This document shows, one piece after another, positions 1 through 64,000 of a stretch of DNA of 64,000 nt. Made by a program: the position numbers and the translations under genes. The notes under the pieces were generated by a model. It worked only from the letters and a program-made list of their open reading frames with translations, did no database searches and was not told where the DNA came from. The stretch is from Oceanimonas aquatica (GTDB lineage Bacteria; Pseudomonadota; Gammaproteobacteria; Enterobacterales; Aeromonadaceae): positions 62,001-126,000 of the forward strand of contig NZ_JAVBHX010000001.1 in NCBI RefSeq assembly GCF_030732065.1, in the 5' to 3' direction. The first letter of the stretch is position 1; each line of letters begins with the position of its first letter.

Positions 1-381
1 GACCCGGACAAGCAGCACGACAAGGCCATTTTTACCGGCAAGCCCATGCTGCTGAACGTCTGGGCCACCTGGTGCCCCACCTGCTATGCCGAACATGAAT
101 ACCTGAATGAGCTGAAGGCAAAGGAAGGCGTTTATATCATTGGCATGAACTACAAGGACGAGCGGGAAAAGGCCCTGCGCTGGCTCAGCAACCTGGGTAA
201 CCCCTATGCCATCGATCTGTACGACCCGCGCGGCATGCTGGGGCTGGATCTGGGCGTGTACGGCGCCCCCGAGACCTTTCTTATCGACAGCAAGGGGGTC
301 ATTCGCTATCGCCATGTGGGGGATGTGAATGAACAGGTGTGGACCCAGACCCTGAAGCCCATTTTCGAGCAAATGGAGTAA
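1..381 (+). CDS. ccmG: Thiol:disulfide interchange protein CcmG/DsbE (5' end outside window)
   Basis: The visible fragment of 126 codons is the C-terminal part of a thioredoxin-fold protein. It has a WCPTC active site (cysteines at fragment residues 25 and 28) and the GVYGAPETF segment typical of CcmG/DsbE, where the cis-proline loop recognises its partner. CcmG is a membrane-anchored periplasmic thiol reductant that keeps apocytochrome c and CcmH cysteines reduced for haem attachment. The reading frame is open from base 1, so the signal anchor lies outside the window. It ends 3 bases before ccmH, and ccmI follows, which supports a ccm operon running in from the left. Confidence 0.93.
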   Translation, partial: DPDKQHDKAIFTGKPMLLNVWATWCPTCYAEHEYLNELKAKEGVYIIGMNYKDEREKALRWLSNLGNPYAIDLYDPRGMLGLDLGVYGAPETFLIDSKGVIRYRHVGDVNEQVWTQTLKPIFEQME

Positions 382-384
382 GCC

Positions 385-846
385 ATGTTGCGCGTGCTGA
401 TGCTGGCGGCCCTGCTGTGGCTGCCCCTGGCCCAGGCGGCCATTGACGTATACGAGTTTGACGATCCCAAGCAAGAAGAAGTATTCCGCGAGTTGCTGCG
501 GGAGCTGCGCTGCCCCAAGTGTCAGAACCAGGACATTGCCGACTCCAATGCGGAGCTTGCCAAGGATCTGCGGGAAAAGACCTACCAGATGCTGCAGGAC
601 GGCAGCAGCAAGAGTGAGGTGGTCGACTACATGGTGGCCCGCTACGGCAATTTCATTCTCTACAAGCCGCCGGTGATGGCGTCCACCCTGATCCTCTGGG
701 CCGGCCCGGTACTGGTGCTGATGATCGGCGTCATGGTAGTGCTGGTACGTACGCGAAAAAAGCCGGCAACCTCCGCCGATGAGGCCCTCAGCGACGAGGA
801 AAAACAACGCCTCGATCGCCTGCTGAACAAGAACAAAGAGAGCTGA
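385..846 (+). CDS. ccmH: Cytochrome c-type biogenesis protein CcmH (short, unfused form)
   Basis: A 153-residue protein with an N-terminal signal sequence (about residues 1-19), the family motif LRCPKCQNQ with redox cysteines 43 and 46, and one C-terminal membrane helix (about 99-121). CcmH reduces apocytochrome c CXXCH cysteines in the periplasm and works with CcmG and CcmI in haem ligation. The short length shows the split arrangement, with the TPR part in a separate ccmI gene, unlike the fused E. coli CcmH. The GGAG inside the end of ccmG serves as ribosome binding site, so the genes are probably translationally linked. Confidence 0.95.
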   Translation: MLRVLMLAALLWLPLAQAAIDVYEFDDPKQEEVFRELLRELRCPKCQNQDIADSNAELAKDLREKTYQMLQDGSSKSEVVDYMVARYGNFILYKPPVMASTLILWAGPVLVLMIGVMVVLVRTRKKPATSADEALSDEEKQRLDRLLNKNKES

Positions 847-847
847 C

Positions 848-2062
848 ATGACTGTATTCTGGATCCTCAGTGCCACCCTGGTGGCGCTGCTGGCACTGGT
901 GATTATTCTGCCGCTGACCCGCGGCCGCGCCGAGTCGAGCCAGAGCCGTAACGAACTGAACACCCGGCTTTATCGCCAGCGTCTGAAAGAGCTGGAGCAG
1001 GACAGCGAACTGGGCCTGCTGGAAGACGATGCCGCCCTGCAGCAGGAGCTGCAGAAAAGCCTGCTCGATGACGTGGTCAGCGACGAGCCTGCCGCCCGCC
1101 GTGGTCGCAGCCCGCTGGTGCTGCTCTCCGCCCTGGCGCTGGTGGTGCTGGTGAGTTACGGCACCTACTGGCAGCTGGGGGCATATCGTCAGGTGGACGA
1201 ATGGCAGCGGGTCTCGGCGGCACTGCCCGAGCTGTCCCGTCATGTGCTGATCCAGCCCGACGACACCGTCACCGATCAGGACGTGCGCGAGCTGATACTG
1301 GCCCTGCGCACCCGCCTGCATCAGGACGGCGACGACTATCGCGGCTGGTTGCTGCTGGGCCGACTGGCGCTGGAGCTGCGCGATGGCGAAACCGCCCGCG
1401 ACGCCCTGGAAAAAGCCATGACCCTGACCGACGAGCCCGACGCGGTGCGGGTGCCCTACGCCGAAGCCCTGGCCATGACCGGCGAAAGCCTGCGTGCCGA
1501 GCGGCTGGTGCGGGACGTGCTCACCCGTCAGCCCGGTAACTTGGAAGCCTGGTCGGTGTTTGCCTTTATGGCGCTGCAGCAGAGCGACTATCAGCTGGCC
1601 ATCGCCCGCTGGCAGCAGATGCTGGAGATCATGCCCACCGACAATCCGCGCTACGCCATGGTGCAGCGCTCCATTGCCTTTGCCGAGCAGCAGCTGTCCG
1701 GCAGCGAGCAGGCACCGGTGACCGGGCCCCGCTATCAGGTGGAGATCAACACCGCAAGCAGTGTGCCCTATCACCCGGGGGCCGTGCTGTTTGTGTTCGC
1801 GGTGGATGCCAACGGTGGTGAAATGCCCCTGGCGGCCCGGCGCATTGAGCAGCCGGCCTTTCCCATGAGCATTACCCTGTCGAACGCCGATGCCATGGTG
1901 CCGGAGAATAACCTGAGCAGCCGTGAGGCGGTGATCATCAAGGCGCGCATAGCGCCGAGCGGCAATGTGACCGATGCCACCGATGCCTGGGAAGGGCGCA
2001 GCGGCAAGCTCGCCACCGATGAAGACAGCCAGCTGAGTGTGCTGATCGACACGCCTTTGTAA
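848..2062 (+). CDS. ccmI: Cytochrome c biogenesis protein CcmI (TPR apocytochrome chaperone)
   Basis: A 404-residue protein starting one base after the ccmH stop. It has an N-terminal membrane helix (about 4-22), a coiled segment containing LYRQRLKELEQD that is typical of CcmI, a second membrane helix (about 91-107), TPR-like helices (about 150-280) and a C-terminal beta-rich domain. The family binds the C-terminus of apocytochrome c and presents it to the CcmF/CcmH ligation complex. It is the last ccm gene here. A GC-rich hairpin without a T-run (about 2068-2088) follows the stop and may weakly separate it from mlaA. Confidence 0.92.
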   Translation: MTVFWILSATLVALLALVIILPLTRGRAESSQSRNELNTRLYRQRLKELEQDSELGLLEDDAALQQELQKSLLDDVVSDEPAARRGRSPLVLLSALALVVLVSYGTYWQLGAYRQVDEWQRVSAALPELSRHVLIQPDDTVTDQDVRELILALRTRLHQDGDDYRGWLLLGRLALELRDGETARDALEKAMTLTDEPDAVRVPYAEALAMTGESLRAERLVRDVLTRQPGNLEAWSVFAFMALQQSDYQLAIARWQQMLEIMPTDNPRYAMVQRSIAFAEQQLSGSEQAPVTGPRYQVEINTASSVPYHPGAVLFVFAVDANGGEMPLAARRIEQPAFPMSITLSNADAMVPENNLSSREAVIIKARIAPSGNVTDATDAWEGRSGKLATDEDSQLSVLIDTPL

Positions 2063-2133
2063 ATTGCGGCTGGCCGTGATGGCCGGCCCTCGGTAGACTT
2101 GAACTTTCGATAACAACAACAAATGAGCGACTG

Positions 2134-2928
2134 ATGATGTGGCATAGAGTGCTGATGCCCGCTGCCGGCATTCTGCTGACCGGCTGTGCGGCACACCAGG
2201 GCGTGGAGCAGGAGCGGGTTAACGATCCGTTTTCACCGTCCGTTCCGGCGGACTACGCCAAATCCACCGCGGCCGACTCCCGCGATCCTTTTGAGCCGGT
2301 GAACCGGGCCAGCTGGGTGATTAACTACGACATCGCGGATCCTTACGTGGTGCGTCCGGCGGCTCACGCCTATGCGGATTATGTGTCGCGTCCGGTGCGG
2401 GTGGGCATTCAGAACGTGGTGCTCAACCTGGAAGAGCCGGCCAGTTTCGTGAACCACCTGGTGACCGGCGACCTGCCGGGGGCCGGCAATAACCTGGTGC
2501 GCTTTGGCGTGAACAGCACTGTCGGGGTGCTGGGTTATTTCGACGTGGCCAGCAGGTTTTCGTTCGACCCCAAATCCAAGGACTTCAGTCAGGTACTGGG
2601 GCAGATGGGCGTGGGCGACGGTCCCTTCCTGATGATCCCGCTGATGGGCCCCACCACCCTGCGCCAGCTCTCCGGCGACATGGTGGACAGCCTGTATTTT
2701 CCCTACGATGTCATGACCTTTGCCATGCGTACCGGCAAGTGGGTGATGGACGGCCTCTATCAGCGCAGTGAGCTGATAGAGCGGGAAGCCATTATCGACA
2801 ACTCCCTCGATCCTTATGGTCTGACCAAGGATCTGTACCTGCAATATCAGGACACCAAGATCGGCAAGGAATTCGAGCCTGCCTCCGATGAAGAGCTTGA
2901 AGCCTTTATGGAAGAAATCGACGGCTAA
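2134..2928 (+). CDS. mlaA: MlaA/VacJ outer-membrane phospholipid-removal lipoprotein
   Basis: A 264-residue lipoprotein. The N-terminus MMWHRVLMPAAGILLTGC gives a lipobox with lipidated Cys18, and the body contains the family landmarks DPFEPVNRASWVINYD and GVNSTVGVLGYFDVA. MlaA forms a ring in the inner leaflet of the outer membrane and passes mislocalised phospholipids to MlaC and the MlaFEDB complex, which keeps the outer leaflet asymmetric. The length matches the family. A weak purine stretch precedes the ATG ATG start. It stands alone between the ccm operon and a convergent small gene; the rest of the mla system is not in the window. Confidence 0.94.
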   Translation: MMWHRVLMPAAGILLTGCAAHQGVEQERVNDPFSPSVPADYAKSTAADSRDPFEPVNRASWVINYDIADPYVVRPAAHAYADYVSRPVRVGIQNVVLNLEEPASFVNHLVTGDLPGAGNNLVRFGVNSTVGVLGYFDVASRFSFDPKSKDFSQVLGQMGVGDGPFLMIPLMGPTTLRQLSGDMVDSLYFPYDVMTFAMRTGKWVMDGLYQRSELIEREAIIDNSLDPYGLTKDLYLQYQDTKIGKEFEPASDEELEAFMEEIDG

Positions 2929-2950
2929 TTTCTGTCAGGAGTGAAGGGGG

Positions 2951-2980
2951 AGGGGAGAGCTGTGGTGACACCTCTCCCCT
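2951..2980. terminator. Hairpin between convergent mlaA and the small minus-strand gene
   Basis: A 9-bp perfect stem (AGGGGAGAG/CTCTCCCCT) extended inward by TGT/ACA around a GGTG loop lies in the 70-base gap between two convergent genes. There is no T-run on either strand, so it is either a weak bidirectional terminator or only an RNA 3'-end stabiliser. Confidence 0.45.
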
Positions 2981-2998
2981 GACATCTCCTCCCTTACG

Positions 2999-3289
2999 TC
3001 AGTCTCGGCGCTGCCAGCGCTGCCACCAGCGTTTGTACCAGGGCGGCGAAAACGCCCTGCTGTGCTCGGCGGCAAACAGGGCCTTCTGCATGGCGCCCGG
3101 GCTGGGGCGATAACCGTAATGCTGCTCCCAGCTGGCGGCCACCTCGGCCAGGATCAGCCGGCACTGGTGATCGTACAGGGTATCGTAATCGTAGGACGGC
3201 GGGCTTTGCCGGTAATCAACGCCGTAATGATCCAGAATACGCCGCAGGGCGGCGACCAGCTCCCGGTATTCATGCTCGCTCATGGCCAT
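2999..3289 (-). CDS. Small hypothetical protein, Trp/Tyr-rich, cytoplasmic
   Basis: A 96-residue protein that I do not recognise. The start at 3289 is chosen because AAGGAG lies 5 bases upstream, whereas the longer in-frame extension has no such site. It is predicted soluble and mostly helical, with clustered aromatic residues (YDYDTLYDHQ in the middle) and a basic, Trp-rich C-terminus (WYKRWWQRWQRRD) that could bind membrane surface or nucleic acid. It shares a 234-base upstream region with the divergent aroF gene, but nothing ties it functionally to aromatic synthesis. It is probably real, given the good ribosome binding site and the compact gap. Confidence 0.65.
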   Translation of the reverse strand: MAMSEHEYRELVAALRRILDHYGVDYRQSPPSYDYDTLYDHQCRLILAEVAASWEQHYGYRPSPGAMQKALFAAEHSRAFSPPWYKRWWQRWQRRD

Positions 3290-3491
3290 GCAGGCTCCTT
3301 GGTTCTTTTCATTATAGAGTTGACCCGCTTGCGGCTCTTTTCTGCGCATTAAAGCGACATTCTCCAAAATAACGGCCTTTTGCAACCTTCCAGGCTTTGC
3401 AAGCCCGGTCAGCCTTGGTAAGGTGAAGGTGGTTGCGTAAAAGAGAAATAGTCATAAGTCAAACAACAGTGGCCTTTTCTTTTTATTTGGT

Positions 3492-3509
3492 TGTAAGAAA
3501 AAGTTTACA
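3492..3509 (+). promoter_or_regulatory. TyrR box upstream of aroF
   Basis: The 18-mer TGTAAG-AAAAAG-TTTACA matches the TyrR operator consensus TGTAAA-N6-TTTACA with one mismatch. It ends 14 bases before the aroF ATG and directly abuts the ribosome binding site. In E. coli, TyrR with tyrosine represses aroF-tyrA, so repression is expected here too. I could not place a confident -35/-10 pair, so whether the box overlaps the promoter or the early transcript is open. Confidence 0.72.
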
Positions 3510-3523
3510 GTGAGGATGTCATC

Positions 3524-4594
3524 ATGCAGAAAGACACATTGAACAATATTCATATTCAATCCGAGAAGGTGATGATCACCCCGGCGGAGCTCAAGGCCAA
3601 GCTGCCCATCTCGCAGAAGGCGCTGGATTACATCGGCCAGGCCCGCCAGACCATTTCCGATATTGTTCATCGCAAGGATCACCGCCTGCTGGTGATCTGC
3701 GGACCCTGCTCCATTCACGATATCGACGCAGCCAAAGAGTACGCAACCCGCCTCAAAAAACTGCATGATGAATACCGTGACAGCCTTTATATCGTAATGC
3801 GCGTCTATTTTGAAAAGCCGCGCACGACCGTGGGATGGAAAGGCTTTATCAACGATCCTCACCTCGACGGCAGCTTTGACATTGAGCTGGGTTTGCACAA
3901 GGCGCGCGAGCTGCTGTGCTGGCTGGCGGAGCTGGAACTGCCCCTGGCCACCGAAGCGCTGGATCCCATCAGCCCGCAATACCTGGCCGAGCTGTTCTCC
4001 TGGTCGGCCATCGGCGCCCGTACCACCGAATCCCAGACCCATCGGGAAATGGCCTCCGGCCTGTCGATGCCGGTGGGCTTCAAGAACGGCACCGACGGCA
4101 ACCTGGGCACCGCCATCAACGCCATGAAGGCGGCGGCCGAGCCCCATGCCTTTATGGGCATCAACCAGGAAGGTCAGGTGGCGCTGCTGGTGACTCAGGG
4201 TAACCCGGACGGCCACGTGATCCTGCGCGGCGGCAAGCACCCCAACTACGATTCGGTGAACATCGCCCTGGCGGAAAAGGCCATGACCGGCGCCGGCCTG
4301 AGCCCGCGGCTGGTGGTGGACTGCAGTCACGGCAACTCCAACAAGGACTACAGTCTGCAGCCGCTGGTAACCGAAAACGTGGTGCATCAGATCCAGGAAG
4401 GCAATCAGTCCATTCTCGGCATTATGCTGGAATCCCACCTGTTCGAGGGCAATCAGTCCAGCGAGCAGCCGGTTGGTGACATGCAGTACGGTGTCTCTAT
4501 TACCGACGCCTGTATCGGCTGGGATACCACCGCCGAGCTGCTGGCGAATTGCCATCAGCAACTGGCTGACGCCCTTAAGGCTCGGGTGGGCTGA
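3524..4594 (+). CDS. aroF: 3-deoxy-7-phosphoheptulonate (DAHP) synthase, AroF-like, type I-alpha
   Basis: A 356-residue enzyme that condenses phosphoenolpyruvate and erythrose 4-phosphate into DAHP, the first step of the shikimate pathway. It shows CGPCSIHD (metal-binding Cys62), KPRTT (98-102), the long GARTTESQTHREMASGLSMP segment and DCSHGNSNKD near the C-terminus, all typical of the AroF/G/H group. The N-terminus MQKDTLNNIHI closely resembles E. coli AroF, the Tyr-sensitive isozyme, and linkage to tyrA and a TyrR box supports this assignment. Feedback specificity is inferred from that resemblance. A GTGAGGA ribosome site precedes the ATG. Confidence 0.95.
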   Translation: MQKDTLNNIHIQSEKVMITPAELKAKLPISQKALDYIGQARQTISDIVHRKDHRLLVICGPCSIHDIDAAKEYATRLKKLHDEYRDSLYIVMRVYFEKPRTTVGWKGFINDPHLDGSFDIELGLHKARELLCWLAELELPLATEALDPISPQYLAELFSWSAIGARTTESQTHREMASGLSMPVGFKNGTDGNLGTAINAMKAAAEPHAFMGINQEGQVALLVTQGNPDGHVILRGGKHPNYDSVNIALAEKAMTGAGLSPRLVVDCSHGNSNKDYSLQPLVTENVVHQIQEGNQSILGIMLESHLFEGNQSSEQPVGDMQYGVSITDACIGWDTTAELLANCHQQLADALKARVG

Positions 4595-4634
4595 GCCGTG
4601 ATTGTCAGTCGCGGCCAGTAACAGGCATAATGCA

Positions 4635-4666
4635 AAGGCGCCGGGCCTTGAGTGGTCCGGCGCCTT
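4635..4666 (+). other. Strong intercistronic hairpin between aroF and tyrA
   Basis: A 13-bp stem (5' arm 4635-4647, 3' arm 4654-4666, one G-U pair, 6-base loop TTGAGT) sits in the 90-base aroF-tyrA gap and ends 18 bases before the tyrA start. No T-run follows (CATTCTGGG), so it is unlikely to be an efficient intrinsic terminator. It could protect the aroF message from 3' decay or set the aroF:tyrA expression ratio. Confidence 0.5.
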
Positions 4667-4684
4667 CATTCTGGGATGGAATCA

Positions 4685-5815
4685 ATGGTAGATGAACTCA
4701 AGGTCCTGCGGGATCAAATCGATGAAGTCGATCAGCAGCTGGTAGAGCTGTTTGCCAGACGACTGAAACTGGTGGCCGGCGTGGGCGAAGTGAAGAGCCG
4801 CAACGGCGTGCCCATTTACGCTCCCGACCGGGAAGCGGCCATGCTGGCCAGTCGCCGGGCCGAGGCTGAGGCCCGGGGCGTGCCGCCGGATCTGATTGAA
4901 GACGTACTGCGCCGCTTTATGCGCGAGTCCTACGCCAGCGAAAAGGATACCGGCTTCAAGTGCGTTAACCCGGATCTGCGCAAGGCGGTAGTGGTCGGCG
5001 GCGGCGGCCAGCTTGGCGGTCTGTTTGCCCACCAGCTGACCCTGTCCGGTTACCGGGTTGAGGTGCTGGAAAAGGACGACTGGGAGCGGGCCGATACCCT
5101 GCTTGCCGATGCCGGCCTGGTGATGATCGCCGTGCCCATCGATCAGACGGTGGCGGTGATCGAGCGCCTACCGGCCCTGCCGCAAGACTGTTTGCTGGTG
5201 GATCTGACCAGCATCAAGAGCGAGCCGGTAGCGGCCATGCTCAAGGCCCATGCCGGCCCGGTGCTGGGTTTGCACCCCATGTTTGGCCCCGATGTGTCCA
5301 GCCTGGCCAAGCAGGTGATCATTCATTGCGAGGGCCGCGGTGCCGACCAGTATGAATGGCTGCTGGCACAAATTCGCATCTGGGGCGCCCGGCTGCAGGC
5401 GGTGCCCGCCGAGGAGCATGATGAGGCCATGAGTCTGGTGCAGGCGCTGCGTCACTTCACCAGCTTTGCCTATGGGGCGCATTTGTGTGCCGAGGGTGCC
5501 GATCTGGCCCAGCTGCTGCGCCTGAGCTCGCCCATTTACCGGCTGGAGCTGGCCATGGTGGGGCGGCTGTTCGCCCAGGATCCGGCGCTGTACGCCGACA
5601 TCATTTTGTCGTCACCCCGCAACCTGGCGATGATCCGTCGCTACCATGGGCGTTTCGGCGAGCTGCTGGATCAGCTGGAAAGTGGTCAGCGTGAGGCCTT
5701 TGTGAACCAGTTTGAAACCGTGAGCGCGTTTTTCGGCGACTATGCCGACACCTTCCTCAAGGAAAGTCGACTGCTGCTGGCCCAGGCCAACGACAGCCGT
5801 CATCACGCGGACTGA
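4685..5815 (+). CDS. tyrA: Bifunctional chorismate mutase / prephenate dehydrogenase (T-protein)
   Basis: A 376-residue fusion that turns chorismate into prephenate and then oxidatively decarboxylates it to 4-hydroxyphenylpyruvate, the tyrosine branch. The AroQ-type chorismate mutase helices span about residues 1-88. The NAD-binding dehydrogenase follows, with a [10 protein letters not shown] nucleotide loop near residue 103 and GLHPMFGPD near 198. The start at 4685 gives [16 protein letters not shown], which aligns with E. coli TyrA; an in-frame ATG at 4676 is also possible. It forms an operon with aroF and converges on pheA across a strong terminator. Confidence 0.95.
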
Positions 5816-5834
5816 CGCGGCGCGCAGGTACGAA

Positions 5835-5860
5835 ATGCCGGATCAAATCCGGCATGACGG
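5835..5860 (-). repeat. REP-like palindrome (GTCATGCCGG family), copy A
   Basis: A perfect 9-bp stem ATGCCGGAT/ATCCGGCAT with a 3-base loop is followed by GACGG. On the minus strand it reads CCGTCATGCCGGAT..., the same head as the palindromes near 39100, 42523 and 44155. It lies between the tyrA stop and the shared terminator. Confidence 0.6.
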
Positions 5861-5865
5861 ACAAT

Positions 5866-5895
5866 AAAAAGCCCGGCCAACTGGCCGGGCTTTTT
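5866..5895. terminator. Bidirectional terminator between tyrA and pheA
   Basis: The stem GCCCGGCC/GGCCGGGC with loop AACT is flanked by five A's on the left and five T's on the right, so it can end transcription of both convergent genes. Confidence 0.88.
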
Positions 5896-5915
5896 GCGTT
5901 CTGGCCGAGCCTGGC

Positions 5916-7793
5916 TCAGTCGCGATACAGGCTGTGAGCCAGTTGCTCCAGGGCGGTGTCGTCGTCGCTCAGGGTCAGGCAGAAGCCGCTGACGCCGGCG
6001 GCATTGAGCGCCTCGCCCAGGCGGGGCAGGGCGGCGGTATCGCCACTGAGCCGGCTGACCAGCGGCAGGTGGGTCTGGCTGCCCAGCTCCAGCAGGCGCG
6101 CCAGGGGCAGCGCCTGGGTGTCCAGCAACGCCAGCTGCTGGTTGCCCTGATGCAGAATGTGCTGGGCCAGGCGCAGGCTGTTCTCGGGCTCGCCGGCCAG
6201 CTCCAGCAGCAGCGGCCGGGTACAGCGGCCGGCAGCGCTCACCAGCTCTTCATTGCCGGCGGCATCGGTACCCAGCAATAACAAGTCCACCGACTCGGCG
6301 GCCCTGTGTACCTGTTCGGCATTGCCGACCCGGGTCATGGCCGCCAGATCAAAGCGGGCGGCGGTGGTGCGCAACTGCTGCAGCCGTGCCAGGCCCTGCT
6401 CCGGCGTGACGCCGGTGAAGCAGTCCAGGGCCAGAACCTGGCCGCCCTGCTCCTTGATGCGGCGGGCGGCTTCCTGCAGCCGGGCCTCATCGGGCCAGCC
6501 CGCCAGCTCGGCGATCAGCAGCGGCTCGTCGCCGCCCAGGGTAAAGGGGCCCACCTGTACCTGGGTGTTGTCGGCCTTGTAATGACGGCTGTAACGCACC
6601 GGCTCGGTGCGCTCATCGCTCTGGGCCTGGTTCAGCAGCCGTGCCGGTATGCGGGTGGGCGCCACCTCGGCGCTGGGGTAGCAGCCCAGCACCTTGATAA
6701 AGCGGGTAATACGGCCCAGCTCCTTCATGGCGGCTTGCATGGCCTCGCTGTTGACGTTGGCGGCCACATCCACATAGAACATTTCTTCCCAGGGATTGCC
6801 GATAATGGGGCGGGATTCCAGCCTGGTCATGGTAATGCCATGACTGCGCAGCACTAGCAGGGCTTCCACCAGGGCACCGCTCTGCTGGCCGGTAGACATA
6901 ATAAAGCTGGTCTTGGCGGGGATCTGCCCGGCCACCTCTATGGGCTTGCGGGCCACCACGATAAAGCGGGTCATGTTCTGCTTCTGGTTGGCCAGGCCTT
7001 CCACCAGCGGAGTGAGGCCGTGCAGCGCGCCGCCGTCGGCACTGCCCAGGGCGGCCACGTCGGGGCGGTTCAGTTTGGCGACCTGCTCCATGGCATTGGA
7101 CGAGGCTGCGCAGAACTTCACTTCCAGCTTGCCCAGGCGCTCCAGGTACTGGGAGCACTGCTGGTAGGGCTGAGAGTGGGTATAGAGGGTCTTGATGTTC
7201 TCAACGCGGGTATCGGTGGCCACCAGCAGGCAGTGCTCAATGGGCTGGGTCAGCTCGCCCACAATGGACAGGCTGGTGTGCTGCATCAGATCGAAGACAT
7301 CGTTGATGGAGCCGGAGCTGGTGTTTTCAATGGGCAGAATGCCGTACTGGGCCTGGCCCGATTCTACTGTGTCGAAGATCTGCTGAAAGGTATCGCAGTT
7401 GTGCTCGACAAGCGGCGCCTGATAACGGGACAGGTATTTGCGCGCCGCCATGTTGGAGTAGGAGCCCTTGAGCCCGAGAAAGGCCACGCTGATGGCGGGA
7501 ACGCTGTCCTGAGGGTTAAGCAGATCCTGCAGCAGTGCCTGCTGGGACAGCACCGAATCCTCGATAACGGTTTGAAAGATGCGGGTCACAAAGTGGGCGT
7601 CGAGGCCGAGTTGCCGGCCCTGATTGACCAGCTCCACCAGCAGTGCCTGCTCCCGCTCCTGATCGCGAATGGGGCGCGGGTTTTCCAGTTTCGAGCGGGC
7701 CACGTCCAGGCTCAGGGCCTTGCGCTGGGCCAGCAGGCTGAGCAGCTCCCGGTCCAGGCGGGTGATCTTGCTTCGTATCTCGTCCAGGTTCAT
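5916..7793 (-). CDS. pheA: Chorismate mutase / prephenate dehydratase (P-protein) with an extra degenerate DAHP synthase-like C-terminal domain
   Basis: PheA makes prephenate and then phenylpyruvate. The 625 residues contain an AroQ chorismate mutase (about 1-90), a prephenate dehydratase (about 102-285, TRF motif 275-277) and an ACT domain with the Phe-binding elements GALV (306-309) and ESRP (326-329). That completes a normal P-protein near residue 380. After a linker, residues about 412-625 align by eye with type I-beta DAHP synthase: VGPFTLGGDEPLLIAELAG matches its entry strand, and later strands are collinear. The catalytic motifs GPCS, KPRT, KRG, CERG and DPSH are all lost, so this part is probably non-catalytic; a regulatory role is inference. 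Expression is controlled by the pheL attenuator. Codon use and GC content do not change across the fusion. Confidence 0.93.
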   Translation of the reverse strand: MNLDEIRSKITRLDRELLSLLAQRKALSLDVARSKLENPRPIRDQEREQALLVELVNQGRQLGLDAHFVTRIFQTVIEDSVLSQQALLQDLLNPQDSVPAISVAFLGLKGSYSNMAARKYLSRYQAPLVEHNCDTFQQIFDTVESGQAQYGILPIENTSSGSINDVFDLMQHTSLSIVGELTQPIEHCLLVATDTRVENIKTLYTHSQPYQQCSQYLERLGKLEVKFCAASSNAMEQVAKLNRPDVAALGSADGGALHGLTPLVEGLANQKQNMTRFIVVARKPIEVAGQIPAKTSFIMSTGQQSGALVEALLVLRSHGITMTRLESRPIIGNPWEEMFYVDVAANVNSEAMQAAMKELGRITRFIKVLGCYPSAEVAPTRIPARLLNQAQSDERTEPVRYSRHYKADNTQVQVGPFTLGGDEPLLIAELAGWPDEARLQEAARRIKEQGGQVLALDCFTGVTPEQGLARLQQLRTTAARFDLAAMTRVGNAEQVHRAAESVDLLLLGTDAAGNEELVSAAGRCTRPLLLELAGEPENSLRLAQHILHQGNQQLALLDTQALPLARLLELGSQTHLPLVSRLSGDTAALPRLGEALNAAGVSGFCLTLSDDDTALEQLAHSLYRD

Positions 7794-7830
7794 GAATAGG
7801 GCTTCCTTCCTCGCCAGACTGCGCGTGAAT

Positions 7831-7856
7831 AAAAAAAGCCTCCCGGTGGGAGGCTT
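7831..7856 (-). terminator. pheA attenuator (Rho-independent terminator in the leader)
   Basis: On the minus strand, AAGCCTCCC/GGGAGGCTT with a 3-base loop is followed by seven T's, between the leader peptide and pheA. An upstream GGGAGGC (7894-7900) can pair with the terminator's GCCTCCC arm as an antiterminator. The leader-coding segment 7921-7930 can pair over 10 bp with 7866-7875. Ribosome stalling at the Phe codons would therefore switch the structure. Confidence 0.88.
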
Positions 7857-7904
7857 GGCTGTTCGTCTTTCGCTTGTTTCTCGCCAGACCCTCGCCTCCC
7901 GGAT

Positions 7905-7949
7905 TCAGGATGCAAAAAAGAAGCGAAAGAAAAACAGATGTACCGGCAT
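7905..7949 (-). CDS. pheL: pheA operon leader peptide, Phe-rich
   Basis: A 14-codon frame reads MPVHLFFFRFFFAS, with six Phe codons in eight positions, directly upstream of a terminator hairpin and pheA. The E. coli PheL leader has the same kind of Phe run and sits at the same place between raiA and pheA. An in-frame TAA two codons upstream fixes the ATG as start; the ribosome binding site is weak (AGAG about 9 bases away). A possible promoter is TTGCCA at 8004-8009 with TATTTC 17 bases downstream, at low confidence. The peptide is a sensor of charged tRNA-Phe and not a functional protein. Confidence 0.88.
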   Translation of the reverse strand: MPVHLFFFRFFFAS

Positions 7950-8040
7950 GCTTTATGACTCTTGATTAACGCAACCCATAGAAATACTGAAAAGCGGCGG
8001 TGCTGGCAAGCGTTTTCCCGGCTTTTTGGCGGTTAACGGT

Positions 8041-8067
8041 AAAAAAAAGCGGCCGAATGGCCGCTTT
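8041..8067 (-). terminator. Terminator of raiA
   Basis: On the minus strand, AAAGCGGCC/GGCCGCTTT with loop ATTC runs into eight T's, 23 bases after the raiA stop. It isolates raiA from the pheL-pheA transcript. Confidence 0.87.
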
Positions 8068-8089
8068 GCAGAAAGGATGGGGAGCAAGG

Positions 8090-8416
8090 TTACTCTTCTT
8101 CTTCCAGCACCGGCTGGGCGGTCTGGGTACGCTGGGCCAGGGGTTTTTCCGCGTAGCGGGTCAGCTGGCGTTCCAGCTTGTGGCCCAGATCGTTGATGGC
8201 GGCGTACAGGTTGTCGTCTTCTGCCTGGGCGAACAGGGTTTCACCGGGCAGGCCGGCACTGGCTTCCACCTGATAGTTAAGACCTTCCTTCTGGATCACG
8301 ACCTGGGGGTTAATCAGGGCGATCTGGCGCCGGTTGAGCTTCTCGAAGCGACTTTCAATCCGTTCACGAATCGCGGGAGTGATGTCGATAACATGGCTGG
8401 TAATGGCAATGGACAT
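8090..8416 (-). CDS. raiA: Ribosome-associated inhibitor RaiA (HPF/YfiA family, short form)
   Basis: A 108-residue protein of the ribosome hibernation factor family: ITSHVIDITPAIRERIESR at the N-terminus, the conserved LINPQVVIQKEG and NLYAAINDLGHKLERQL, and an acidic tail EEEE. The long C-terminal tail and the position beside pheL-pheA match E. coli RaiA (YfiA) better than Hpf. It binds the 30S decoding centre in stationary phase and blocks translation initiation without 100S dimer formation. A strong AAGGGGG ribosome site precedes the ATG. A CRP-like site lies upstream (8482-8497). Confidence 0.92.
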   Translation of the reverse strand: MSIAITSHVIDITPAIRERIESRFEKLNRRQIALINPQVVIQKEGLNYQVEASAGLPGETLFAQAEDDNLYAAINDLGHKLERQLTRYAEKPLAQRTQTAQPVLEEEE

Positions 8417-8481
8417 AAGGGACCCCCTTGGTTGTTGTCTCTGCTTTACGGTTTCAGATTACTCCCTTTGTAAATTGGTAT

Positions 8482-8497
8482 CGTGAGCTGGATCAAG
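8482..8497 (-). promoter_or_regulatory. Possible CRP-binding site upstream of raiA
   Basis: The minus-strand 16-mer CTTGATCCAGCTCACG matches 11 of 16 positions of the CRP core TGTGATCTAGATCACA, including TGATC and TCAC. It lies 66-81 bases upstream of the raiA start. Control of raiA by cAMP-CRP is known in E. coli; here it is inferred from the match alone. Confidence 0.38.
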
Positions 8498-8603
8498 TAA
8501 AGGGGGCGGGCACGGGAGGAAGACGGTAACTGTGATTGAGGACAAAATTTGGTGCTTAACGACTCCGCTTGTCCTGTACTTTAAAAGAATTTTGCGCTCG
8601 CCA

Positions 8604-8632
8604 TTGGCAGCTCTGCCGGCATTTCTTACGAT
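8604..8632 (+). promoter_or_regulatory. Sigma-70-type promoter of slt
   Basis: TTGGCA (8604-8609) and TACGAT (8627-8632) are separated by 17 bases. The expected start point is about 25 bases upstream of the slt GTG codon. Confidence 0.5.
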
Positions 8633-8664
8633 AGCGTCATTATATCGTCGCGGGAGAGAGCAAC

Positions 8665-10572
8665 GTGTTCAAACGGGTAGGATTGGGAGTCTTGTTACTG
8701 AGTCTGGGGCTGAGCGCCCAGGCATCGCCGCAGCGGGAGCAGTATCGCCTGGCGGAGCAGGCCCTGGCTCAGGGTAAAACCGGCGAATACCGCCAGCTGA
8801 GGCAAGGGCTCGACACCTATCCGCTGGTGCCTTATCTGGACTATGAAGCGCTGTCGAAGCGACTGAATGAGCTCGGCACCGGTGATGTGCGCGATTTTAT
8901 GCGCCGCTATGCCGACACGCCGCTGGCCAACCGGCTGGAGCGCCGTTTTTTGTTTCGTCTCGCTCGGGAGCAGCGCTGGCGGGAGTTTCTTTCTCTTTAC
9001 CCCGAGCTGCCCAACAGCGCCGAGCTGCAATGTGCTCACTACCGGGCCAAATGGGCCACCGGCGACAAGGCCGAAGCCATGAAAGGCGCCGAGCGGCTGT
9101 GGCTGCATGGCCGCTCCCGTCCCGATGCCTGTGATCCCCTGTTTGAGGCCTGGAAGACGCGGGGCGGTCTGAATGACGAGCAGGTATGGCAGCGCATGCT
9201 GCTGGCCTACGAGTCCGGCCAGAGCGGCCTGCTCAAGTACCTGTCCGGTTTGCTTGGTGGCAAGGCCCGCGAGAGCGGCGACCTGCTGGTGAGCCTGGAT
9301 CGCAATCCCGCCCTGCTGGCCGACGGTGAAGGTTTCAGCTCGTCCAACCCCCGCCACCAGGCCGCCATGGCAATGGCGCTGGTGCGGTTGGCCGACCGGG
9401 ATCCGGGCCTGGCCATGACCCTGTATCCGCGTTATCAGCGTGCTCCCGGCCTGACCTCATTGCAGGTGGCCGAGGTGGAGCGCAGCCTGGCCCGGCGGCT
9501 GATGTTCAACCGCACCAAGGAGTATCGGGGCTGGCTGGACAAGCGCCTGCCCGAGATAGGTACCGATGCGCTGTTTGAGCTGCGCGCCCGTCTGGCCATC
9601 TGGGAGCAGGACTGGGGTCATCTGGTGGCCTGGATAGACCGGCTGCCGGCGGATGAGCAGAATACCAGCCGCTGGCAATACTGGCGTGGCCGCGCGCTGG
9701 CAAGTACCGGAAAGCAGAAAGAAGCGGATGCGGCCTGGGCCAGGGCCGCCGGCGAGCGGGAATATTATGGTTTTCTCGCCGCCCAGCGCAGCCAGCGGCC
9801 GTTTTCCCTCAATCGCCAGGCTCCTCCGGCGGCACCCGACTGGCAGCAGGCCCTAACGCGCTGGCCGGGGCTGGCCCGGGTAGCGGAGTGGCTGGCGCTG
9901 GGCAACAAGGCGGCGGCCCGCAGCGAGTGGTATCACCTGCTGGGCAGCGTGGGTGAAGCGGATCAGCTGGCGCTGGGCGCCCTGGCGCTGAAGCAGGGCT
10001 GGCACGACAAGTCGATTCTGGCCAGCATTCGCGCCCGGGCCTGGGATCAGCTGGAACTGCGTTTTCCCGTGGTATACGAACAGGTGTTTCGCGGCCAGGC
10101 CAACAAGCTGGATCTCGACGAGTCCACGCTCTTTGCCATTGCCCGACAGGAAAGTGCCTTTTACGAGCAGGCCCGCTCGCCGGTGGGCGCTGGCGGCCTG
10201 ATGCAGCTGATGCCGGCCACCGCCCGGGAAACCGCGCGCAAGCACGGCATCCGTGATTATCAGCGGACCAGCGACGTTTACCGTCCCGAGGTGAATGTGC
10301 AACTTGGCTCCAGTTACTTCAAGGAGCTGCTGGAGCGCTATCAGGGCAACCGCATTCCGGCCATTGCCGCCTACAACGCCGGCCCCGGCCGCATTAACCG
10401 CTGGCTGGAGCAAAGTGCCAGTCGCCCACTGGATGTGTGGGTGGAAAACATTCCCTACCGGGAAACCCGGGGATACGTACAGAACGTGCTGGCTTATTCG
10501 GTGATATACCAGGATATGCTGGGACAGAAAAAGACCTTTATCACGCCGCAGGAGCTGGATTATGTCTATTGA
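8665..10572 (+). CDS. slt: Soluble lytic murein transglycosylase Slt70
   Basis: A 635-residue periplasmic enzyme that cleaves the MurNAc-GlcNAc bond of peptidoglycan to leave 1,6-anhydro ends. It has a cleaved signal peptide (about 1-20, ending AQA), a long alpha-superhelical U/L domain and a C-terminal transglycosylase domain with catalytic Glu496 in RQESAFY, followed by GGLMQLMPATARETA and AYNAGPGR. The start is GTG, with GGGAGAG 6 bases upstream. It overlaps the next gene by 11 bases, so the two are co-transcribed. Confidence 0.95.
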   Translation: MFKRVGLGVLLLSLGLSAQASPQREQYRLAEQALAQGKTGEYRQLRQGLDTYPLVPYLDYEALSKRLNELGTGDVRDFMRRYADTPLANRLERRFLFRLAREQRWREFLSLYPELPNSAELQCAHYRAKWATGDKAEAMKGAERLWLHGRSRPDACDPLFEAWKTRGGLNDEQVWQRMLLAYESGQSGLLKYLSGLLGGKARESGDLLVSLDRNPALLADGEGFSSSNPRHQAAMAMALVRLADRDPGLAMTLYPRYQRAPGLTSLQVAEVERSLARRLMFNRTKEYRGWLDKRLPEIGTDALFELRARLAIWEQDWGHLVAWIDRLPADEQNTSRWQYWRGRALASTGKQKEADAAWARAAGEREYYGFLAAQRSQRPFSLNRQAPPAAPDWQQALTRWPGLARVAEWLALGNKAAARSEWYHLLGSVGEADQLALGALALKQGWHDKSILASIRARAWDQLELRFPVVYEQVFRGQANKLDLDESTLFAIARQESAFYEQARSPVGAGGLMQLMPATARETARKHGIRDYQRTSDVYRPEVNVQLGSSYFKELLERYQGNRIPAIAAYNAGPGRINRWLEQSASRPLDVWVENIPYRETRGYVQNVLAYSVIYQDMLGQKKTFITPQELDYVY

Positions 10573-11374
10573 TCGCAGCCTGGCCATTCTTGGCCTGGGC
10601 TGGCTGGGCGAGCCGCTGGCACAAACCCTGCTGGAGCAAGGCTGGCGGGTAAGCGGCACCAGCCGCCAGGCCGACAAGGTGGAACGGCTTGAGCGTGCCG
10701 GCATGGCCACCCAGCTTTGGGACTTTAACGCACCACTGCCGTCACACTGGCCGGAGCGGCTGAAGGCCGGCACTCTGCTGCTGTGTGTGCCGCCGGGCAA
10801 GCTTGACGCTTATGCCGATACGCTGGGGGCCCTGGCCCGGCTGGCGGTGGCCGGGGGCGTGACGCGGGTGATCTTTACCAGTGCCACTTCCGTGTATGCC
10901 GGAGTAGGCAGCAAAACCGAGGCCGATGCCGGCCCCGATGGCCCTCGCGGCGAGCGCATGCTGGCCGCCGAGCGGGCAGTGCAGGCCTGCGGTGCCGAGC
11001 GGGTGCTGATTTTGCGCCTGTCGGGGCTGGTGGGCGGCAACCGGGAGCCGGGGCGGTTTCTTTCCGGCCGGCGTTTTGACGGCGGTGATGAGCCGGTCAA
11101 CCTGGTGGCACTGGAGGATCTGCTGCGCTTTATTCCCGCTGTGCTGGAACGGGATGACTGGCCCTATGTGCTTAACGTCAGCGCGCCTCATCACCCCAGC
11201 CGGTGCGATTTTTACGGTGAAGCGGCGCGCCTGCAGGGGCTGGCACCGCCCGAGTTCGGCGGGGGCGGCGAGGGCAAGACCATTGATGGCAGCGCCCTGA
11301 GCCGCTGGCTGAATATGGACTATTCGGTCACCGACTGGTTTGACTGGCTCGCGGCGCGCCGGCCGCAAGGCTGA
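10562..11374 (+). CDS. NAD(P)-binding SDR-type protein, YeeZ family
   Basis: A 270-residue Rossmann-fold protein with the nucleotide loop GLGWLGEPLA at residues 11-20, FTSATSVYAG with the SDR-like Ser/Tyr region, and LRLSGLVGGNREPGRF. This pattern is that of E. coli YeeZ, an epimerase/dehydratase-like protein of unknown substrate. The start overlaps the end of slt by 11 bases. No partner in the window suggests a substrate. The family call is firm; the reaction is not known. Confidence 0.82.
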   Translation: MSIDRSLAILGLGWLGEPLAQTLLEQGWRVSGTSRQADKVERLERAGMATQLWDFNAPLPSHWPERLKAGTLLLCVPPGKLDAYADTLGALARLAVAGGVTRVIFTSATSVYAGVGSKTEADAGPDGPRGERMLAAERAVQACGAERVLILRLSGLVGGNREPGRFLSGRRFDGGDEPVNLVALEDLLRFIPAVLERDDWPYVLNVSAPHHPSRCDFYGEAARLQGLAPPEFGGGGEGKTIDGSALSRWLNMDYSVTDWFDWLAARRPQG

Positions 11375-11444
11375 GTGACGATTGCGGGGGGCCACAAGGC
11401 GGACTATGATGCCGGCTTCGGTTTGAAAGAAGAGAATTGTAACC

Positions 11445-11843
11445 ATGAGCGAACCACAAAGCCCTTGCGGAGACCTGCTGCTGCGTACCATGGCCATGCC
11501 GGCCGACACCAATGCCAACGGCGATATTTTCGGTGGCTGGATCATGTCGCAGATGGATCTGGGCGGCAGCCTGCTGGCCAATGAAATAGCCTTTGGCCGG
11601 GTGTGCACCGTGGCCGTGGATAAAATGGTGTTCGCCCGTCCGGTGCAGGTGGGTGATGTCATCTGCTGTTATGGCGAGCTGGTGAAGGTAGGCCGCACCT
11701 CCATTACCATCAAGGTGGAGGTCTGGGTCAAGCCGGTATTAACGCCGGAAAGCGGCCCGCGTTACCCGGTGGCCGGCGCCGAGTTCGTGTACGTGGCTAT
11801 CGACGAGAACGGACGCCCCCGTGAAGTAAAAGGACGCGACTGA
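11445..11843 (+). CDS. yciA: Acyl-CoA thioesterase YciA
   Basis: A 132-residue single hotdog-fold thioesterase. The family signature is clear: LLLRTMAMPADTNANGDIFG with the catalytic Asp, GGWIMSQMDLGG, and the VDKMVFARPVQVGDVICCYG strand pair. YciA hydrolyses a broad range of acyl-CoAs and is thought to help release CoA and tune membrane fatty-acid supply. The length equals that of E. coli YciA. A short leader separates it from the YeeZ-like gene, and a strong terminator follows. Confidence 0.94.
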   Translation: MSEPQSPCGDLLLRTMAMPADTNANGDIFGGWIMSQMDLGGSLLANEIAFGRVCTVAVDKMVFARPVQVGDVICCYGELVKVGRTSITIKVEVWVKPVLTPESGPRYPVAGAEFVYVAIDENGRPREVKGRD

Positions 11844-11865
11844 TAACCGCCGCACCACAGAACAA

Positions 11866-11892
11866 AAAAGGGAGCCGAAAAGGCTCCCTTTT
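11866..11892. terminator. Bidirectional terminator between yciA and mltD
   Basis: AAAAGGGAGCC/GGCTCCCTTTT is a perfect 11-bp stem with a 5-base loop, with A- and T-rich outer ends, between convergent genes. Confidence 0.84.
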
Positions 11893-11911
11893 GCATTTAA
11901 CGTGTGGTTAA

Positions 11912-13294
11912 TCAACCGGAATTGGCGGCTACAATCAGCTTCTGGCCGGCGCGCAGCATGTGCTTGTTGCTGAGCCGGTTCCAGCGCAGCAGATCGGCAA
12001 TGCTGACGCTGAAACGGCTGGCGATCACCGACAGCGAATCGCCGGCCCGCACCCGGTAGGTGCTTTGCTGAGTGCTGGCGCGAGCGGGCGCCGGCGCAGC
12101 GGAAGTGGGCACCAGCAGGGTCTGGCCAATGCGAATGGTGTTGCCGCGCAGGTTGTTGGCCTGCTTAAGCGCCACGATATGCGTGCCATGGCGACGGGCG
12201 ATCACGCCCAGGCTGTCGCCGCCCTTGACCCGGTAGCGCTGGTAACTCATGCGTTCTTCCGCGGGCAGATCGGCCATGGCCAGCTCAAAGGTTTCGGCGT
12301 GGCGCACCGGTACCAGGATCTCGGTATCGATCAGCGGCGACGTGGCGGTGTGCTTGAACGCCGGGTTCAGCTCCCGAAGCTGGCTGCGGCTGACGCCGGC
12401 CAGATCTGCCGCCATGTTCAGATCGACCTGACCTTCCACGGTCACCGCCGCCACCTGAGGACGGTTGGGCAGTACGGGCACGTCCATGCCGTAATGGCCG
12501 GGCTGCTTGAGAATGTCGGCCAGGGCCATCAGCTTGGGCACGTAGTTCTGGGTTTCCTTGGGCAGCGACAGCGACCAGAAGTCGGTGGGCTTGCCGTGGC
12601 GACGGTTGGCGCGAATGGCCCGCTGTACCCGGCCTTCACCCGAGTTATAGGCGGCCAGGGCGTGGGTCCAGTTGCCGTCAAAGAACTTGTGCAGGTACTC
12701 CAGATAATCGAGGGCCGCATCGGTCGAGGCCATGATGTCATAGCGGCCGTCGTACCAGCTGTCGTAATGCAGGCCAAAGTTCTTGCCGGTGCCTTTCAGC
12801 ATCTGCCAGATGCCGGCGGCATGGCTGTGGGAGTAGGCCTTGGGATCAAAGGTGCTTTCCACCACCGGCAGCAACACCAGCTCCATGGGCATGTCCCGCT
12901 TTTCTATCTCTTCCTTGATGAGATAGAGAAACGGTCTGGCGCGCTCGGTAACGGCGCGCATATATCCGGGCTGTTTCAGGTACCACTTGCGCTGAGCCAC
13001 CACACGGGGGTGGTCGGCCGGAATATCCAGCGTCATGTCGTCGGCAATGGCCTGCCACATATCCTGCTGGCGGGCGTCGGCCTTGCGCTGTTCCGGGCCT
13101 TCATCGGACGAATGACGGCTGTCGCGGCCGGCGGCCTTGCGCGAAGCGTAATCACTGGATTTGGAGTAATACGGCTGGCTTGTCTGCTCTTCGGCGCGGT
13201 TCTGGTGACCATGGGTCTGGCGCGCCGAATCGGTCGATACCGCCTGGCAGCCAGCCAGGAGCAAGGCACCGGATAAAAGGCAAAGTCTTATCAT
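11912..13294 (-). CDS. mltD: Membrane-bound lytic murein transglycosylase D
   Basis: A 460-residue outer-membrane lipoprotein (lipobox LLAGC, Cys16) that cleaves peptidoglycan glycan strands. After a low-complexity Ser/Arg-rich spacer (20-80), the Slt-type catalytic domain covers about 110-260, with catalytic Glu146 in LPVVESTFDP, AGIWQM and AYNSGEGRV. Two LysM peptidoglycan-binding domains follow (353-396 and 412-456). A third, weaker LysM-like segment may lie near 285-330 (DLNMAADLAGVSRSQLRELN). It is transcribed in the same direction as, and downstream of, gloB, as in E. coli. Confidence 0.95.
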   Translation of the reverse strand: MIRLCLLSGALLLAGCQAVSTDSARQTHGHQNRAEEQTSQPYYSKSSDYASRKAAGRDSRHSSDEGPEQRKADARQQDMWQAIADDMTLDIPADHPRVVAQRKWYLKQPGYMRAVTERARPFLYLIKEEIEKRDMPMELVLLPVVESTFDPKAYSHSHAAGIWQMLKGTGKNFGLHYDSWYDGRYDIMASTDAALDYLEYLHKFFDGNWTHALAAYNSGEGRVQRAIRANRRHGKPTDFWSLSLPKETQNYVPKLMALADILKQPGHYGMDVPVLPNRPQVAAVTVEGQVDLNMAADLAGVSRSQLRELNPAFKHTATSPLIDTEILVPVRHAETFELAMADLPAEERMSYQRYRVKGGDSLGVIARRHGTHIVALKQANNLRGNTIRIGQTLLVPTSAAPAPARASTQQSTYRVRAGDSLSVIASRFSVSIADLLRWNRLSNKHMLRAGQKLIVAANSG

Positions 13295-13357
13295 CGTGTC
13301 TGCTTCTCTAAAAAACGGCGGCCAGTGTATGCTTTGTGAGCAGTTTAATCAAGTTCG

Positions 13358-14125
13358 TTAAAAATGGTCTTTCCAGCGCCGAAGTGCGGCGAACACTTGA
13401 CAGTCTTCGTTTAACTCCTCCATCGCCTGTTGCTGAGCGGCGGCCCGCACCGCCGGCTCGCCGGTGCGCAGGAACACATTGATGGCTTTTTCGCGGCCAA
13501 TGGTAGATGGCAGCGTGGGCACGTCCTGCTGGCGTAATTTGGCCGCTTGTTTCATGTAGTTCAACAGCGCTGGGTTATCGGGTTCCACGGCATGGCAGAA
13601 CGCCAGGTTCGACAGCGTGTATTCGTGGGCACAATATACCTGGGTGTCGTCGGGCAGGGCGGCCAGGCGCTCGAGGGAATGGTGCATCTGCTCGGGCGTG
13701 CCCTCAAACAGCCGGCCACAGCCGCCGGAAAACAGGGTGTCGCCGCAAAACAGCATGCCGTTGCCAACATAGGCGATGTGGCCGCGGGTGTGGCCCGGTA
13801 TCGACAGCACCGTCAGTTCAAGCCCGAGCGCCGGCAGCGACACCGGGTCGCCGTCGTACAGGGCAATGGCGCCGGGCGCAGGCAGGCGCTCGTCGGCGGG
13901 GGCATATACCGCGGCATCGGGCCAGGCGGCCAGCAGCTCGCGCACGCCGCCGGTATGGTCGTGATGATGATGGGTAATGAGAATGGCGGTCAGCTCAAGA
14001 TCACGTTCGGCCAGGGCGGCCGTGACCGGAGCGGCCTCGCCCGGATCGACCACGGCGGCCTGACGGCCATTGCCAATCAGCCAGATATAGTTATCGTTAA
14101 AGGCACGAAGCGAAATAGCGTTCAT
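13358..14125 (-). CDS. gloB: Hydroxyacylglutathione hydrolase (glyoxalase II)
   Basis: A 255-residue metallo-beta-lactamase-fold enzyme that hydrolyses S-lactoylglutathione to D-lactate and glutathione, finishing methylglyoxal detoxification. The dinuclear metal site is visible as THHHHDHTGG (51-60), PGHTRGHIAY and DTLFSGGCGRLFEGT. YCAHEYTLSN and the C-terminal HAMP-like FLRTGEP region are typical of GloB. The length equals the usual 250 residues. It is divergent from the methyltransferase gene with only 52 bases between the chosen starts. Confidence 0.95.
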   Translation of the reverse strand: MNAISLRAFNDNYIWLIGNGRQAAVVDPGEAAPVTAALAERDLELTAILITHHHHDHTGGVRELLAAWPDAAVYAPADERLPAPGAIALYDGDPVSLPALGLELTVLSIPGHTRGHIAYVGNGMLFCGDTLFSGGCGRLFEGTPEQMHHSLERLAALPDDTQVYCAHEYTLSNLAFCHAVEPDNPALLNYMKQAAKLRQQDVPTLPSTIGREKAINVFLRTGEPAVRAAAQQQAMEELNEDCQVFAALRRWKDHF

Positions 14126-14177
14126 CGTTGATCACATCCTTGGCATGAGCAGAATGCCAAAGTTTACCAGAGGGATC

Positions 14178-14894
14178 ATGACCACAGCCAGCAAGATGCC
14201 CCCACCAGCCCCGTCCGGCTGGCATGCGCTGCCCCGGGGCAAGCATATCGCCGAGCAATTGCAGCAGCGCCTGGACGCCTGGGCGCCGGGCCTGTTCGGC
14301 TTTACCCTGCTCAAGGTGGATGCCCTGAGCGCGGCCCTGTCGCTGGACGGCAGCCGGCTGCGCCAGGGAGTGGTGATGACCCGGCATGAACAGGAAGGCA
14401 CGGATCTGCTGGGGGACGCCACTGCCATGCCCTTTGCTCCGGGCAGCCTGGATGCCTGCCTGCTGGCCCATGTGCTCGACTACAGCGAACACCCTCATGC
14501 CATTTTGCGGGAAACCGAAGTGGTATTGCGGGATGACGGCTGGCTGGTGCTCACCGGCTTTAACCCTTACGGCAGTGCGGCCTGGGCCCGCTGGTTGCCG
14601 GGCTGGCGCAAGCGGTTGCCGGGCTGGCGCCATATGCTGGCACCGGCCCGGGTGGAAGACTGGCTGAAATTGCTGGGATTTGAGGTGATCGAGCGGGATT
14701 ACATCGGTTTTACCAATTTCATGCCCTGGCTGGATCGCTGGCAGCGGCAGCGTTGCCCGCATTTTTGTCCGTCACCGGCGGCGGTGTATATCGTGCTGGC
14801 GCGCAAGCGCCGGTTTCCGCTGACTCCTGTGCGCGAGCGTCAGCGGGTGGCGGCGCCGGTGGCCCGGCCGGAAATGGCCCGTCAGCGGGAATAA
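14178..14894 (+). CDS. SAM-dependent methyltransferase, YafS-like
   Basis: A 238-residue class I methyltransferase-type protein. The SAM-binding first motif is weak, but [41 protein letters not shown] and the later helices match the Methyltransf_11 fold. The same gene position between gloB and rnhA is held by yafS in E. coli, whose substrate is unknown. The start at 14178 is preferred over 14145 because GAGGG lies just upstream. The 3' end overlaps rnhA tail to tail by 13 bases. The C-terminus is Arg-rich. Confidence 0.8.
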
Positions 14895-15346
14895 CCTTCG
14901 TCTTCTTGATGATTGCCGGAATCCATGGCCGCTTCCCGGGCCAGGTCGTCACAGCGTTCGTTTTCCGGATGGCCGGTATGGCCGCGCACCCAGTGCCACT
15001 GCACCCTGTGGCGCTGGCAGAGTTCGTCCAGCTGCTGCCACAAATCCGCGTTTTTCACCGCCGTTTTGGCGGCGGTACGCCAGTTATTCCGCTTCCAGCC
15101 CTTGATCCACTGGGTAATGCCCTGGCGCACATACTGGCTGTCGGTGGTCAGCTCTACCGCACAGTCGTGGCTGAGGGTTTCCAGCCCCTTGATGGCGGCC
15201 ATCAGTTCCATGCGGTTGTTGGTGGTCAGCCGGTAGCCGCCGCTGAGCTCCTTGCGGTGCTGCTTGTAGATAAGCACGGCGCCGTAGCCGCCGGGGCCCG
15301 GGTTGCCGAGGCAGGAGCCGTCGGTAAATAGCTGAACCTGTTTCAT
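14882..15346 (-). CDS. rnhA: Ribonuclease HI
   Basis: A 154-residue enzyme that degrades the RNA strand of RNA:DNA hybrids (R-loops, primers). It carries the catalytic acid set in [14 protein letters not shown] (Asp9), NRMELMAA (Glu), TDSQYV (Asp) and the C-terminal DDLA, plus the basic-protrusion handle [11 protein letters not shown]. The length matches E. coli RNase HI (155). It is divergent from dnaQ, as in E. coli, where expression of the pair is coupled by facing promoters; the 136-base gap here would hold them. Confidence 0.96.
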
Positions 15347-15482
15347 GGTGTTGCCCGTTCGGTAAATTCTGTGAAAGGGCGCAGTCTGCCACAGGCAACG
15401 GGGAAGGAGCCAGCGCAGCGGGCCTTATCATCGGCCGGCGCAGGCGATATACTGGCCGCCGAATTTGTGGAGGAAAAACACA

Positions 15483-16217
15483 GTGATCACCGAATCTGGC
15501 TATCAGCGACAGGTGGTGCTCGATACCGAGACCACGGGCATGAATATGGACACCGGCCCTCATTACATGGGGCACAGGGTGATCGAGATCGGCTGTGTGG
15601 AAGTGGTCAACCGGCGGCTGACCGGTCGGCACCTGCACCTTTACCTCAAGCCGGACCGGCTGGTGGACGAAGAGGCCATTCGCGTTCACGGCATTACCGA
15701 TGAATTTCTCGCCGACAAGCCCGAGTTTTCCGTTCATGTCGACGAATTTCTCGACTTTATTCGTGGCGCCGAAATGGTGGCCCACAACGCTCCCTTTGAC
15801 GTGGGCTTTCTCGACTATGAAATGGAGCTGCTGGGCCGCCCCGAGCGCATGGCCGAGTTGTGCAAGGTAACCGATACCCTGGCCCTGGCCCGCCAGCTCT
15901 ATCCGGGCAAGCGCAACAACCTGGATGTGCTCTGCGACCGCTACGGCATCGACAACAGCCATCGTACCCTGCACGGGGCCTTGCTCGATGCCGAGATCCT
16001 GGCCGATGTTTACCTGCTGATGACCGGCGGCCAGACCAAGCTGAACCTGCAGGCCGAAGGCAGCCAGCAAAGCGGCAACGGCGGCGAACTGCGCCGGCTG
16101 GCGGCCGGGCGGGCGCCACTTAAAGTGATCCTCGCGCTGGGCGCCGAGCTGGAGGCCCATGAAAGCCGGCTCGATCTGATCGAAAAAAAGGGGGGCAGCT
16201 GCCTGTGGCGCCCATGA
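15483..16217 (+). CDS. dnaQ: DNA polymerase III epsilon subunit (proofreading exonuclease)
   Basis: A 244-residue 3'-5' exonuclease of the replicase core. DEDDh motifs are present: VLDTETTGMN (Asp14, Glu16), HNAPFDVGFLDYE and RTLHGALLDAEILADVY. The C-terminal tail ending EKKGGSCLW, which contacts the polymerase subunit alpha, is conserved. The start is GTG at 15483 with GGAGG 9 bases upstream; the ATG-less extension to 15465 would bury this site. The stop overlaps the next gene as ATGA, giving translational coupling to a membrane protein of unknown role. Confidence 0.96.
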   Translation: MITESGYQRQVVLDTETTGMNMDTGPHYMGHRVIEIGCVEVVNRRLTGRHLHLYLKPDRLVDEEAIRVHGITDEFLADKPEFSVHVDEFLDFIRGAEMVAHNAPFDVGFLDYEMELLGRPERMAELCKVTDTLALARQLYPGKRNNLDVLCDRYGIDNSHRTLHGALLDAEILADVYLLMTGGQTKLNLQAEGSQQSGNGGELRRLAAGRAPLKVILALGAELEAHESRLDLIEKKGGSCLWRP

Positions 16218-17326
16218 TGCTGCGTATTTTGCCGATGCTGGCGCTGCTGCCGGTCATGTTCGCCCATGCCGAAGAGCAGCATGCCCGCTGGCTGGGTAAT
16301 ACCTTTCGCATCGATCCGTCCATTCGGGAAGTGACCCTGTTTATCGAGCGTGAAGGACCCTCGATTCCGGTGGTACTGATCCGGCCCGATGGCAGCAAGT
16401 ATTATTACCAGCGCCATCCCGATACCATCAGCTGGGCGTCCACGCCCACCCGGGACGTGATCACCCTGTGGCAGCCGGAGCCGGGCCCCTGGCAGGCCAC
16501 CGGCAAAATTGCCGGCGAGCATGGCATTACCCTGCTCAGCGTGTTCCGTCTCGAGCTCGATGAGCTGCCGGCCAAACTGTACCAGAACGAGGTCATTCGG
16601 CTGCACGGGCAACTGCTCCACGGTAATACCACCCTGGATGCCAATTATTATCTCGACGGCCTGGGGCTGACGGCCCAGTTGTATTCCCGGGCCGAGGCGC
16701 AGCAAGCGGATCCCTTTAACCGGGCGCCGTTGCCCCTGGGCGAGTTTGTGGATGACGGCACCGGGCTGGACCCGGTTCCGGGCGACGGCAACATGACCGC
16801 CGAAGTGGTATTTGAGGCCCTGCCCGGCAGCTACTTGTTTCAGGCCGAGGTGTCGAACGGCGTGCTGGCCCGTTATGCCGAACGCAATATCACTCTGTAC
16901 CCCATGCCGGTGCGTGCCCGCTTTACCACCCCCGACTCCCAGCGACGCTGGCGCATTGAACTGGATGCCGACAGCAACATCGACACCGACAGCCTGACGG
17001 TGACGGGCGAGCTGATTAATCCGCTGGAGCAGACCCTGGCCATTTCCGGTCAGGGGCGGCATATCGAACTGCCACCGGCGCGCCAGCCGGGCAACTATCG
17101 CTGGCAAGGGCGGGCCTATGCCACGACCGTGGATGACCGGGAGATCCAGCTGCAACTGAATGAACAGGTGGTGCGGGTCGTGCCACCGCTGCCGGAAGTA
17201 ACCCAGGCACCGGACCAGGTGACGGCGAAGGAAGGGCGGGGCTGGCCACTGTGGGCGGGTCTGGCCGGGCTGGCTCTGGTATCTGCCGGGGGAGGGCTGT
17301 GGTGGTGGCGCCGGCGACGACGATGA
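16214..17326 (+). CDS. TIGR03503-type secreted/membrane protein of unknown function
   Basis: A 370-residue protein with an N-terminal signal peptide (about 1-20, ending AHA), a large beta-rich periplasmic region (about 20-335) and a single C-terminal membrane helix followed by WWWRRRRR. This architecture and segments such as RIDPSIREVTLFIEREG are those of the TIGR03503 family of marine gammaproteobacteria, which has no known function. The GlyGly-rich transmembrane end with a basic tail resembles C-terminal sorting signals, although no motif is clear. It starts at ATG ATG overlapping the dnaQ stop by 4 bases. Confidence 0.75.
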   Translation: MMLRILPMLALLPVMFAHAEEQHARWLGNTFRIDPSIREVTLFIEREGPSIPVVLIRPDGSKYYYQRHPDTISWASTPTRDVITLWQPEPGPWQATGKIAGEHGITLLSVFRLELDELPAKLYQNEVIRLHGQLLHGNTTLDANYYLDGLGLTAQLYSRAEAQQADPFNRAPLPLGEFVDDGTGLDPVPGDGNMTAEVVFEALPGSYLFQAEVSNGVLARYAERNITLYPMPVRARFTTPDSQRRWRIELDADSNIDTDSLTVTGELINPLEQTLAISGQGRHIELPPARQPGNYRWQGRAYATTVDDREIQLQLNEQVVRVVPPLPEVTQAPDQVTAKEGRGWPLWAGLAGLALVSAGGGLWWWRRRRR

Positions 17327-17396
17327 ACGAAAAATCGGCTTTTTGGAGCATTGAGCATAAAAAATGACCGAAAGGAATGAAATGATCATTTTACTC

Positions 17397-17425
17397 TTGA
17401 CGCCAATACCGGCCGGTCATATTAT
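17397..17425 (+). promoter_or_regulatory. Strong sigma-70 promoter of tRNA-Asp
   Basis: TTGACG and TATTAT are separated by 17 bases, about 30 bases upstream of the mature tRNA 5' end. Both boxes match the consensus in five of six positions. Confidence 0.78.
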
Positions 17426-17455
17426 TCGTTCCGCTTGAAGCGAAAGCCAAGCACC

Positions 17456-17532
17456 GGAGCGGTAGTTCAGTTGGTTAGAATACCGGCCTGTCACGCCGGG
17501 GGTCGCGGGTTCGAGTCCCGTCCGCTCCGCCA
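17456..17532 (+). tRNA. tRNA-Asp (GUC)
   Basis: A 77-base gene starting GGAGCGG and ending CCGCTCCGCCA, with the CCA encoded. The acceptor stem pairs GGAGCGG with CCGCTCC, the D-loop region reads AGTTCAGTTGGTTAGAA, the anticodon GTC is at 17490-17492, and the T-arm has GGTTCGAGTCC. It stands as a single gene with its own promoter and terminator. Confidence 0.97.
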
Positions 17533-17540
17533 ATTTCAAG

Positions 17541-17570
17541 AAGCCCTGAGTCAACGCTCAGGGCTTTTTT
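17541..17570 (+). terminator. Terminator of tRNA-Asp
   Basis: AAGCCCTGAG/CTCAGGGCTT (10 bp, 6-base loop TCAACG) followed by a T-run, 9 bases after the tRNA CCA end. Confidence 0.88.
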
Positions 17571-17995
17571 CATTTCAGTGTTCCGCGACAAGAACCCTTC
17601 GGCCTTCGGGGCGCGGCACTGGCCCTGCCGGATGAACTCGGTGCTGAAGTCCTTCGCCTTCAAACGCGGTGCCTGTCCCACTCCGCCACACTCGGTAAAG
17701 TCTCGCCGGGCTCGGTTTTTCTCATTTCCGTCATCTCACTTCTCGTGACCATTATCGTGACCACTGCTCCGTTCAGGCCGAAGGCCAAAGCCTTGCCGGC
17801 TGGGGGAGCTATTGGGCTATGCTTGGTGGGCGCAATGCCAGTGAGAGGAAAATAATTAACGGCCCGACTTATTTGTTTGTTTGTTTTTTAATCCGAAATC
17901 TTCTCTTTTTACTACAGCTATGATTTATATGGCTTTTTGTGCTAGTTTTAGAGGGTTTTTTAATTATAGCTCTAAGCATGAGAGCGAGGCAGCCA
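17571..17995. other. 425-base region between tRNA-Asp and the BCCT gene, no gene seen
   Basis: No supported reading frame. The first half is GC-rich with short repeated CCTTCGGCCTTCGG-like stretches and a direct repeat TCGTGACC (17743 and 17755 area). The last 140 bases become AT-rich, with TTTGTTTGTTTG and several A/T runs, and probably hold the promoter of the transporter, but I could not choose a -35/-10 pair. The tRNA 3' end is not duplicated beyond 8 bases, so there is no sign of an attachment site. Confidence 0.6.
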
Positions 17996-19633
17996 ATGAC
18001 AGATAAAGACAATCATGATGTGATTGCCCCCGAAGGCAAGGCCAATCCCATCGACACCGATTATCAGATAGGGCAGGACAACATCGCCCTGCAGATCGGT
18101 CCCTTCGGGCTCGACATTCACAACCGGGTATTCATGATTTCCGGCCTGGCCATTGTGGCCTTTGTGTTTCTGACCCTGGCCTTTCAGAACCAGGTGGGAC
18201 CCATGTTCAGCGATTTGCGCAGTTGGCTGACGTCCACCCTCGACTGGTTCTTTCTGACCTCCGCCAACATTATAGTGGTGGTCTGTTTTGGCATTATTCT
18301 CTCACCCCTGGGCAGGGTGCGCATTGGCGGCACGCAGGCTACCCCCGATTTCAGCTACCTGGGCTGGCTGTCCATGCTGTTTGCCGCCGGTATGGGTATC
18401 GGTCTGATGTTTTTTGGTGTGTCCGAGCCGCTGACCCATTTCAGTACCTCCATGGCCGGTACCACGGTGGAAAACGGCGTGCGTACCGACTGGGCTCCTC
18501 TGGGAGCGGCCGCCGGCGATGCCGCCGAAGCCACCCGCTTGGGGATGGCTGCCACCCTCTATCACTGGGCGCTGCATCCCTGGGCCATTTATGCCGTGCT
18601 GGCGCTGGGGCTGGCCATTTTCTCCTTTAACAAGGGGCTGCCGCTGACCATGCGCTCCGTGCTGTATCCGCTGCTGGGCGAGCGGGTATGGGGCTGGCCG
18701 GGTCACATCATCGATATTCTGGCGGTGGTCGCCACCCTGTTTGGTCTGGCTACGTCCCTTGGTTACGGCGCCTCCCAGGCCTCTGCCGGCCTCAACTTTC
18801 TGTTCGGCATTCCCGATACTACGACCACTCAGGTGGTGCTGGTCATTCTGATCACCGCGGTGGCCCTGGTCTCGGTGCTGGCCGGTCTTGATGCGGGGGT
18901 TAAACGGCTGTCGGAAATCAACATGACGCTGGCGGCGCTGCTGTTGCTGTTCGTGATCATCGTGGGGCCGACCATGCTGATTTTCTCCGGCTTCTTCTCC
19001 AACATCATGTCTTATTTTGAGTATTTCCCGGCGCTGTCCATGCCCTTTGGCCGTGAAGACGCCAACTACTCTCAGGGCTGGACCGCCTTCTACTGGGCCT
19101 GGTGGATCTCCTGGTCGCCCTTTGTGGGCATGTTTATCGCCCGGGTATCCCGGGGCCGCTCGGTGCGGGAATTCCTGGTGGCCGTGCTGCTGGTGCCCAC
19201 CACCGCCTGTATCATGTGGTTCAGTGCCTTTGGGGGCACCGCCATTCAGCAGGTAGTGAGCGAGGGGTATCAGGCGGTGGCCGATGCGGCCCTGCCGCTG
19301 CAGCTGTTTGAAATGCTGAAAAACCTGCCGCTGACCGCGATTACCTCCTTTATCGGCATCGTGCTGGTGGTGGTGTTCTTTGTGACGTCGTCCGACTCCG
19401 GCTCTCTGGTTATCGACACCATCGCCGCCGGCGGCAAGGTCAATGCGCCCAAGCCCCAGCGGGTATTCTGGTGTACCTTTGAGGGCCTGGTGGCCATTGC
19501 CCTGATGCTGGGCGGCGGCCTGGCGGGGTTGCAGGCCATGGCGGTGTCCACCGGTTTTCCCTTTACCATAGTGCTGCTGATATCCTGTGTGGCCCTGATC
19601 AAGGGGCTGATGTCGGAGCCCAGGGGCGACTGA
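17996..19633 (+). CDS. BCCT-family betaine/choline/carnitine-type transporter
   Basis: A 545-residue transporter with about 12 membrane helices, which takes up quaternary ammonium compounds such as glycine betaine or choline, usually with sodium or protons. The family signature is plain: GMGIGLMFFGVSEPLTHF, WALHPWAIYA and FYWAWWISWSPFVGMFIARV, with the aromatic substrate box. A soluble tail of about 50 residues precedes the first helix. The start at 17996 follows GAGG by 6 bases; ATG 17978 is an alternative. The C-terminal tail is short, so osmosensing like that of BetP is not obvious. The substrate cannot be told from sequence alone. Confidence 0.93.
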   Translation: MTDKDNHDVIAPEGKANPIDTDYQIGQDNIALQIGPFGLDIHNRVFMISGLAIVAFVFLTLAFQNQVGPMFSDLRSWLTSTLDWFFLTSANIIVVVCFGIILSPLGRVRIGGTQATPDFSYLGWLSMLFAAGMGIGLMFFGVSEPLTHFSTSMAGTTVENGVRTDWAPLGAAAGDAAEATRLGMAATLYHWALHPWAIYAVLALGLAIFSFNKGLPLTMRSVLYPLLGERVWGWPGHIIDILAVVATLFGLATSLGYGASQASAGLNFLFGIPDTTTTQVVLVILITAVALVSVLAGLDAGVKRLSEINMTLAALLLLFVIIVGPTMLIFSGFFSNIMSYFEYFPALSMPFGREDANYSQGWTAFYWAWWISWSPFVGMFIARVSRGRSVREFLVAVLLVPTTACIMWFSAFGGTAIQQVVSEGYQAVADAALPLQLFEMLKNLPLTAITSFIGIVLVVVFFVTSSDSGSLVIDTIAAGGKVNAPKPQRVFWCTFEGLVAIALMLGGGLAGLQAMAVSTGFPFTIVLLISCVALIKGLMSEPRGD

Positions 19634-19651
19634 AGTAACACACCCGTAATC

Positions 19652-19676
19652 AAGGCAGCCCAGTGCTGCCTTTTTT
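19652..19676 (+). terminator. Terminator after the BCCT gene
   Basis: AAGGCAGC/GCTGCCTT with a 5-base loop followed by six T's, 18 bases after the stop codon. It separates the transporter from the next gene, although readthrough is possible. Confidence 0.8.
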
Positions 19677-19695
19677 CGGTTTGCAGGAGAGACAA

Positions 19696-21567
19696 ATGGA
19701 AGCCGAACAGCAGGAAATTCTGAGTTTCATGCGTCAGTGGGCCCCCTTTACGGCGTTGCCGGAGGAGGTACTGGAGCGCATCGCCACCGAGGTGGAAGTG
19801 GCCTATTACCGGGCCGGCACCATCATTCTTCAGTACGGGGATGCGGTGCACGATCTTTATCTGGTGCGCAGCGGAGCGGTGGAGCTGTACCGGCGTAACG
19901 GCGAGCTGCACAACCGACTGAGCGAAGGCAGCCTGTTTGGTCAGATGGGATTGTTGATGAACAACAAGAACCGGTTGCCGGCCACCGCGCTCGAAGACAC
20001 CCTGGTCTACTGTTTGCCCGAGCCCCTGTTTAATGAACTTTATGAGCGCTTTGAGGCGTTTTCCGATTTTGTGGAAGTGGGGGAGAGCACTCGCCTGCGC
20101 CATGCCGTGTCCCGCCATCAGGGCGCCAACGAGCTGATGACCTCCGGCATTCGTGAACTGATCTCCCGGGATCCGGTGTCCATCGGCCGCTCGGCCAGCG
20201 TGTTCGATGCCGCCCGCAAAATGACCGAGGAAGGAGTGTCCTCCATTCTGGTACTCAATGAGGAGTCGGACGCCGAGCAGGAAGTGGCCGGCATCATTAC
20301 CGACCGGGATCTGCGCACCCGGGTGCTGGCGGAAGAGCTTCCTTCGAGCACCTCGGTGGCGGAGGTGATGTCCACGGATCTGGTGGCCGCGGAAAGCGAT
20401 CAATATGTGTTTGAGGCCATGCTGACCATGCTGCGCTACAACCTGCATCACCTGCCAGTGCTGCACCGGGGCAGGCCGGTGGGAGTGGTGGCGCTGTCGG
20501 ACGTGATGCGTCATGAGTCCCGCAACAGCCTGTTTGTGGTGCGGCATATTTTTCGCGCCCACGACGCCGACGAACTGGCCACCATTGCCGACGATGCCCG
20601 GGCCTGCTTTGTACGCATGGTCAATGAAGACGCCAATTCCCACATGATTGGCTCGGCGATGGCAGTGATCGGGCGCAGCTTCAAGCAGCGGCTGCTGGAG
20701 CTGGCGGAAGAAAAGCTGGGACCGCCGCCGGTGCCTTATTGCTTTCTGGCGCTGGGCTCCATGGCCCGGGACGAACAGCTGGTGGTGACCGATCAGGACA
20801 ATGCCATCATCCTCGACAACGGTTACGACCATGAGCGTCACAACGACTATTTTGCCGCCCTGGCCGAGTTTGTGTGCGATGGCCTGGCCGCCTGCGGGTA
20901 CAGTTACTGCACCGGCGGCATTATGGCCAGCAACCCGGAGTGGCGCAAAACCCGGCGTGAGTGGGAGCAGTGCTTTACCGACTGGATTGAAAAGCCCAGT
21001 GCCCGCTCATTGCTCAACAGCTCGATATTTTTCGATCTCGACGGTGTCTACGGCCACCTGGAATGGGCCGAGCAGCTTAACCGGCTGATATTGCGAAAGG
21101 CCCGGCGCAGCCCGCGCTTTCTTGCCAGCATGGCCCGCAATGCCCTGTTGCGCACGCCGCCGCTCGGTTTTTTCAAGGAGTTTGTGATGGAGCAGGATGG
21201 CAAGCACAACAACTCCATCAATCTCAAACGCCGGGGCACGGCGCCGCTGGCGGATCTGGTGCGGGTGCATGCCCTGGCCACCGGCTCCAAGGCGCGCAAT
21301 TCCTTTGAGCGGCTGACCGATGTGATCGACGCCGACATACTGCCCCGGGGCAGAGGGCCGGATCTGCGCGATGCCATGGAGTTTATTGCCATGGTGCGCA
21401 TTCGTCATCAGGCCATGGATCTGGAAGCAGGACGGGATCCGGACAACAGTATAGAGCCGGAGAATCTGTCCGACTTTGAACGGCGCAACCTCAAGGATGC
21501 CTTTCAGATCCTGAGCCAGGCCCAGAAGTTTCTGAAATTCCGCTACCAGCCCGGACGGGCTTCCTGA
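19696..21567 (+). CDS. cNMP-binding / CBS-pair / DUF294 nucleotidyltransferase-like protein
   Basis: A 623-residue soluble signalling protein. Domains in order: cyclic-nucleotide-binding-like fold (about 10-125), two CBS repeats (about 153-213 and 222-277) that usually bind adenine nucleotides, a DUF294 nucleotidyltransferase domain with GSMARDEQ (354-361) and DQDNA (366-370), and a DUF294 C-terminal helical domain. The layout resembles GlnD-type nucleotidyltransferases, so transfer of a nucleotide to a protein or small molecule is likely; the target is unknown. The start at 19696 has CAGGAGAG upstream. It is 7 bases from the exonuclease gene. In many marine bacteria this pair sits beside a solute permease. 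Confidence 0.9.
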   Translation: MEAEQQEILSFMRQWAPFTALPEEVLERIATEVEVAYYRAGTIILQYGDAVHDLYLVRSGAVELYRRNGELHNRLSEGSLFGQMGLLMNNKNRLPATALEDTLVYCLPEPLFNELYERFEAFSDFVEVGESTRLRHAVSRHQGANELMTSGIRELISRDPVSIGRSASVFDAARKMTEEGVSSILVLNEESDAEQEVAGIITDRDLRTRVLAEELPSSTSVAEVMSTDLVAAESDQYVFEAMLTMLRYNLHHLPVLHRGRPVGVVALSDVMRHESRNSLFVVRHIFRAHDADELATIADDARACFVRMVNEDANSHMIGSAMAVIGRSFKQRLLELAEEKLGPPPVPYCFLALGSMARDEQLVVTDQDNAIILDNGYDHERHNDYFAALAEFVCDGLAACGYSYCTGGIMASNPEWRKTRREWEQCFTDWIEKPSARSLLNSSIFFDLDGVYGHLEWAEQLNRLILRKARRSPRFLASMARNALLRTPPLGFFKEFVMEQDGKHNNSINLKRRGTAPLADLVRVHALATGSKARNSFERLTDVIDADILPRGRGPDLRDAMEFIAMVRIRHQAMDLEAGRDPDNSIEPENLSDFERRNLKDAFQILSQAQKFLKFRYQPGRAS

Positions 21568-21574
21568 GGCCGCC

Positions 21575-22306
21575 ATGGTATACCTGAGACCTTCTGCACT
21601 GGTTGAACAGGCCCACGCACTCGACTGGCCGGCCTTGTTTGAGGAGCGGGCGCGCAGTGCCCGGGATTACCGGCTGCAGCGCTTTTACCGGGCCGGCCTG
21701 CCGGCCCCCGATACACCGCTGGCCCAGGTGCCCTTTGTGGCGATGGACTTTGAAACCACCGGGCTGGATGTAAAAAAGGACGCCATTGTCAGCATTGGTC
21801 TGGTGCCGTTCAGCCTGCAGCGCATTCGCTGCAAGGAGGCCGCTCACTGGATTGTGAATCCGCATAAGCCCATGGTGGAGGAAACCGTGGTGCTGCATCA
21901 CATTACCCACTCCGAGGTAAAGGAAGCGCCGGATCTGCTGCTGGTGCTGGACGATCTGCTGGCGGCGTTGGCGGGGCGCGTGGTGGTGGTGCATTACCGG
22001 CGCATCGAGCAGGTGTTTTTTGCCGCCGCCCTCAAGGCTCGGCTCAACGAAGACATTCGCTTTCCGGTGATCGACACCATGGAGCTGGAAACCCGGTTTC
22101 ACCCCCGCCGGCTGAACCTGTGGGATAGGTTACGCCGGCGCAAGCCGGCCTCCATTCGTCTGGCCAACAGCCGGGAGCGTTACCACCTGCCTTATTACGC
22201 GCCTCATCATGCCCTGACCGACGCCCTGGCCACCGCCGAGCTGCTGCAGGCTCAGGTGGCCCATCATTACACGCCGGAGACGCCCCTGAGTGAGCTGTGG
22301 CTATAG
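21575..22306 (+). CDS. DnaQ-fold 3'-5' exonuclease partner of the DUF294 protein
   Basis: A 243-residue protein with a helical N-terminal extension (1-45) and a DEDDh exonuclease fold. Exo I is FVAMDFETTGLD and Exo III is HHALTDALATAELL. Exo II reads HYRRIEQVFF, with Glu where DnaQ has Asp. It is probably co-transcribed with the CBS/DUF294 gene (7-base gap), and this pairing recurs in other gammaproteobacteria. Whether the substrate is nucleic acid or a small nucleotide product of its partner is unknown. It converges on the DUF2726 gene with 4 bases between stops. Confidence 0.88.
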   Translation: MVYLRPSALVEQAHALDWPALFEERARSARDYRLQRFYRAGLPAPDTPLAQVPFVAMDFETTGLDVKKDAIVSIGLVPFSLQRIRCKEAAHWIVNPHKPMVEETVVLHHITHSEVKEAPDLLLVLDDLLAALAGRVVVVHYRRIEQVFFAAALKARLNEDIRFPVIDTMELETRFHPRRLNLWDRLRRRKPASIRLANSRERYHLPYYAPHHALTDALATAELLQAQVAHHYTPETPLSELWL

Positions 22307-22310
22307 CCGG

Positions 22311-22928
22311 TTACAACCGAAAGCGGGGTTCGTCGCTGTCGTCGTCGGGCTCGTCGTCGGGCAGGCTCAGCACCGGCTCCTGGCGGCCGCCGGCCAGTGA
22401 GGGCGGTGGAGCCGCGGGCCGAAGCAGGGCGTTCAGCTCGTCGCGCAGCGCCTCGGGCGTGGGCCAGTCCTTGGGCGACAGGTGCACCACCGGCAGACCG
22501 GCGGTTTCTATCTGCTCCAGCAACCGGTGACGGTGGCGGCCATCGGCCTGACTCAGGCTGTCGTCCACCAGCGCCACCACCAGGCGCACCCGCAAATCCC
22601 TGGGCGAGCACAGCACGAAATCCAGCTTTTCGCCGAACAGGGCCTGCAACGCCGCCTCACGGTGGGTTTTTTTGAGGGTGGGGGCCAGCTCCAGTACTTC
22701 GTTCATCTGCACCGCAGGAAACACCCGGAGCTGGTCACCGGCGGCCTGCTCCAGCAGCTCCAGGGCGGTGGCCGCTTCGGGGCTGAACATGACCCGTTGC
22801 ACATAGGCCTGGCCCGGCTTGCCGCGCCAGATCCGGCGCAGCAGGCTGAACAGGGTCAGCAGCACCAGCAGGCTGACCAGGGCGAGCATCAGCCAGTCGA
22901 GCAGGGAAACGGGCAGCCAGTCGATCAT
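22311..22928 (-). CDS. DUF2726 membrane-anchored protein
   Basis: A 205-residue protein with one N-terminal membrane helix (about 10-32) and a cytoplasmic DUF2726 domain (about 45-165), related to restriction-endonuclease-like folds of unknown activity. Segments VMFSPEAATALELLEQAA, LDFVLCSPRDLRVRLVVALVD and LLEQIETAGLPVVHLS fit this family. The tail is acidic (DDEPDDDSDE). ATG 22928 is preferred over TTG 22937; the ribosome site is poor for both. It is divergent from gcvA and ends 4 bases from the convergent exonuclease gene. Confidence 0.78.
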   Translation of the reverse strand: MIDWLPVSLLDWLMLALVSLLVLLTLFSLLRRIWRGKPGQAYVQRVMFSPEAATALELLEQAAGDQLRVFPAVQMNEVLELAPTLKKTHREAALQALFGEKLDFVLCSPRDLRVRLVVALVDDSLSQADGRHRHRLLEQIETAGLPVVHLSPKDWPTPEALRDELNALLRPAAPPPSLAGGRQEPVLSLPDDEPDDDSDEPRFRL

Positions 22929-23045
22929 CTTGAGCAATATCCGCGAAACATGAAAAGAAGGTCAGTGTACCGAGCCGGCCCGGGAAATTGAACTGTTCAA
23001 AGTACCGTTCGGCACTCATTGTTTTGGTATCCCCCATGGCCAGCG

Positions 23046-23075
23046 CTGGCATGCACCGGCGCGCACCCCTATAAT
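23046..23075 (+). promoter_or_regulatory. Promoter of gcvA
   Basis: CTGGCA (23046-23051) and a consensus TATAAT (23070-23075) with an 18-base spacer, about 30 bases before the GcvA start. Confidence 0.55.
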
Positions 23076-23107
23076 CCACAGCCATCGAAATGCTGACCGA
23101 GGTGTGC

Positions 23108-24019
23108 ATGTCCCGGCGATTACCCCCGCTCAACGCGCTCAAGGCCTTTGAAGCCGCCGCCCGCAACCTGAGTTTTACCCGGGCGGCGGAAGAGCTGTTT
23201 GTCACGCAGGCGGCCATCAGCCATCAAATCAAGGGGTTGGAAGAGTTTCTGGGCATCAAGCTGTTTCGCCGGCGCAATCGCTCCCTGCTGCTGACCGAGG
23301 AAGGACAGAGCTATTTCCTGGAGATCAAGGACATTTTTACCGCCATCTCCGATGCCACCGAACGGCTGCTGGCGCGCAGCGCCAAGGGCGCGCTCACGGT
23401 GAGCCTGCAGCCGAGCTTTGCCATTCAGTGGCTGGTGCCGCGGCTGGTGCGCTTCAGCGAGGCGCATCCGGATATTGATGTGCGCATCAAGGCGGTGGAC
23501 CTGGATGAAGGCTCGCTCACCGATGACGTGGACGTGGCCATTTATTACGGCCGGGGCAACTGGCCCGGTCTGCGGGCCGACAAGCTGCATGCGGAATACC
23601 TGATCCCGGTGTGCTCGCCCATGCTGTTGATGGGCACCCGGCCGCTGAAAACACCCGAAGACCTGACCCGGCATACCCTGCTGCACGATACCTCCCGGCG
23701 CGACTGGAAGGCCTGGTTCAAACAGCTCGACATTCAGGCGGCCAACGTCAACCAGGGGCCCATCTTCAGCCATTCGTCCATGGTGATCCAGGCCGCCATA
23801 CACGGCCAGGGCGTGGCGCTGGGTCACAGTGTGCTGACCCAGCCCGAGCTCGACGCCGGGCGGCTGGTGTGCCCCTTTGAGCAGGTGCTGATGTCGAAAA
23901 ACGCCTACTACCTGGTCAGCCATGAATCCCAGGCCGGCCTTGGCAAGATTGCCGCCTTTCGCGACTGGATGCTGGCGCTGGTCAACAAAGAAGAGAAGCA
24001 AAAGGCAGTGAACGGATGA
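23108..24019 (+). CDS. gcvA: LysR-type regulator GcvA (glycine cleavage control)
   Basis: A 303-residue LysR-family regulator. The N-terminal winged helix-turn-helix (MSRRLPPLNALKAFEAAARN and FTRAAEELFVTQAAISHQIK) and effector-domain segments FAIQWLVPRLVRF, VDVAIYYGRGNWPGL and GPIFSHSSMVIQAAIHGQG are almost those of E. coli GcvA, which activates gcvTHP with glycine and represses it with purines. No gcv genes are in the window, so regulation is in trans. GAGG 7 bases upstream supports ATG 23108. The last codon overlaps the hydrolase start (ATGA). Confidence 0.93.
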   Translation: MSRRLPPLNALKAFEAAARNLSFTRAAEELFVTQAAISHQIKGLEEFLGIKLFRRRNRSLLLTEEGQSYFLEIKDIFTAISDATERLLARSAKGALTVSLQPSFAIQWLVPRLVRFSEAHPDIDVRIKAVDLDEGSLTDDVDVAIYYGRGNWPGLRADKLHAEYLIPVCSPMLLMGTRPLKTPEDLTRHTLLHDTSRRDWKAWFKQLDIQAANVNQGPIFSHSSMVIQAAIHGQGVALGHSVLTQPELDAGRLVCPFEQVLMSKNAYYLVSHESQAGLGKIAAFRDWMLALVNKEEKQKAVNG

Positions 24020-24627
24020 GAATACTGAAAAACGGGCCCGATACCGCCGCCGCACGCGTGTTGCTGGCCCACGGTGCCGGTGCCGGCATGGAGCACCAGG
24101 TCATGCAGGCCCTGGCCGAGGGCCTGGCCGGCGAGGACATTCAGGTGGTGCGCTTTGAGTTTCCCTACATGCAAAAGACCCGGGCCGATGGCCGGCGCCG
24201 GCCGCCCGACCGTGAGCCGGTACTGCTGGACTGCTGGCGCAGCCTGGCGGCGGAATTTGCCCATCCCAAATTGTTTCTGGCGGGCAAGTCCATGGGCGGG
24301 CGCATGGCGTCACTGGTGGCGGACGAGCTGCAACCGGCCGGACTGATGCTGCTGGGCTTTCCCTTTTATCCGCCGGGCAAGCCCGAGCGGTTTCGCGGTC
24401 AGCACCTGGCCTCGATTGCCACGCCCACCTTGTTGCTGCAGGGGGAGCGCGACACCTTTGGCAACCGGGAAGCGGTGGCCAGCTTCGATCTGGCCGACAC
24501 CGTGGACACCTGCTGGGTGACCGACGGCGATCACGGCTTCAAGCCGCGCAAGGCCTCCGGCACCACGCTGGAGCGTAACCTGGCGCAGGTGTGCCAGCGC
24601 ATGAGGAACTTTATTCGTGATCATTAA
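24016..24627 (+). CDS. Alpha/beta hydrolase, KANL3/Tex30-like
   Basis: A 203-residue alpha/beta-hydrolase: LLAHGAGAGMEHQ (oxyanion region), nucleophile elbow AGKSMGGRMAS with Ser, QGERDTFG with the acid Asp, and the late DGDHGF with the catalytic His. This compact type (dienelactone hydrolase-like, KANL3/Tex30) has no established bacterial substrate. It is translationally coupled to gcvA by ATGA overlap and overlaps ygdD by 11 bases. Its insertion between gcvA and ygdD differs from the E. coli order, so a link to the neighbours is only positional. Confidence 0.8.
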   Translation: MRILKNGPDTAAARVLLAHGAGAGMEHQVMQALAEGLAGEDIQVVRFEFPYMQKTRADGRRRPPDREPVLLDCWRSLAAEFAHPKLFLAGKSMGGRMASLVADELQPAGLMLLGFPFYPPGKPERFRGQHLASIATPTLLLQGERDTFGNREAVASFDLADTVDTCWVTDGDHGFKPRKASGTTLERNLAQVCQRMRNFIRDH

Positions 24628-24994
24628 TCTTGCCTTTTACGGCGCGGCCTTATCTGGCCTGAGCGCCACTGCCCTGGGGGCCTATGGCGCCCACGGCCTG
24701 GCGGCGGCACCGGCGCTGGTATCGGCCTTTAATACCGGCGTGCAATACCAGTTTTTGCACGCCCTGGCGCTGCTGCTGGTGGTCGTGATGCTGAAACGGC
24801 GGGCGACCGGGTTGCTTAATGCCGCCGTTATTTTCTTTGTGCTGGGCATTGTGATGTTCAGCGGCAGTATTTATGCCCTGGTGCTGTTGGGTACCAGGGG
24901 GATTGGTTTTGTCACTCCCCTGGGGGGAGTGTGTTTTATGGCGGGCTGGCTGTGCCTGATGCTGTCCGGTCGCGCCTGGTTGAGGTCTGAATGA
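24617..24994 (+). CDS. ygdD: DUF423 inner-membrane protein YgdD
   Basis: A 125-residue protein with four predicted membrane helices and the DUF423 pattern: [39 protein letters not shown], and [12 protein letters not shown]. Function is unknown. The start is GTG at 24617 inside the hydrolase gene, with AGGA 9 bases upstream. The stop overlaps rlmM as ATGA. The gcvA-ygdD-rlmM neighbourhood is conserved with enterobacteria, which supports the assignment. Confidence 0.9.
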
Positions 24995-26082
24995 AACAGT
25001 TGTTGATATATTGCCGTCCCGGATTTGAAAAGGAGGCGGCCGCCGAAATTCAGGACAGGGCCGGGCAGATGGGCTGTCCGGGCTTTGCCCGCACCAGGGA
25101 CGACAGCGGCTATGTGGTGTATGAGTCCTTTCAGCCGGAAGACGGCGATCTGCTGGCGCGCAAGCTGCCGTTTCGTGAGCTGATTTTTGCCCGTCAGATG
25201 CTGGTGGTCTGGGCCGAGCTCACCGATCTGCCCCTGGATGACCGCATCAGCCCCCTGGTCGAGGCCGCCGAGGGCATGCCTCTGTGCGGCGATATTCGGG
25301 TGGAAACCGCCGACACCAATGAGGGCAAGGAGCTGTCGCGCTTTTGCCGCAAGTTTACCGTGCCGGCGCGCCAGGCGTTGCGCGGCAAGGGCGTGCTGAC
25401 CCGGGCCGAGGCCCGCAACCGGCCGACTCTGCACCTGTTCTTTACCGCCAACAACCGGGTAATGCTGGGCTACTCCTACTCCTATAACCAGTCGCCGTTC
25501 CACATGGGCATTCCCCGGCTGCGCTTTCCCGCCGATGCGCCGAGCCGCTCCAGCCTCAAGCTGGAAGAGGCCTTTCATGTGTTCATTCCCCGGGAAGAGT
25601 GGGATACCCGGCTTACCTCCGGCCTGCGCGGCGTGGATCTGGGCGCGGCCCCTGGCGGCTGGACCTACCAGCTGGTGGCCCGGGGCATGATGGTAGCGGC
25701 CATCGACAACGGCCCCATGGCCCAGAGCCTGATGGACACCGGTCAGGTCAAGCATTACCGGGAAGATGGCTTCAAGTGGCGACCCAGCCGCAAGAACGTC
25801 TACTGGCTGGTGTGCGACATGGTGGACAAGCCGGCCCGGGTGGTGGCGCTGATGGCCGACTGGTTGCTGGCGGAAGACTGTCAGGAGGCAATTTTCAATC
25901 TCAAGTTGCCGATGAAAAAGCGTTACGCCGAGGCGGTGCACAACCTGCAGCAACTGAAGGACAGGCTCGACGAGCTGGGCGGCTTTCAGGTGCAGGCCAA
26001 GCAGCTGTATCACGATCGGGAAGAGATCACCGTGCACGTGTGCCAGCCCCGCAAGGTGGCCAGGCTTCAGCCCAAGGCGTAA
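24991..26082 (+). CDS. rlmM: 23S rRNA 2'-O-ribose methyltransferase (C2498)
   Basis: A 363-residue SAM-dependent enzyme that methylates the ribose of C2498 in the peptidyl-transferase centre. An N-terminal THUMP-type RNA-binding region (about 1-160) precedes a Rossmann methyltransferase domain with [15 protein letters not shown] and the K-D-K-E catalytic residues; [17 protein letters not shown] and [11 protein letters not shown] are recognisable. The length is close to that of E. coli RlmM (366). It overlaps ygdD by 4 bases and is followed by a strong terminator facing the convergent isocitrate dehydrogenase gene. Confidence 0.95.
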
Positions 26083-26103
26083 ACAACGTCGGCATGACTG
26101 CAT

Positions 26104-26133
26104 AAAAAAACGGCGCCTCAAGGCGCCGTTTTT
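26104..26133. terminator. Bidirectional terminator between rlmM and the isocitrate dehydrogenase gene
   Basis: CGGCGCC/GGCGCCG with loop TCAA, flanked by seven A's and five T's, between two convergent genes. Confidence 0.87.
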
Positions 26134-26151
26134 CATTCTGCCAAATGCCGG

Positions 26152-27159
26152 TTACAGGTTGGCAATAATGGCGTCGGTAAATTCCGTGGTGCTGGCGTTG
26201 CCGCCCAGATCCCGGGTGACCGTCTTGCCCTCGGCAATGGTCTTGCGCACGGCATTGCGGATTTGTGCCGCCTTGTCGGCCATGCCCAGATGCTCCAGCA
26301 TCTGAATGGAGGCGAGGATCACCGAGCAGGGGTTGGCGATGTTCTGGCCGGCAATGTCGGGCGCCGAGCCATGCACGGCTTCAAAAATGGCCACGTCCTT
26401 GCCGATGTTGGCGCCCGGCGCCATGCCCAGGCCACCCACCAGACCGGCACACAGATCCGAGAGAATGTCACCGAACAGGTTGGTAGTAACGATCACGTCG
26501 AACCGCTCCGGGTACATCACCAGGTTCATGCAGGCGGCATCCACGATCATCTCGTTGGTTTCGATGTCCGGGTAGCGCTGGGAGACCTCCCGTGCCACTT
26601 CCAGGAACAGCCCGGAGGTGGACTTGAGAATGTTGGCCTTGTGCACCACGGTGACCTTTTTACGGCCCTCGTTGCGCGCCAGCTCATAGGCAAAGCTGAC
26701 GATGCGTTCGGCACCTTCCCGGGTGATGATGCTCATGGCTTCGGCGCTGGCGTTGTCGTCGGAGCGCTTCTGACCGGCACCGGAATACATGCCTTCGGTG
26801 TTTTCCCGAATGGTAATGATGTCGATGTTGTCGAACCGGCTTTGAGTGCCTTCAAACGACACCACCGGGCGCACGTTGGCGTAGAGGTTGAACAGCTTGC
26901 GCAAGGAGACGTTGATGGAGGTAAAGCCACCACCTACCGGCGTGGTAAGCGGTCCCTTGAGGGCGATTTTGTTCTGGGTAATAAGGTCGAGGGTAGCCTG
27001 GGGAAGAAGCTCGCCGTGGTTTTCCAGGGCCATCAGGCCGGCGTCGGCGTAGTCGTAGTGAAAGTCACAACCTGCGTGATCCATAATTCGCAGGGCGGCA
27101 TCGATAATGCTGGGACCGATGCCATCACCCGGGATCACGGTAATACTGCGTTTGCTCAT
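26152..27159 (-). CDS. NAD-dependent isocitrate/isopropylmalate-type dehydrogenase
   Basis: A 335-residue beta-decarboxylating dehydrogenase: VIPGDGIGPSII, LKGPLTTPVGGGFTSINVSLRK, RENTEGMYSG, the Lys in VHKANILK, NLFGDILSDLCAGLVGGLGM and the cofactor loop HGSAPDIAGQNIANP. The Asp and Ile in this loop point to NAD rather than NADP. It resembles the mitochondrial-type isocitrate dehydrogenase found in Shewanella and Vibrio relatives, so oxidation of isocitrate to 2-oxoglutarate is most likely; homoisocitrate or isopropylmalate activity cannot be excluded. It lacks leuB-type neighbours. It is probably transcribed from its own promoter. Confidence 0.88.
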   Translation of the reverse strand: MSKRSITVIPGDGIGPSIIDAALRIMDHAGCDFHYDYADAGLMALENHGELLPQATLDLITQNKIALKGPLTTPVGGGFTSINVSLRKLFNLYANVRPVVSFEGTQSRFDNIDIITIRENTEGMYSGAGQKRSDDNASAEAMSIITREGAERIVSFAYELARNEGRKKVTVVHKANILKSTSGLFLEVAREVSQRYPDIETNEMIVDAACMNLVMYPERFDVIVTTNLFGDILSDLCAGLVGGLGMAPGANIGKDVAIFEAVHGSAPDIAGQNIANPCSVILASIQMLEHLGMADKAAQIRNAVRKTIAEGKTVTRDLGGNASTTEFTDAIIANL

Positions 27160-27209
27160 GGGCAGCGTCCCGTTATCAGTGGTTGGTCTATATTCTGTTT
27201 TGCCGCCAC

Positions 27210-27238
27210 TTTATAACATTTTGTACCCATTTTGCCTA
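27210..27238 (-). promoter_or_regulatory. Promoter of the isocitrate dehydrogenase gene
   Basis: On the minus strand, TAGGCA, a 17-base spacer and TATAAA with an extended TGT directly before the -10 box. It sits wholly between the xni stop and the dehydrogenase start. Confidence 0.48.
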
Positions 27239-27250
27239 TGACTCTTTGGT

Positions 27251-28021
27251 CTAATGGTGATATCGAAGCTGCTGCAAATTCACCCCCAGCTCAATATCAT
27301 CCACCAGTTTGACCAGCTGCCGCGCCAGCAGCGCGTCATTCTGGTGCGCCTGCACGGTTTTTTGTTCTTTGGTGTCGGCGGGAGCAGTGAGCAACGTCTC
27401 CAGGTTGCCAAATTGTTGCAATAGAGCGAGAGCCCGTTTTGGGCCAATGCCGGGGACGCCCCTGATGTTGCTGCCGGAGACTCCGGTCAGGGCCCAGTAA
27501 TCCACCAGCTGCGCGGGCTCAAGGCCGAACTTGTCCCGCACATGGGCCTCGTCCAGCCAGCGCTGGCCAAAGTGATCCCACAGCTGAATACGGGGCTCCA
27601 GCAACTGGCAAAAGCCCTTGTCGGTGGAGACGATAATACTGTGGCCGCCGTGCCGGGCGAGCCGGCGGGCCAGGGTGGCCACCAGATCGTCTGCTTCTTC
27701 GCTGTCCGACAGCAGGGCGTCGATGCCCTGCTGCAACAGGGCACGCTGCAATTCCCCCAGATAGGCCGCCAGCGCTTCCGGCATGGGCTGGCGGTTGGCC
27801 TTGTAGTCGGGGTGAAGGCGATGACGAAAGCCCACCGGGGCACCGTCAAATACCGCCACCACGTGGCTGGGCCTAAACCGCCCCAGTAGCTTGCCGGCGG
27901 CCTGTACCAGGGCGGCCTGAGTGGCCGCCAGTTGTGCTTCCGGTTGCTCATGCTGGCCCTGTTGCACCGCGTGCAGCCGGCGCACCAGATTCATGGCATC
28001 TAGGATCAGCAGTTGTTGCAC
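27251..28021 (-). CDS. xni: Flap endonuclease Xni (exonuclease IX)
   Basis: A 256-residue member of the 5'-nuclease family, structure-specific for flap DNA. Metal-site segments are LLILDAMNLVRR, VAVFDGAPVGFRH, SEEADDLVATLA and STDKGFCQLL; the helix-hairpin-helix is GVPGIGPKRALALLQQ. The length and the C-terminus NLQQLRYHH match E. coli Xni, which lacks the DNA polymerase I module. The start is GTG at 28021 with GAGG 5 bases upstream; a longer ATG frame overlaps ppnN. It lies 7 bases after the ppnN stop. Confidence 0.93.
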   Translation of the reverse strand: MQQLLILDAMNLVRRLHAVQQGQHEQPEAQLAATQAALVQAAGKLLGRFRPSHVVAVFDGAPVGFRHRLHPDYKANRQPMPEALAAYLGELQRALLQQGIDALLSDSEEADDLVATLARRLARHGGHSIIVSTDKGFCQLLEPRIQLWDHFGQRWLDEAHVRDKFGLEPAQLVDYWALTGVSGSNIRGVPGIGPKRALALLQQFGNLETLLTAPADTKEQKTVQAHQNDALLARQLVKLVDDIELGVNLQQLRYHH

Positions 28022-28028
28022 GCGGGCC

Positions 28029-29384
28029 TCAGCGGTTGATGCGGTAGCAGGGCACATAGGCGGAGCCGGGCAGCTTCATGCGCTGCTGCTCCACGAACTG
28101 CCGCAGCAGCTTGTCCATCATCTTCATCAGCTTGGGCTCGCCGTTGATCAGGAAAGGCCCTTTCTTCTCGATGGCTTTCAGGCCGCTTTCCTTGACGTTG
28201 CCCGCAACGATGCCGGAAAAGGCCCGGCGCAGGTTGGCGGCCAGCTGTTGAGGCGCCTGCTCCCAGTGCAGGTTGAGATTGGCCATGCTGTCGTGATCGG
28301 GCACAAAGGGCAGCTGAAACTCGGGCTCGATCTTGAGTGACCAGTTAAAGGAATAGGCGTCACCCACCGACTTGCGGTAGTCCCGAACCAGCGGCATGGT
28401 GGTTTTCAGGCGGCGGGCCACTTCCGCCGGATCGTCGATGATGATCTCGTACAGGGCCTGGGCGTCCGGCCCCAGGGTATTGCCGATAAACTCGTCGACG
28501 CTGCGGAAATAGTTGGCGCTCTCTTTGGGCCCGGTCAGAATGATGGGCAGCGGCTGATTGCGGTTTTCCGGGTGCATCATGATGCCCAGAATGTAGAGAA
28601 TTTCTTCCGCGGTGCCCACGCCGCCGGGAAACACGATAATGCCGTGGCCCAGGCGCACAAAGGCCTCCAGGCGCTTCTCGATGTCCGGTAGGATCACCAG
28701 CTCGTTGACGATGGGGTTGGGCGGCTCGGCGGCGATAATGGAAGGTTCGGTCAGGCCCACGTAGCGGCTGCCGGTGATCCGCTGCTTGGCGTGGCCCACG
28801 GCGGCGCCCTTCATGGGCCCTTCCATGGCGCCCGGACCGCAGCCGGTGCAGATGTTGAGCTCGCGCAGACCCAGCTCGTTGCCCACTTCCCGCGTGTACT
28901 GGTATTCCGCCGGGCTGATGGAATGACCGCCCCAGCAGACCACCAGGTTGGGATCGGAGCCCGGGTTGATGGCCCGGGCATGGCGCAGAATGGAAAACAC
29001 CAGATCGGTCACATGGGTGGAGTCGGTCAGGTTCAGCTGAGGGTTGGCCTGCAGGTGGCTGTTCACGTAAATAATGTCGCGCAGCACCGAGAACAGATGA
29101 TCCTGAATGCTGCGAATGATTTCGCCGTCCACAAAGGCATGCTCGGGCGGATTGAACAGTTCCAGCTTGATGCCCCGCTCCCGGCGAATGACGTTAATCT
29201 CGAAATCCTTGTAGCGTTCCAGAATTTCCTTGGAGCTGTCGGTTTTGCTGCCGGAGTTGAGTACTGCCAGGGCGCAGTTGCGAAACAGCTGGTACTGGCT
29301 GCCCGAGGCCGACTGTTTGAGGCGATCCACCTCGATTTGGGACAGCAGGTTCATGCTGCCAACCGGATTGATATGGGTGATCAT
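28029..29384 (-). CDS. ppnN: Nucleotide 5'-monophosphate nucleosidase PpnN (YgdH)
   Basis: A 451-residue LOG-family enzyme that hydrolyses purine and pyrimidine monophosphates to base and ribose 5-phosphate; in E. coli it is stimulated by (p)ppGpp. The [11 protein letters not shown] active-site loop (near residue 255), CWGGHSIS, the [14 protein letters not shown] loop and the DUF3412-like C-terminal region are present, giving the long PpnN form and not a short LOG protein. AGGGA lies 6 bases before the ATG. It is in line with xni and downstream of two GGDEF-family genes. Confidence 0.95.
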
Positions 29385-29416
29385 GTTTTATCCCTAGATA
29401 TTTGTTGTGGCAGGGC

Positions 29417-30919
29417 TCAGAGAATGACGAGCTGATTGCGCCCTGCATTTTTTGCCCGGTACAGGGCCTGGTCGGCGCGCTCCAGGGCGGAGGTGACGGT
29501 GTCCCCGTTCTTGAGCAGGGTGGCCCCCATGGAGACGGTGATGGTCACGCGCTCCTGTTTGAAACGAAACGGAATCGCTTCTATTTGCTGGCGCAGTTGC
29601 TGCAGCGGCCGGTGCAGCAGTGCCGGATCCACATTCAGCATCAGCACCACGAATTCCTCGCCGCCAAAGCGGGCCACAAAGTCGCTTTCCCGCAGGCCCT
29701 GGCGCAGGGTGCGGGCAATCAGCCGCAGGGCCTTGTCGCCGGCCAGGTGGCCAAACTTGTCGTTGATGTTCTTGAAGTGATCGATGTCGAGCAGGGTAAT
29801 GCACAGGGGCTGCCGAGTACGCTGCCAGCGGCGAAACTCGGTTTTCAGCCGTTCATTGAGGGCGGTGCGGTTGTAAATCTGGGTCAGGTTGTCGATCAGC
29901 AGTTTTTCATTCTGGCTGGTCAGACGCTGTTGGTAGTCATGGGCTTCCTTTTGCAGACTGTTCACCTGGCCTTCCAGGCTTTGCAGCCGTGCCAGCAGGG
30001 AGGCTTCCCGCTGTTGCAGGTGCGCCTGGCGGGTCAAAAGTGTGGTGACGCGCTGTTCGATTTCCCGCGTCAGCCGGGTCTGCTCCTGGCTGGCCAGGTG
30101 GGCGCCGATGGCTTTCAGTTCGCCGGTCAGATCGGCATCGCTGGCCTGACGGTCACTGATCAGGGCCTGGCCTTCACGAACGGAGTGGGCGCACTGGCCC
30201 TGCATGCCTTCCAGCCCCTCGTTCAGGCGGGTCAGAAAGCGGGTGGAGTGCTGGCGCTCGGTGCGGCTGCCCTGGATCACCAGTTCAATCAGGCGCAGGC
30301 ACAGTGGCGGCAGCGCCGTGGTGTCGTTGTGCTGTAACAGCTGTTGCTGAATGCCACCGATTTCCCGGCCCACCTCGCCGCCGTAGTCGAGTTCGTCGAT
30401 CAGCTGCAGCAGCCGCTGGCACAGTTCGCGCTGTTCCAGCTGGCCTTGCTGCTGCCGAGTGGAACACTGGCCGATGGCCTGCTGATAGCATTCCAGCAGC
30501 GGCCACAGGTAATAAAGAAAGTGGCCGGGAGCTTCCAGATCGTGCAGCAGGGCGGGCAGCTGGGGCGGGGCAAAGGGCGACTCCTGCAGATCCCGCGCCG
30601 CCTGCAACAGTTGTTCGCCCCCCTGTTGTTGCTGGCGCTCGGCCTGTTCCCGGCATAGTTGCAGCTGGCTCATCAGGGGATGCAGCCGGTCGGTGAGGGC
30701 TGACAGATCGGGGAGCGTCTGCTCGCCGGCCGGGGCAGAGGCCGCGCTCTGGCTGCTGAACAGTTTTTGCCATTGTACCAACAGGCCGCGGCCGTCTTCC
30801 TGCTCCGGCAGCACCGCGTCCGTGGTGGCCGTCCGGGGCAGGGTGTCCAGCAGGGTTTGCAGCTCGGTGATGACGGATGTCAGGTCCTTTAACATCATGG
30901 AGTCATTGTGATTGTTCAT
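29417..30919 (-). CDS. Cytoplasmic diguanylate cyclase with long coiled-coil N-terminus
   Basis: A 500-residue protein with no membrane helix. Residues 1-270 are Gln/Leu-rich and helical with no domain I recognise, 270-345 form a coiled coil, and 345-500 are a GGDEF domain. The active-site signature is GGEEF (419-423), preceded five residues earlier by the inhibitory-site motif RESD (410-413). Synthesis of c-di-GMP with product inhibition is therefore expected. DNLTQIYNR and LLDIDHFKNINDKFGH are typical. The input signal is unknown. It lies 39 bases downstream of a TPR protein with a degenerate GGDEF domain and 32 bases upstream of ppnN. Confidence 0.9.
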   Translation of the reverse strand: MNNHNDSMMLKDLTSVITELQTLLDTLPRTATTDAVLPEQEDGRGLLVQWQKLFSSQSAASAPAGEQTLPDLSALTDRLHPLMSQLQLCREQAERQQQQGGEQLLQAARDLQESPFAPPQLPALLHDLEAPGHFLYYLWPLLECYQQAIGQCSTRQQQGQLEQRELCQRLLQLIDELDYGGEVGREIGGIQQQLLQHNDTTALPPLCLRLIELVIQGSRTERQHSTRFLTRLNEGLEGMQGQCAHSVREGQALISDRQASDADLTGELKAIGAHLASQEQTRLTREIEQRVTTLLTRQAHLQQREASLLARLQSLEGQVNSLQKEAHDYQQRLTSQNEKLLIDNLTQIYNRTALNERLKTEFRRWQRTRQPLCITLLDIDHFKNINDKFGHLAGDKALRLIARTLRQGLRESDFVARFGGEEFVVLMLNVDPALLHRPLQQLRQQIEAIPFRFKQERVTITVSMGATLLKNGDTVTSALERADQALYRAKNAGRNQLVIL

Positions 30920-30958
30920 TATTCACCATTGCCCTGAGCGGCATTGTCATTGTTAACA

Positions 30959-33199
30959 TCATGGTAACGCCGGAAGCAGCGCTTGCCAGTCAATTTGTTG
31001 TTTTTTGTGGGAGCTGTTTACCTTGACCAGCCCCTTCATAATACCCTGAATGCAGCAGGTGCGAATATCCCCGGTAAAAAAGGCCGCCTGCTGGCAATCC
31101 ACCGCCAGCAGTTCCACCCAGGCGGATTCACCGGTGATTTCCGCCAGCTGATGGGCGGCGGCCATGGCCAGGTAGAGAATGTCGCCCAGGCGCATGTCGT
31201 CGAGCACACGGGGCGACTTGGGCAGAAACGGATGGCCAATAATGCCGGTGATCAGCCGCCGGTCCAGTTCGAACTGACAGGGAAACTCCGCAAACATGCG
31301 TTCCAGTGCGTCCAGGGTTTGCTGCAGCTCGGCCACTTCCTTCTGGGGAATGGCGTAAATAAACTGACCGTCGCGCAAATCGTAGAGCCGTGCCCTGGGA
31401 TGAATGCGCCCGCGCAGGTATTCGCCGAGCTGACGCTGTATGTCGGTGGCGTGGCCCAGCCCGACCCGCTCGCGCAGGTTGGCCATAAAGGGCACCTGCA
31501 GCAGCAGATAATAGATTTTGTCGTCAAAGGGACGGACCTGCTCTTCGCTCAGATACCACTGCTCCGAGCGTTGCTGCTGCCGGGCCATTTCCTGGGGCAG
31601 GCGCTGCATCAGCTGGCGCCAGTTGGGCAGGCCGGTGATGGGCTCGATCAACAGCGCCTGCTGCAGCTCCTGATTATGCTTTTGCAGCCGTCGGTTGCGC
31701 ACATGGTTGCGCAGCAGGCCGTACAGCAGCAGCGGCGACAGCAGGCTGAGGCCGGCGGCGAGCAGGGCAAACTGCTCCCGATCCTGCAGCAGTCGCTCAC
31801 TGCGGCGGTTGAGCTCGGTCAGCTCCCGCTCCTGTTGCAATTGCTGCTCGTTGTCCTGTACCAGGCTCTGGGTCAGCAGGCGATTGACCGTGGTGGCCCG
31901 CTTGAAATAGGCGTGCAGGGCCTTCTGGTGTACCAGCGCCTCGCCCATATTGCCGCTTTGCTCAAACAGCTCGGCCAGCAGCCGGTGGCTTTCAATCAGC
32001 CGCAGCACATCATCCAGCTGCTCGGCCAGGGTCAGCGCCCGCTCCAGCCTGAGCAGGGCCAGGCCATATTCGCCCTGGGACAGGTGCAGCCTGCCCAGTT
32101 GTACCAGGGCATCGATCTGGCGTGGCCCGTCCTGGTTGCGCTCAAAGCCGGTGCGGGCCATGCCGAGGTAATGCAGGGCTTCATCCGCGCTGTTCAGCCG
32201 GGCATAGGACTGACCGATCTCCAGATAAAGCTGGTACATGATGTTGGCATCGCCCTGAATACGGACCAGATCCAGGGCGTTGAAGAAGTAAACCAGCGCC
32301 AGGTTGGCATCGTCGCCGCTGCGGGTGACCCGGCCGAGGTTTATCAGCGAGCTGATCAGCAGCGGATTGTTGCCCAGCAGCTCAAACTCGGTGGTGGACT
32401 GGTTGGCGTACTGCACGGCCTTGTCGTTTTGTCCCAGCGCAGCATAGATGGCGGCGGCCTTTTTGGCGGCCAGCGCCTTGACATAGAACTGACGGCGATC
32501 GCCGAGGGAGTCGAGGGTTTCCAGAAAGTGGGACAGGGCCAGCTCGTCCTGCTGCAGTTGCAGGTAGTATTCCCCCAGCAAAAAGTTGGCCCAGGCCTGG
32601 CGCGGGGTGTCGTCCTGCTGCAGGGCCTGCAGCCGCACCTGCTCAAAGGTCTGGCGGGCGTCGTCAAAACGATGCTTGTGCAGCAGCACCGAGGCCTGCA
32701 GCAGTTGCAGATCCCCTCTCAGGCCCGAGTCGGAGGGCAGGTGCAGCCCGGCGGCCTCATCGAGCTGGGCCTGGGCCTGATCCGGCTGCTGGCGCGCCAG
32801 GGCCAGCTTGGCCTTGATCAGCAGGCTGATGGCCAGGGCCTCCTGCTGGTCATACTCGCGGGCCAGGGCGATGGCCCGGTTGATGCTGGCGTCCGCCGGC
32901 AGCAGCAGGCCGTCGTTGGCCTGACACAGGGCCTGCAATTGCCAGGCGGTAAAGGTCTGGCCACGGGTGCGATAACGCTTGGCCTGTTGCAGCTGATCCG
33001 GCTCCTGACGGGAATTGAACACCGAGGCGGGCCTGGCTTCCTTGCGCTGCAGAAAATAGTGGGTCAGGGCCACGCATTCGTCCGGCCGGCTCAGCATAAG
33101 CCGACGGGCCCGCTGCAGCTCGGCGGGCTCCGGTTGGTAGGATGACAGTGGCGGGGCGCCCGCCAGATGCGACACCAGTACGGCGACAGACAGAATCAC
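30959..33199 (-). CDS. Membrane TPR protein with degenerate GGDEF domain
   Basis: A 746-residue protein starting at GTG. It has a hydrophobic N-terminus (signal peptide or anchor), a large periplasmic helical-repeat region with TPR-like units (about 100-430), a coiled coil, one membrane helix (about 475-495) and a cytoplasmic C-terminal domain that begins with EPITGLPNWRQLMQRL, like a GGDEF domain. The signature position reads RDGQF (609-613) instead of GGDEF, so cyclase activity should be absent. A regulatory or scaffold role for the active cyclase encoded next is a reasonable inference. The ribosome site is weak and no better start is in frame. Confidence 0.78.
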   Translation of the reverse strand: MILSVAVLVSHLAGAPPLSSYQPEPAELQRARRLMLSRPDECVALTHYFLQRKEARPASVFNSRQEPDQLQQAKRYRTRGQTFTAWQLQALCQANDGLLLPADASINRAIALAREYDQQEALAISLLIKAKLALARQQPDQAQAQLDEAAGLHLPSDSGLRGDLQLLQASVLLHKHRFDDARQTFEQVRLQALQQDDTPRQAWANFLLGEYYLQLQQDELALSHFLETLDSLGDRRQFYVKALAAKKAAAIYAALGQNDKAVQYANQSTTEFELLGNNPLLISSLINLGRVTRSGDDANLALVYFFNALDLVRIQGDANIMYQLYLEIGQSYARLNSADEALHYLGMARTGFERNQDGPRQIDALVQLGRLHLSQGEYGLALLRLERALTLAEQLDDVLRLIESHRLLAELFEQSGNMGEALVHQKALHAYFKRATTVNRLLTQSLVQDNEQQLQQERELTELNRRSERLLQDREQFALLAAGLSLLSPLLLYGLLRNHVRNRRLQKHNQELQQALLIEPITGLPNWRQLMQRLPQEMARQQQRSEQWYLSEEQVRPFDDKIYYLLLQVPFMANLRERVGLGHATDIQRQLGEYLRGRIHPRARLYDLRDGQFIYAIPQKEVAELQQTLDALERMFAEFPCQFELDRRLITGIIGHPFLPKSPRVLDDMRLGDILYLAMAAAHQLAEITGESAWVELLAVDCQQAAFFTGDIRTCCIQGIMKGLVKVNSSHKKQQIDWQALLPALP

Positions 33200-33243
33200 A
33201 ATAATCGATACCGAAAAAACCGAGCCAGTAGCGCAGTTTACGG

Positions 33244-33275
33244 AGCCCGCCGGCCCGCGTCCAGCCCGGCGGGCT
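33244..33275 (-). other. Inverted repeat between queF and the TPR gene
   Basis: AGCCCGCCGG and CCGGCGGGCT form a perfect 10-bp stem with a 12-base loop and no T-run, in the 84-base gap downstream of queF. It is possibly a weak terminator or a processing signal. Confidence 0.4.
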
Positions 33276-33283
33276 AAGGCGGG

Positions 33284-34135
33284 TTACTGGCGTTGCAGAC
33301 GCACGTTGGCCGCCTTGCCGGCGACATTGCTGCGGTAGGGATTGATGTCGAGACCGCCGCGACGGGTATAGCGGGCATACACGGTCAGCTCTCTGGGCTG
33401 GCAGTGCTGCATCAGATCCATAAAGATGCGCTCCACGCACTGCTCGTGAAACTCGTTGTGCTGACGAAAGCCCACCAGATAGCGCAGCAGGGCATCCTGC
33501 CGAATACGCGGCCCCTGATAGCGGATCATGATGCTGCCCCAGTCGGGCTGGCCGGTGACCAGGCAGTTGGACTTGAGCAGGTGGGAATGCAGGGTTTCGC
33601 TCACTTCTTCCGCCTCGGTGGCGTGGGCCAGCAGGGCGGGATCGGGCTGGTAACGGTCGATGTCGATGTCCAGCTGGTCGATGCAGTGGCCGGGCAGGCG
33701 GCCAAACTGGGCCGGCGCGTACTGCAGCTCATAGAGCTTGACCGTGACCGGCCCCTCGGCACAGGCGGACAGATCCCGGGTTAGGGTTTCCTCTACCGCG
33801 GCCAGGCTTTCAAAGCGGCTCTGGTTATAGCTGTTCAGATACAGCTTGAAGGATTTGGACTCAATCAGATTGACGCTGGTGGCGGGCACCCGCACCTCGC
33901 CCATGGCCACCATGGGCTTGCCCCTGGCGTTGAGCCAGGACAGTTCGTAAAGGTTCCACAGATCTTCACCGGAAAAGGGCAGGGCATCGGCCTTGAGTTC
34001 CAGATCGTCCCGGTTCAGACTGCGCGGCACCGCCTGCAACTGGCCGGGGTCATACTCGCTGACATAGCTGCTGGCCTTGCCCAGTTGCAGTTCGGCAAGG
34101 GACGGGCTCTGTTGGTATTTCTGCTCTGGTGTCAT
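33284..34135 (-). CDS. queF: NADPH-dependent 7-cyano-7-deazaguanine reductase
   Basis: A 283-residue long-form (YqcD-type) QueF that reduces preQ0 to preQ1 in queuosine synthesis for tRNA wobble position 34. The tunnel-fold halves are visible; the QueF motif [14 protein letters not shown] lies near residue 95, and the catalytic Cys is in [13 protein letters not shown] (near 190). [12 protein letters not shown] and [14 protein letters not shown] are conserved. It is divergent from syd, as in E. coli. A 10-bp palindrome CCGTTAACGG (34162-34171) lies just upstream of the start and could be an operator. Confidence 0.95.
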
Positions 34136-34253
34136 TTGAAATTCCGGTTGCTAGAATAACGCCGTTAACGGTGCTGTGGCCCCAAGGCCGTGCCGTACAC
34201 CTGTGCGCTCATTATGTTGTACACATTTTTACCGTTTATTGTGAGACTTTGTC

Positions 34254-34790
34254 ATGCAGAATCAAGTGGTGACGGCCCTGGCCGACCTGTTCGACCGTTA
34301 CCGTCGTCTCTATGGTCAGCCTCTGGCCGAACAGGACCCCGCCGAGCCATCGCCCGCCGAGCTGCCACCGGCCCATCACGGCCGGGTGGGCTGGCGGCCG
34401 GTTGAGCGTGACGAGCCGGGCAACTTTGATAACCTGGCCCAGGCCCTGAACATGCCGGTGCATCCGTCGCTGGCGGCCTTGTTCGGGCATTATTACGCCG
34501 GACATTTACCCCTGTGTTACAAGGGCCTCTTTGTTACCCTGTTGCAGCCCTGGCACCACACTGATTTCGAGCGCCTGCAGCAGAACCAGATTGGCCACCA
34601 GCTGATGCAGCGCAAGCTCGGCCTGCCGGCCACCTGGTTTATTGCCACCTGCCGCGATGAACACCGGCTGGTGACCCTCGAAAACGCCAGCGGCGCCGTC
34701 TTGCTGGAACGCCTCGGTCAGGGCGCCATCGGCACCCTGGCACCGGATCTGGCCAGCTTTCTGCGCCGGGCCGAGCCGGTCAGCTCTTGA
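34254..34790 (+). CDS. syd: SecY-interacting protein Syd
   Basis: A 178-residue acidic, soluble protein that binds cytoplasmic loops of SecY and can disturb aberrant SecYEG complexes. Family segments: LADLFDRYRRLYGQPL at the N-terminus, ALNMPVHPSLAALFGHYYAG, and the late NASGAVLLERLGQ. The length matches E. coli Syd (181). The divergent queF-syd layout is conserved. Its 3' end overlaps the convergent DUF2310 gene by 11 bases. Confidence 0.93.
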   Translation: MQNQVVTALADLFDRYRRLYGQPLAEQDPAEPSPAELPPAHHGRVGWRPVERDEPGNFDNLAQALNMPVHPSLAALFGHYYAGHLPLCYKGLFVTLLQPWHHTDFERLQQNQIGHQLMQRKLGLPATWFIATCRDEHRLVTLENASGAVLLERLGQGAIGTLAPDLASFLRRAEPVSS

Positions 34791-35553
34791 AGTCCCAGGA
34801 CAGGTTGGACACCAGCCGGCAAGGCTCGCAGAAAAAGTCAAAAATATCGTGCAGCGGCGCGTCCAGCCGCCAGTCACCGCCGCAGCCAGGGCAGGGGCGG
34901 GCCTGCTCGGCGGCCAGGCTGTCGCCGCCCACCCGGTACAGATAGTAGAAGGTGGGGATTTGGGTCAGAAACTCGATGCGCTTGGCCAGATCTCGGCCCC
35001 GGCGGCTGAGCAGGCTGGTGGTTGAGGAGATTTCCTGTACCGCACCGTGTTCCAGAATGGAGCCGTTCATCTGCAACTGATCACAGGCTTCCCAGTCTTC
35101 CTGCCATTTCAGAACCTGCTTGAAATCGCCGTTGGCCACCGCCGGAAGCCGGTACAGCGGAATGGGCGCGAAGTGCTCGCCGCAGCGCAGCGGTGAGCAG
35201 GTGTGCAGGTAGCTGGTATAGAGCACCTGCCAGGCGGGAGTATGGGGCTCATCGGTGGTGTCGGAGTTGAGATCCGGGCCGCGCGGTGTCACCTTGGGGC
35301 TGGTGAGGCCGGCCTGATGCAGCCGCTCCACCGCGATCTCCACCTGCCGGCTGTGATGATGCGGGTGCAGGCTGTCCTGCTCCGGACACACCACCCGGCT
35401 GGTCAGCCAGCCCTGATGAATGACGGTGGGAAACTCCCGGCCGATGATCTGGCCGTTATAGCGCAGGGCGTCAAGCAGCTGGCGTATCGCCGACTCGGCC
35501 TCGGCCAGGGCAGTGTCCTGGTAGCAGTCAAATTGCAGTTCACAAACCCACAT
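34780..35553 (-). CDS. DUF2310 zinc-ribbon protein
   Basis: A 257-residue protein of the DUF2310 family, which is annotated as zinc-ribbon-containing and possibly nucleic-acid-binding. A C-terminal metal knuckle pair (CPGCGG near 228 and CEPC near 248) and conserved LYTSYLHTCSPLRCGEHFAPIPLYRLP are visible; the body is otherwise alpha/beta without known motifs. The stop of the upstream 93-residue gene shares a base with this ATG (TGATG), so the two are translationally coupled. Function is unknown. Confidence 0.8.
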   Translation of the reverse strand: MWVCELQFDCYQDTALAEAESAIRQLLDALRYNGQIIGREFPTVIHQGWLTSRVVCPEQDSLHPHHHSRQVEIAVERLHQAGLTSPKVTPRGPDLNSDTTDEPHTPAWQVLYTSYLHTCSPLRCGEHFAPIPLYRLPAVANGDFKQVLKWQEDWEACDQLQMNGSILEHGAVQEISSTTSLLSRRGRDLAKRIEFLTQIPTFYYLYRVGGDSLAAEQARPCPGCGGDWRLDAPLHDIFDFFCEPCRLVSNLSWDFKS

Positions 35554-35834
35554 CAGGCGGCTGGCTCCTCGAGGCGGGCCAGCCGGGCTTCCAGCAGGCG
35601 TACTTTTTCTTCCAGCGCCGCCAGGCGCTCGTCCTGATCCGCTGTTGTTGCGGGCGTAGCCGGTGCCGCGGTGATCTTTGGCAGCGACTCGGGAGCCTGG
35701 CGGTGACGGTTAATCAGGCTGATCAGTTCGGCCATGTTGACCGGGCCCGATAACCGGGCCCGTACCGTGGCGGTGGTGATCGCCTTGCCCTCGGCGGCAA
35801 GGCGGTGAATGGTATCAATGATCTCTCGGGACAT
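35553..35834 (-). CDS. Small protein with helix-turn-helix-like N-terminus and coiled coil
   Basis: A 93-residue protein. The first 45 residues (IIDTIHRLAAEGKAITTATVRARL) resemble a small winged-helix DNA-binding unit like that at the N-terminus of KfrA-type proteins. An Ala/Pro/Thr linker follows, and the last 30 residues (DERLAALEEKVRLLEARLARLEE) are an ideal short coiled coil, suggesting a dimer. I do not know a named family. GGAG precedes the ATG. It overlaps the DUF2310 start by one base, so the two may act together. Confidence 0.7.
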   Translation of the reverse strand: MSREIIDTIHRLAAEGKAITTATVRARLSGPVNMAELISLINRHRQAPESLPKITAAPATPATTADQDERLAALEEKVRLLEARLARLEEPAA

Positions 35835-35848
35835 GGGGTCTCCGTGGG

Positions 35849-36076
35849 TTATCTCAGGCTGGCGTTGAGCTGGTCGATGATCTCGGCCCAGTCCGAATCT
35901 TCCTGCAGCCCTTCCTTTAAAAAACCGGCCTGGGCCGGGCTCCAGAAGGGGGCTTCGACCAGCTCCACGTCCGGCGGCAGTTGGTGGTTGTGCAGAAAGT
36001 GCTCTATGCCCTGATTGGTGGCATCCAGCCCCAGTTGTTCAAACAGCTCGCTGAACGGATGAACGATATGTTCCAT
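35849..36076 (-). CDS. DUF2789 family protein
   Basis: A 75-residue acidic protein. HPFSELFEQLGLDATNQGIE and the C-terminal APFWSPAQAGFLKEGLQEDS match DUF2789, a small helical family of gammaproteobacteria with no known role. A consensus GGAGGT lies 6 bases before the ATG, so it should be well translated. It is 14 bases upstream of the coiled-coil gene in the same direction. Confidence 0.82.
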   Translation of the reverse strand: MEHIVHPFSELFEQLGLDATNQGIEHFLHNHQLPPDVELVEAPFWSPAQAGFLKEGLQEDSDWAEIIDQLNASLR

Positions 36077-36118
36077 GTTGACCTCCGGTTGCAGTGAAAA
36101 AGAACAGTCAGATCTGAG

Positions 36119-36421
36119 TTACAGCATAGGTGATGGCGGTTCCCGCAGCACAGGTACCGACACTTCCACCACGCGCAGGCCACTTAGCCAGAGATCGCCT
36201 TCGTTGCGTTGCAGGCCGTCGTGGCTGAACTCAAAGCGAAAATGGGCAAGCCACCGGCCCTTGCGCAGGCAAAAGCGATAGCGGTAAACGCTGAGCAGCT
36301 GAAACTGCTGGCGCTTGCAGTACTGCACCAGCCAGCGGTTGGCGAACTCGCTCTGGCGGCGCAGCTGCCAGACACCGGCCCCCAGCAGGGCCAGCGCCAG
36401 CAGGCCGAGCAGCTCAGCCAC
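36119..36421 (-). CDS. DUF3301 membrane-anchored protein
   Basis: A 100-residue protein with one N-terminal membrane helix (about 3-20) followed by a basic, aromatic region: FANRWLVQYCKRQQFQLL, YRFCLRKGRWLAHFRFEFS. This matches DUF3301, of unknown function. It overlaps the end of the DUF3549 gene by 8 bases; the pair is found together in Vibrio, Shewanella and Aeromonas relatives upstream of yqcC-truC, as far as I recall. Confidence 0.82.
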   Translation of the reverse strand: MAELLGLLALALLGAGVWQLRRQSEFANRWLVQYCKRQQFQLLSVYRYRFCLRKGRWLAHFRFEFSHDGLQRNEGDLWLSGLRVVEVSVPVLREPPSPML

Positions 36422-37448
36422 GGGCGGTGGCGAACAGACCGCCCAGGGCCTGTTTCAGGGCGGCGGGCAGCTCGGGGTTGTGCAGGTTGGCCAGGATCAG
36501 CGGCCGCAGCGCCGGCACCGACACCAGCTCGGCAAAGAGGCCGTTGAACAGCTCGCCATGGTGTTCTGCCAGCAACGTCAGGTATTGCAGCAGCAGGGCC
36601 TCGTCGGTCAGCTCCTGCCACAGCCGGGCGGCCAGGGTCAGCAACAGGGTTTGACTCGGGTTCAGCGTCAGCAGGGTGGCGAGCTTGGTGCTGCGCTCGC
36701 GAAAGGGGGCGCAGCCGGCGGTGGCGCGCAGCAGCAGGCCAATGCGCTCCTGATCGGGCTCGGCCCGCTCCAGCTCGCCGTTGATGGCTTCAATCATGAC
36801 GCTGGCCAGGGGGGCCGGCAGCGGATGATGCTCGCACTGGGCCAGCAGCGCCTGCTGGACCGGTGCCGGCAGTTGCCACAGTCGCTGTTGTACCCGCTTG
36901 GCAAGGGCGGCATCGGTGTGCAGCCGGGCGGCCACGTCCGCCAGTCCCTGAAGGCCCAGCTGTTGCCAGTCGTGAGCATCGGGATCGTTCAGGTAGTCGA
37001 GCGCGCCCCGGTAATAGGCGGACGGCGCATGGCCCAGTGTCAGGCTTAGGCGGGCGTGAAAGGCGGCCAGCTTGTCCTGGGCGGGCTGAAAGGTAAAGGG
37101 CGTCTCCGCCAGCTGATGTTGCTGCTCGTCGGTCAGCGGGGCGTGAATATCGCCGCCGAGCTGTTCCACCAGCGCCGACAGAAAATGTTTCACCGCGGCG
37201 TTGTTAAACAGGCCGCGCTCGTCCAGAGGGATTTTGAGAAACCACACATAGGGCTGCCCACCGCTTTGCTGCCAGTAGCATACCGCCAGCCAGGCGTGGC
37301 GCTGCAACGGCCAGGGGTAGGGGCGTTGCCCGGCCTCGATGGCGACAAAGTCGTCCTGCTCAAGGGGCTGCAAGCGCCGGCCCAGATCGAACAGGCGAAA
37401 GTCGGTCCCGGCCTGGGTCAAAAATTCGCTGAGAGTGTCTATTTGCAT
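36414..37448 (-). CDS. DUF3549 family protein
   Basis: A 344-residue soluble protein of the DUF3549 family. The N-terminus IDTLSEFLTQAGTDFRLFDL and WFLKIPLDERGLFNNAAVKHF are characteristic; the remainder is an all-helical, Leu-rich array that looks like a repeat solenoid. Function is unknown. The start at 37448 has a perfect AGGAGG 7 bases upstream, which rules out the longer frame. It is divergent from yqcC with 86 bases between starts, and in line with the small DUF genes downstream. Confidence 0.85.
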   Translation of the reverse strand: MQIDTLSEFLTQAGTDFRLFDLGRRLQPLEQDDFVAIEAGQRPYPWPLQRHAWLAVCYWQQSGGQPYVWFLKIPLDERGLFNNAAVKHFLSALVEQLGGDIHAPLTDEQQHQLAETPFTFQPAQDKLAAFHARLSLTLGHAPSAYYRGALDYLNDPDAHDWQQLGLQGLADVAARLHTDAALAKRVQQRLWQLPAPVQQALLAQCEHHPLPAPLASVMIEAINGELERAEPDQERIGLLLRATAGCAPFRERSTKLATLLTLNPSQTLLLTLAARLWQELTDEALLLQYLTLLAEHHGELFNGLFAELVSVPALRPLILANLHNPELPAALKQALGGLFATARG

Positions 37449-37534
37449 CGGCTCCTCCTGTCTTGAGGGCGAATTATAGGGAGTCGGGAGCCGGGATGGT
37501 ATAGTAACGGGCTGTTTTACCCGGAGTTTGCTTA

Positions 37535-37870
37535 ATGTCCGCCGATATTCAACGCCTGCTGCTCGACATAGAACGGGAGCTGACCGCCCTGGGCTGGTGG
37601 CAGGAGACGCCGCCATCTGCCGAGGCGTTGGCCAGTACCCAGCCCTTTTGCATCGACACCCTGAGCCTGGCCCAGTGGCTGCAGTTCATATTGCTGCCGC
37701 GCCTGCGGGCCATGTTGACGGCGGGCACCCCCTTGCCGAGCCGCATTGCCGTGTATCCCGTGGCGGTGGAGAGCTTCAGGAGGGAGAGTGGCGACCCGGG
37801 TGCGCTGCTTGAAGCCATTGCTTGCCTGGATGAAGCCCTGAGCGGTCAGCCGGTGGTGCGCGAAGCATGA
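37535..37870 (+). CDS. yqcC: YqcC family protein (DUF446)
   Basis: A 111-residue helical protein with the family pattern LLLDIERELTALGWWQ, FCIDTLSLAQWLQFILLPRL and PSRIAVYPVAVES. Function is unknown, but the gene is almost always just upstream of truC, here with an ATGA overlap, so it is probably involved in the same tRNA modification or its control. A GGAGT ribosome site precedes the ATG. Confidence 0.92.
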   Translation: MSADIQRLLLDIERELTALGWWQETPPSAEALASTQPFCIDTLSLAQWLQFILLPRLRAMLTAGTPLPSRIAVYPVAVESFRRESGDPGALLEAIACLDEALSGQPVVREA

Positions 37871-38622
37871 GCATCGAACTGGTGTATGAAGATGACTGGC
37901 TGGTAGCGGTGAACAAGGAGCCCGGCCTGCTGGTGCACCGCAGCTGGCTGGACCGTCATGAAACCCGCTTTGCCATGCAGCTGACCCGGGATGCCGTGGG
38001 TTGCCATGTGTTTCCGGTGCACCGGCTCGACCGGCCCACCTCCGGCCTGTTGCTGTTTGCCAAAAATGCCGAGGTGGCCCGCACCCTGACCGAAGCCTTT
38101 GGCGAGCGGCGGGTGAACAAAACCTATCTGGCGCTGGTGCGGGGCTATCTGGAGGGCGAAGGCCGGCTCGACTATGCCCTGAGCCGGGAGCTGGATGACA
38201 TTGCCGACAAGTTTGCCGACACCGACAAGCCGGCCCAGGACGCCATCACCCGCTGGCAGGGGCTGGACCGGGTGGAGCTGCCCGTGGCGGTGTCCAAACA
38301 GCACGCCACCAGCCGTTACAGCCTGGTGCAGCTCAGTCCGGAAACCGGCCGCAAGCACCAGCTGCGCCGGCACATGGCCCATCTGCGCCATCCCATCGTC
38401 GGCGATACCAGTCACGGCGATGGCCGCCATAATCGCTTTTTTCGTGAAGCATACCAGTGCGACCGGCTGATGCTGCATGCCGCCCGGCTGAGCCTGAGTC
38501 ACCCGGTGACCGGCGAGTCGCTGACCCTCAGCGCCCCGGTGGACGCGCACTGGCACCGGCTGGCCGAGGCCTTTGGCTGGCATCGAGCCCTGGCCTCGGC
38601 CATGGCGGACGGGGTAGAGTAG
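37867..38622 (+). CDS. truC: tRNA pseudouridine(65) synthase
   Basis: A 251-residue RluA-type pseudouridine synthase that modifies U65 in the T-stem of tRNA-Ile and tRNA-Asp. It has VHRLDRPTSGLLLFAK with the catalytic Asp, RVNKTYLALVRG, and the late TGRKHQLRRHMAHLRHPIVGD. There is no S4 domain, as in TruC. A tRNA-Asp substrate gene lies elsewhere in this window. It is coupled to yqcC and followed by yqcA after 28 bases. Confidence 0.94.
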   Translation: MSIELVYEDDWLVAVNKEPGLLVHRSWLDRHETRFAMQLTRDAVGCHVFPVHRLDRPTSGLLLFAKNAEVARTLTEAFGERRVNKTYLALVRGYLEGEGRLDYALSRELDDIADKFADTDKPAQDAITRWQGLDRVELPVAVSKQHATSRYSLVQLSPETGRKHQLRRHMAHLRHPIVGDTSHGDGRHNRFFREAYQCDRLMLHAARLSLSHPVTGESLTLSAPVDAHWHRLAEAFGWHRALASAMADGVE

Positions 38623-38650
38623 GACTTTAACGACACCAAGGAGAGCATGA

Positions 38651-39091
38651 ATGGCGACAGTGGATATTATTATCGGCACCGTGTACGGCTCGGCGGTGCT
38701 GGTGGCGGAAACCCTGGAAGAAGCGCTGGTGAAGGCGGGCCACAGCGTGACCCTGCATGAGGACGCGGAGCTGGATGAGCTGGACCAATCCCACTTCTGG
38801 CTGTTTGTGACCTCGACCACCGGACAGGGAGACATTCCGCCTAACCTGGTGTCGCTGGTCGAGGCACTGCGGGAAACCTGCCCGCCGATCCCAGAGGTGC
38901 GTTACGCCCTGGTGGCCCTGGGCGACAGCAGTTACGACGACTTCTGCGGCGCCGGCCGCCAGCTCGATGAGCAGTTGCAGGAACTGCAGGCGCAATCCGT
39001 GACCGCACGCCTGCAGGTGGATGCCACCGAGACCCTGGAGCCGGAAGTGCCCGCCCTTGAATGGCTCAAGGGCTGGATTGAGAAAATTTAA
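38651..39091 (+). CDS. yqcA: Flavodoxin YqcA
   Basis: A 146-residue short-chain flavodoxin: the FMN phosphate loop IGTVYGSAVLVAE near the N-terminus, VTSTTGQGDIPPN (50s loop) and ALGDSSYDDFCGAG (90s loop). The sequence and the position after truC match E. coli YqcA, a low-potential electron carrier of unclear partner. AAGGAGAG lies upstream of the ATG. The coding end is followed by two types of intergenic palindromic repeat. Confidence 0.93.
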   Translation: MATVDIIIGTVYGSAVLVAETLEEALVKAGHSVTLHEDAELDELDQSHFWLFVTSTTGQGDIPPNLVSLVEALRETCPPIPEVRYALVALGDSSYDDFCGAGRQLDEQLQELQAQSVTARLQVDATETLEPEVPALEWLKGWIEKI

Positions 39092-39099
39092 ACCCTAAT

Positions 39100-39127
39100 C
39101 CGTCATGCCCGCGAAGGCGGGCATCTA
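39100..39127 (+). repeat. REP-like palindrome (GTCATGCCCGC type), copy B
   Basis: CCGTCATGCCCGC-GAAG-GCGGGCATCTAG: an 8-bp perfect stem headed by CCGTC, just after the yqcA stop. It shares the CCGTCAT head and ATC tail with copies A, C and D. Confidence 0.62.
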
Positions 39128-39150
39128 GGGGCGGAATGCACAAGTTGTCA

Positions 39151-39237
39151 TCTCGTTCCCACGCTCTGCGTGGGTATGCATACCAGAGCTGTGCCAGAAT
39201 ACGATATACACTCCCACGCAGAAGCGTGGGAGCGAGA
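39151..39237. repeat. Inverted-repeat element with TCTCG-TTCCCACGC ends
   Basis: The left arm (39151-39174) and the right arm (39211-39237, opposite strand) share TCTCG(T/C)TCCCACGC(T)CTGCGTGGG with two differences. Each arm is itself a small hairpin (CCCACGC/GCGTGGG). The 36-base centre is AT-richer. It resembles a small non-autonomous palindromic unit. It fills the gap between yqcA and the convergent CvfB-like gene. Confidence 0.68.
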
Positions 39238-39257
39238 AACATCTTACCTCTAGTTCC

Positions 39258-40094
39258 TTACTCCTCACCTTTCAGCCGAATGCCGTCCGCTTCAATCACG
39301 ATCCTGCCCTGCTTGTAGAGACCACCGATGGCCTTCTTGAAGGTACCCTTGCTGATGCCAAACTGGCGATAAATGGTGTCGGGGTCCGTCTTGTCGCTCA
39401 CCGGCAGACTGCCGCCGGCGGCGGCCAGCCGGGACAGTACCTTTTCTGCCGCCTCGTCGGTCTTGCCCGGACCGGGCTTGAACAGGGTCAGATCCAGCTT
39501 GCCGTCCTCCCGCACCTGCTTGATGTAACCGCGCAGGCTTTTGCCCATGGGCAGGCGCTCGGGCAGCTCCGACTTGAACAACTGGCCCCAGTGCTTTCCG
39601 TCCACCACCGCCTTCAGCCCCAGCGGGGTGCCGGCCACGATCAGCAGGTTGACTTCGTCGCCGGCGTGGTAGCGGGGCGTGTCCTTGCTGAGGAAAGGCT
39701 CCAGCTTGCTGGTGGCCACCATGCGGCCTTCGTGATCCAGATACAGGTATACCACGTAATGGCGGCCTACCTGCATGGGGCTGGCCTGGTTGCGCACCGG
39801 CACGAAGATGTCCTTTTTCATGCCCCAGTCAAGAAAGGCACCCAGGCGGTTGACCGTGACCACTCGCAGCGAGGCAAACTGGTTGACCCGGGCCTTGGGG
39901 CGGAGGGTGGTGATCACCGGCTCCAGATCGGCATCCAGATAAATGAAGGCGCCGACCTCGTCGCCGGGCTTGCAACCGGCGGGCAGCTGGCTGTTGGGCA
40001 GAAACAGCTCGCCAAAGTCGCCTCCGTCCAGCCAGCCGCCCTTGTCATCCAGCCGCAGCAGGGGCAGGGAGTTGTTGTCGCCAAGCTTGATCAT
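39258..40094 (-). CDS. CvfB/YitL-type S1 RNA-binding protein
   Basis: A 278-residue protein with three S1-like OB domains (about 5-60, 65-130, 140-210) and a C-terminal winged helix (TIYRQFGISKGTFKKAIGGL). This is the layout of CvfB, which affects virulence and RNA turnover in Staphylococcus; YitL is the Bacillus name. NRLGAFLDWGMKKDIFVP and GRHYVVYLYLD are conserved. The start at 40094 (MIKLGD) is chosen by analogy to family members; ATG 40109 is an alternative, and neither has a strong ribosome site. RNA binding is likely; the target is unknown. Confidence 0.85.
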   Translation of the reverse strand: MIKLGDNNSLPLLRLDDKGGWLDGGDFGELFLPNSQLPAGCKPGDEVGAFIYLDADLEPVITTLRPKARVNQFASLRVVTVNRLGAFLDWGMKKDIFVPVRNQASPMQVGRHYVVYLYLDHEGRMVATSKLEPFLSKDTPRYHAGDEVNLLIVAGTPLGLKAVVDGKHWGQLFKSELPERLPMGKSLRGYIKQVREDGKLDLTLFKPGPGKTDEAAEKVLSRLAAAGGSLPVSDKTDPDTIYRQFGISKGTFKKAIGGLYKQGRIVIEADGIRLKGEE

Positions 40095-40228
40095 GGAGTT
40101 CACCGTCATTGTCAAAAGCCATGATCTTAGCGTGCCGGCCGAGTAAAGACCATCTTTGCAAAGGGCGCGCGCAGGTGGCCCAGAAACATGGTATAAGCCT
40201 TTAAATTCAAGGGATTATCAATTAACTC

Positions 40229-40259
40229 TTGCCAGCATCCGGTAAAAGACTGCTACACT
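40229..40259 (+). promoter_or_regulatory. Possible promoter of the SLC13-type transporter gene
   Basis: TTGCCA (40229-40234) and an extended -10 TGCTACACT (40251-40259) with a 19-base spacer, which is longer than ideal. The expected transcript would have a leader of about 70 bases. Confidence 0.35.
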
Positions 40260-40336
40260 CGGGCAAAAGATGGACACTTTGGTGATTGTGTTCCCGCTTT
40301 TAAGCGGGCCCGCCATATCAGGAGCGAACCGCAAGC

Positions 40337-42226
40337 ATGGATCAGGCACAGATCACCATCCTTGTTATTCTCGCCGCGACCGTGGTGATGTTCATGTGGG
40401 GGCGCTGGCGCCACGACATGGTGGCTGCCGGCGCCCTGCTGGCCTGCATTCTCACCGGCCTGGTGCCCGCCGACGTGGCCTTTGACGGCCTCGGCCACCC
40501 TGCGGTGATTACCGTGGCCTGTGTGTTGGTGCTGAGCAAGGGGCTGCAAAGCTCGGGGGCGGTGGATGTGCTGGCGCGCACCTTTTTGCCGGGGCAGTCT
40601 GGTCCGGTGCTGTCAATTGTGGCGCTCACCACCCTGGGCGCGGTGCTGTCGGCCTTTATGAACAACGTGGGCGCCCTGGCACTGCTGATGCCGGTGGCCC
40701 TGCAAATGGCCCGGCGCCAGCAATTGCCGCCGGGCAAAATGCTGATGCCGCTGGCCTTTGGCACCATACTGGGCGGCATGACCACCCTGATCGGTACGCC
40801 TCCCAACCTCATTGTTTCCGGCTTTCGCCAGGCCAGCGGCGGCGACGGCTTTGGCATGTTCGACTATACCCCGGTGGGGCTGGCGGTGGCGGCACTGGGC
40901 GTGGCCTTTGTGGCGCTGATCGGCTGGCGGCTGGTGCCCGCGCGCAAACAGTCGGGGATGGAAGGGTTTGAGTCCGGCGCCTACATCACCGAGGCCCGGG
41001 TGCCGGAAGGCAGCAAGGCCGAGGGGCTCACCCTGCGCGAGCTCGAGCTGGCACTGGTGGAAGCCGACGCCCAGGTGCTGGGGCTGGTGCGCAATTCGGT
41101 GCGGGTGATGCCGCCGAGCCCGCGCCGGCGTACCCGCGCCGGCGATATTCTGATGCTGGAAGCCGAGGCCGATACCCTGTCTCATGCGCTGTCGTCCCTC
41201 GGGCTCAAGCTCGAAGAAGCCCAGGACACCAAGGAAGAGCGACAGAAGGAAAAAGAAAAGGCCGGCAAGGAGGGGCCGGCGCGTGACGTGGCGACTGAGG
41301 CGGGCAAAGAAGAGTCGGTCAAAAAAGAGAAAAAAGAGAAGAAAGAAAAGTCCGAGGCCGACGGCTCGGAAGAAATCGTGCTGATGGAGCTGGTGATCCT
41401 GCCCAGCTCCGAGCTGCTCGGGCGCTCCGCCCGCGGCATACAACTGCGTACCCGCTATGGCGTTAACCTGCTGGCGGTCTCGCGTCAGGGCCAGCGCTCG
41501 TTCAAGCGACTGCGGGCGCTGGCGTTTCGCGCCGGCGATCTGCTGTTGATGCAGGGCTCGCCGGAGCTGATTGCCGAGTTTGCCTCCAGCACCGGCTGCG
41601 TGCCCCTGGCGGAGCGGGATCTGCGTATTCCCGACAAGAAAAAGGCGCTCACCGCCGCTGTCATCATGGCTGCCTCGGTGACCGTGGCAGCCATGGGCTG
41701 GTTGCCGGCGGCGGTGGCTTTTGCCAGCGGGGTGCTGGCGTCCATGGTGCTTCGCACCGTGCCGCCGCGCTCGGTCTACAATGCCGTGGACTGGCCGGTG
41801 GTGGTGTTGCTGGGGGCGCTGATCCCGGTGGCGGATGTGATGGAATCGAGCGGTACCGCCCGCCTGGTCGCCGGCTGGTTACTGGATGGGGTGGCCCAGG
41901 GCAGCGCCCTGGTGGCACTGGCACTGATCCTGGTGGTGACCATGACTCTGTCGGACGTGATGAACAACGCGGCCACGGCGGCGGTGATGTGTCCTATTGC
42001 GCTGGGTACCGCCAACCAGCTGGCGGTGAACCCGGATGCCTTTTTAATGGCGGTGGCCATCGGCGGCTCCTGCGCCTTTCTGACGCCCATCGGACATCAG
42101 AACAACACCCTTATTCTGGGGCCGGGTGGCTTTCGCTTTGGTGATTACTGGCGACTGGGGTTGCCGCTGGAACTGCTGGTGGTGGCGCTCAGCCTGCCCA
42201 TGCTATTGTGGGTATGGCCGCTTTAA
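40337..42226 (+). CDS. SLC13/DASS-family transporter with two RCK_C domains and a charged insert
   Basis: A 629-residue membrane protein in two halves. Helices in the first half carry SAFMNNVGALALLMP and GTPPNLIVSG; the second half has MNNAATAAVMCPIA and TPIGHQNNTLILGPGG, the pair of substrate/sodium-binding hairpins of the family. Between them lie two TrkA-C (RCK_C) domains (about 213-290 and 347-425). Substrates of this subgroup include sulfate and other anions or dicarboxylates; I cannot choose. Residues 293-346, between the RCK_C domains, are almost only Lys, Glu, Ala and Ser, a low-complexity insert. AGGAG precedes the start. Confidence 0.9.
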   Translation: MDQAQITILVILAATVVMFMWGRWRHDMVAAGALLACILTGLVPADVAFDGLGHPAVITVACVLVLSKGLQSSGAVDVLARTFLPGQSGPVLSIVALTTLGAVLSAFMNNVGALALLMPVALQMARRQQLPPGKMLMPLAFGTILGGMTTLIGTPPNLIVSGFRQASGGDGFGMFDYTPVGLAVAALGVAFVALIGWRLVPARKQSGMEGFESGAYITEARVPEGSKAEGLTLRELELALVEADAQVLGLVRNSVRVMPPSPRRRTRAGDILMLEAEADTLSHALSSLGLKLEEAQDTKEERQKEKEKAGKEGPARDVATEAGKEESVKKEKKEKKEKSEADGSEEIVLMELVILPSSELLGRSARGIQLRTRYGVNLLAVSRQGQRSFKRLRALAFRAGDLLLMQGSPELIAEFASSTGCVPLAERDLRIPDKKKALTAAVIMAASVTVAAMGWLPAAVAFASGVLASMVLRTVPPRSVYNAVDWPVVVLLGALIPVADVMESSGTARLVAGWLLDGVAQGSALVALALILVVTMTLSDVMNNAATAAVMCPIALGTANQLAVNPDAFLMAVAIGGSCAFLTPIGHQNNTLILGPGGFRFGDYWRLGLPLELLVVALSLPMLLWVWPL

Positions 42227-42240
42227 CAGAGGAACAATGA

Positions 42241-42507
42241 ATGCAAAATGAACTTGATAACCGCGTGATTCTCGAAGTGTTTGACAAGATCCGGCGTTTT
42301 GGCGAGCCCTATGAGGACGGCCACATGCTGGAAGGCATCGTCGCCAAAAGCGACTTCGATGGCTACAGTGTGGTGCTCGAGGGCAGTGGCGTAACCCTGC
42401 AGCTCAACTTTCATCAGAGCTACCATTTCGAATATGCCACCAATGGCCTCAAGGAGCAGTTTATGGCCAAGGTGGACTATATTCACCGCCACTTTAATGA
42501 GTCATAA
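42241..42507 (+). CDS. DUF3081 family small protein
   Basis: An 88-residue soluble protein. NRVILEVFDKIRRFGEPYEDG, AKSDFDGYSVVLEGSGVTL and LQLNFHQSYHFEY resemble DUF3081, a small family of Vibrio and Aeromonas relatives with no known role. It begins 14 bases after the transporter stop with AGAGG upstream, so the two may be co-transcribed. The family name is from memory; the gene itself is well supported. Confidence 0.72.
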   Translation: MQNELDNRVILEVFDKIRRFGEPYEDGHMLEGIVAKSDFDGYSVVLEGSGVTLQLNFHQSYHFEYATNGLKEQFMAKVDYIHRHFNES

Positions 42508-42522
42508 CGGCAAAGATAACAT

Positions 42523-42600
42523 CGTCATACCGGGCTTGACCCGCTATCTTGCTGCAGAAAGATCCTGACCGGGTCGTGACGACTTTCGTCAGGATGACGG
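42523..42600. repeat. Composite REP-like element, copy C
   Basis: It begins CGTCATACCGGGCTTGACCC on the plus strand and ends with the inverted CCGTCATCCTGACG head on the minus strand, separated by a GCTGCAGAAAGATCCTGA core. It lies between convergent genes. Its first 20 bases are identical to copy D. Confidence 0.65.
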
Positions 42601-42628
42601 CCTTAGCGTATCATTAATCCGGCGATGG

Positions 42629-44008
42629 TCAGCCCAGCCGGCTTGCGCGCACGCTGCGGCCCTTGATTTTGCCCTGTTGCAGGTGTTTGAGCGCCTGTCG
42701 TGCCACGCTTTTGTGCACCGCCACGTAAGACTGCATTTCGGAGATGTCGATTTTTCCAATCTGGTTACCGGCAATGCCGGCGTCTCGGGTCAGGGCGCCG
42801 AGAATGTCGCCGGCGCGGATCTTGCTTTTGCGGCCGCCGGCGATGTTCAGGGTGACCATGTCCGGCTGGCGGGGCTCGGCCTGGCCATTGAGGGCATTCA
42901 GCGACCCTTGCGCCATGGGCGCACGCTGATATTCCTCAATCATATTGACCCGGTAGGCTTCCTGCGGGCTGTACAGGCTCAGCGCCAGGCCCTGCTCGCC
43001 GGCGCGGCCGGTGCGGCCGATGCGGTGTACGTGCACCTGGGGATCCTGGGTGATGTCATAGTTGATCACCGCCGCCAGCTCCTTGATGTCGAGGCCGCGG
43101 GCCGCCACATCGGTGGCCACCAGAATGTTGGCGCTGCCGTTGGCGAAACGGACCAGAACCTGGTCCCGTTCCCGCTGCTCCAGATCGCCGTTCAGTGCCA
43201 GGGCGGCAAAGCCCAGGCCGTTGAGGTGATCGGCTACTTCCTGACAGGCCCGTTTGGTGTTGCAGAACACCACGGCGGAGGCGGGGGCATAGTGGGCCAG
43301 CATGGCGGCCAGCGCGGTCTTGCGCTGGTCGGGCGTGACCTCAAACAGCAGCTCCACAATGTTGTCGGCGTTTTGCTCATCGGCCACCGCAATTTGCTGA
43401 GGCTGGCGCTGCAGGCCGCGGCTCAGCTCGGCAATGCCGTCGGGGTAGGTGGCGGAAAACAGCAGGGTCTGGCGCTCGGCGGGGGCAAATGCCACCACCT
43501 TGCGAATGTCGTCGGCAAAGCCCATGTCGAGCATGCGATCCGCTTCGTCCAGCACCAGGGTGTCGAGGGCGTCCAGGCTCAGGCTGCCCTGTTGCAGGTG
43601 CTTGAGCATGCGTCCCGGCGTGCCCACCACGATATGGGCGCCAAATTGCAGGGTGGCCGTCTGGGCCGCCGTGGGCGAGCCGCCACACAGGGACACCAGC
43701 TTGACATTGGCCATGGTCCGGGCCAGCTTGCGCAGCTCCCGCGCCACCTGATCCGCCAGCTCGCGGGTGGGGCACAGCACCATGGCCTGTACTCGGTTGC
43801 GGCTCACGTTAAGGCGCGACAGCAGCCCCAGGCCAAAGGTCAGGGTTTTGCCACTGCCGGTGCTGGCCTGGGCGATGACGTCGTTGCCGGCCAGCACCAA
43901 CGGCAGGCCCTGAGCCTGTATGGGAGTCATGCGGCTGTAGCCCAGGCTGGTGAGGTTATCGAGCAGGGTGGGTCCCAGCGGCAGGGTGGAAAAGTCGGTG
44001 TTGGTCAC
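42629..44008 (-). CDS. dbpA: ATP-dependent RNA helicase DbpA (23S rRNA-specific DEAD-box)
   Basis: A 459-residue DEAD-box helicase acting in 50S assembly. Motifs: Q-motif MTPIQAQGLPLVL, ASTGSGKT, PTRELADQV, LDEADRMLD, FSATYPDG, ATDVAARGLD and HRIGRTGRAG. The C-terminal RRM-like domain (about 385-459), with GDILGALTRDAGIAGNQIGKI and GKIKGRSVRASR, binds hairpin 92 of 23S rRNA in DbpA. The start is GTG at 44008, giving VTNTDFSTLPL, which aligns with E. coli DbpA; the longer frame reads through a non-conserved region. Confidence 0.94.
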   Translation of the reverse strand: MTNTDFSTLPLGPTLLDNLTSLGYSRMTPIQAQGLPLVLAGNDVIAQASTGSGKTLTFGLGLLSRLNVSRNRVQAMVLCPTRELADQVARELRKLARTMANVKLVSLCGGSPTAAQTATLQFGAHIVVGTPGRMLKHLQQGSLSLDALDTLVLDEADRMLDMGFADDIRKVVAFAPAERQTLLFSATYPDGIAELSRGLQRQPQQIAVADEQNADNIVELLFEVTPDQRKTALAAMLAHYAPASAVVFCNTKRACQEVADHLNGLGFAALALNGDLEQRERDQVLVRFANGSANILVATDVAARGLDIKELAAVINYDITQDPQVHVHRIGRTGRAGEQGLALSLYSPQEAYRVNMIEEYQRAPMAQGSLNALNGQAEPRQPDMVTLNIAGGRKSKIRAGDILGALTRDAGIAGNQIGKIDISEMQSYVAVHKSVARQALKHLQQGKIKGRSVRASRLG

Positions 44009-44108
44009 GGAAGGCTCTTGCAGTGTCGAGAAATGAAAGGGGCCGGAATGGCCGGGCGCGCATGATAGCAGAAAAGTGTTCGGGGTGGTGGTTTTCTGGT
44101 CGCGAAGA

Positions 44109-44140
44109 CAAAAACGGCGCTGTCGGTGACAGCGCCGTTT
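44109..44140 (-). terminator. Terminator downstream of dapD
   Basis: A 13-bp perfect stem AAACGGCGCTGTC/GACAGCGCCGTTT with a 3-base loop, followed on the minus strand by a five-T run. It ends the glnD-dapD transcript upstream of dbpA. Confidence 0.77.
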
Positions 44141-44154
44141 GCATGGACAGAGTA

Positions 44155-44236
44155 CCGTCATACCGGGCTTGACCCGGTATCTTTGTAACGGGCTACGTCA
44201 TGCATTCAGAAGATGCCGGCTCAAAGGCCGGCATAA
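44155..44236. repeat. Composite REP-like element, copy D
   Basis: The left stem ATACCGGG/CCCGGTAT (44160-44180) is headed by CCGTC. The right stem ATGCCGGC/GCCGGCAT (44213-44234) lies in opposite orientation. The two form an inverted pair just downstream of the dapD stop. The left half shares 20 bases with copy C, and the right half resembles copy A. Confidence 0.66.
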
Positions 44237-44243
44237 CCGAGGA

Positions 44244-45275
44244 TCAGTTGTGCTTGTGCAGCTCGGCGTTCAGCTCGATGGCGGACTTGTTGGTCTTCAC
44301 CTCGATGCGGCCGGTCTGGGAGTTGCGACGGAACAGCAGATCCGGCTTGCCGGCCAGATCGGCGGCTTTCACGGTCTGTACTTCGTTGTTCTGATCGTCC
44401 AGCACGGTGACCTTGGCGCCGGCGGTGATGTACAGGCCGGACTCGATGGTGCAGCGATCACCCAGGGGAATGCCCAGGCCGGCGTTGGCGCCCAGCAGGC
44501 TGCCTTCACCCACGGAGATGACGATGTTGCCGCCACCGGACAGGGTGCCCATGGTGGAGCAGCCGCCGCCCAGGTCGGAGCCGTTGCCGACGACCACGCC
44601 GGCGGAGATGCGGCCTTCCACCATGCTCACGCCCAGGGTGCCGGCGTTGAAGTTGATAAAGCCTTCGTGCATGACGGTGGTGCCTTCACCCACATGCGCG
44701 CCCAGGCGAATGCGGGACGCATCGCCGATGCGCACGCCGGCAGGCACCACGTAGTCGGTCATCTTGGGGAACTTGTCCACGGAGTTGACGCTGATGGTGC
44801 GCCCTTGAGCGCGCGCCTGCAGCTGGCGCTTGGCCAGTTCGTCCACGGCGATGGCGCCTTCGCTGGTCCAGGCCACGTTGGGCAACAGACCGAACATGCC
44901 GGACAAGTCCAGGCCATGAGGCTGAACCAGACGGTGCGACAGCAGCGCCAGCTTAAGGTACACCTCGGCGGTGGAGGCGGGGGCAGCGTCGGTTTCCAGA
45001 ATGGTCACTACCAGTGGCTGGTCGGTGCCTTCCAGGATCTCTGCGATGCCGGCCTGTTCGGCGGCGCTGGCAGACTGGAAGGCCGCTTTCAGCCCGGCCA
45101 GTTGTTCGGCGGTGATTTCGACGGCGGCGTTGCCACCCTGGTAGCCAATCTGGTCGGCCACGGCGGCGATCAGTGCGTCATCCGCGTTCAGCAGCGGCAG
45201 GTTATAGTAAACCTCCAGCCATTCTCCCTTGGCGGACTTGGTGCCCACGCCCAGACCGAAAGCAAAGTTTGCCAT
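44244..45275 (-). CDS. dapD: Tetrahydrodipicolinate N-succinyltransferase, long form
   Basis: A 343-residue enzyme of lysine and diaminopimelate synthesis, transferring succinyl from succinyl-CoA to tetrahydrodipicolinate. The C-terminal left-handed beta-helix has hexapeptide repeats including GDLGGGCSTMGTLSGGGN-like turns, and FPKMTDYVVPAGVRIGDASR is conserved. E. coli DapD is 274 residues; this is the longer Pseudomonas-type protein with an extra N-terminal domain. The start at 45275 has CGGAGTG 7 bases upstream. It is in line with glnD (52-base gap), as in E. coli. Confidence 0.95.
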   Translation of the reverse strand: MANFAFGLGVGTKSAKGEWLEVYYNLPLLNADDALIAAVADQIGYQGGNAAVEITAEQLAGLKAAFQSASAAEQAGIAEILEGTDQPLVVTILETDAAPASTAEVYLKLALLSHRLVQPHGLDLSGMFGLLPNVAWTSEGAIAVDELAKRQLQARAQGRTISVNSVDKFPKMTDYVVPAGVRIGDASRIRLGAHVGEGTTVMHEGFINFNAGTLGVSMVEGRISAGVVVGNGSDLGGGCSTMGTLSGGGNIVISVGEGSLLGANAGLGIPLGDRCTIESGLYITAGAKVTVLDDQNNEVQTVKAADLAGKPDLLFRRNSQTGRIEVKTNKSAIELNAELHKHN

Positions 45276-45327
45276 GGTGTTCACTCCGTTAATTTTGTTG
45301 CTTTTCCTGAAATTGATGCACCTTTTA

Positions 45328-47958
45328 TCACATTTTGTCCTCGTGGTTGAGTTCATCCACCAACTTTTCTCGCAATTGCCCCTGCTCCTGCTCAGTTAAT
45401 GGCCGATCCTCGCCGTTGGTGAGACTGAAAAAGTCTTCCACCCGCTCGCCGATGGTGGTGATCTTGGCGGCATGCAGATTCAGTCCCAGCCGGCTGAACA
45501 CGGCACCGGTGCGGGCCAGCAGGCCGGGGGTATCGAGTGCCACCAGCTCCATCAGGGTACGTTTGCTGCTGCGCTCCGGCTCCAGAAACTGCACTCGGGT
45601 GGGCACATAAAATTCCCGGTGCCGGCGCGAAGGTGGCCGAATGCGGACCACCGGCGGCGTACGGCCGTTCAGTGCCAGGGCCAGATCGGTGCACAGCTCG
45701 CTCAGGCGATCGCCGCTCACCGGCTGGCCGTCGGGCTCGAGCACGATAAAGGTGTCGAGGGCATAGCCGTCTTTCGAGGTCATGATCTGGGCATCGTGAA
45801 TGTTGAGGTTTTTCTGATCCAGCGCCGCCGCCACCCGGCCAAACAGGTTGGGGGAGTCTGGGCAGTAGATAAACAGCTCGCTGCCGCCGCGGCCGGGCTG
45901 CTGGCTGATCTGCACCAGCGGCTGCCGGGCCTCGCCGTGGGCCAGAATATGCCGGCTGTGCCAGGCGATCTGTTCCGGAGTATGACGCAGAAAATAGTCG
46001 GCGGGAAAGCGGGCCCACAATGGCTTGATTTGCTCAACCGCGGTGTCCAGGTGATCCAGCAGGCGGCGCGCCTGCTGCTGGTTTTCACGAATGCGCAGGC
46101 GCAGATCCGGCGGGTTTTCCAGCCCCCGGCGCAGCGCTTTCTGGGTGGCGAAATACAGCTCGCGCAGCAGGCTGCCCTTCCAGTCATTCCACAGGGTGTC
46201 GTTGGTGGCGCAGATGTCGGCCACCGTCAGGCAGTAGAGAAAGTCGAGGTGCAGCTCGTCGCGCACCTGGGTGGCGAAGTCGCGGATCACTTCGGGGTCA
46301 TGAATGTCCCGGCGCTGGGCGGTGACCGACATCAGCAAATGCCGGCGCACCAGCCAGGACACCAGGCGGGCATCGGAGCGGTCAAGACCGTGCTCCAGAC
46401 AAAAGTCCAGGGCGTCGTCGGCTCCCAGGGTGGAGTGATCGCCGCCCCGGCCCTTGGCGATGTCGTGAAACAGCCCGGCCAGCAACAGCAGCTCGGGCTT
46501 GCGCAGCCGGTTGGCGATGTCAAAGCACAGCGGGTGGCTGCGCCGGCGAGCGTCATCGCGAAACCGGCCGATGTTGGTCAGCACTCTGTGGGTATGTTCA
46601 TCCACCGGGTAGGCATGAAACATGTCGAACTGCATCTGGCCGACAATCTTGTTCCACTGGGGAAAGTAGGCGGCGAGCACGCCGTAGCGGTGCATCAGGG
46701 TCAGGGCCAGGCGGCCGCTGCCGGGGTGGCGGATCAGCATCATGAACAGCCGGCGGCAGTCGGCCCGCTCGCACAAAAAACCGCTCAGCCGCCGTCGGGC
46801 ATCCCGCAGCTGGCGCAGGGTGGTGGAATAGATGCCGCTGATCTGGGGGTAGGCGGCTATCTGGTAGAACAGCCTTAAGATGGCGGCGGGCTCCTTGTTG
46901 AACAGCTCGGGATCGACCACGTCGATCAGCCGGCCGCGCAGGCGAAACTCCGGCGTCAGGCTTTTAACGTCCATGGCTATATGACCCAGAATGGCTTCGT
47001 CAAACAGCTGCAGCAGCATTTCGTTGAGTTCGGCCACCCGGCGTACCGTCTGGTAGTAGCGCTTCATCATGCGCTCGATGGGCTCGTTGCCCTCGCCGGC
47101 GTAGCCCAGGGCGGTGGCCACCGCTCGCTGGCGGTCGAACAGCAGCCGGTTGTCGGGCCGCCGGATCTCGGTGTGCAGGGCAAAGCGCAGCTTCCACAGA
47201 AAGTTCTGGCAATCCTGCAGCTCGTCATATTCGGCCTGATCGAGAAAGCCGTGGCTGACCATTTCGCCCAGGGTGGTGGCACCGAAGTGGCGGCGGGCCA
47301 CCCAGCTGATGGTCTGAATGTCGCGCAGGCCGCCGGGGCTGTTTTTGATGTCCGGCTCCAGCTTGTAGCTGGTGTCGTGAAACTGGCAGTGGCGCTGTTC
47401 CTGTTCGGTGCGTTTGGCCTCGAAAAAGGCCTGGCTGGGCCAGAACCGGTCCGGTGCCGTGGCCCGGGTCAGAGCGGCAAAGGTGTCGTAGCAGCCGGTA
47501 ATCAGCCTGGCTTCAATCAGATTGGTGGCCACGGTAATGTCCTGCTCGCCCTGTTCAACGCATTCGGCTACCGAGCGCACGCTGTGGCCCACCTCCAGGT
47601 GCAGATCCCACAACTGGGTGACAAAGTCGCCGACGCGCTCGTTCAGGGCCGGGTCCAGTTCATGGCGGCACAGGATGAGCAGGTCGATGTCGGAGCAGGG
47701 GTGCAGCTCCCCCCGGCCATAGCCGCCGACGGCCACCAGCGCCAGTTCCGGTGACTCGGCCAGGCCATGGCGGGCCCACAGCCCGGTGAGCAGCTGATCC
47801 ATATGCTGGGAGCGGGTGCTCACCAGCTCGTTGATGTCGTCGCCGGCATCAAAGCGCTGCTCCAGCCAGCCCTGCAGGCGGGCCAGGATTTCCTTGCAAC
47901 GAGCCAGGGTGAGCTGGTCGGGAGATAAAAGCGCGGGTGCGAGCAGACTGGCTTCCAT
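45328..47958 (-). CDS. glnD: Bifunctional PII uridylyltransferase / uridylyl-removing enzyme
   Basis: An 876-residue nitrogen sensor that uridylylates PII when glutamine is low and removes UMP when it is high. Order: nucleotidyltransferase domain with VGGYGRGELHPCSDIDLL (from residue 77), a helical linker, an HD domain with LAGLFHDIAKGRGGDHS for UMP removal, and two C-terminal ACT domains (about 690-770 and 800-870) that bind glutamine. The length equals that of E. coli GlnD. The start has AGGAA 9 bases upstream. Confidence 0.96.
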   Translation of the reverse strand: MEASLLAPALLSPDQLTLARCKEILARLQGWLEQRFDAGDDINELVSTRSQHMDQLLTGLWARHGLAESPELALVAVGGYGRGELHPCSDIDLLILCRHELDPALNERVGDFVTQLWDLHLEVGHSVRSVAECVEQGEQDITVATNLIEARLITGCYDTFAALTRATAPDRFWPSQAFFEAKRTEQEQRHCQFHDTSYKLEPDIKNSPGGLRDIQTISWVARRHFGATTLGEMVSHGFLDQAEYDELQDCQNFLWKLRFALHTEIRRPDNRLLFDRQRAVATALGYAGEGNEPIERMMKRYYQTVRRVAELNEMLLQLFDEAILGHIAMDVKSLTPEFRLRGRLIDVVDPELFNKEPAAILRLFYQIAAYPQISGIYSTTLRQLRDARRRLSGFLCERADCRRLFMMLIRHPGSGRLALTLMHRYGVLAAYFPQWNKIVGQMQFDMFHAYPVDEHTHRVLTNIGRFRDDARRRSHPLCFDIANRLRKPELLLLAGLFHDIAKGRGGDHSTLGADDALDFCLEHGLDRSDARLVSWLVRRHLLMSVTAQRRDIHDPEVIRDFATQVRDELHLDFLYCLTVADICATNDTLWNDWKGSLLRELYFATQKALRRGLENPPDLRLRIRENQQQARRLLDHLDTAVEQIKPLWARFPADYFLRHTPEQIAWHSRHILAHGEARQPLVQISQQPGRGGSELFIYCPDSPNLFGRVAAALDQKNLNIHDAQIMTSKDGYALDTFIVLEPDGQPVSGDRLSELCTDLALALNGRTPPVVRIRPPSRRHREFYVPTRVQFLEPERSSKRTLMELVALDTPGLLARTGAVFSRLGLNLHAAKITTIGERVEDFFSLTNGEDRPLTEQEQGQLREKLVDELNHEDKM

Positions 47959-48073
47959 GGGCGGTATTTCCTTTTGAACGGAACAGCCTTTAACTTAACA
48001 AAGCCGGTGAACGGGGAAAAGCGCGCCCGCATTCGGCATACTGGCAACGGTCATTTCTCGGTAACGGAGCCTG

Positions 48074-48667
48074 ATGATGCAACCCGATGAGCAACTGCCG
48101 CCCTGGCTCAGCCGCGTTACCGGCTCGGCCTGGCTGCTGCCGGTGGTGTTTGTGGCTGCGCTGCTGGAGGCGGTGATCCTGCCCATTCCCCTTGAACTGT
48201 TGCTGATCCCGCTGATGCTGGTAGAGCGGGCGCGCCTGTGGTCGCTGGCCGCCACTGCCCTGGCGGGGTGTCTGAGCGGCGCCCTGCTGGGCTATGGCCT
48301 GGGAGCCTGGCTGTTTGACAGCCTGGGACAGCCACTGCTGGAGGTGCTGAACGGACAGCAGGCCTTTGATGCCTTCAGCCGGGAATTATCCAATGACGGC
48401 TTTATGGCCATTGTGATGGTGGGCATCACGCCGGTACCTTTTCAGGTGGCCATGCTGGCCGCCGGCGCCGTGGGGTATTCCCTGGGGCTGTTTATGCTGG
48501 CCTCGGCCATCGGGCGCGGTATTCGCTATTTCGGGCTGGCCTGGCTGGTGCGGTTGACGGGAGAGCGGGCGCTGGCGCTGTGGCGCCGTCACGCGCGCAA
48601 GCTCGGCATGGTGCTGCTGGGGCTGGCGCTGCTGGGCTACGGCCTCAGCCGCTGGCTTGGGGCCTGA
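48074..48667 (+). CDS. VTT-domain (DedA/YqaA-type) inner-membrane protein
   Basis: A 197-residue protein with about five membrane helices and a VTT/SNARE-associated signature: FVAALLEAVILPIPLELLLIP with a membrane-embedded acidic residue, GALLGYGLGAWLFDSLGQPL, and GITPVPFQVAMLAAGAVGYS. The family relates to DedA/YqaA flippase-like proteins; its substrate is unknown. GGAG precedes ATG ATG. It is divergent from glnD with 115 bases between starts, and converges on cspD. Confidence 0.85.
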   Translation: MMQPDEQLPPWLSRVTGSAWLLPVVFVAALLEAVILPIPLELLLIPLMLVERARLWSLAATALAGCLSGALLGYGLGAWLFDSLGQPLLEVLNGQQAFDAFSRELSNDGFMAIVMVGITPVPFQVAMLAAGAVGYSLGLFMLASAIGRGIRYFGLAWLVRLTGERALALWRRHARKLGMVLLGLALLGYGLSRWLGA

Positions 48668-48689
48668 GATGGCGCCTGACTGAACGAAG

Positions 48690-48712
48690 AAGAGGCGCCA
48701 ATGGCGCCTCTT
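48690..48712. terminator. Hairpin between the VTT-protein gene and cspD
   Basis: AAGAGGCGCC/GGCGCCTCTT with a 3-base loop lies between convergent genes. The outer tails are only weakly T/A-rich, so termination strength is uncertain. Confidence 0.55.
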
Positions 48713-48746
48713 GCTTACTGGGAATACATTGTCTTCCCGTGCTTTA

Positions 48747-48962
48747 TTATGCAGGCTGACCCGCCGGTACTATGCTGACCGCATGGTTACCTTTGGGGCC
48801 TTTTTCTATTTCGTAACGAACGACCTGGCCCGCTTTCAGGGTTCGGTATCCTTCCATCTGAATGGTGGAAAAGTGGGCGAACACGTCCTCGCCACCTTCC
48901 TCCGGACAGATAAAGCCAAATCCCTTGGCATTGTTAAACCACTTCACCGTTCCGGTTGTCAT
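48747..48962 (-). CDS. cspD: Cold-shock-domain protein CspD
   Basis: A 71-residue OB-fold protein with RNP1-like KGFGFI and RNP2-like VFAHF. TGTVKWFNNAKGFGFICPEE and its place opposite clpS-clpA match E. coli CspD, a stationary-phase replication inhibitor that binds single-stranded nucleic acid. AAAGGAT lies 9 bases upstream, and a consensus TATAAT lies about 60 bases upstream. Confidence 0.93.
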   Translation of the reverse strand: MTTGTVKWFNNAKGFGFICPEEGGEDVFAHFSTIQMEGYRTLKAGQVVRYEIEKGPKGNHAVSIVPAGQPA

Positions 48963-49020
48963 ACTCGTGCATCCTTTTACTCAAACATCCTAAACAACAT
49001 TGAGAAACTGGCCGCAGCCA

Positions 49021-49026
49021 ATTATA
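49021..49026 (-). promoter_or_regulatory. -10 box of cspD
   Basis: A perfect TATAAT on the minus strand, 59 bases upstream of the cspD ATG. No good -35 is present at 16-18 bases, so an activator or another sigma factor may be needed. Confidence 0.45.
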
Positions 49027-49191
49027 ACTTCAGGCGAATTTTCGCCGGATGCGGGCGCAAGAAAAGCCTCGAATGAAGCTTTACTGGCGACCCGTTAACC
49101 ACTCTAGTGAAACCGGTGAGGGAGTCAAGTGCCTCATGCCTCGTTCCGGGCGCTCTGTCAGGGTAAAAAAACGTCATCCTTAAGGTGGTTG

Positions 49192-49219
49192 TTGACAGTG
49201 GCGGCGCAGGCGGTAGGGT
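49192..49219 (+). promoter_or_regulatory. Possible promoter of clpS-clpA
   Basis: A consensus TTGACA and a weak TAGGGT with a 16-base spacer. It would give a clpS leader of about 100 bases. Confidence 0.36.
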
Positions 49220-49327
49220 GAGGGTAACAGGCCCGTACCGTACGGCCATGGCGACAGGGGGCACACTCGAATACCCCTTGCCCGGACCGGTGTAGCGGGA
49301 TCCAATTCAGTGATTTAGAGTAACTAT

Positions 49328-49645
49328 ATGGGCAGGAGAACACAGCATACCCTGGATGATAAACCGAAGGAGGCGGAAGAAACCGCGCTGCAACCCCCTC
49401 CTATGTACAAGGTCATCTTGAATAATGACGATTACACCCCCATGGATTTTGTTGTGGAAGTGCTGCAAAAATTCTTCGCCATGGACATGGACAAGGCCAC
49501 CGAAGTGATGCTGTCGGTGCACTACCAGGGCAAGGGGGTCTGCGGACTGTTTACCGCAGAAATAGCAGAGACCAAGGTAGCGCAAGTGAACAAGTTTGCC
49601 CGTACGCACGAACATCCGTTGTTGTGCACCATGGAGCAGGCATAA
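49328..49645 (+). CDS. clpS: ATP-dependent Clp protease adaptor ClpS (N-recognin)
   Basis: A 105-residue adaptor that binds N-terminal Phe, Leu, Tyr or Trp of substrates and delivers them to ClpAP. The core [20 protein letters not shown], with the Asn-Asp-Asp substrate pocket, and [17 protein letters not shown] are conserved; the first 25 residues form the flexible tail that engages ClpA. It is followed by clpA after 44 bases in the same direction. Confidence 0.96.
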
Positions 49646-49689
49646 AAGCGCCCGAACAGGGTGACCGGAGTTTCTTAGGGGAGGTGCCT

Positions 49690-51942
49690 ATGTTGAACAA
49701 AGATCTTGAGAGCACGTTGAACGATGCCTTCAACGAAGCCCGCCGATCGCGTCACGAGTTCATGACGGTGGAGCACCTGTTGCTGGCCCTGCTCGACAAT
49801 CCGTCGGCCAAAGAGGCCTTGCTGGCCTGCGGTGCCGATCTGGAGCAGTTGCGGCGCGAAACCCACAGCTTTATTGAACAGACCACGCCGTTGATTCCCG
49901 TGGGCGACGATGAAATCGAAACCCAGCCCACCCTGGGCTTTCAGCGGGTGCTGCAACGGGCGGTATTCCATGTGCAGTCATCGGGCAATGCCGAGGTGAC
50001 CGGTGCCAACGTGCTGGTGGCCGTGTTCAGCGAGCAGGAGTCCCAGGCGGCCTACCTGCTGAAAAAGGTCGGCGTGGGCCGACTCGATGTGGTCAATTTT
50101 CTGTCTCACGGCATTCGCAAGGACGGCGAGCAGGAAGACGCGCCGTCGTCCCAGCAGGAAGAGCAGAACGACGAAGCCGCCAACAACCAGACCGAAGGCT
50201 TTGTCATCAACCTGAATCAGTGGGTAAAGGAAGGCCGTATCGATCCGCTGATTGGCCGTGATCAGGAGCTCAACCGCACCATTCAGGTATTGTGCCGCCG
50301 GCGCAAGAACAACCCGCTGCTGGTGGGTGAGGCCGGGGTGGGGAAAACCGCCATCGCCGAGGGTCTGGCTTATCGTATCGTGCATGAGGACGTGCCCGAA
50401 ATCATTGCCGACAGCACCATTTACTCCCTCGACATGGGCTCCCTGCTGGCGGGCACCAAATACCGGGGCGACTTTGAAAAACGCTTCAAGGCGGTGCTCA
50501 AGCAGTTTGAAAAGCAAAAGGGCGCCATTCTGTTCATCGACGAGATCCACACCATCATCGGTGCCGGTGCGGCTTCCGGTGGTCAGCTCGACGCCGCCAA
50601 CCTGCTGAAGCCGCTGCTGTCCAGCGGTCAGATCCGTTGCGTGGGCTCCACCACCTACCAGGAATACAGCCAGATCTTTGAAAAGGATCGGGCCCTGGCG
50701 CGGCGTTTTCAGAAGATCGACATTCTGGAGCCGTCCGTTGACGACACCGCCAAGATTCTGCAGGGGCTGAAAAGCCGCTACGAATCTCACCACGATGTGC
50801 GTTACACCAGCAAGGCGCTGCGGGCGGCCGCTGAGCTGTCGGCCAAGTACATCAACGACCGGCATTTGCCCGACAAGGCCATTGACGTGATCGACGAGGC
50901 CGGTGCCCAGATCCGCATGCTGCCGCCGTCCAAGCGCAAAAAGACCATCGGCGTGGGTGATATCGAGGCCATCGTCGCCAAGATTGCGCGCATTCCGGAA
51001 AAGTCCGTGTCCAGCTCCGACAAGGAGGCCCTGAAGAACCTGGAGCCCAACCTGAAAATGGTGGTGTTTGGTCAGGACAAGGCCATTTCCGTGCTCACCG
51101 ACTCCATTCGTCTGAGCCGGGCCGGGCTGGGCCACGAAACGCGCCCCATCGGCTCTTTCCTGTTTGCCGGCCCCACCGGGGTGGGTAAGACCGAGGTCAC
51201 TCAGCAGCTGGCGCGCATTCTCGGCATTGAGCTGATCCGCTTTGATATGTCGGAATACATGGAAGCCCATACGGTGTCACGTCTGATCGGTGCGCCTCCG
51301 GGCTATGTGGGTTTTGATCAGGGCGGCCTGCTCACCGATGCGGTGATCAAGCATCCCCATGCGGTGTTGCTGCTCGACGAAATCGAAAAGGCGCACCCGG
51401 ATGTGTTCAACATTCTGCTGCAGGTGATGGATAACGGTACCCTCACCGACAACAATGGCCGCAAGGCGGACTTCCGTAACGTGATCCTGGTGATGACCAC
51501 CAACGCCGGGGTACAGGAAACCGTGCGCAAGTCCATCGGCTTCCAGCAGCAGGACCACAGTCATGACGCCATGACCGAAATCAACCGCACCTTTGCCCCC
51601 GAGTTCCGCAACCGGCTGGATCACATCATCTGGTTCAACCATCTCAACATGGACATCATTCACCGGGTGGTGGACAAGTTCATTGTGGAGCTGCAGGCGC
51701 AGCTGGATGCCAAGGGCGTGTCGCTGGAAGTCAGCGAGCCGGCCCGTCACTGGCTGGCGGAAAAAGGCTACGACAAGTCCATGGGGGCCCGTCCCATGAG
51801 CCGGGTGATCCAGGAGCAACTGAAAAAGCCGCTGGCCAACGAATTGCTGTTTGGTGAGCTGGTGGGCGGCGGCACGGTACGCGTCACCCTGGCAGGCGAC
51901 GAGCTGCACTTTGAGTTTCAGTCGGAAGCGTCCATGGCCTGA
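49690..51942 (+). CDS. clpA: ATP-dependent Clp protease ATP-binding subunit ClpA
   Basis: A 750-residue AAA+ unfoldase that feeds substrates to ClpP. The N-domain (1-140) binds ClpS; D1 has Walker [10 protein letters not shown] (near 214) and D2 has GPTGVGKTE (near 495), each with its Walker B motif (LFIDEIH and [10 protein letters not shown]). A Q/E/D-rich linker lies at about 143-170. The start at 49690 with GGGGAGGTG upstream is clearly better than the longer frame. The length matches E. coli ClpA (758). No ClpP gene is in the window. Confidence 0.96.
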
Positions 51943-51965
51943 GATTGGCTCGGTCAGCACGCATC

Positions 51966-52001
51966 ATGCCCGGTGCCGGTAACGGCACCGGGCATTTTTT
52001 T
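51966..52001 (+). terminator. Terminator of clpS-clpA
   Basis: A 13-bp perfect stem ATGCCCGGTGCCG/CGGCACCGGGCAT with loop GTAA followed by seven T's, 24 bases after the clpA stop. Confidence 0.9.
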
Positions 52002-52095
52002 CTTCCAGCGAAAACGGAGTCGTGCCTGGCGATAAGGGCGAAGGGCTCGCCCCGGGCTATGCAGCCTGTTGCCTCAACCGAAACGGAGGAGCGAA

Positions 52096-52326
<231 letters not shown>

Positions 52327-52384
52327 TTAGCGCAGGCAATAAAAACGGCTGGGATCATGCCGGATTTCGCTTTCAGTGTAAAGT

Positions 52385-53095
52385 TTAGGCTCCGTCTTTC
52401 ATCGTTTGCCAGTGGCCGTCAATCAGCCGCTGATGGGGCCGGAAGTGCTGCTTGTAATTCATTTTGCGGCAACCGTCGACCTGATAACCCAGATACAGCC
52501 AGTGTTTGTTAAGCTGCCGGGCCAGTTGAATCTGGCTGAGAATGGCAAACGTCCCCAGAGATCTGTGCTCTTCGTCGGGGTCGTAAAAGGTGTACATGGC
52601 GCTGAGCGCCTCGCTCAGCAGATCGGTCACTGCCACCCCAATCAGCCGGCCACCCTGGTGAAACTCCATAAACAGCGGTGGCAGCCATTGGCATAACAGA
52701 AAGCCTTCATACTGCTGGCGGCTGGCCGGATACATGGTGCCGTCCCGGTGGCGCCGGTTGATATAGTGCTGGTAAAGGGCGAAGTACTCGGGTTTGTCCT
52801 GCTCGCTCAGCACAAGACGGACATCGCGGTTCTTGCGCCGAATGCGCTTCTGGCTGCGCCCCGGAGTAAAGTCGTCGACCGCAATGCGCAATGACTCGCA
52901 GGCCTGGCAGGCCTGGCAGCGGGGCCGGTAAATATCGGAGCCACTGCGGCGGAAGCCCGCCGACAGCAGCTGCTCGTAGCCCTCGGGGCACAGCAGTTCG
53001 CGATCGAGTAATACCAGCAGTTGTTCCAGCCGCCCCGGCAGGTAACTGCAGGGGTGCTTGGGCGTCAGCCCCACTTTCAGGTTTACTTCCCTCAT
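52385..53095 (-). CDS. bpt: Aspartate/glutamate leucyltransferase Bpt
   Basis: A 236-residue ATE-family aminoacyl-transferase. Bpt enzymes attach leucine to N-terminal Asp or Glu, making them ClpS substrates. Conserved: HPCSYLPGRLEQLLVLL, GFRRSGSDIYRPRCQACQAC with the Cys cluster, RRKNRDVRL, and GYQVDGCRKMNYKQHFRPHQ. E. coli lacks this gene. The start overlaps the aat stop (ATGA), so the two tagging enzymes are translationally coupled. Confidence 0.93.
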   Translation of the reverse strand: MREVNLKVGLTPKHPCSYLPGRLEQLLVLLDRELLCPEGYEQLLSAGFRRSGSDIYRPRCQACQACESLRIAVDDFTPGRSQKRIRRKNRDVRLVLSEQDKPEYFALYQHYINRRHRDGTMYPASRQQYEGFLLCQWLPPLFMEFHQGGRLIGVAVTDLLSEALSAMYTFYDPDEEHRSLGTFAILSQIQLARQLNKHWLYLGYQVDGCRKMNYKQHFRPHQRLIDGHWQTMKDGA

Positions 53096-53790
53096 AAACT
53101 CAGCTCACTGGGTTGCCAGCAGGTGGCGGAAACGGGCGCATGTTGCAGCTCTTTGAGTTTATGCAGAAAGCGGGCACGCGGCCAGCTCACCACCCCCAGG
53201 CTTTGCAGGTGCGGGTTGGGCAGCTGGCAGTCCACCAGGGCGCCACCGTGGCGGGCAAAATGCCGGCACAACCCCAGCATGGCCAGCTTGGAGCCGTTGC
53301 TCACCAGGTGAAACATGGACTCGCCGCAAAACAGCCGGCCCAGACCAATGCCGTAAAGCCCGGCCACCAGTTGCTGTTCGTCCCATACCTCCACCGAATG
53401 GGCGTGACCCTGATGGTGCAGCCGGCAGTAGTTATGCTCGATATCGGGGGTGATCCAGGTGCCGGGGCCGTCTTCACGCAGCTCCCGGCAGTGGCGAATC
53501 ACCGCCTCAAAGGCATGGTTGACGGTCAGCCGGTAGCGGTTTTTGCGCGCCAGTTTGGCCAGGCTGCGGCTGACGTGCAGGGCGTCGGGCTGCAGCACGG
53601 CACGGGGATCCGGCGACCACCACAGCGGCGGCTGGGACTCGTCATACCAGGGAAAAATGCCCATGCGGTAGGCCAGCAGCAGCCGCTCGGGGCGCAGATC
53701 GCCACCCACCGCCAGCAGGCCCTCGGGATCAGCCAGGGCCGTGTCGGGATCGGGAAACCACAGCCGTTCATCCAGTTGCGTCAGGTACAT
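53092..53790 (-). CDS. aat: Leucyl/phenylalanyl-tRNA-protein transferase
   Basis: A 232-residue enzyme that adds Leu or Phe to proteins with N-terminal Lys or Arg, making primary N-degrons. Conserved: FPDPDTALADPEGLLAVGGD, YRMGIFPWYDESQPPLWWSPDPRA-type core, and GIGLGRLFCGESMFH. The GGAGT site lies 7 bases upstream. It is 14 bases downstream of a small ribbon-helix-helix gene and overlaps bpt by 4 bases; infA follows bpt on the same strand. Confidence 0.96.
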   Translation of the reverse strand: MYLTQLDERLWFPDPDTALADPEGLLAVGGDLRPERLLLAYRMGIFPWYDESQPPLWWSPDPRAVLQPDALHVSRSLAKLARKNRYRLTVNHAFEAVIRHCRELREDGPGTWITPDIEHNYCRLHHQGHAHSVEVWDEQQLVAGLYGIGLGRLFCGESMFHLVSNGSKLAMLGLCRHFARHGGALVDCQLPNPHLQSLGVVSWPRARFLHKLKELQHAPVSATCWQPSELSL

Positions 53791-53804
53791 GGTTTACTCC
53801 GGAC

Positions 53805-53975
53805 TCAGCGGGATGACTTCTGCCAGTCTTCGCCGGTTTTCTGCTCGATGTATTCACGAATGAACTGGCGCACTTTCTGGGACGGGGTCACGTCTTCTTC
53901 GGCGCAGAGTTGTTCAAACAGCGCCTTCTTGCGTGGGTCGATAAGCAGGGTCAGGCGGGCGGTTCTTTGCTCCAT
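53805..53975 (-). CDS. Ribbon-helix-helix (CopG-type) small protein
   Basis: A 56-residue protein. RTARLTLLIDPRKKALFEQLC, followed by VTPSQKVRQFIREYIEQ, is the beta-strand, helix, helix pattern of the RHH/CopG DNA-binding fold, which works as a dimer. GGAGG lies directly upstream of ATG 53975, which favours it over ATG 53993. No toxin-like partner is beside it. It could regulate the divergent SulP gene or aat; this is inference from position. Confidence 0.75.
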   Translation of the reverse strand: MEQRTARLTLLIDPRKKALFEQLCAEEDVTPSQKVRQFIREYIEQKTGEDWQKSSR

Positions 53976-54081
53976 ACTACCTCCGGGGTACATCACATGT
54001 TAATCATATTATCATTGAATGCGCTGCTGATGAGAATACAATCAAGGATTGTTCATGCCTTAACCCACTGCGGAGCCAGCC

Positions 54082-55830
54082 ATGTCCCATCGTGCCCACC
54101 TGTTTTCCCTTCGTCCCGGTCATGCCCTGGGAGAAGCCTGTCGCCGTGAGCCTTATGGCCGGGCCCAGCTGCTCAAGGATGTGCTGGCCGGGATCACGGT
54201 CGGCATTATCGCCATTCCGTTGGCCATGGCACTGGCCATCGCCAGTGGCGTGGCACCCCAGTACGGCCTCTATACCGCCATTATCGGCGGCTTTGTCATC
54301 GCTCTGACCGGCGGCTCCCGGCTCAGTATTTCCGGGCCCACGGCGGCCTTTGTGGTGATCCTTTATCCCATTGCGCAGAGCTATGGCCTGGGCGGCCTGT
54401 TGCTGGCCACCCTGATGGCCGGGGCCATGCTGGTGCTGATGGCGCTGCTGCGCTTGGGTCGGCTGGTGGAATACATTCCCGAGCCGGTCACCCTGGGGTT
54501 TACCGCAGGTATCGCCGTGGTCATTGCCGGCCTGCAACTAAAGGACTTTTTTGGCCTCACGCCCGGTGAGCTGCCCGAGGCCTTTGTGCCCCGTCTGGTG
54601 GCCCTGGCCGGGCACCTGCCGGCACTGCACTGGCCCAGTCTGCTGGTGGCCGGGCTGACCCTGGCCATCATGCTGCTCTGGCCCCGGCTGAAAACCGGTG
54701 TGCCGCCCCATCTGCTGGCGGTGCTGCTGGCCAGCCTGATGGCGGTCTGGCTGAATCAGCAGGGCCTGGGAATTGAAACCATTAGCAGCCGTTTCAGTTA
54801 CCTGTTGCCCGACGGCACGCAAGGGGCGGGCATACCACCGGTGTTGCCCGACTTTGTCTGGCCCTGGTTGCAGCCCGGCCCGCAGGGAGAAGCCATTGGG
54901 CTGAGCTGGCAGCTGATGCGGGATCTGCTGCCGGGGGCCTTTGCCATCGCCATGCTGGGAGCGATTGAGTCACTGCTGTGCGCCGTGGTGCTGGACGGCA
55001 TGACCGGCAAGCGCCACAGTGCCAACAGCGAGCTGCTGGGGCAGGGCATCGGCAACCTGATCGCCCCGTTTTTTGGCGGCATTCCTGCCACCGCAGCCAT
55101 TGCCCGCTCCGCCGCCAATTTCAGGGCGGGGGCGGTGTCGCCGGTGGCGGCCATGGTGCACGCCCTGGTGGTGCTGGCGGGGCTGGTGTTGCTGGCGCGC
55201 TTGCTGGCATACCTGCCCATGCCGGCCATGGCGGCGCTGCTGCTGGTGGTGGCCTGGAACATGAGCGAGGCTCCCAAGGCGGTGCATTTGTTCAGAACCG
55301 CGCCCAAAGGGGATTTGCTGGTGTTCCTGACCTGCTTTTCGCTCACCATCGTCTTTGACATGGTGATCGCCATTACCACCGGCATGCTGCTGGCTACCGT
55401 GTTGTTTGTAAAAAACATCGCCGACATGACCCGGGTGATCGACATCTCCCGTCATGAACGCATGGTGCCGCACGGAGTGCCGGCGGGCTGGGTGGTGTAC
55501 AAAATCAACGGGCCGCTGTTTTTTGCCGCCGCCGACAAGGTGTTCAGCGAGCTGGCGCTGCTGGTGCGTGAGCACAGGGGCGTGGTGTTGTATATGGACG
55601 CGGTACCGGTGCTGGATGCCGGCGGTCTGTCGGCACTGAACCGGTTTGTCGGCGAGTGTGGCCGCAACGGCATTGAAGTGGTGGTGGCGGATCTGCAGAC
55701 CCAGCCACTGAAAACCCTGGCCCGTGCCGGCATGACCCCGGTGAATGGCGAGTTGTCATTTTGTCCCACCCTGCAACGCGCGCTGGACTACGTGGCGCAA
55801 CACCAGCCGCCGGCGCCCCAAACCGCCTGA
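54082..55830 (+). CDS. dauA: SulP-family transporter, DauA (YchM)-like
   Basis: A 582-residue transporter with about 12-14 membrane helices and a C-terminal STAS domain (about 465-575). GITVGIIAIPLAMALAIASG, SGPTAAFVVILYP, AMLGAIESLLCAVVLDGMTG and VLDAGGLSALNRF track E. coli DauA closely; that protein carries C4-dicarboxylates at acidic pH and binds acyl carrier protein through STAS. Sulfate or bicarbonate remain possible substrates. The conserved STAS Ser of anti-sigma antagonists is replaced by Ala (LDAGG). It occupies the position of cydC/cydD in E. coli. CGGAG precedes the start. Confidence 0.88.
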   Translation: MSHRAHLFSLRPGHALGEACRREPYGRAQLLKDVLAGITVGIIAIPLAMALAIASGVAPQYGLYTAIIGGFVIALTGGSRLSISGPTAAFVVILYPIAQSYGLGGLLLATLMAGAMLVLMALLRLGRLVEYIPEPVTLGFTAGIAVVIAGLQLKDFFGLTPGELPEAFVPRLVALAGHLPALHWPSLLVAGLTLAIMLLWPRLKTGVPPHLLAVLLASLMAVWLNQQGLGIETISSRFSYLLPDGTQGAGIPPVLPDFVWPWLQPGPQGEAIGLSWQLMRDLLPGAFAIAMLGAIESLLCAVVLDGMTGKRHSANSELLGQGIGNLIAPFFGGIPATAAIARSAANFRAGAVSPVAAMVHALVVLAGLVLLARLLAYLPMPAMAALLLVVAWNMSEAPKAVHLFRTAPKGDLLVFLTCFSLTIVFDMVIAITTGMLLATVLFVKNIADMTRVIDISRHERMVPHGVPAGWVVYKINGPLFFAAADKVFSELALLVREHRGVVLYMDAVPVLDAGGLSALNRFVGECGRNGIEVVVADLQTQPLKTLARAGMTPVNGELSFCPTLQRALDYVAQHQPPAPQTA

Positions 55831-55833
55831 GCC

Positions 55834-55866
55834 AAAAAAAACGGCGCTGTTAGACAGCGCCGTTTT
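55834..55866. terminator. Bidirectional terminator between the SulP gene and trxB
   Basis: A 13-bp perfect stem AAAACGGCGCTGT/ACAGCGCCGTTTT with a 3-base loop, preceded by an eight-A run, between convergent genes. Confidence 0.88.
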
Positions 55867-55886
55867 ACGTTTTGCCAGCCGAAGCC

Positions 55887-57465
<1,579 letters not shown>

Positions 57466-57960
57466 GTGTTGGATGCTAACAACCGGCCCCTCAAGGAGCT
57501 CGATCGCATCGACCGCAACATACTCAACGAGCTGCAGCAGGATGGCCGTATTTCCAATGTGGAGCTGTCCAAGCGGGTAGGCCTGAGCCCCACACCCTGC
57601 CTGGAGCGGGTGCGCCGGCTGGAGCGCCAGGGATATATCGAAGGCTATACCGCCATTCTCAACCCCCAGTTTCTTGATGCCTCGCTGCTGGTGTTTGTGG
57701 AAATTACCCTGAACCGGGGCACTCCGGACGTGTTTGACGAGTTCAACGACGCCGTGCAGAAACTGGAAGAAATTCAGGAGTGCCACCTGGTATCCGGCGA
57801 CTTCGACTATCTGCTGAAAACCCGGGTGGCCGACATGTCCGCCTATCGCAAGCTGCTGGGCGAAACCCTGCTGCGCCTGCCCGGTGTCAACGACACCCGC
57901 ACCTATGTGGTGATGGAAGAGGTCAAGCAGAGCAACCGTCTGGTGATCAATACCCGTTAA
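57466..57960 (+). CDS. lrp: Leucine-responsive regulatory protein
   Basis: A 164-residue global regulator with an N-terminal helix-turn-helix (ISNVELSKRVGLSPTPCLER) and a C-terminal RAM/ACT-like effector domain that binds leucine and builds octamers or hexadecamers. From LDRIDRNILNELQ to the end it is nearly identical to E. coli Lrp. GTG 57466 (VLDANNRP) is chosen because it gives exactly 164 residues, aligns with MVDSKKRP and has AGGA 8 bases upstream; ATG 57445 and 57457 are alternatives. It regulates amino-acid metabolism and probably its own long leader. Confidence 0.95.
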   Translation: MLDANNRPLKELDRIDRNILNELQQDGRISNVELSKRVGLSPTPCLERVRRLERQGYIEGYTAILNPQFLDASLLVFVEITLNRGTPDVFDEFNDAVQKLEEIQECHLVSGDFDYLLKTRVADMSAYRKLLGETLLRLPGVNDTRTYVVMEEVKQSNRLVINTR

Positions 57961-58136
57961 GCTGTGCTATTGTGTCCCGCTCTGGTATTTTTATGCCGGC
58001 GGGACTTGAGACCCACTTTCAGCGAGCGGCCCCGGCCGCTCGTTTGTCGTTGTAACGGGTAACGGTGTGGCGGCGACCTCTTCCGTCGCGAAGCCCTGAT
58101 AACCTGAGCACAATCATAATAACGAGGAGCGGACGT

Positions 58137-60713
58137 TTGGCGGAGAAAAAGCTGTTTACTCCCATGTCTGGTTTGCAGCGTCTCTTTGAGGCCGGGCTGA
58201 TAGCCATCATTTTACTGGCCGTGTTCATGATGCTGTCGCTGGTGTCCTATCACCCGTCGGATCCGGGCTGGTCGCAAACCGCCTGGGGCGGCGACATCAG
58301 CAATGCCGCCGGCCCGGCGGGAGCCTGGCTGGCCGACATACTGTTGTTTGTGTTCGGCTTTTCCGCCTACCTGCTGCCGCCCTTTATGGTGTTTGTGGGC
58401 TGGGTGACGCTGTGGCGGCCCAAGGGGCTGATCGAGATCTGCTACCTGACCCTGAGCCTGCGCATCATCGGCTTTCTGATGGTGCTGCTGAGCCTGCTGG
58501 CCCTGGCCAGCATGAACATCGGCGATATCTACTATTTCTCTTCCGGCGGCCTGATTGGCGACATGCTGGCTGGCGCGCTGAACCCGGTGTTTGGCAGCCT
58601 GGGTACCACCCTGATGCTGCTGTGCTGTTTTGCCACCGGGGTGACCTTTTTTACCGGCTGGTCCTGGCTGCTGATCGTGGAGCGCCTCGGCGCCCTGGTA
58701 ATGGAAGCGCCGGGCTGGCTGTCGACACTGCCGGGCCGCATTGCCGACTGGCAGACCCGGCGTGGTCGCGGTGATGAACCAGAGCCGGTGGCGCAGGCCT
58801 GCGAGCCTGCTCCGGTGGCCGAGGCGCCGTCCCGGGAAGCCGGCTTTGCCGGCTGGCGCCGTTTTCGGGATCGTCTCGGCCGTGATCAGGATGCCGATGC
58901 CGAGCCCGAGCAGGATGACGACGATCCCTTGCTGGCGCCGGCCCCTCAGAGTCCCGAGCCCAGGCCCGCGCCCCAGAAAAAATTGCCCCCCCGCCGGCAG
59001 GAAACGGTGCTGAGCGCGCCGGCGGTGGATGACGACGAGCCGCCGGTGGCCACCCTGGCCGAAACCAACGGCTGGAACCTGGACGATGATGACGACGACG
59101 ATGAGGCCCTGGACCTGCCCTGGCTGAGCGAAGATGAAGCCGGCAGCACCCAGGCGGCGCCATCCGAGCGGCCCGCCGCCCCGCCGGCACCGGCCCGCAA
59201 GGTGCCTGCCAGCCAGCTGAGCCCGGTACCGGAAGTGACCCTGCTGGATCCGCCCAAACCGCGCCAGCATGCGGTCAGCGAAGAGGAGCTGGAGCGTATT
59301 GCCCGGCTGGTGGAAGCCAAGCTGGCCGACTACAACGTGCAGGCCAATGTGGTGGGCGTGTATCCTGGGCCGGTGATCACCCGCTTTGAGCTGGATCTGG
59401 CCCCCGGGGTCAAGGTCAGCAAAATCACCAACCTGGCCCGGGATCTGGCCCGGTCTCTGTCCGCCATCAGCGTGCGGGTGGTGGAAGTCATTCCCGGCAA
59501 GCCCTACGTGGGCCTGGAACTGCCCAATACCCGGCGCGAAACCGTGTACCTGCGCGAGGTGATCGACACCGAGCTGTTCCACCACAGCCAGCATCCGCTG
59601 ACCATGGTGCTGGGCCAGGACATTGCCGGCGACCCCGTGGTGGTCAACCTCGCCAAGATGCCCCACGTGCTGGTGGCCGGTACCACCGGCTCGGGCAAGT
59701 CGGTGGGGGTCAACGTGATGATTTTGTCGATGCTGTTCAAGGCCACCCCGGAAGAGGTGCGCTTTATCATGATCGACCCCAAAATGCTGGAATTGTCGGT
59801 GTATGAAGGCATTCCCCATCTGCTCACCGAAGTGGTGACCGACATGAAGGAAGCGGCCAACGCCCTGCGCTGGTGCGTGGGCGAAATGGAACGGCGCTAC
59901 AAGCTGATGTCGGCTATGGGGGTGCGTAACCTCAAGGGCTTCAATACCAAGGTGCAGGAGGCCATTGACGCCGGTGAGCCGCTGCGCGATCCCCTGTGGC
60001 AGCCGACCCAGTCCATGGATACCTATCCGCCGGCGCTGGAAAAACTGCCCCATATCGTGGTGGTGATCGACGAGTTTGCCGACATGATGATGATCGTCGG
60101 CAAGAAGGTGGAAGAGCTGATCGCCCGTATCGCCCAAAAGGCGCGGGCCGCCGGTATTCATCTTGTTCTGGCGACCCAGCGCCCCTCGGTGGACGTGATC
60201 ACCGGCCTTATCAAGGCCAACATTCCCACCCGCATGTCGTTCCAGGTGTCGAGCAAAATCGACTCCCGCACCATTCTCGATCAGCAGGGCGCAGAATCGC
60301 TGCTGGGCATGGGTGACATGCTCTATCTGCCCGCCGGCGACAGCAACCCCACCCGGGTACACGGTGCCTTTGTTGACGACCACGAGGTGCACAAGGTGGT
60401 GGCGGCCTGGAAGGAGCGGGGAGAGCCCGATTACATCGAGGACATTCTCAGTGGCGAGGTGGGGGCCGACGGTCTGCTGCCCGGCGAAGCACCGGAAGGC
60501 GCCGATGGTGAGCTCGATGAGCTGTTCGACCATGCGGTGGCTTTTGTCGCAGAGTCGCGCCGGGGCTCTACCTCCAGCGTGCAGCGCAAGTTCAAGATAG
60601 GCTACAACAGGGCTGCCCGTATCATCGATCAGATGGAAGCCCAGGGCATTGTCAGCCCGGCGGGCAGCAATGGTCAACGGGAAGTGCTGGCACCGCCGCC
60701 GGCGAGGGGATAA
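58137..60713 (+). CDS. ftsK: DNA translocase FtsK
   Basis: An 858-residue septal DNA pump that clears and decatenates chromosome termini via XerCD. Four N-terminal membrane helices (about 20-190), a short acidic linker (about 215-380, with a run of seven Asp), alpha and beta RecA-like motor domains with Walker [10 protein letters not shown] (515-523) and Walker [13 protein letters not shown], and a C-terminal gamma winged helix that reads KOPS ([17 protein letters not shown]). E. coli FtsK has 1329 residues because of a much longer linker. The start is TTG 58137 with GAGGAG 7 bases upstream. Confidence 0.95.
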
Positions 60714-60716
60714 TCA

Positions 60717-61325
60717 ATGAAGAAACTGATGACGCTGGGTGTGATCTTGTGGGCCACCAGCACGCAGGTACTGGCCGATGCGGCCGGCGAGCTGCAGCAA
60801 AAGCTGTCGGCGCTGGGGCGCTTTTCCGCGGACTTCAGCCAGCAGGTCTATGACGAAAGCGGCGATCCCATGCAACGCGCCGAAGGCAGCATGCAACTGG
60901 CCCGGCCCGATCGGTTCCGCTGGCACACCACCAGCCCCGACGAGAGCCTGATCGTGTCCGACGGCACCGATGTGTGGATGTACGATCCCTTTGTGGAGCA
61001 GGTGAGTATAGTGCCATTGGCGCAGGCGGTGCAGAACACGCCGTTTTTGTTGATCTCCGGTGGCGACCGCGCCCGCTGGCAGGGCTATAACGTCAGCAAG
61101 CAGGGCAGCAGCTATGTGGTGGCCAGCAAGGATCCGGCGGAGCTTATTCAGCGTTTTACCCTGAGCTTTGACAGTCAGGACCGGCTGGCGCGCTTTACCG
61201 TGGTGGAATCGGGTGGCCAGCGCAGCGAATTTACCCTGAGCGGCTTTAATGCCAGCCCCGACCTGGCCGCCAGCGCCTTTCGCTTTACCCCGCCGGCCGG
61301 GGTAATGGTGGACGATCAGCGTTAA
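60717..61325 (+). CDS. lolA: Outer-membrane lipoprotein carrier protein LolA
   Basis: A 202-residue periplasmic chaperone that takes lipoproteins from LolCDE to LolB. It has a signal peptide (about 1-19, ending VLA) and a mature beta-barrel-like fold with [29 protein letters not shown] and the conserved Arg that latches the hydrophobic cavity. ftsK-lolA-rarA order is conserved; lolA starts 3 bases after the ftsK stop. Confidence 0.96.
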
Positions 61326-61335
61326 GGGCATCAAC

Positions 61336-62667
61336 ATGAGTACCCTGAGCCTGGACTTCGAGCAGGACGACTTTCGCCCACTGGCGGCGCGCATGCGCCC
61401 GGAGCGCATCGACCAGTACCTGGGGCAGCAGCATATTCTGGGGCCGGGCAAGCCGCTGCGCCGGGCGCTGGAAGCCGGCCACTGTCATTCCATGATTTTG
61501 TGGGGGCCGCCGGGCACCGGCAAGACCACCCTGGCCGAGCTGGTGGCGCACTACTGCGATGCCCAGGTGGAGCGAGTCTCGGCGGTCACCTCCGGGGTGA
61601 AGGACATTCGCGCCGCCATTGACCGGGCCCGGGAGCACAAGCTGGCGGGCCGGCGCACCATTTTGTTCGTGGACGAGGTGCACCGTTTCAACAAGTCCCA
61701 GCAGGATGCCTTTCTGCCTCATATCGAGGACGGCACCGTCACCTTTATCGGGGCCACCACCGAAAACCCCTCTTTTGAACTGAACAACGCGCTCTTGTCC
61801 CGGGCCCGGGTTTATCTGCTCAAGCGTCTGGAAATCGCCGATGTGGAAGCCATGATCCATCAGGCCCTGCACGACAAGCGGGGTCTGGCGGGGCAGGGCA
61901 TTGAGCTTGTCGAGGGCGTACAGCGGGCCCTGGCCGACCTGGTGGACGGTGATGGCCGCAAGGCACTCAACTACCTCGAGCTGCTGACGGACATGGCCGA
62001 AGAGCAGAATGGTGTGCGCCGTATCGACAAGGCCCTGCTGGCGGAGGTGACCGGTGAACGACTGGCCCGCTTCGATAATCAGGGTGATCTCTATTACGAC
62101 TTAATCTCCGCCATTCACAAGTCCATTCGCGGCTCCAACCCCGATGCCGGCCTGTACTGGTATGCGCGAATGATCACCGCCGGCTGCGATCCCCTCTATA
62201 TCGCCCGTCGGCTGCTGGCCATCGCCTCGGAAGACATTGGCCTGGCCGACCCAAAAGCCATGGACGTGGCCCTGGCCGCCTGGGACTGCTTTACCCGGGT
62301 GGGACCGGCGGAAGGGGAGCGGGCCATCGCCCAGGCCATTGTTTACCTGGCCTGCGCGCCCAAAAGCAACGCCCTTTATACCGCCTGGAAGGCGGCGCTG
62401 AAGGACGCCCGCGAGTTGCCCGACTTCGAGGTGCCGGTGCATCTGCGCAACGCGCCCACCAAGCTGATGCAGGAGCTGGGCCATGGCGCCGAGTACCGCT
62501 ACGCCCACAACGAGCCGGGGGCCTATGCCGCCGGCGAAACCTACCTGCCCGAGCCCATGGCCGGGCGGCGTTATTATGCCCCCAACGAGCGGGGCTTTGA
62601 GCAGAAGATTCAGGCCAAGCTCGACTATCTGAGCAAGCTCGACGAGCAGGCTGGCAACAAGCGGTAG
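61336..62667 (+). CDS. rarA: Replication-associated recombination protein RarA (MgsA)
   Basis: A 443-residue clamp-loader-like AAA+ ATPase acting at stalled replication forks. Walker [10 protein letters not shown] (57-65), Walker [18 protein letters not shown], sensor region [22 protein letters not shown], and a C-terminal tetramerisation domain ([21 protein letters not shown]-like). The length matches E. coli RarA (447). It lies 10 bases after lolA and 110 bases before serS. Confidence 0.96.
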
Positions 62668-62774
62668 CTAGACCGGCCCGCTCGCCTTGGCCCGCCGGCG
62701 AGGATGCTGATAAACTGTGGTCCGAACCGACTTTCATCTACTGCGTGCAAGCGCATCATTCGAATTTAAGGTAA

Positions 62775-64000
<1,226 letters not shown>

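Follow-up and report, generated by a model that had tools for sequence, protein, structure and literature searches.

A dead type I-beta DAHP synthase barrel at the C-terminus of Oceanimonas aquatica PheA, apparently maintained by selection acting on the face opposite its old active site

PheA of Oceanimonas aquatica, encoded in the window (the whole stretch of 64,000 nucleotides that was analysed), carries behind its P-protein part a domain that stems from the enzyme of the pathway's first step. Profile searches and predicted structure confirm that residues ~411-625 correspond to a type I-beta DAHP synthase barrel, and almost all of its active-site residues have been replaced. In the window lineage selection, acting on the face opposite the old active site, appears to maintain this dead domain. 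The reading that we favour, and hold to be somewhat probable, is that the domain has been retained as a folded pseudoenzyme module whose back face serves structure or allostery. The decay series over families, the single fused clade with repeated decay, and the move of selection to the back face are new here.

The pheA gene and its upstream region

The features of the gene and of the region upstream of it are as follows.

7829..7950, minus strand: Phe leader (attenuator) upstream of pheA; Rfam RF01859, 83.1 bits, gathering threshold 55
5916..7793, minus strand: pheA, a 625-aa P-protein with an extra C-terminal domain; open reading frame, Pfam, NCBIfam
7539..7778, minus strand: chorismate mutase (CM) domain, residues 6-85; Pfam CM_2, 7.3e-19
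6945..7487, minus strand: prephenate dehydratase (PDT) domain, residues 103-283; Pfam PDT, 6e-52
6669..6911, minus strand: ACT region with GALV and ESRP, residues ~295-375; NCBIfam, weak Pfam match, predicted fold
6564..6668, minus strand: linker, residues 376-410; low model confidence
5919..6563, minus strand: dead type I-beta DAHP synthase barrel, residues 411-625; profiles, active-site count, AlphaFold2, Foldseek

CM_2 and PDT lie in one chain and both score over the Pfam cut-offs, as in a bifunctional P-protein. An NCBIfam P-protein model covers residues 3-379; the score of PRK10622 is 573 bits, just under its cut-off of 577, and the Pfam ACT match at residues 305-360 is weak and below cut-off. 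The CM residues which we take to form the active site of that domain are invariant across a 25-row alignment of relatives, and TRF, GALV and ESRP (the last two presumably the ACT or Phe-binding motifs) are all present; the P-protein itself therefore looks functional. In the full-length predicted model (pTM 0.45), pLDDT is under 50 at residues 376-398. The extra stretch lies where the preliminary description had placed it, beyond the usual P-protein.

A Phe-rich leader peptide is readable within the Phe leader. Further upstream, a small open reading frame at 8090-8416 on the minus strand resembles by eye a ribosome hibernation factor of the RaiA/YfiA type.

Homology and predicted fold of the extra domain

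The isolated 214-residue stretch was matched by NCBIfam models PRK08673 (1.4e-12), PRK12595 (4e-11) and TIGR01361 DAHP_synth_Bsub (2.1e-10), all under their curated cut-offs; with TIGR01361 the score was 40.4 bits against a cut-off of 267.75, which places the domain outside the curated family. Pfam alone is weak on it (DAHP_synth_1, 0.0027, below cut-off). Among solved DAHP synthases, sequence matches were obtained with 5j6f (8.7e-9) and 1vs1 (1.4e-8). AlphaFold2, run on the domain alone with 12 rows, gave a model with pLDDT 92.0 and pTM 0.90, in which an N-terminal hairpin is followed by eight beta-alpha units. When the PDB was searched with Foldseek, the first 23 of the top 50 matches were DAHP synthases, with TM by query of 0.78-0.84; KDO8P synthases made up the remainder. 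Homology to type I-beta DAHP synthase and a predicted (beta/alpha)8 barrel with N-terminal hairpin thus go together. The preliminary description had read the stretch by eye as I-beta DAHP synthase, had proposed a profile search and structure prediction, and had named a different fold as the outcome that would speak against it; profiles, model and fold search all bear the reading out.

Loss of the active site in the window

Fifteen positions were scored, in GPCS, KPRT, QIGARN, KRG, CERG, DPSH and a later E and D, which we take to be the metal, PEP and E4P residues. The standalone enzymes of the order keep 15/15 in 18 of 20 cases and 14/15 in the other two. The window domain keeps one of the 15 and so does not have the site of an active I-beta DAHP synthase; the six motifs are indeed replaced, as had been noticed from the sequence. 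Two loops of the catalytic face may be pointed out.

6405..6428, minus strand: catalytic-face loop at the former KPRT place, residues 456-463
6105..6119, minus strand: catalytic-face loop beta6-alpha6, residues 559-563, with 5 residues against 15 in intact enzymes

Spread of the fusion

Among the window genome and 60 relatives surveyed, all 23 genomes of the window genus carry the domain, and the close loci belong to Oceanimonas, Oceanisphaera and Zobellella. Aeromonas P-proteins are short and without it; it is absent as well from other genera of the window family, from three f21 and four f16 genomes, and from G395 and G410. In a survey of the order (394 genomes) at least 71 clear fusions were found, and in one genus (g10) of family f6, which we infer to be Shewanella, 29 of 29 genomes retain the domain. 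These 71, together with 10 more genomes of the window genus, G023 and Aliagarivorans marinus, make up a set of 83 fused rows from nine GTDB families; since the Aliagarivorans marinus row and G179 have the same core and domain sequences, the 83 rows probably represent 82 genomes. That long P-proteins may exist in relatives, as had been supposed, is therefore the case. Two proteins stand outside the 83: G074, a strongly decayed fusion (686-aa frame) whose 71 bits fall under the 90-bit filter, and G110, with a 238-residue tail after the core and no match of the fused-domain model among the matches listed.

A survey of the class (369 genomes) gave 56 matched genomes, 55 of them outside the order, and none of these 55 showed a PheA fusion, G730 being partly masked. 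Three long frames outside the order were considered and rejected as far as visible: in G690 (592 aa) and G583 (510 aa) the frame just extends upstream of an ordinary DAHP synthase, and in G730 (994 aa) the upstream stretch is masked, so that the judgement concerns the residues immediately before the barrel. In a survey of the phylum (299 genomes) there were nine matched genomes, four of them from outside the order, and the frames of those four did not exceed 352 aa.

Two loci deserve separate mention. In Oceanisphaera psychrotolerans (L043, G012:C33:112572-114448) the PheA frame breaks into two overlapping open reading frames around residue 307, before the extra domain begins; this may be a real frameshift or an assembly error. 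In one f6 genus, L198 (G065:C1:142200-144700) has a partial, strongly decayed domain and L225 (G395) and L226 (G410) are short P-proteins, a pattern in which loss in progress is possible.

Decay series and common origin

Among the 83 fused domains, seven have all 15 active-site residues, 17 have 5-11 and 59 have 0-3. The complete ones occur in the window's own family (G023), in f15 (G050 and G093), in f16 (G111) and in f8 (G328, G363 and G412), and judging from their residues they are apparently trifunctional proteins.

In the domain tree the fused rows formed one clade against the standalone enzymes with support 100/99 (49 versus 20 rows; 12 versus 40), as expected of common descent with the Shewanella-type PheA/aroA-I-beta fusion. 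Within it, 37 decayed rows formed a branch at 98/88, which may reflect long branches attracting each other. The tree of the PheA core, with the domain left out, mostly follows families; fused and short forms are mixed on it (12 changes), and five changes are needed between intact and decayed forms. The core trees and the 49-versus-20 domain tree were built with roughly one third of the window-genus and f6 rows; the long-branch short rows G053, G038, G043 and G371 were dropped before the later core tree and its change counts, and G110, drawn as short in the core trees, was treated as a fused form when changes between fused and short were counted. One fused clade containing 15/15 relatives indicates that an apparently active fusion decayed, and more than once. 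The simplest reading would be one fusion with an active DAHP synthase, inherited and later lost or killed repeatedly. G023 sits on a long, unresolved branch of the core tree, so that whole PheA genes may also have been transferred between lineages.

Derived replacements at the dead sites are common to f6 and f10: K to E in 29/30 f6 and 13/13 f10 rows, and D to N in 28/30 and 13/13. This suggests that the barrel was already dead in their common ancestor, was inherited in that state and was still retained. In the window genus (g1) 22 of 23 rows have a gap at the K site, and N is absent from the D site (0/23). Its link to f6 and f10 therefore rests on the tree, and the lack of the D to N replacement counts against the reading that we favour.

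Selection on the dead domain

As a whole the domain is loosely held, about like the linker. Pooling nine disjoint pairs of the genus gave dN/dS values of 0.28 (domain), 0.08 (PDT+ACT) and 0.34 (linker); the medians over 121 pairs were 0.42 for the domain, 0.09 for PDT, 0.12 for ACT and 0.47 for the linker (the split frame of G012 was excluded from these sets). By structural element, with boundaries taken from the full-length predicted structure, dN/dS in the genus was 0.06 for back loops (5-95% range 0.03-0.08) and 0.42 for catalytic-face loops (0.31-0.54; pair bootstrap, 60 resamples), with strands at 0.21 and helices at 0.32.

Under neutral simulation on the genus tree, with an assumed substitution model and no indels, a stop arose on average in 18.9 of 22 tips and none of 200 runs was stop-free, whereas the observed domain frames have no stop in any of the 23 genus genomes. 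The domain is thus no ordinary pseudogene evolving neutrally with loss of frame, and the label "pseudogene" fits it poorly.

Conservation by element gave a similar picture. In 20 standalone enzymes and seven intact fused domains conservation is highest in the catalytic-face loops (0.78 and 0.84, respectively) and lower in the back loops (0.60 and 0.69). In decayed groups the order is inverted: back loops versus catalytic-face loops stand at 0.80 versus 0.38 in g1 (23 rows, p 9e-8), 0.63 versus 0.29 in f6 (30 rows, p 6e-5), 0.84 versus 0.62 in f10 (13 rows, p 1e-3) and 0.54 versus 0.21 in decayed f8 (4 rows, p 7e-4); the f13 group (3 rows) is too small for this comparison. Since f6, f10 and g1 may go back to one dead ancestor, the four inverted groups would then not be four independent cases. 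The conserved back loops in the window include the following.

6438..6449, minus strand: back loop QGGQ, residues 449-452
6213..6224, minus strand: back loop CTRP, residues 524-527
6135..6149, minus strand: back loop QGNQQ, residues 549-553

The main rival to a functional module is that selection acts for folding. The domain would then be a slowly decaying remnant with no function of its own, kept since a misfolded tail would harm PheA, an explanation not far from the term "pseudogene" used in print. In TIM barrels the back loops are possibly conserved for folding alone, and this counts against the reading that we favour, as do the nearness of the domain's dN/dS to that of the linker and the several lineages without the domain; strands and glycine/proline turns are also among the conserved positions. 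However, the back loops equal or exceed the strands in conservation in all four decayed groups, which plain folding constraint does not obviously predict, and in the genus they are constrained like the PDT+ACT core. Moreover, truncation would be a cleaner escape from a harmful tail, short P-proteins working in relatives, yet 23/23 genomes of the window genus and every g10 genome have kept the domain. On this evidence a mere remnant is rather unlikely, but it is the alternative to be taken most seriously.

I-alpha DAHP synthases and gene neighbours

Two genes of the same pathway lie beside pheA, on the opposite strand.

3524..4594, plus strand: neighbouring active-type I-alpha DAHP synthase (AroF-like); NCBIfam PRK12755, 561 bits, over cut-off
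4652..5815, plus strand: tyrA, chorismate mutase-prephenate dehydrogenase; NCBIfam PRK11199, 615 bits, over cut-off

The window genome has three I-alpha DAHP synthases, by best NCBIfam model an AroG-type, an AroH-type and the PRK12755 neighbour. The preliminary description had suggested that the dead domain provides allostery or a docking surface for the active DAHP synthase next door. The first part is consistent with our results, which fit allostery or a contact surface. For docking to the adjoining AroF or another I-alpha enzyme, the accessible text on chorismate mutase-DAHP synthase complexes (PMC4281200) offers a precedent, and pheA and aroF are adjacent in the window. But adjacency does not track the domain: G054 lacks the domain and has an I-alpha gene beside pheA (C12:51297-52313 and 53521-54645), whereas G045 has the domain and its sole I-alpha gene is ~2 Mb distant. 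Adjacency was therefore rejected as support, and since I-alpha and I-beta barrels are also different subfamilies, docking of this kind is improbable. Continued catalysis of DAHP synthesis, or of a new reaction in a remodelled site, is more improbable still: the predicted barrel fold is kept, but a single scored position remains, and the catalytic-face loops are shortened and form the least conserved class in the genus, with no new site visibly held.

Across 31 genomes the active-site score tends to be lower where more I-alpha DAHP synthases are present (rho -0.61, p 2.7e-4, kinship uncorrected), which is consistent with redundancy of I-alpha enzymes permitting decay. G328 is an exception, with 15/15 despite three I-alpha enzymes, and in the f10 and f21 genomes examined the domain is decayed although there is a single I-alpha enzyme.

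Absence of an AroG-type (Phe) isozyme was also considered as a reason for kept activity and was found only partly consistent. By best NCBIfam model, an AroG-type enzyme is missing from G023, G050, G093 and G111. It is present, however, in G328, G363 and G412, the f8 genomes with intact domains, and G045 and G056 lack it although their domains are decayed. This survey took in 20 I-alpha proteins of nine genomes, with all copies classified except in G281 (one of two); the third copy of the window genome was classified separately (PRK12755).

Proposed role of the domain

A dead site on a fold that is under selection is the pattern of a regulatory pseudoenzyme, and the supposed pseudo-enzyme copy of the pathway's first step does behave, by its active-site count, fold and selection, like a retained one. 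Thermotoga-type DAHP synthase is regulated by an ACT-like domain. Standalone enzymes have a barrel that begins at residue 81-127, behind an N-terminal domain, and in the intact fusions it comes after the ACT domain of PheA, via the linker; Foldseek aligns the full-length model to Thermotoga DAHP synthase over ACT and barrel, with large rmsd. This Thermotoga-like order of ACT and then barrel suggests a shared Phe sensor in the ancestor.

The ancestor may thus have been a trifunctional CM-PDT-ACT-DAHPS protein, its barrel having no N-terminal regulatory domain of its own and being placed after the Phe-sensing ACT domain of PheA, so that one ACT sensor could govern the pathway's first step together with the Phe branch. 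Catalysis would subsequently have been lost in several lineages; the catalytic-face loops, freed of constraint, would have shortened in the window genus while the module was retained. The back (alpha-to-beta) loops, now under the strongest constraint, would be the contact surface, most likely within the PheA oligomer, where they may steady or tune PDT/ACT. That the dead domain probably descends from a working fusion is a point missing from the preliminary description. The fuller scheme, a living series from a trifunctional enzyme under Phe control by ACT to a dead barrel acting through its back as an allosteric part of PheA, is put forward tentatively, as possible rather than probable.

What was noted 20 years ago as a "bizarre" pseudogene may be a natural experiment, with apparently one fusion and complete, intermediate and dead homologues. 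Such a series would let one test how a catalytic domain becomes non-catalytic, whether one ACT domain controls two distant pathway steps, and whether selection shifts from the catalytic face to the back of a barrel upon loss of catalysis.

Comparison with known systems

The closest known case is Shewanella oneidensis, in which an AroQ-PheA fused to a "bizarre" aroA-I-beta pseudogene was reported (Song et al. 2005, PMC1173090); the accessible text counts the fusion among evolutionary events and gives the origin of the pseudogene as unknown. As far as that published description allows comparison, the architecture is the same and the domain is the same by homology. The present results go beyond it in the nine GTDB families, the complete-site members, the one fused clade and the selection on the dead domain; among the open-access papers listed by the literature searches no report was found of complete-active-site members, of the family spread or of selection on the domain.

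First-step and branch-step enzymes are also joined in Geobacillus (5j6f), Listeria (3nvt), P. gingivalis (PMC12202928) and M. tuberculosis (PMC4281200), and the accessible parts of the latter two papers describe cross-talk between the domains of such DAHP synthase-chorismate mutase fusions or complexes. In those systems the DAHP synthase is active and the domain order is another, whereas here the barrel follows CM-PDT-ACT and is dead in most members. A regulatory domain ahead of the same barrel fold is found in Thermotoga maritima (1rzm/1vr6) and in the chimeric DAH7PS 4grs; unlike there, the domain ahead of the barrel here belongs to PheA.

HisZ is a catalytically dead regulator. The trypanosome prozyme, according to the accessible text of PMC5201418, is likewise a dead enzyme fold retained in a non-catalytic role beside an active biosynthetic enzyme. 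The dead barrel of PheA, a putative regulator, differs from prozyme and HisZ in being a fused domain and in stemming from an enzyme that acts at a different step of the same pathway.
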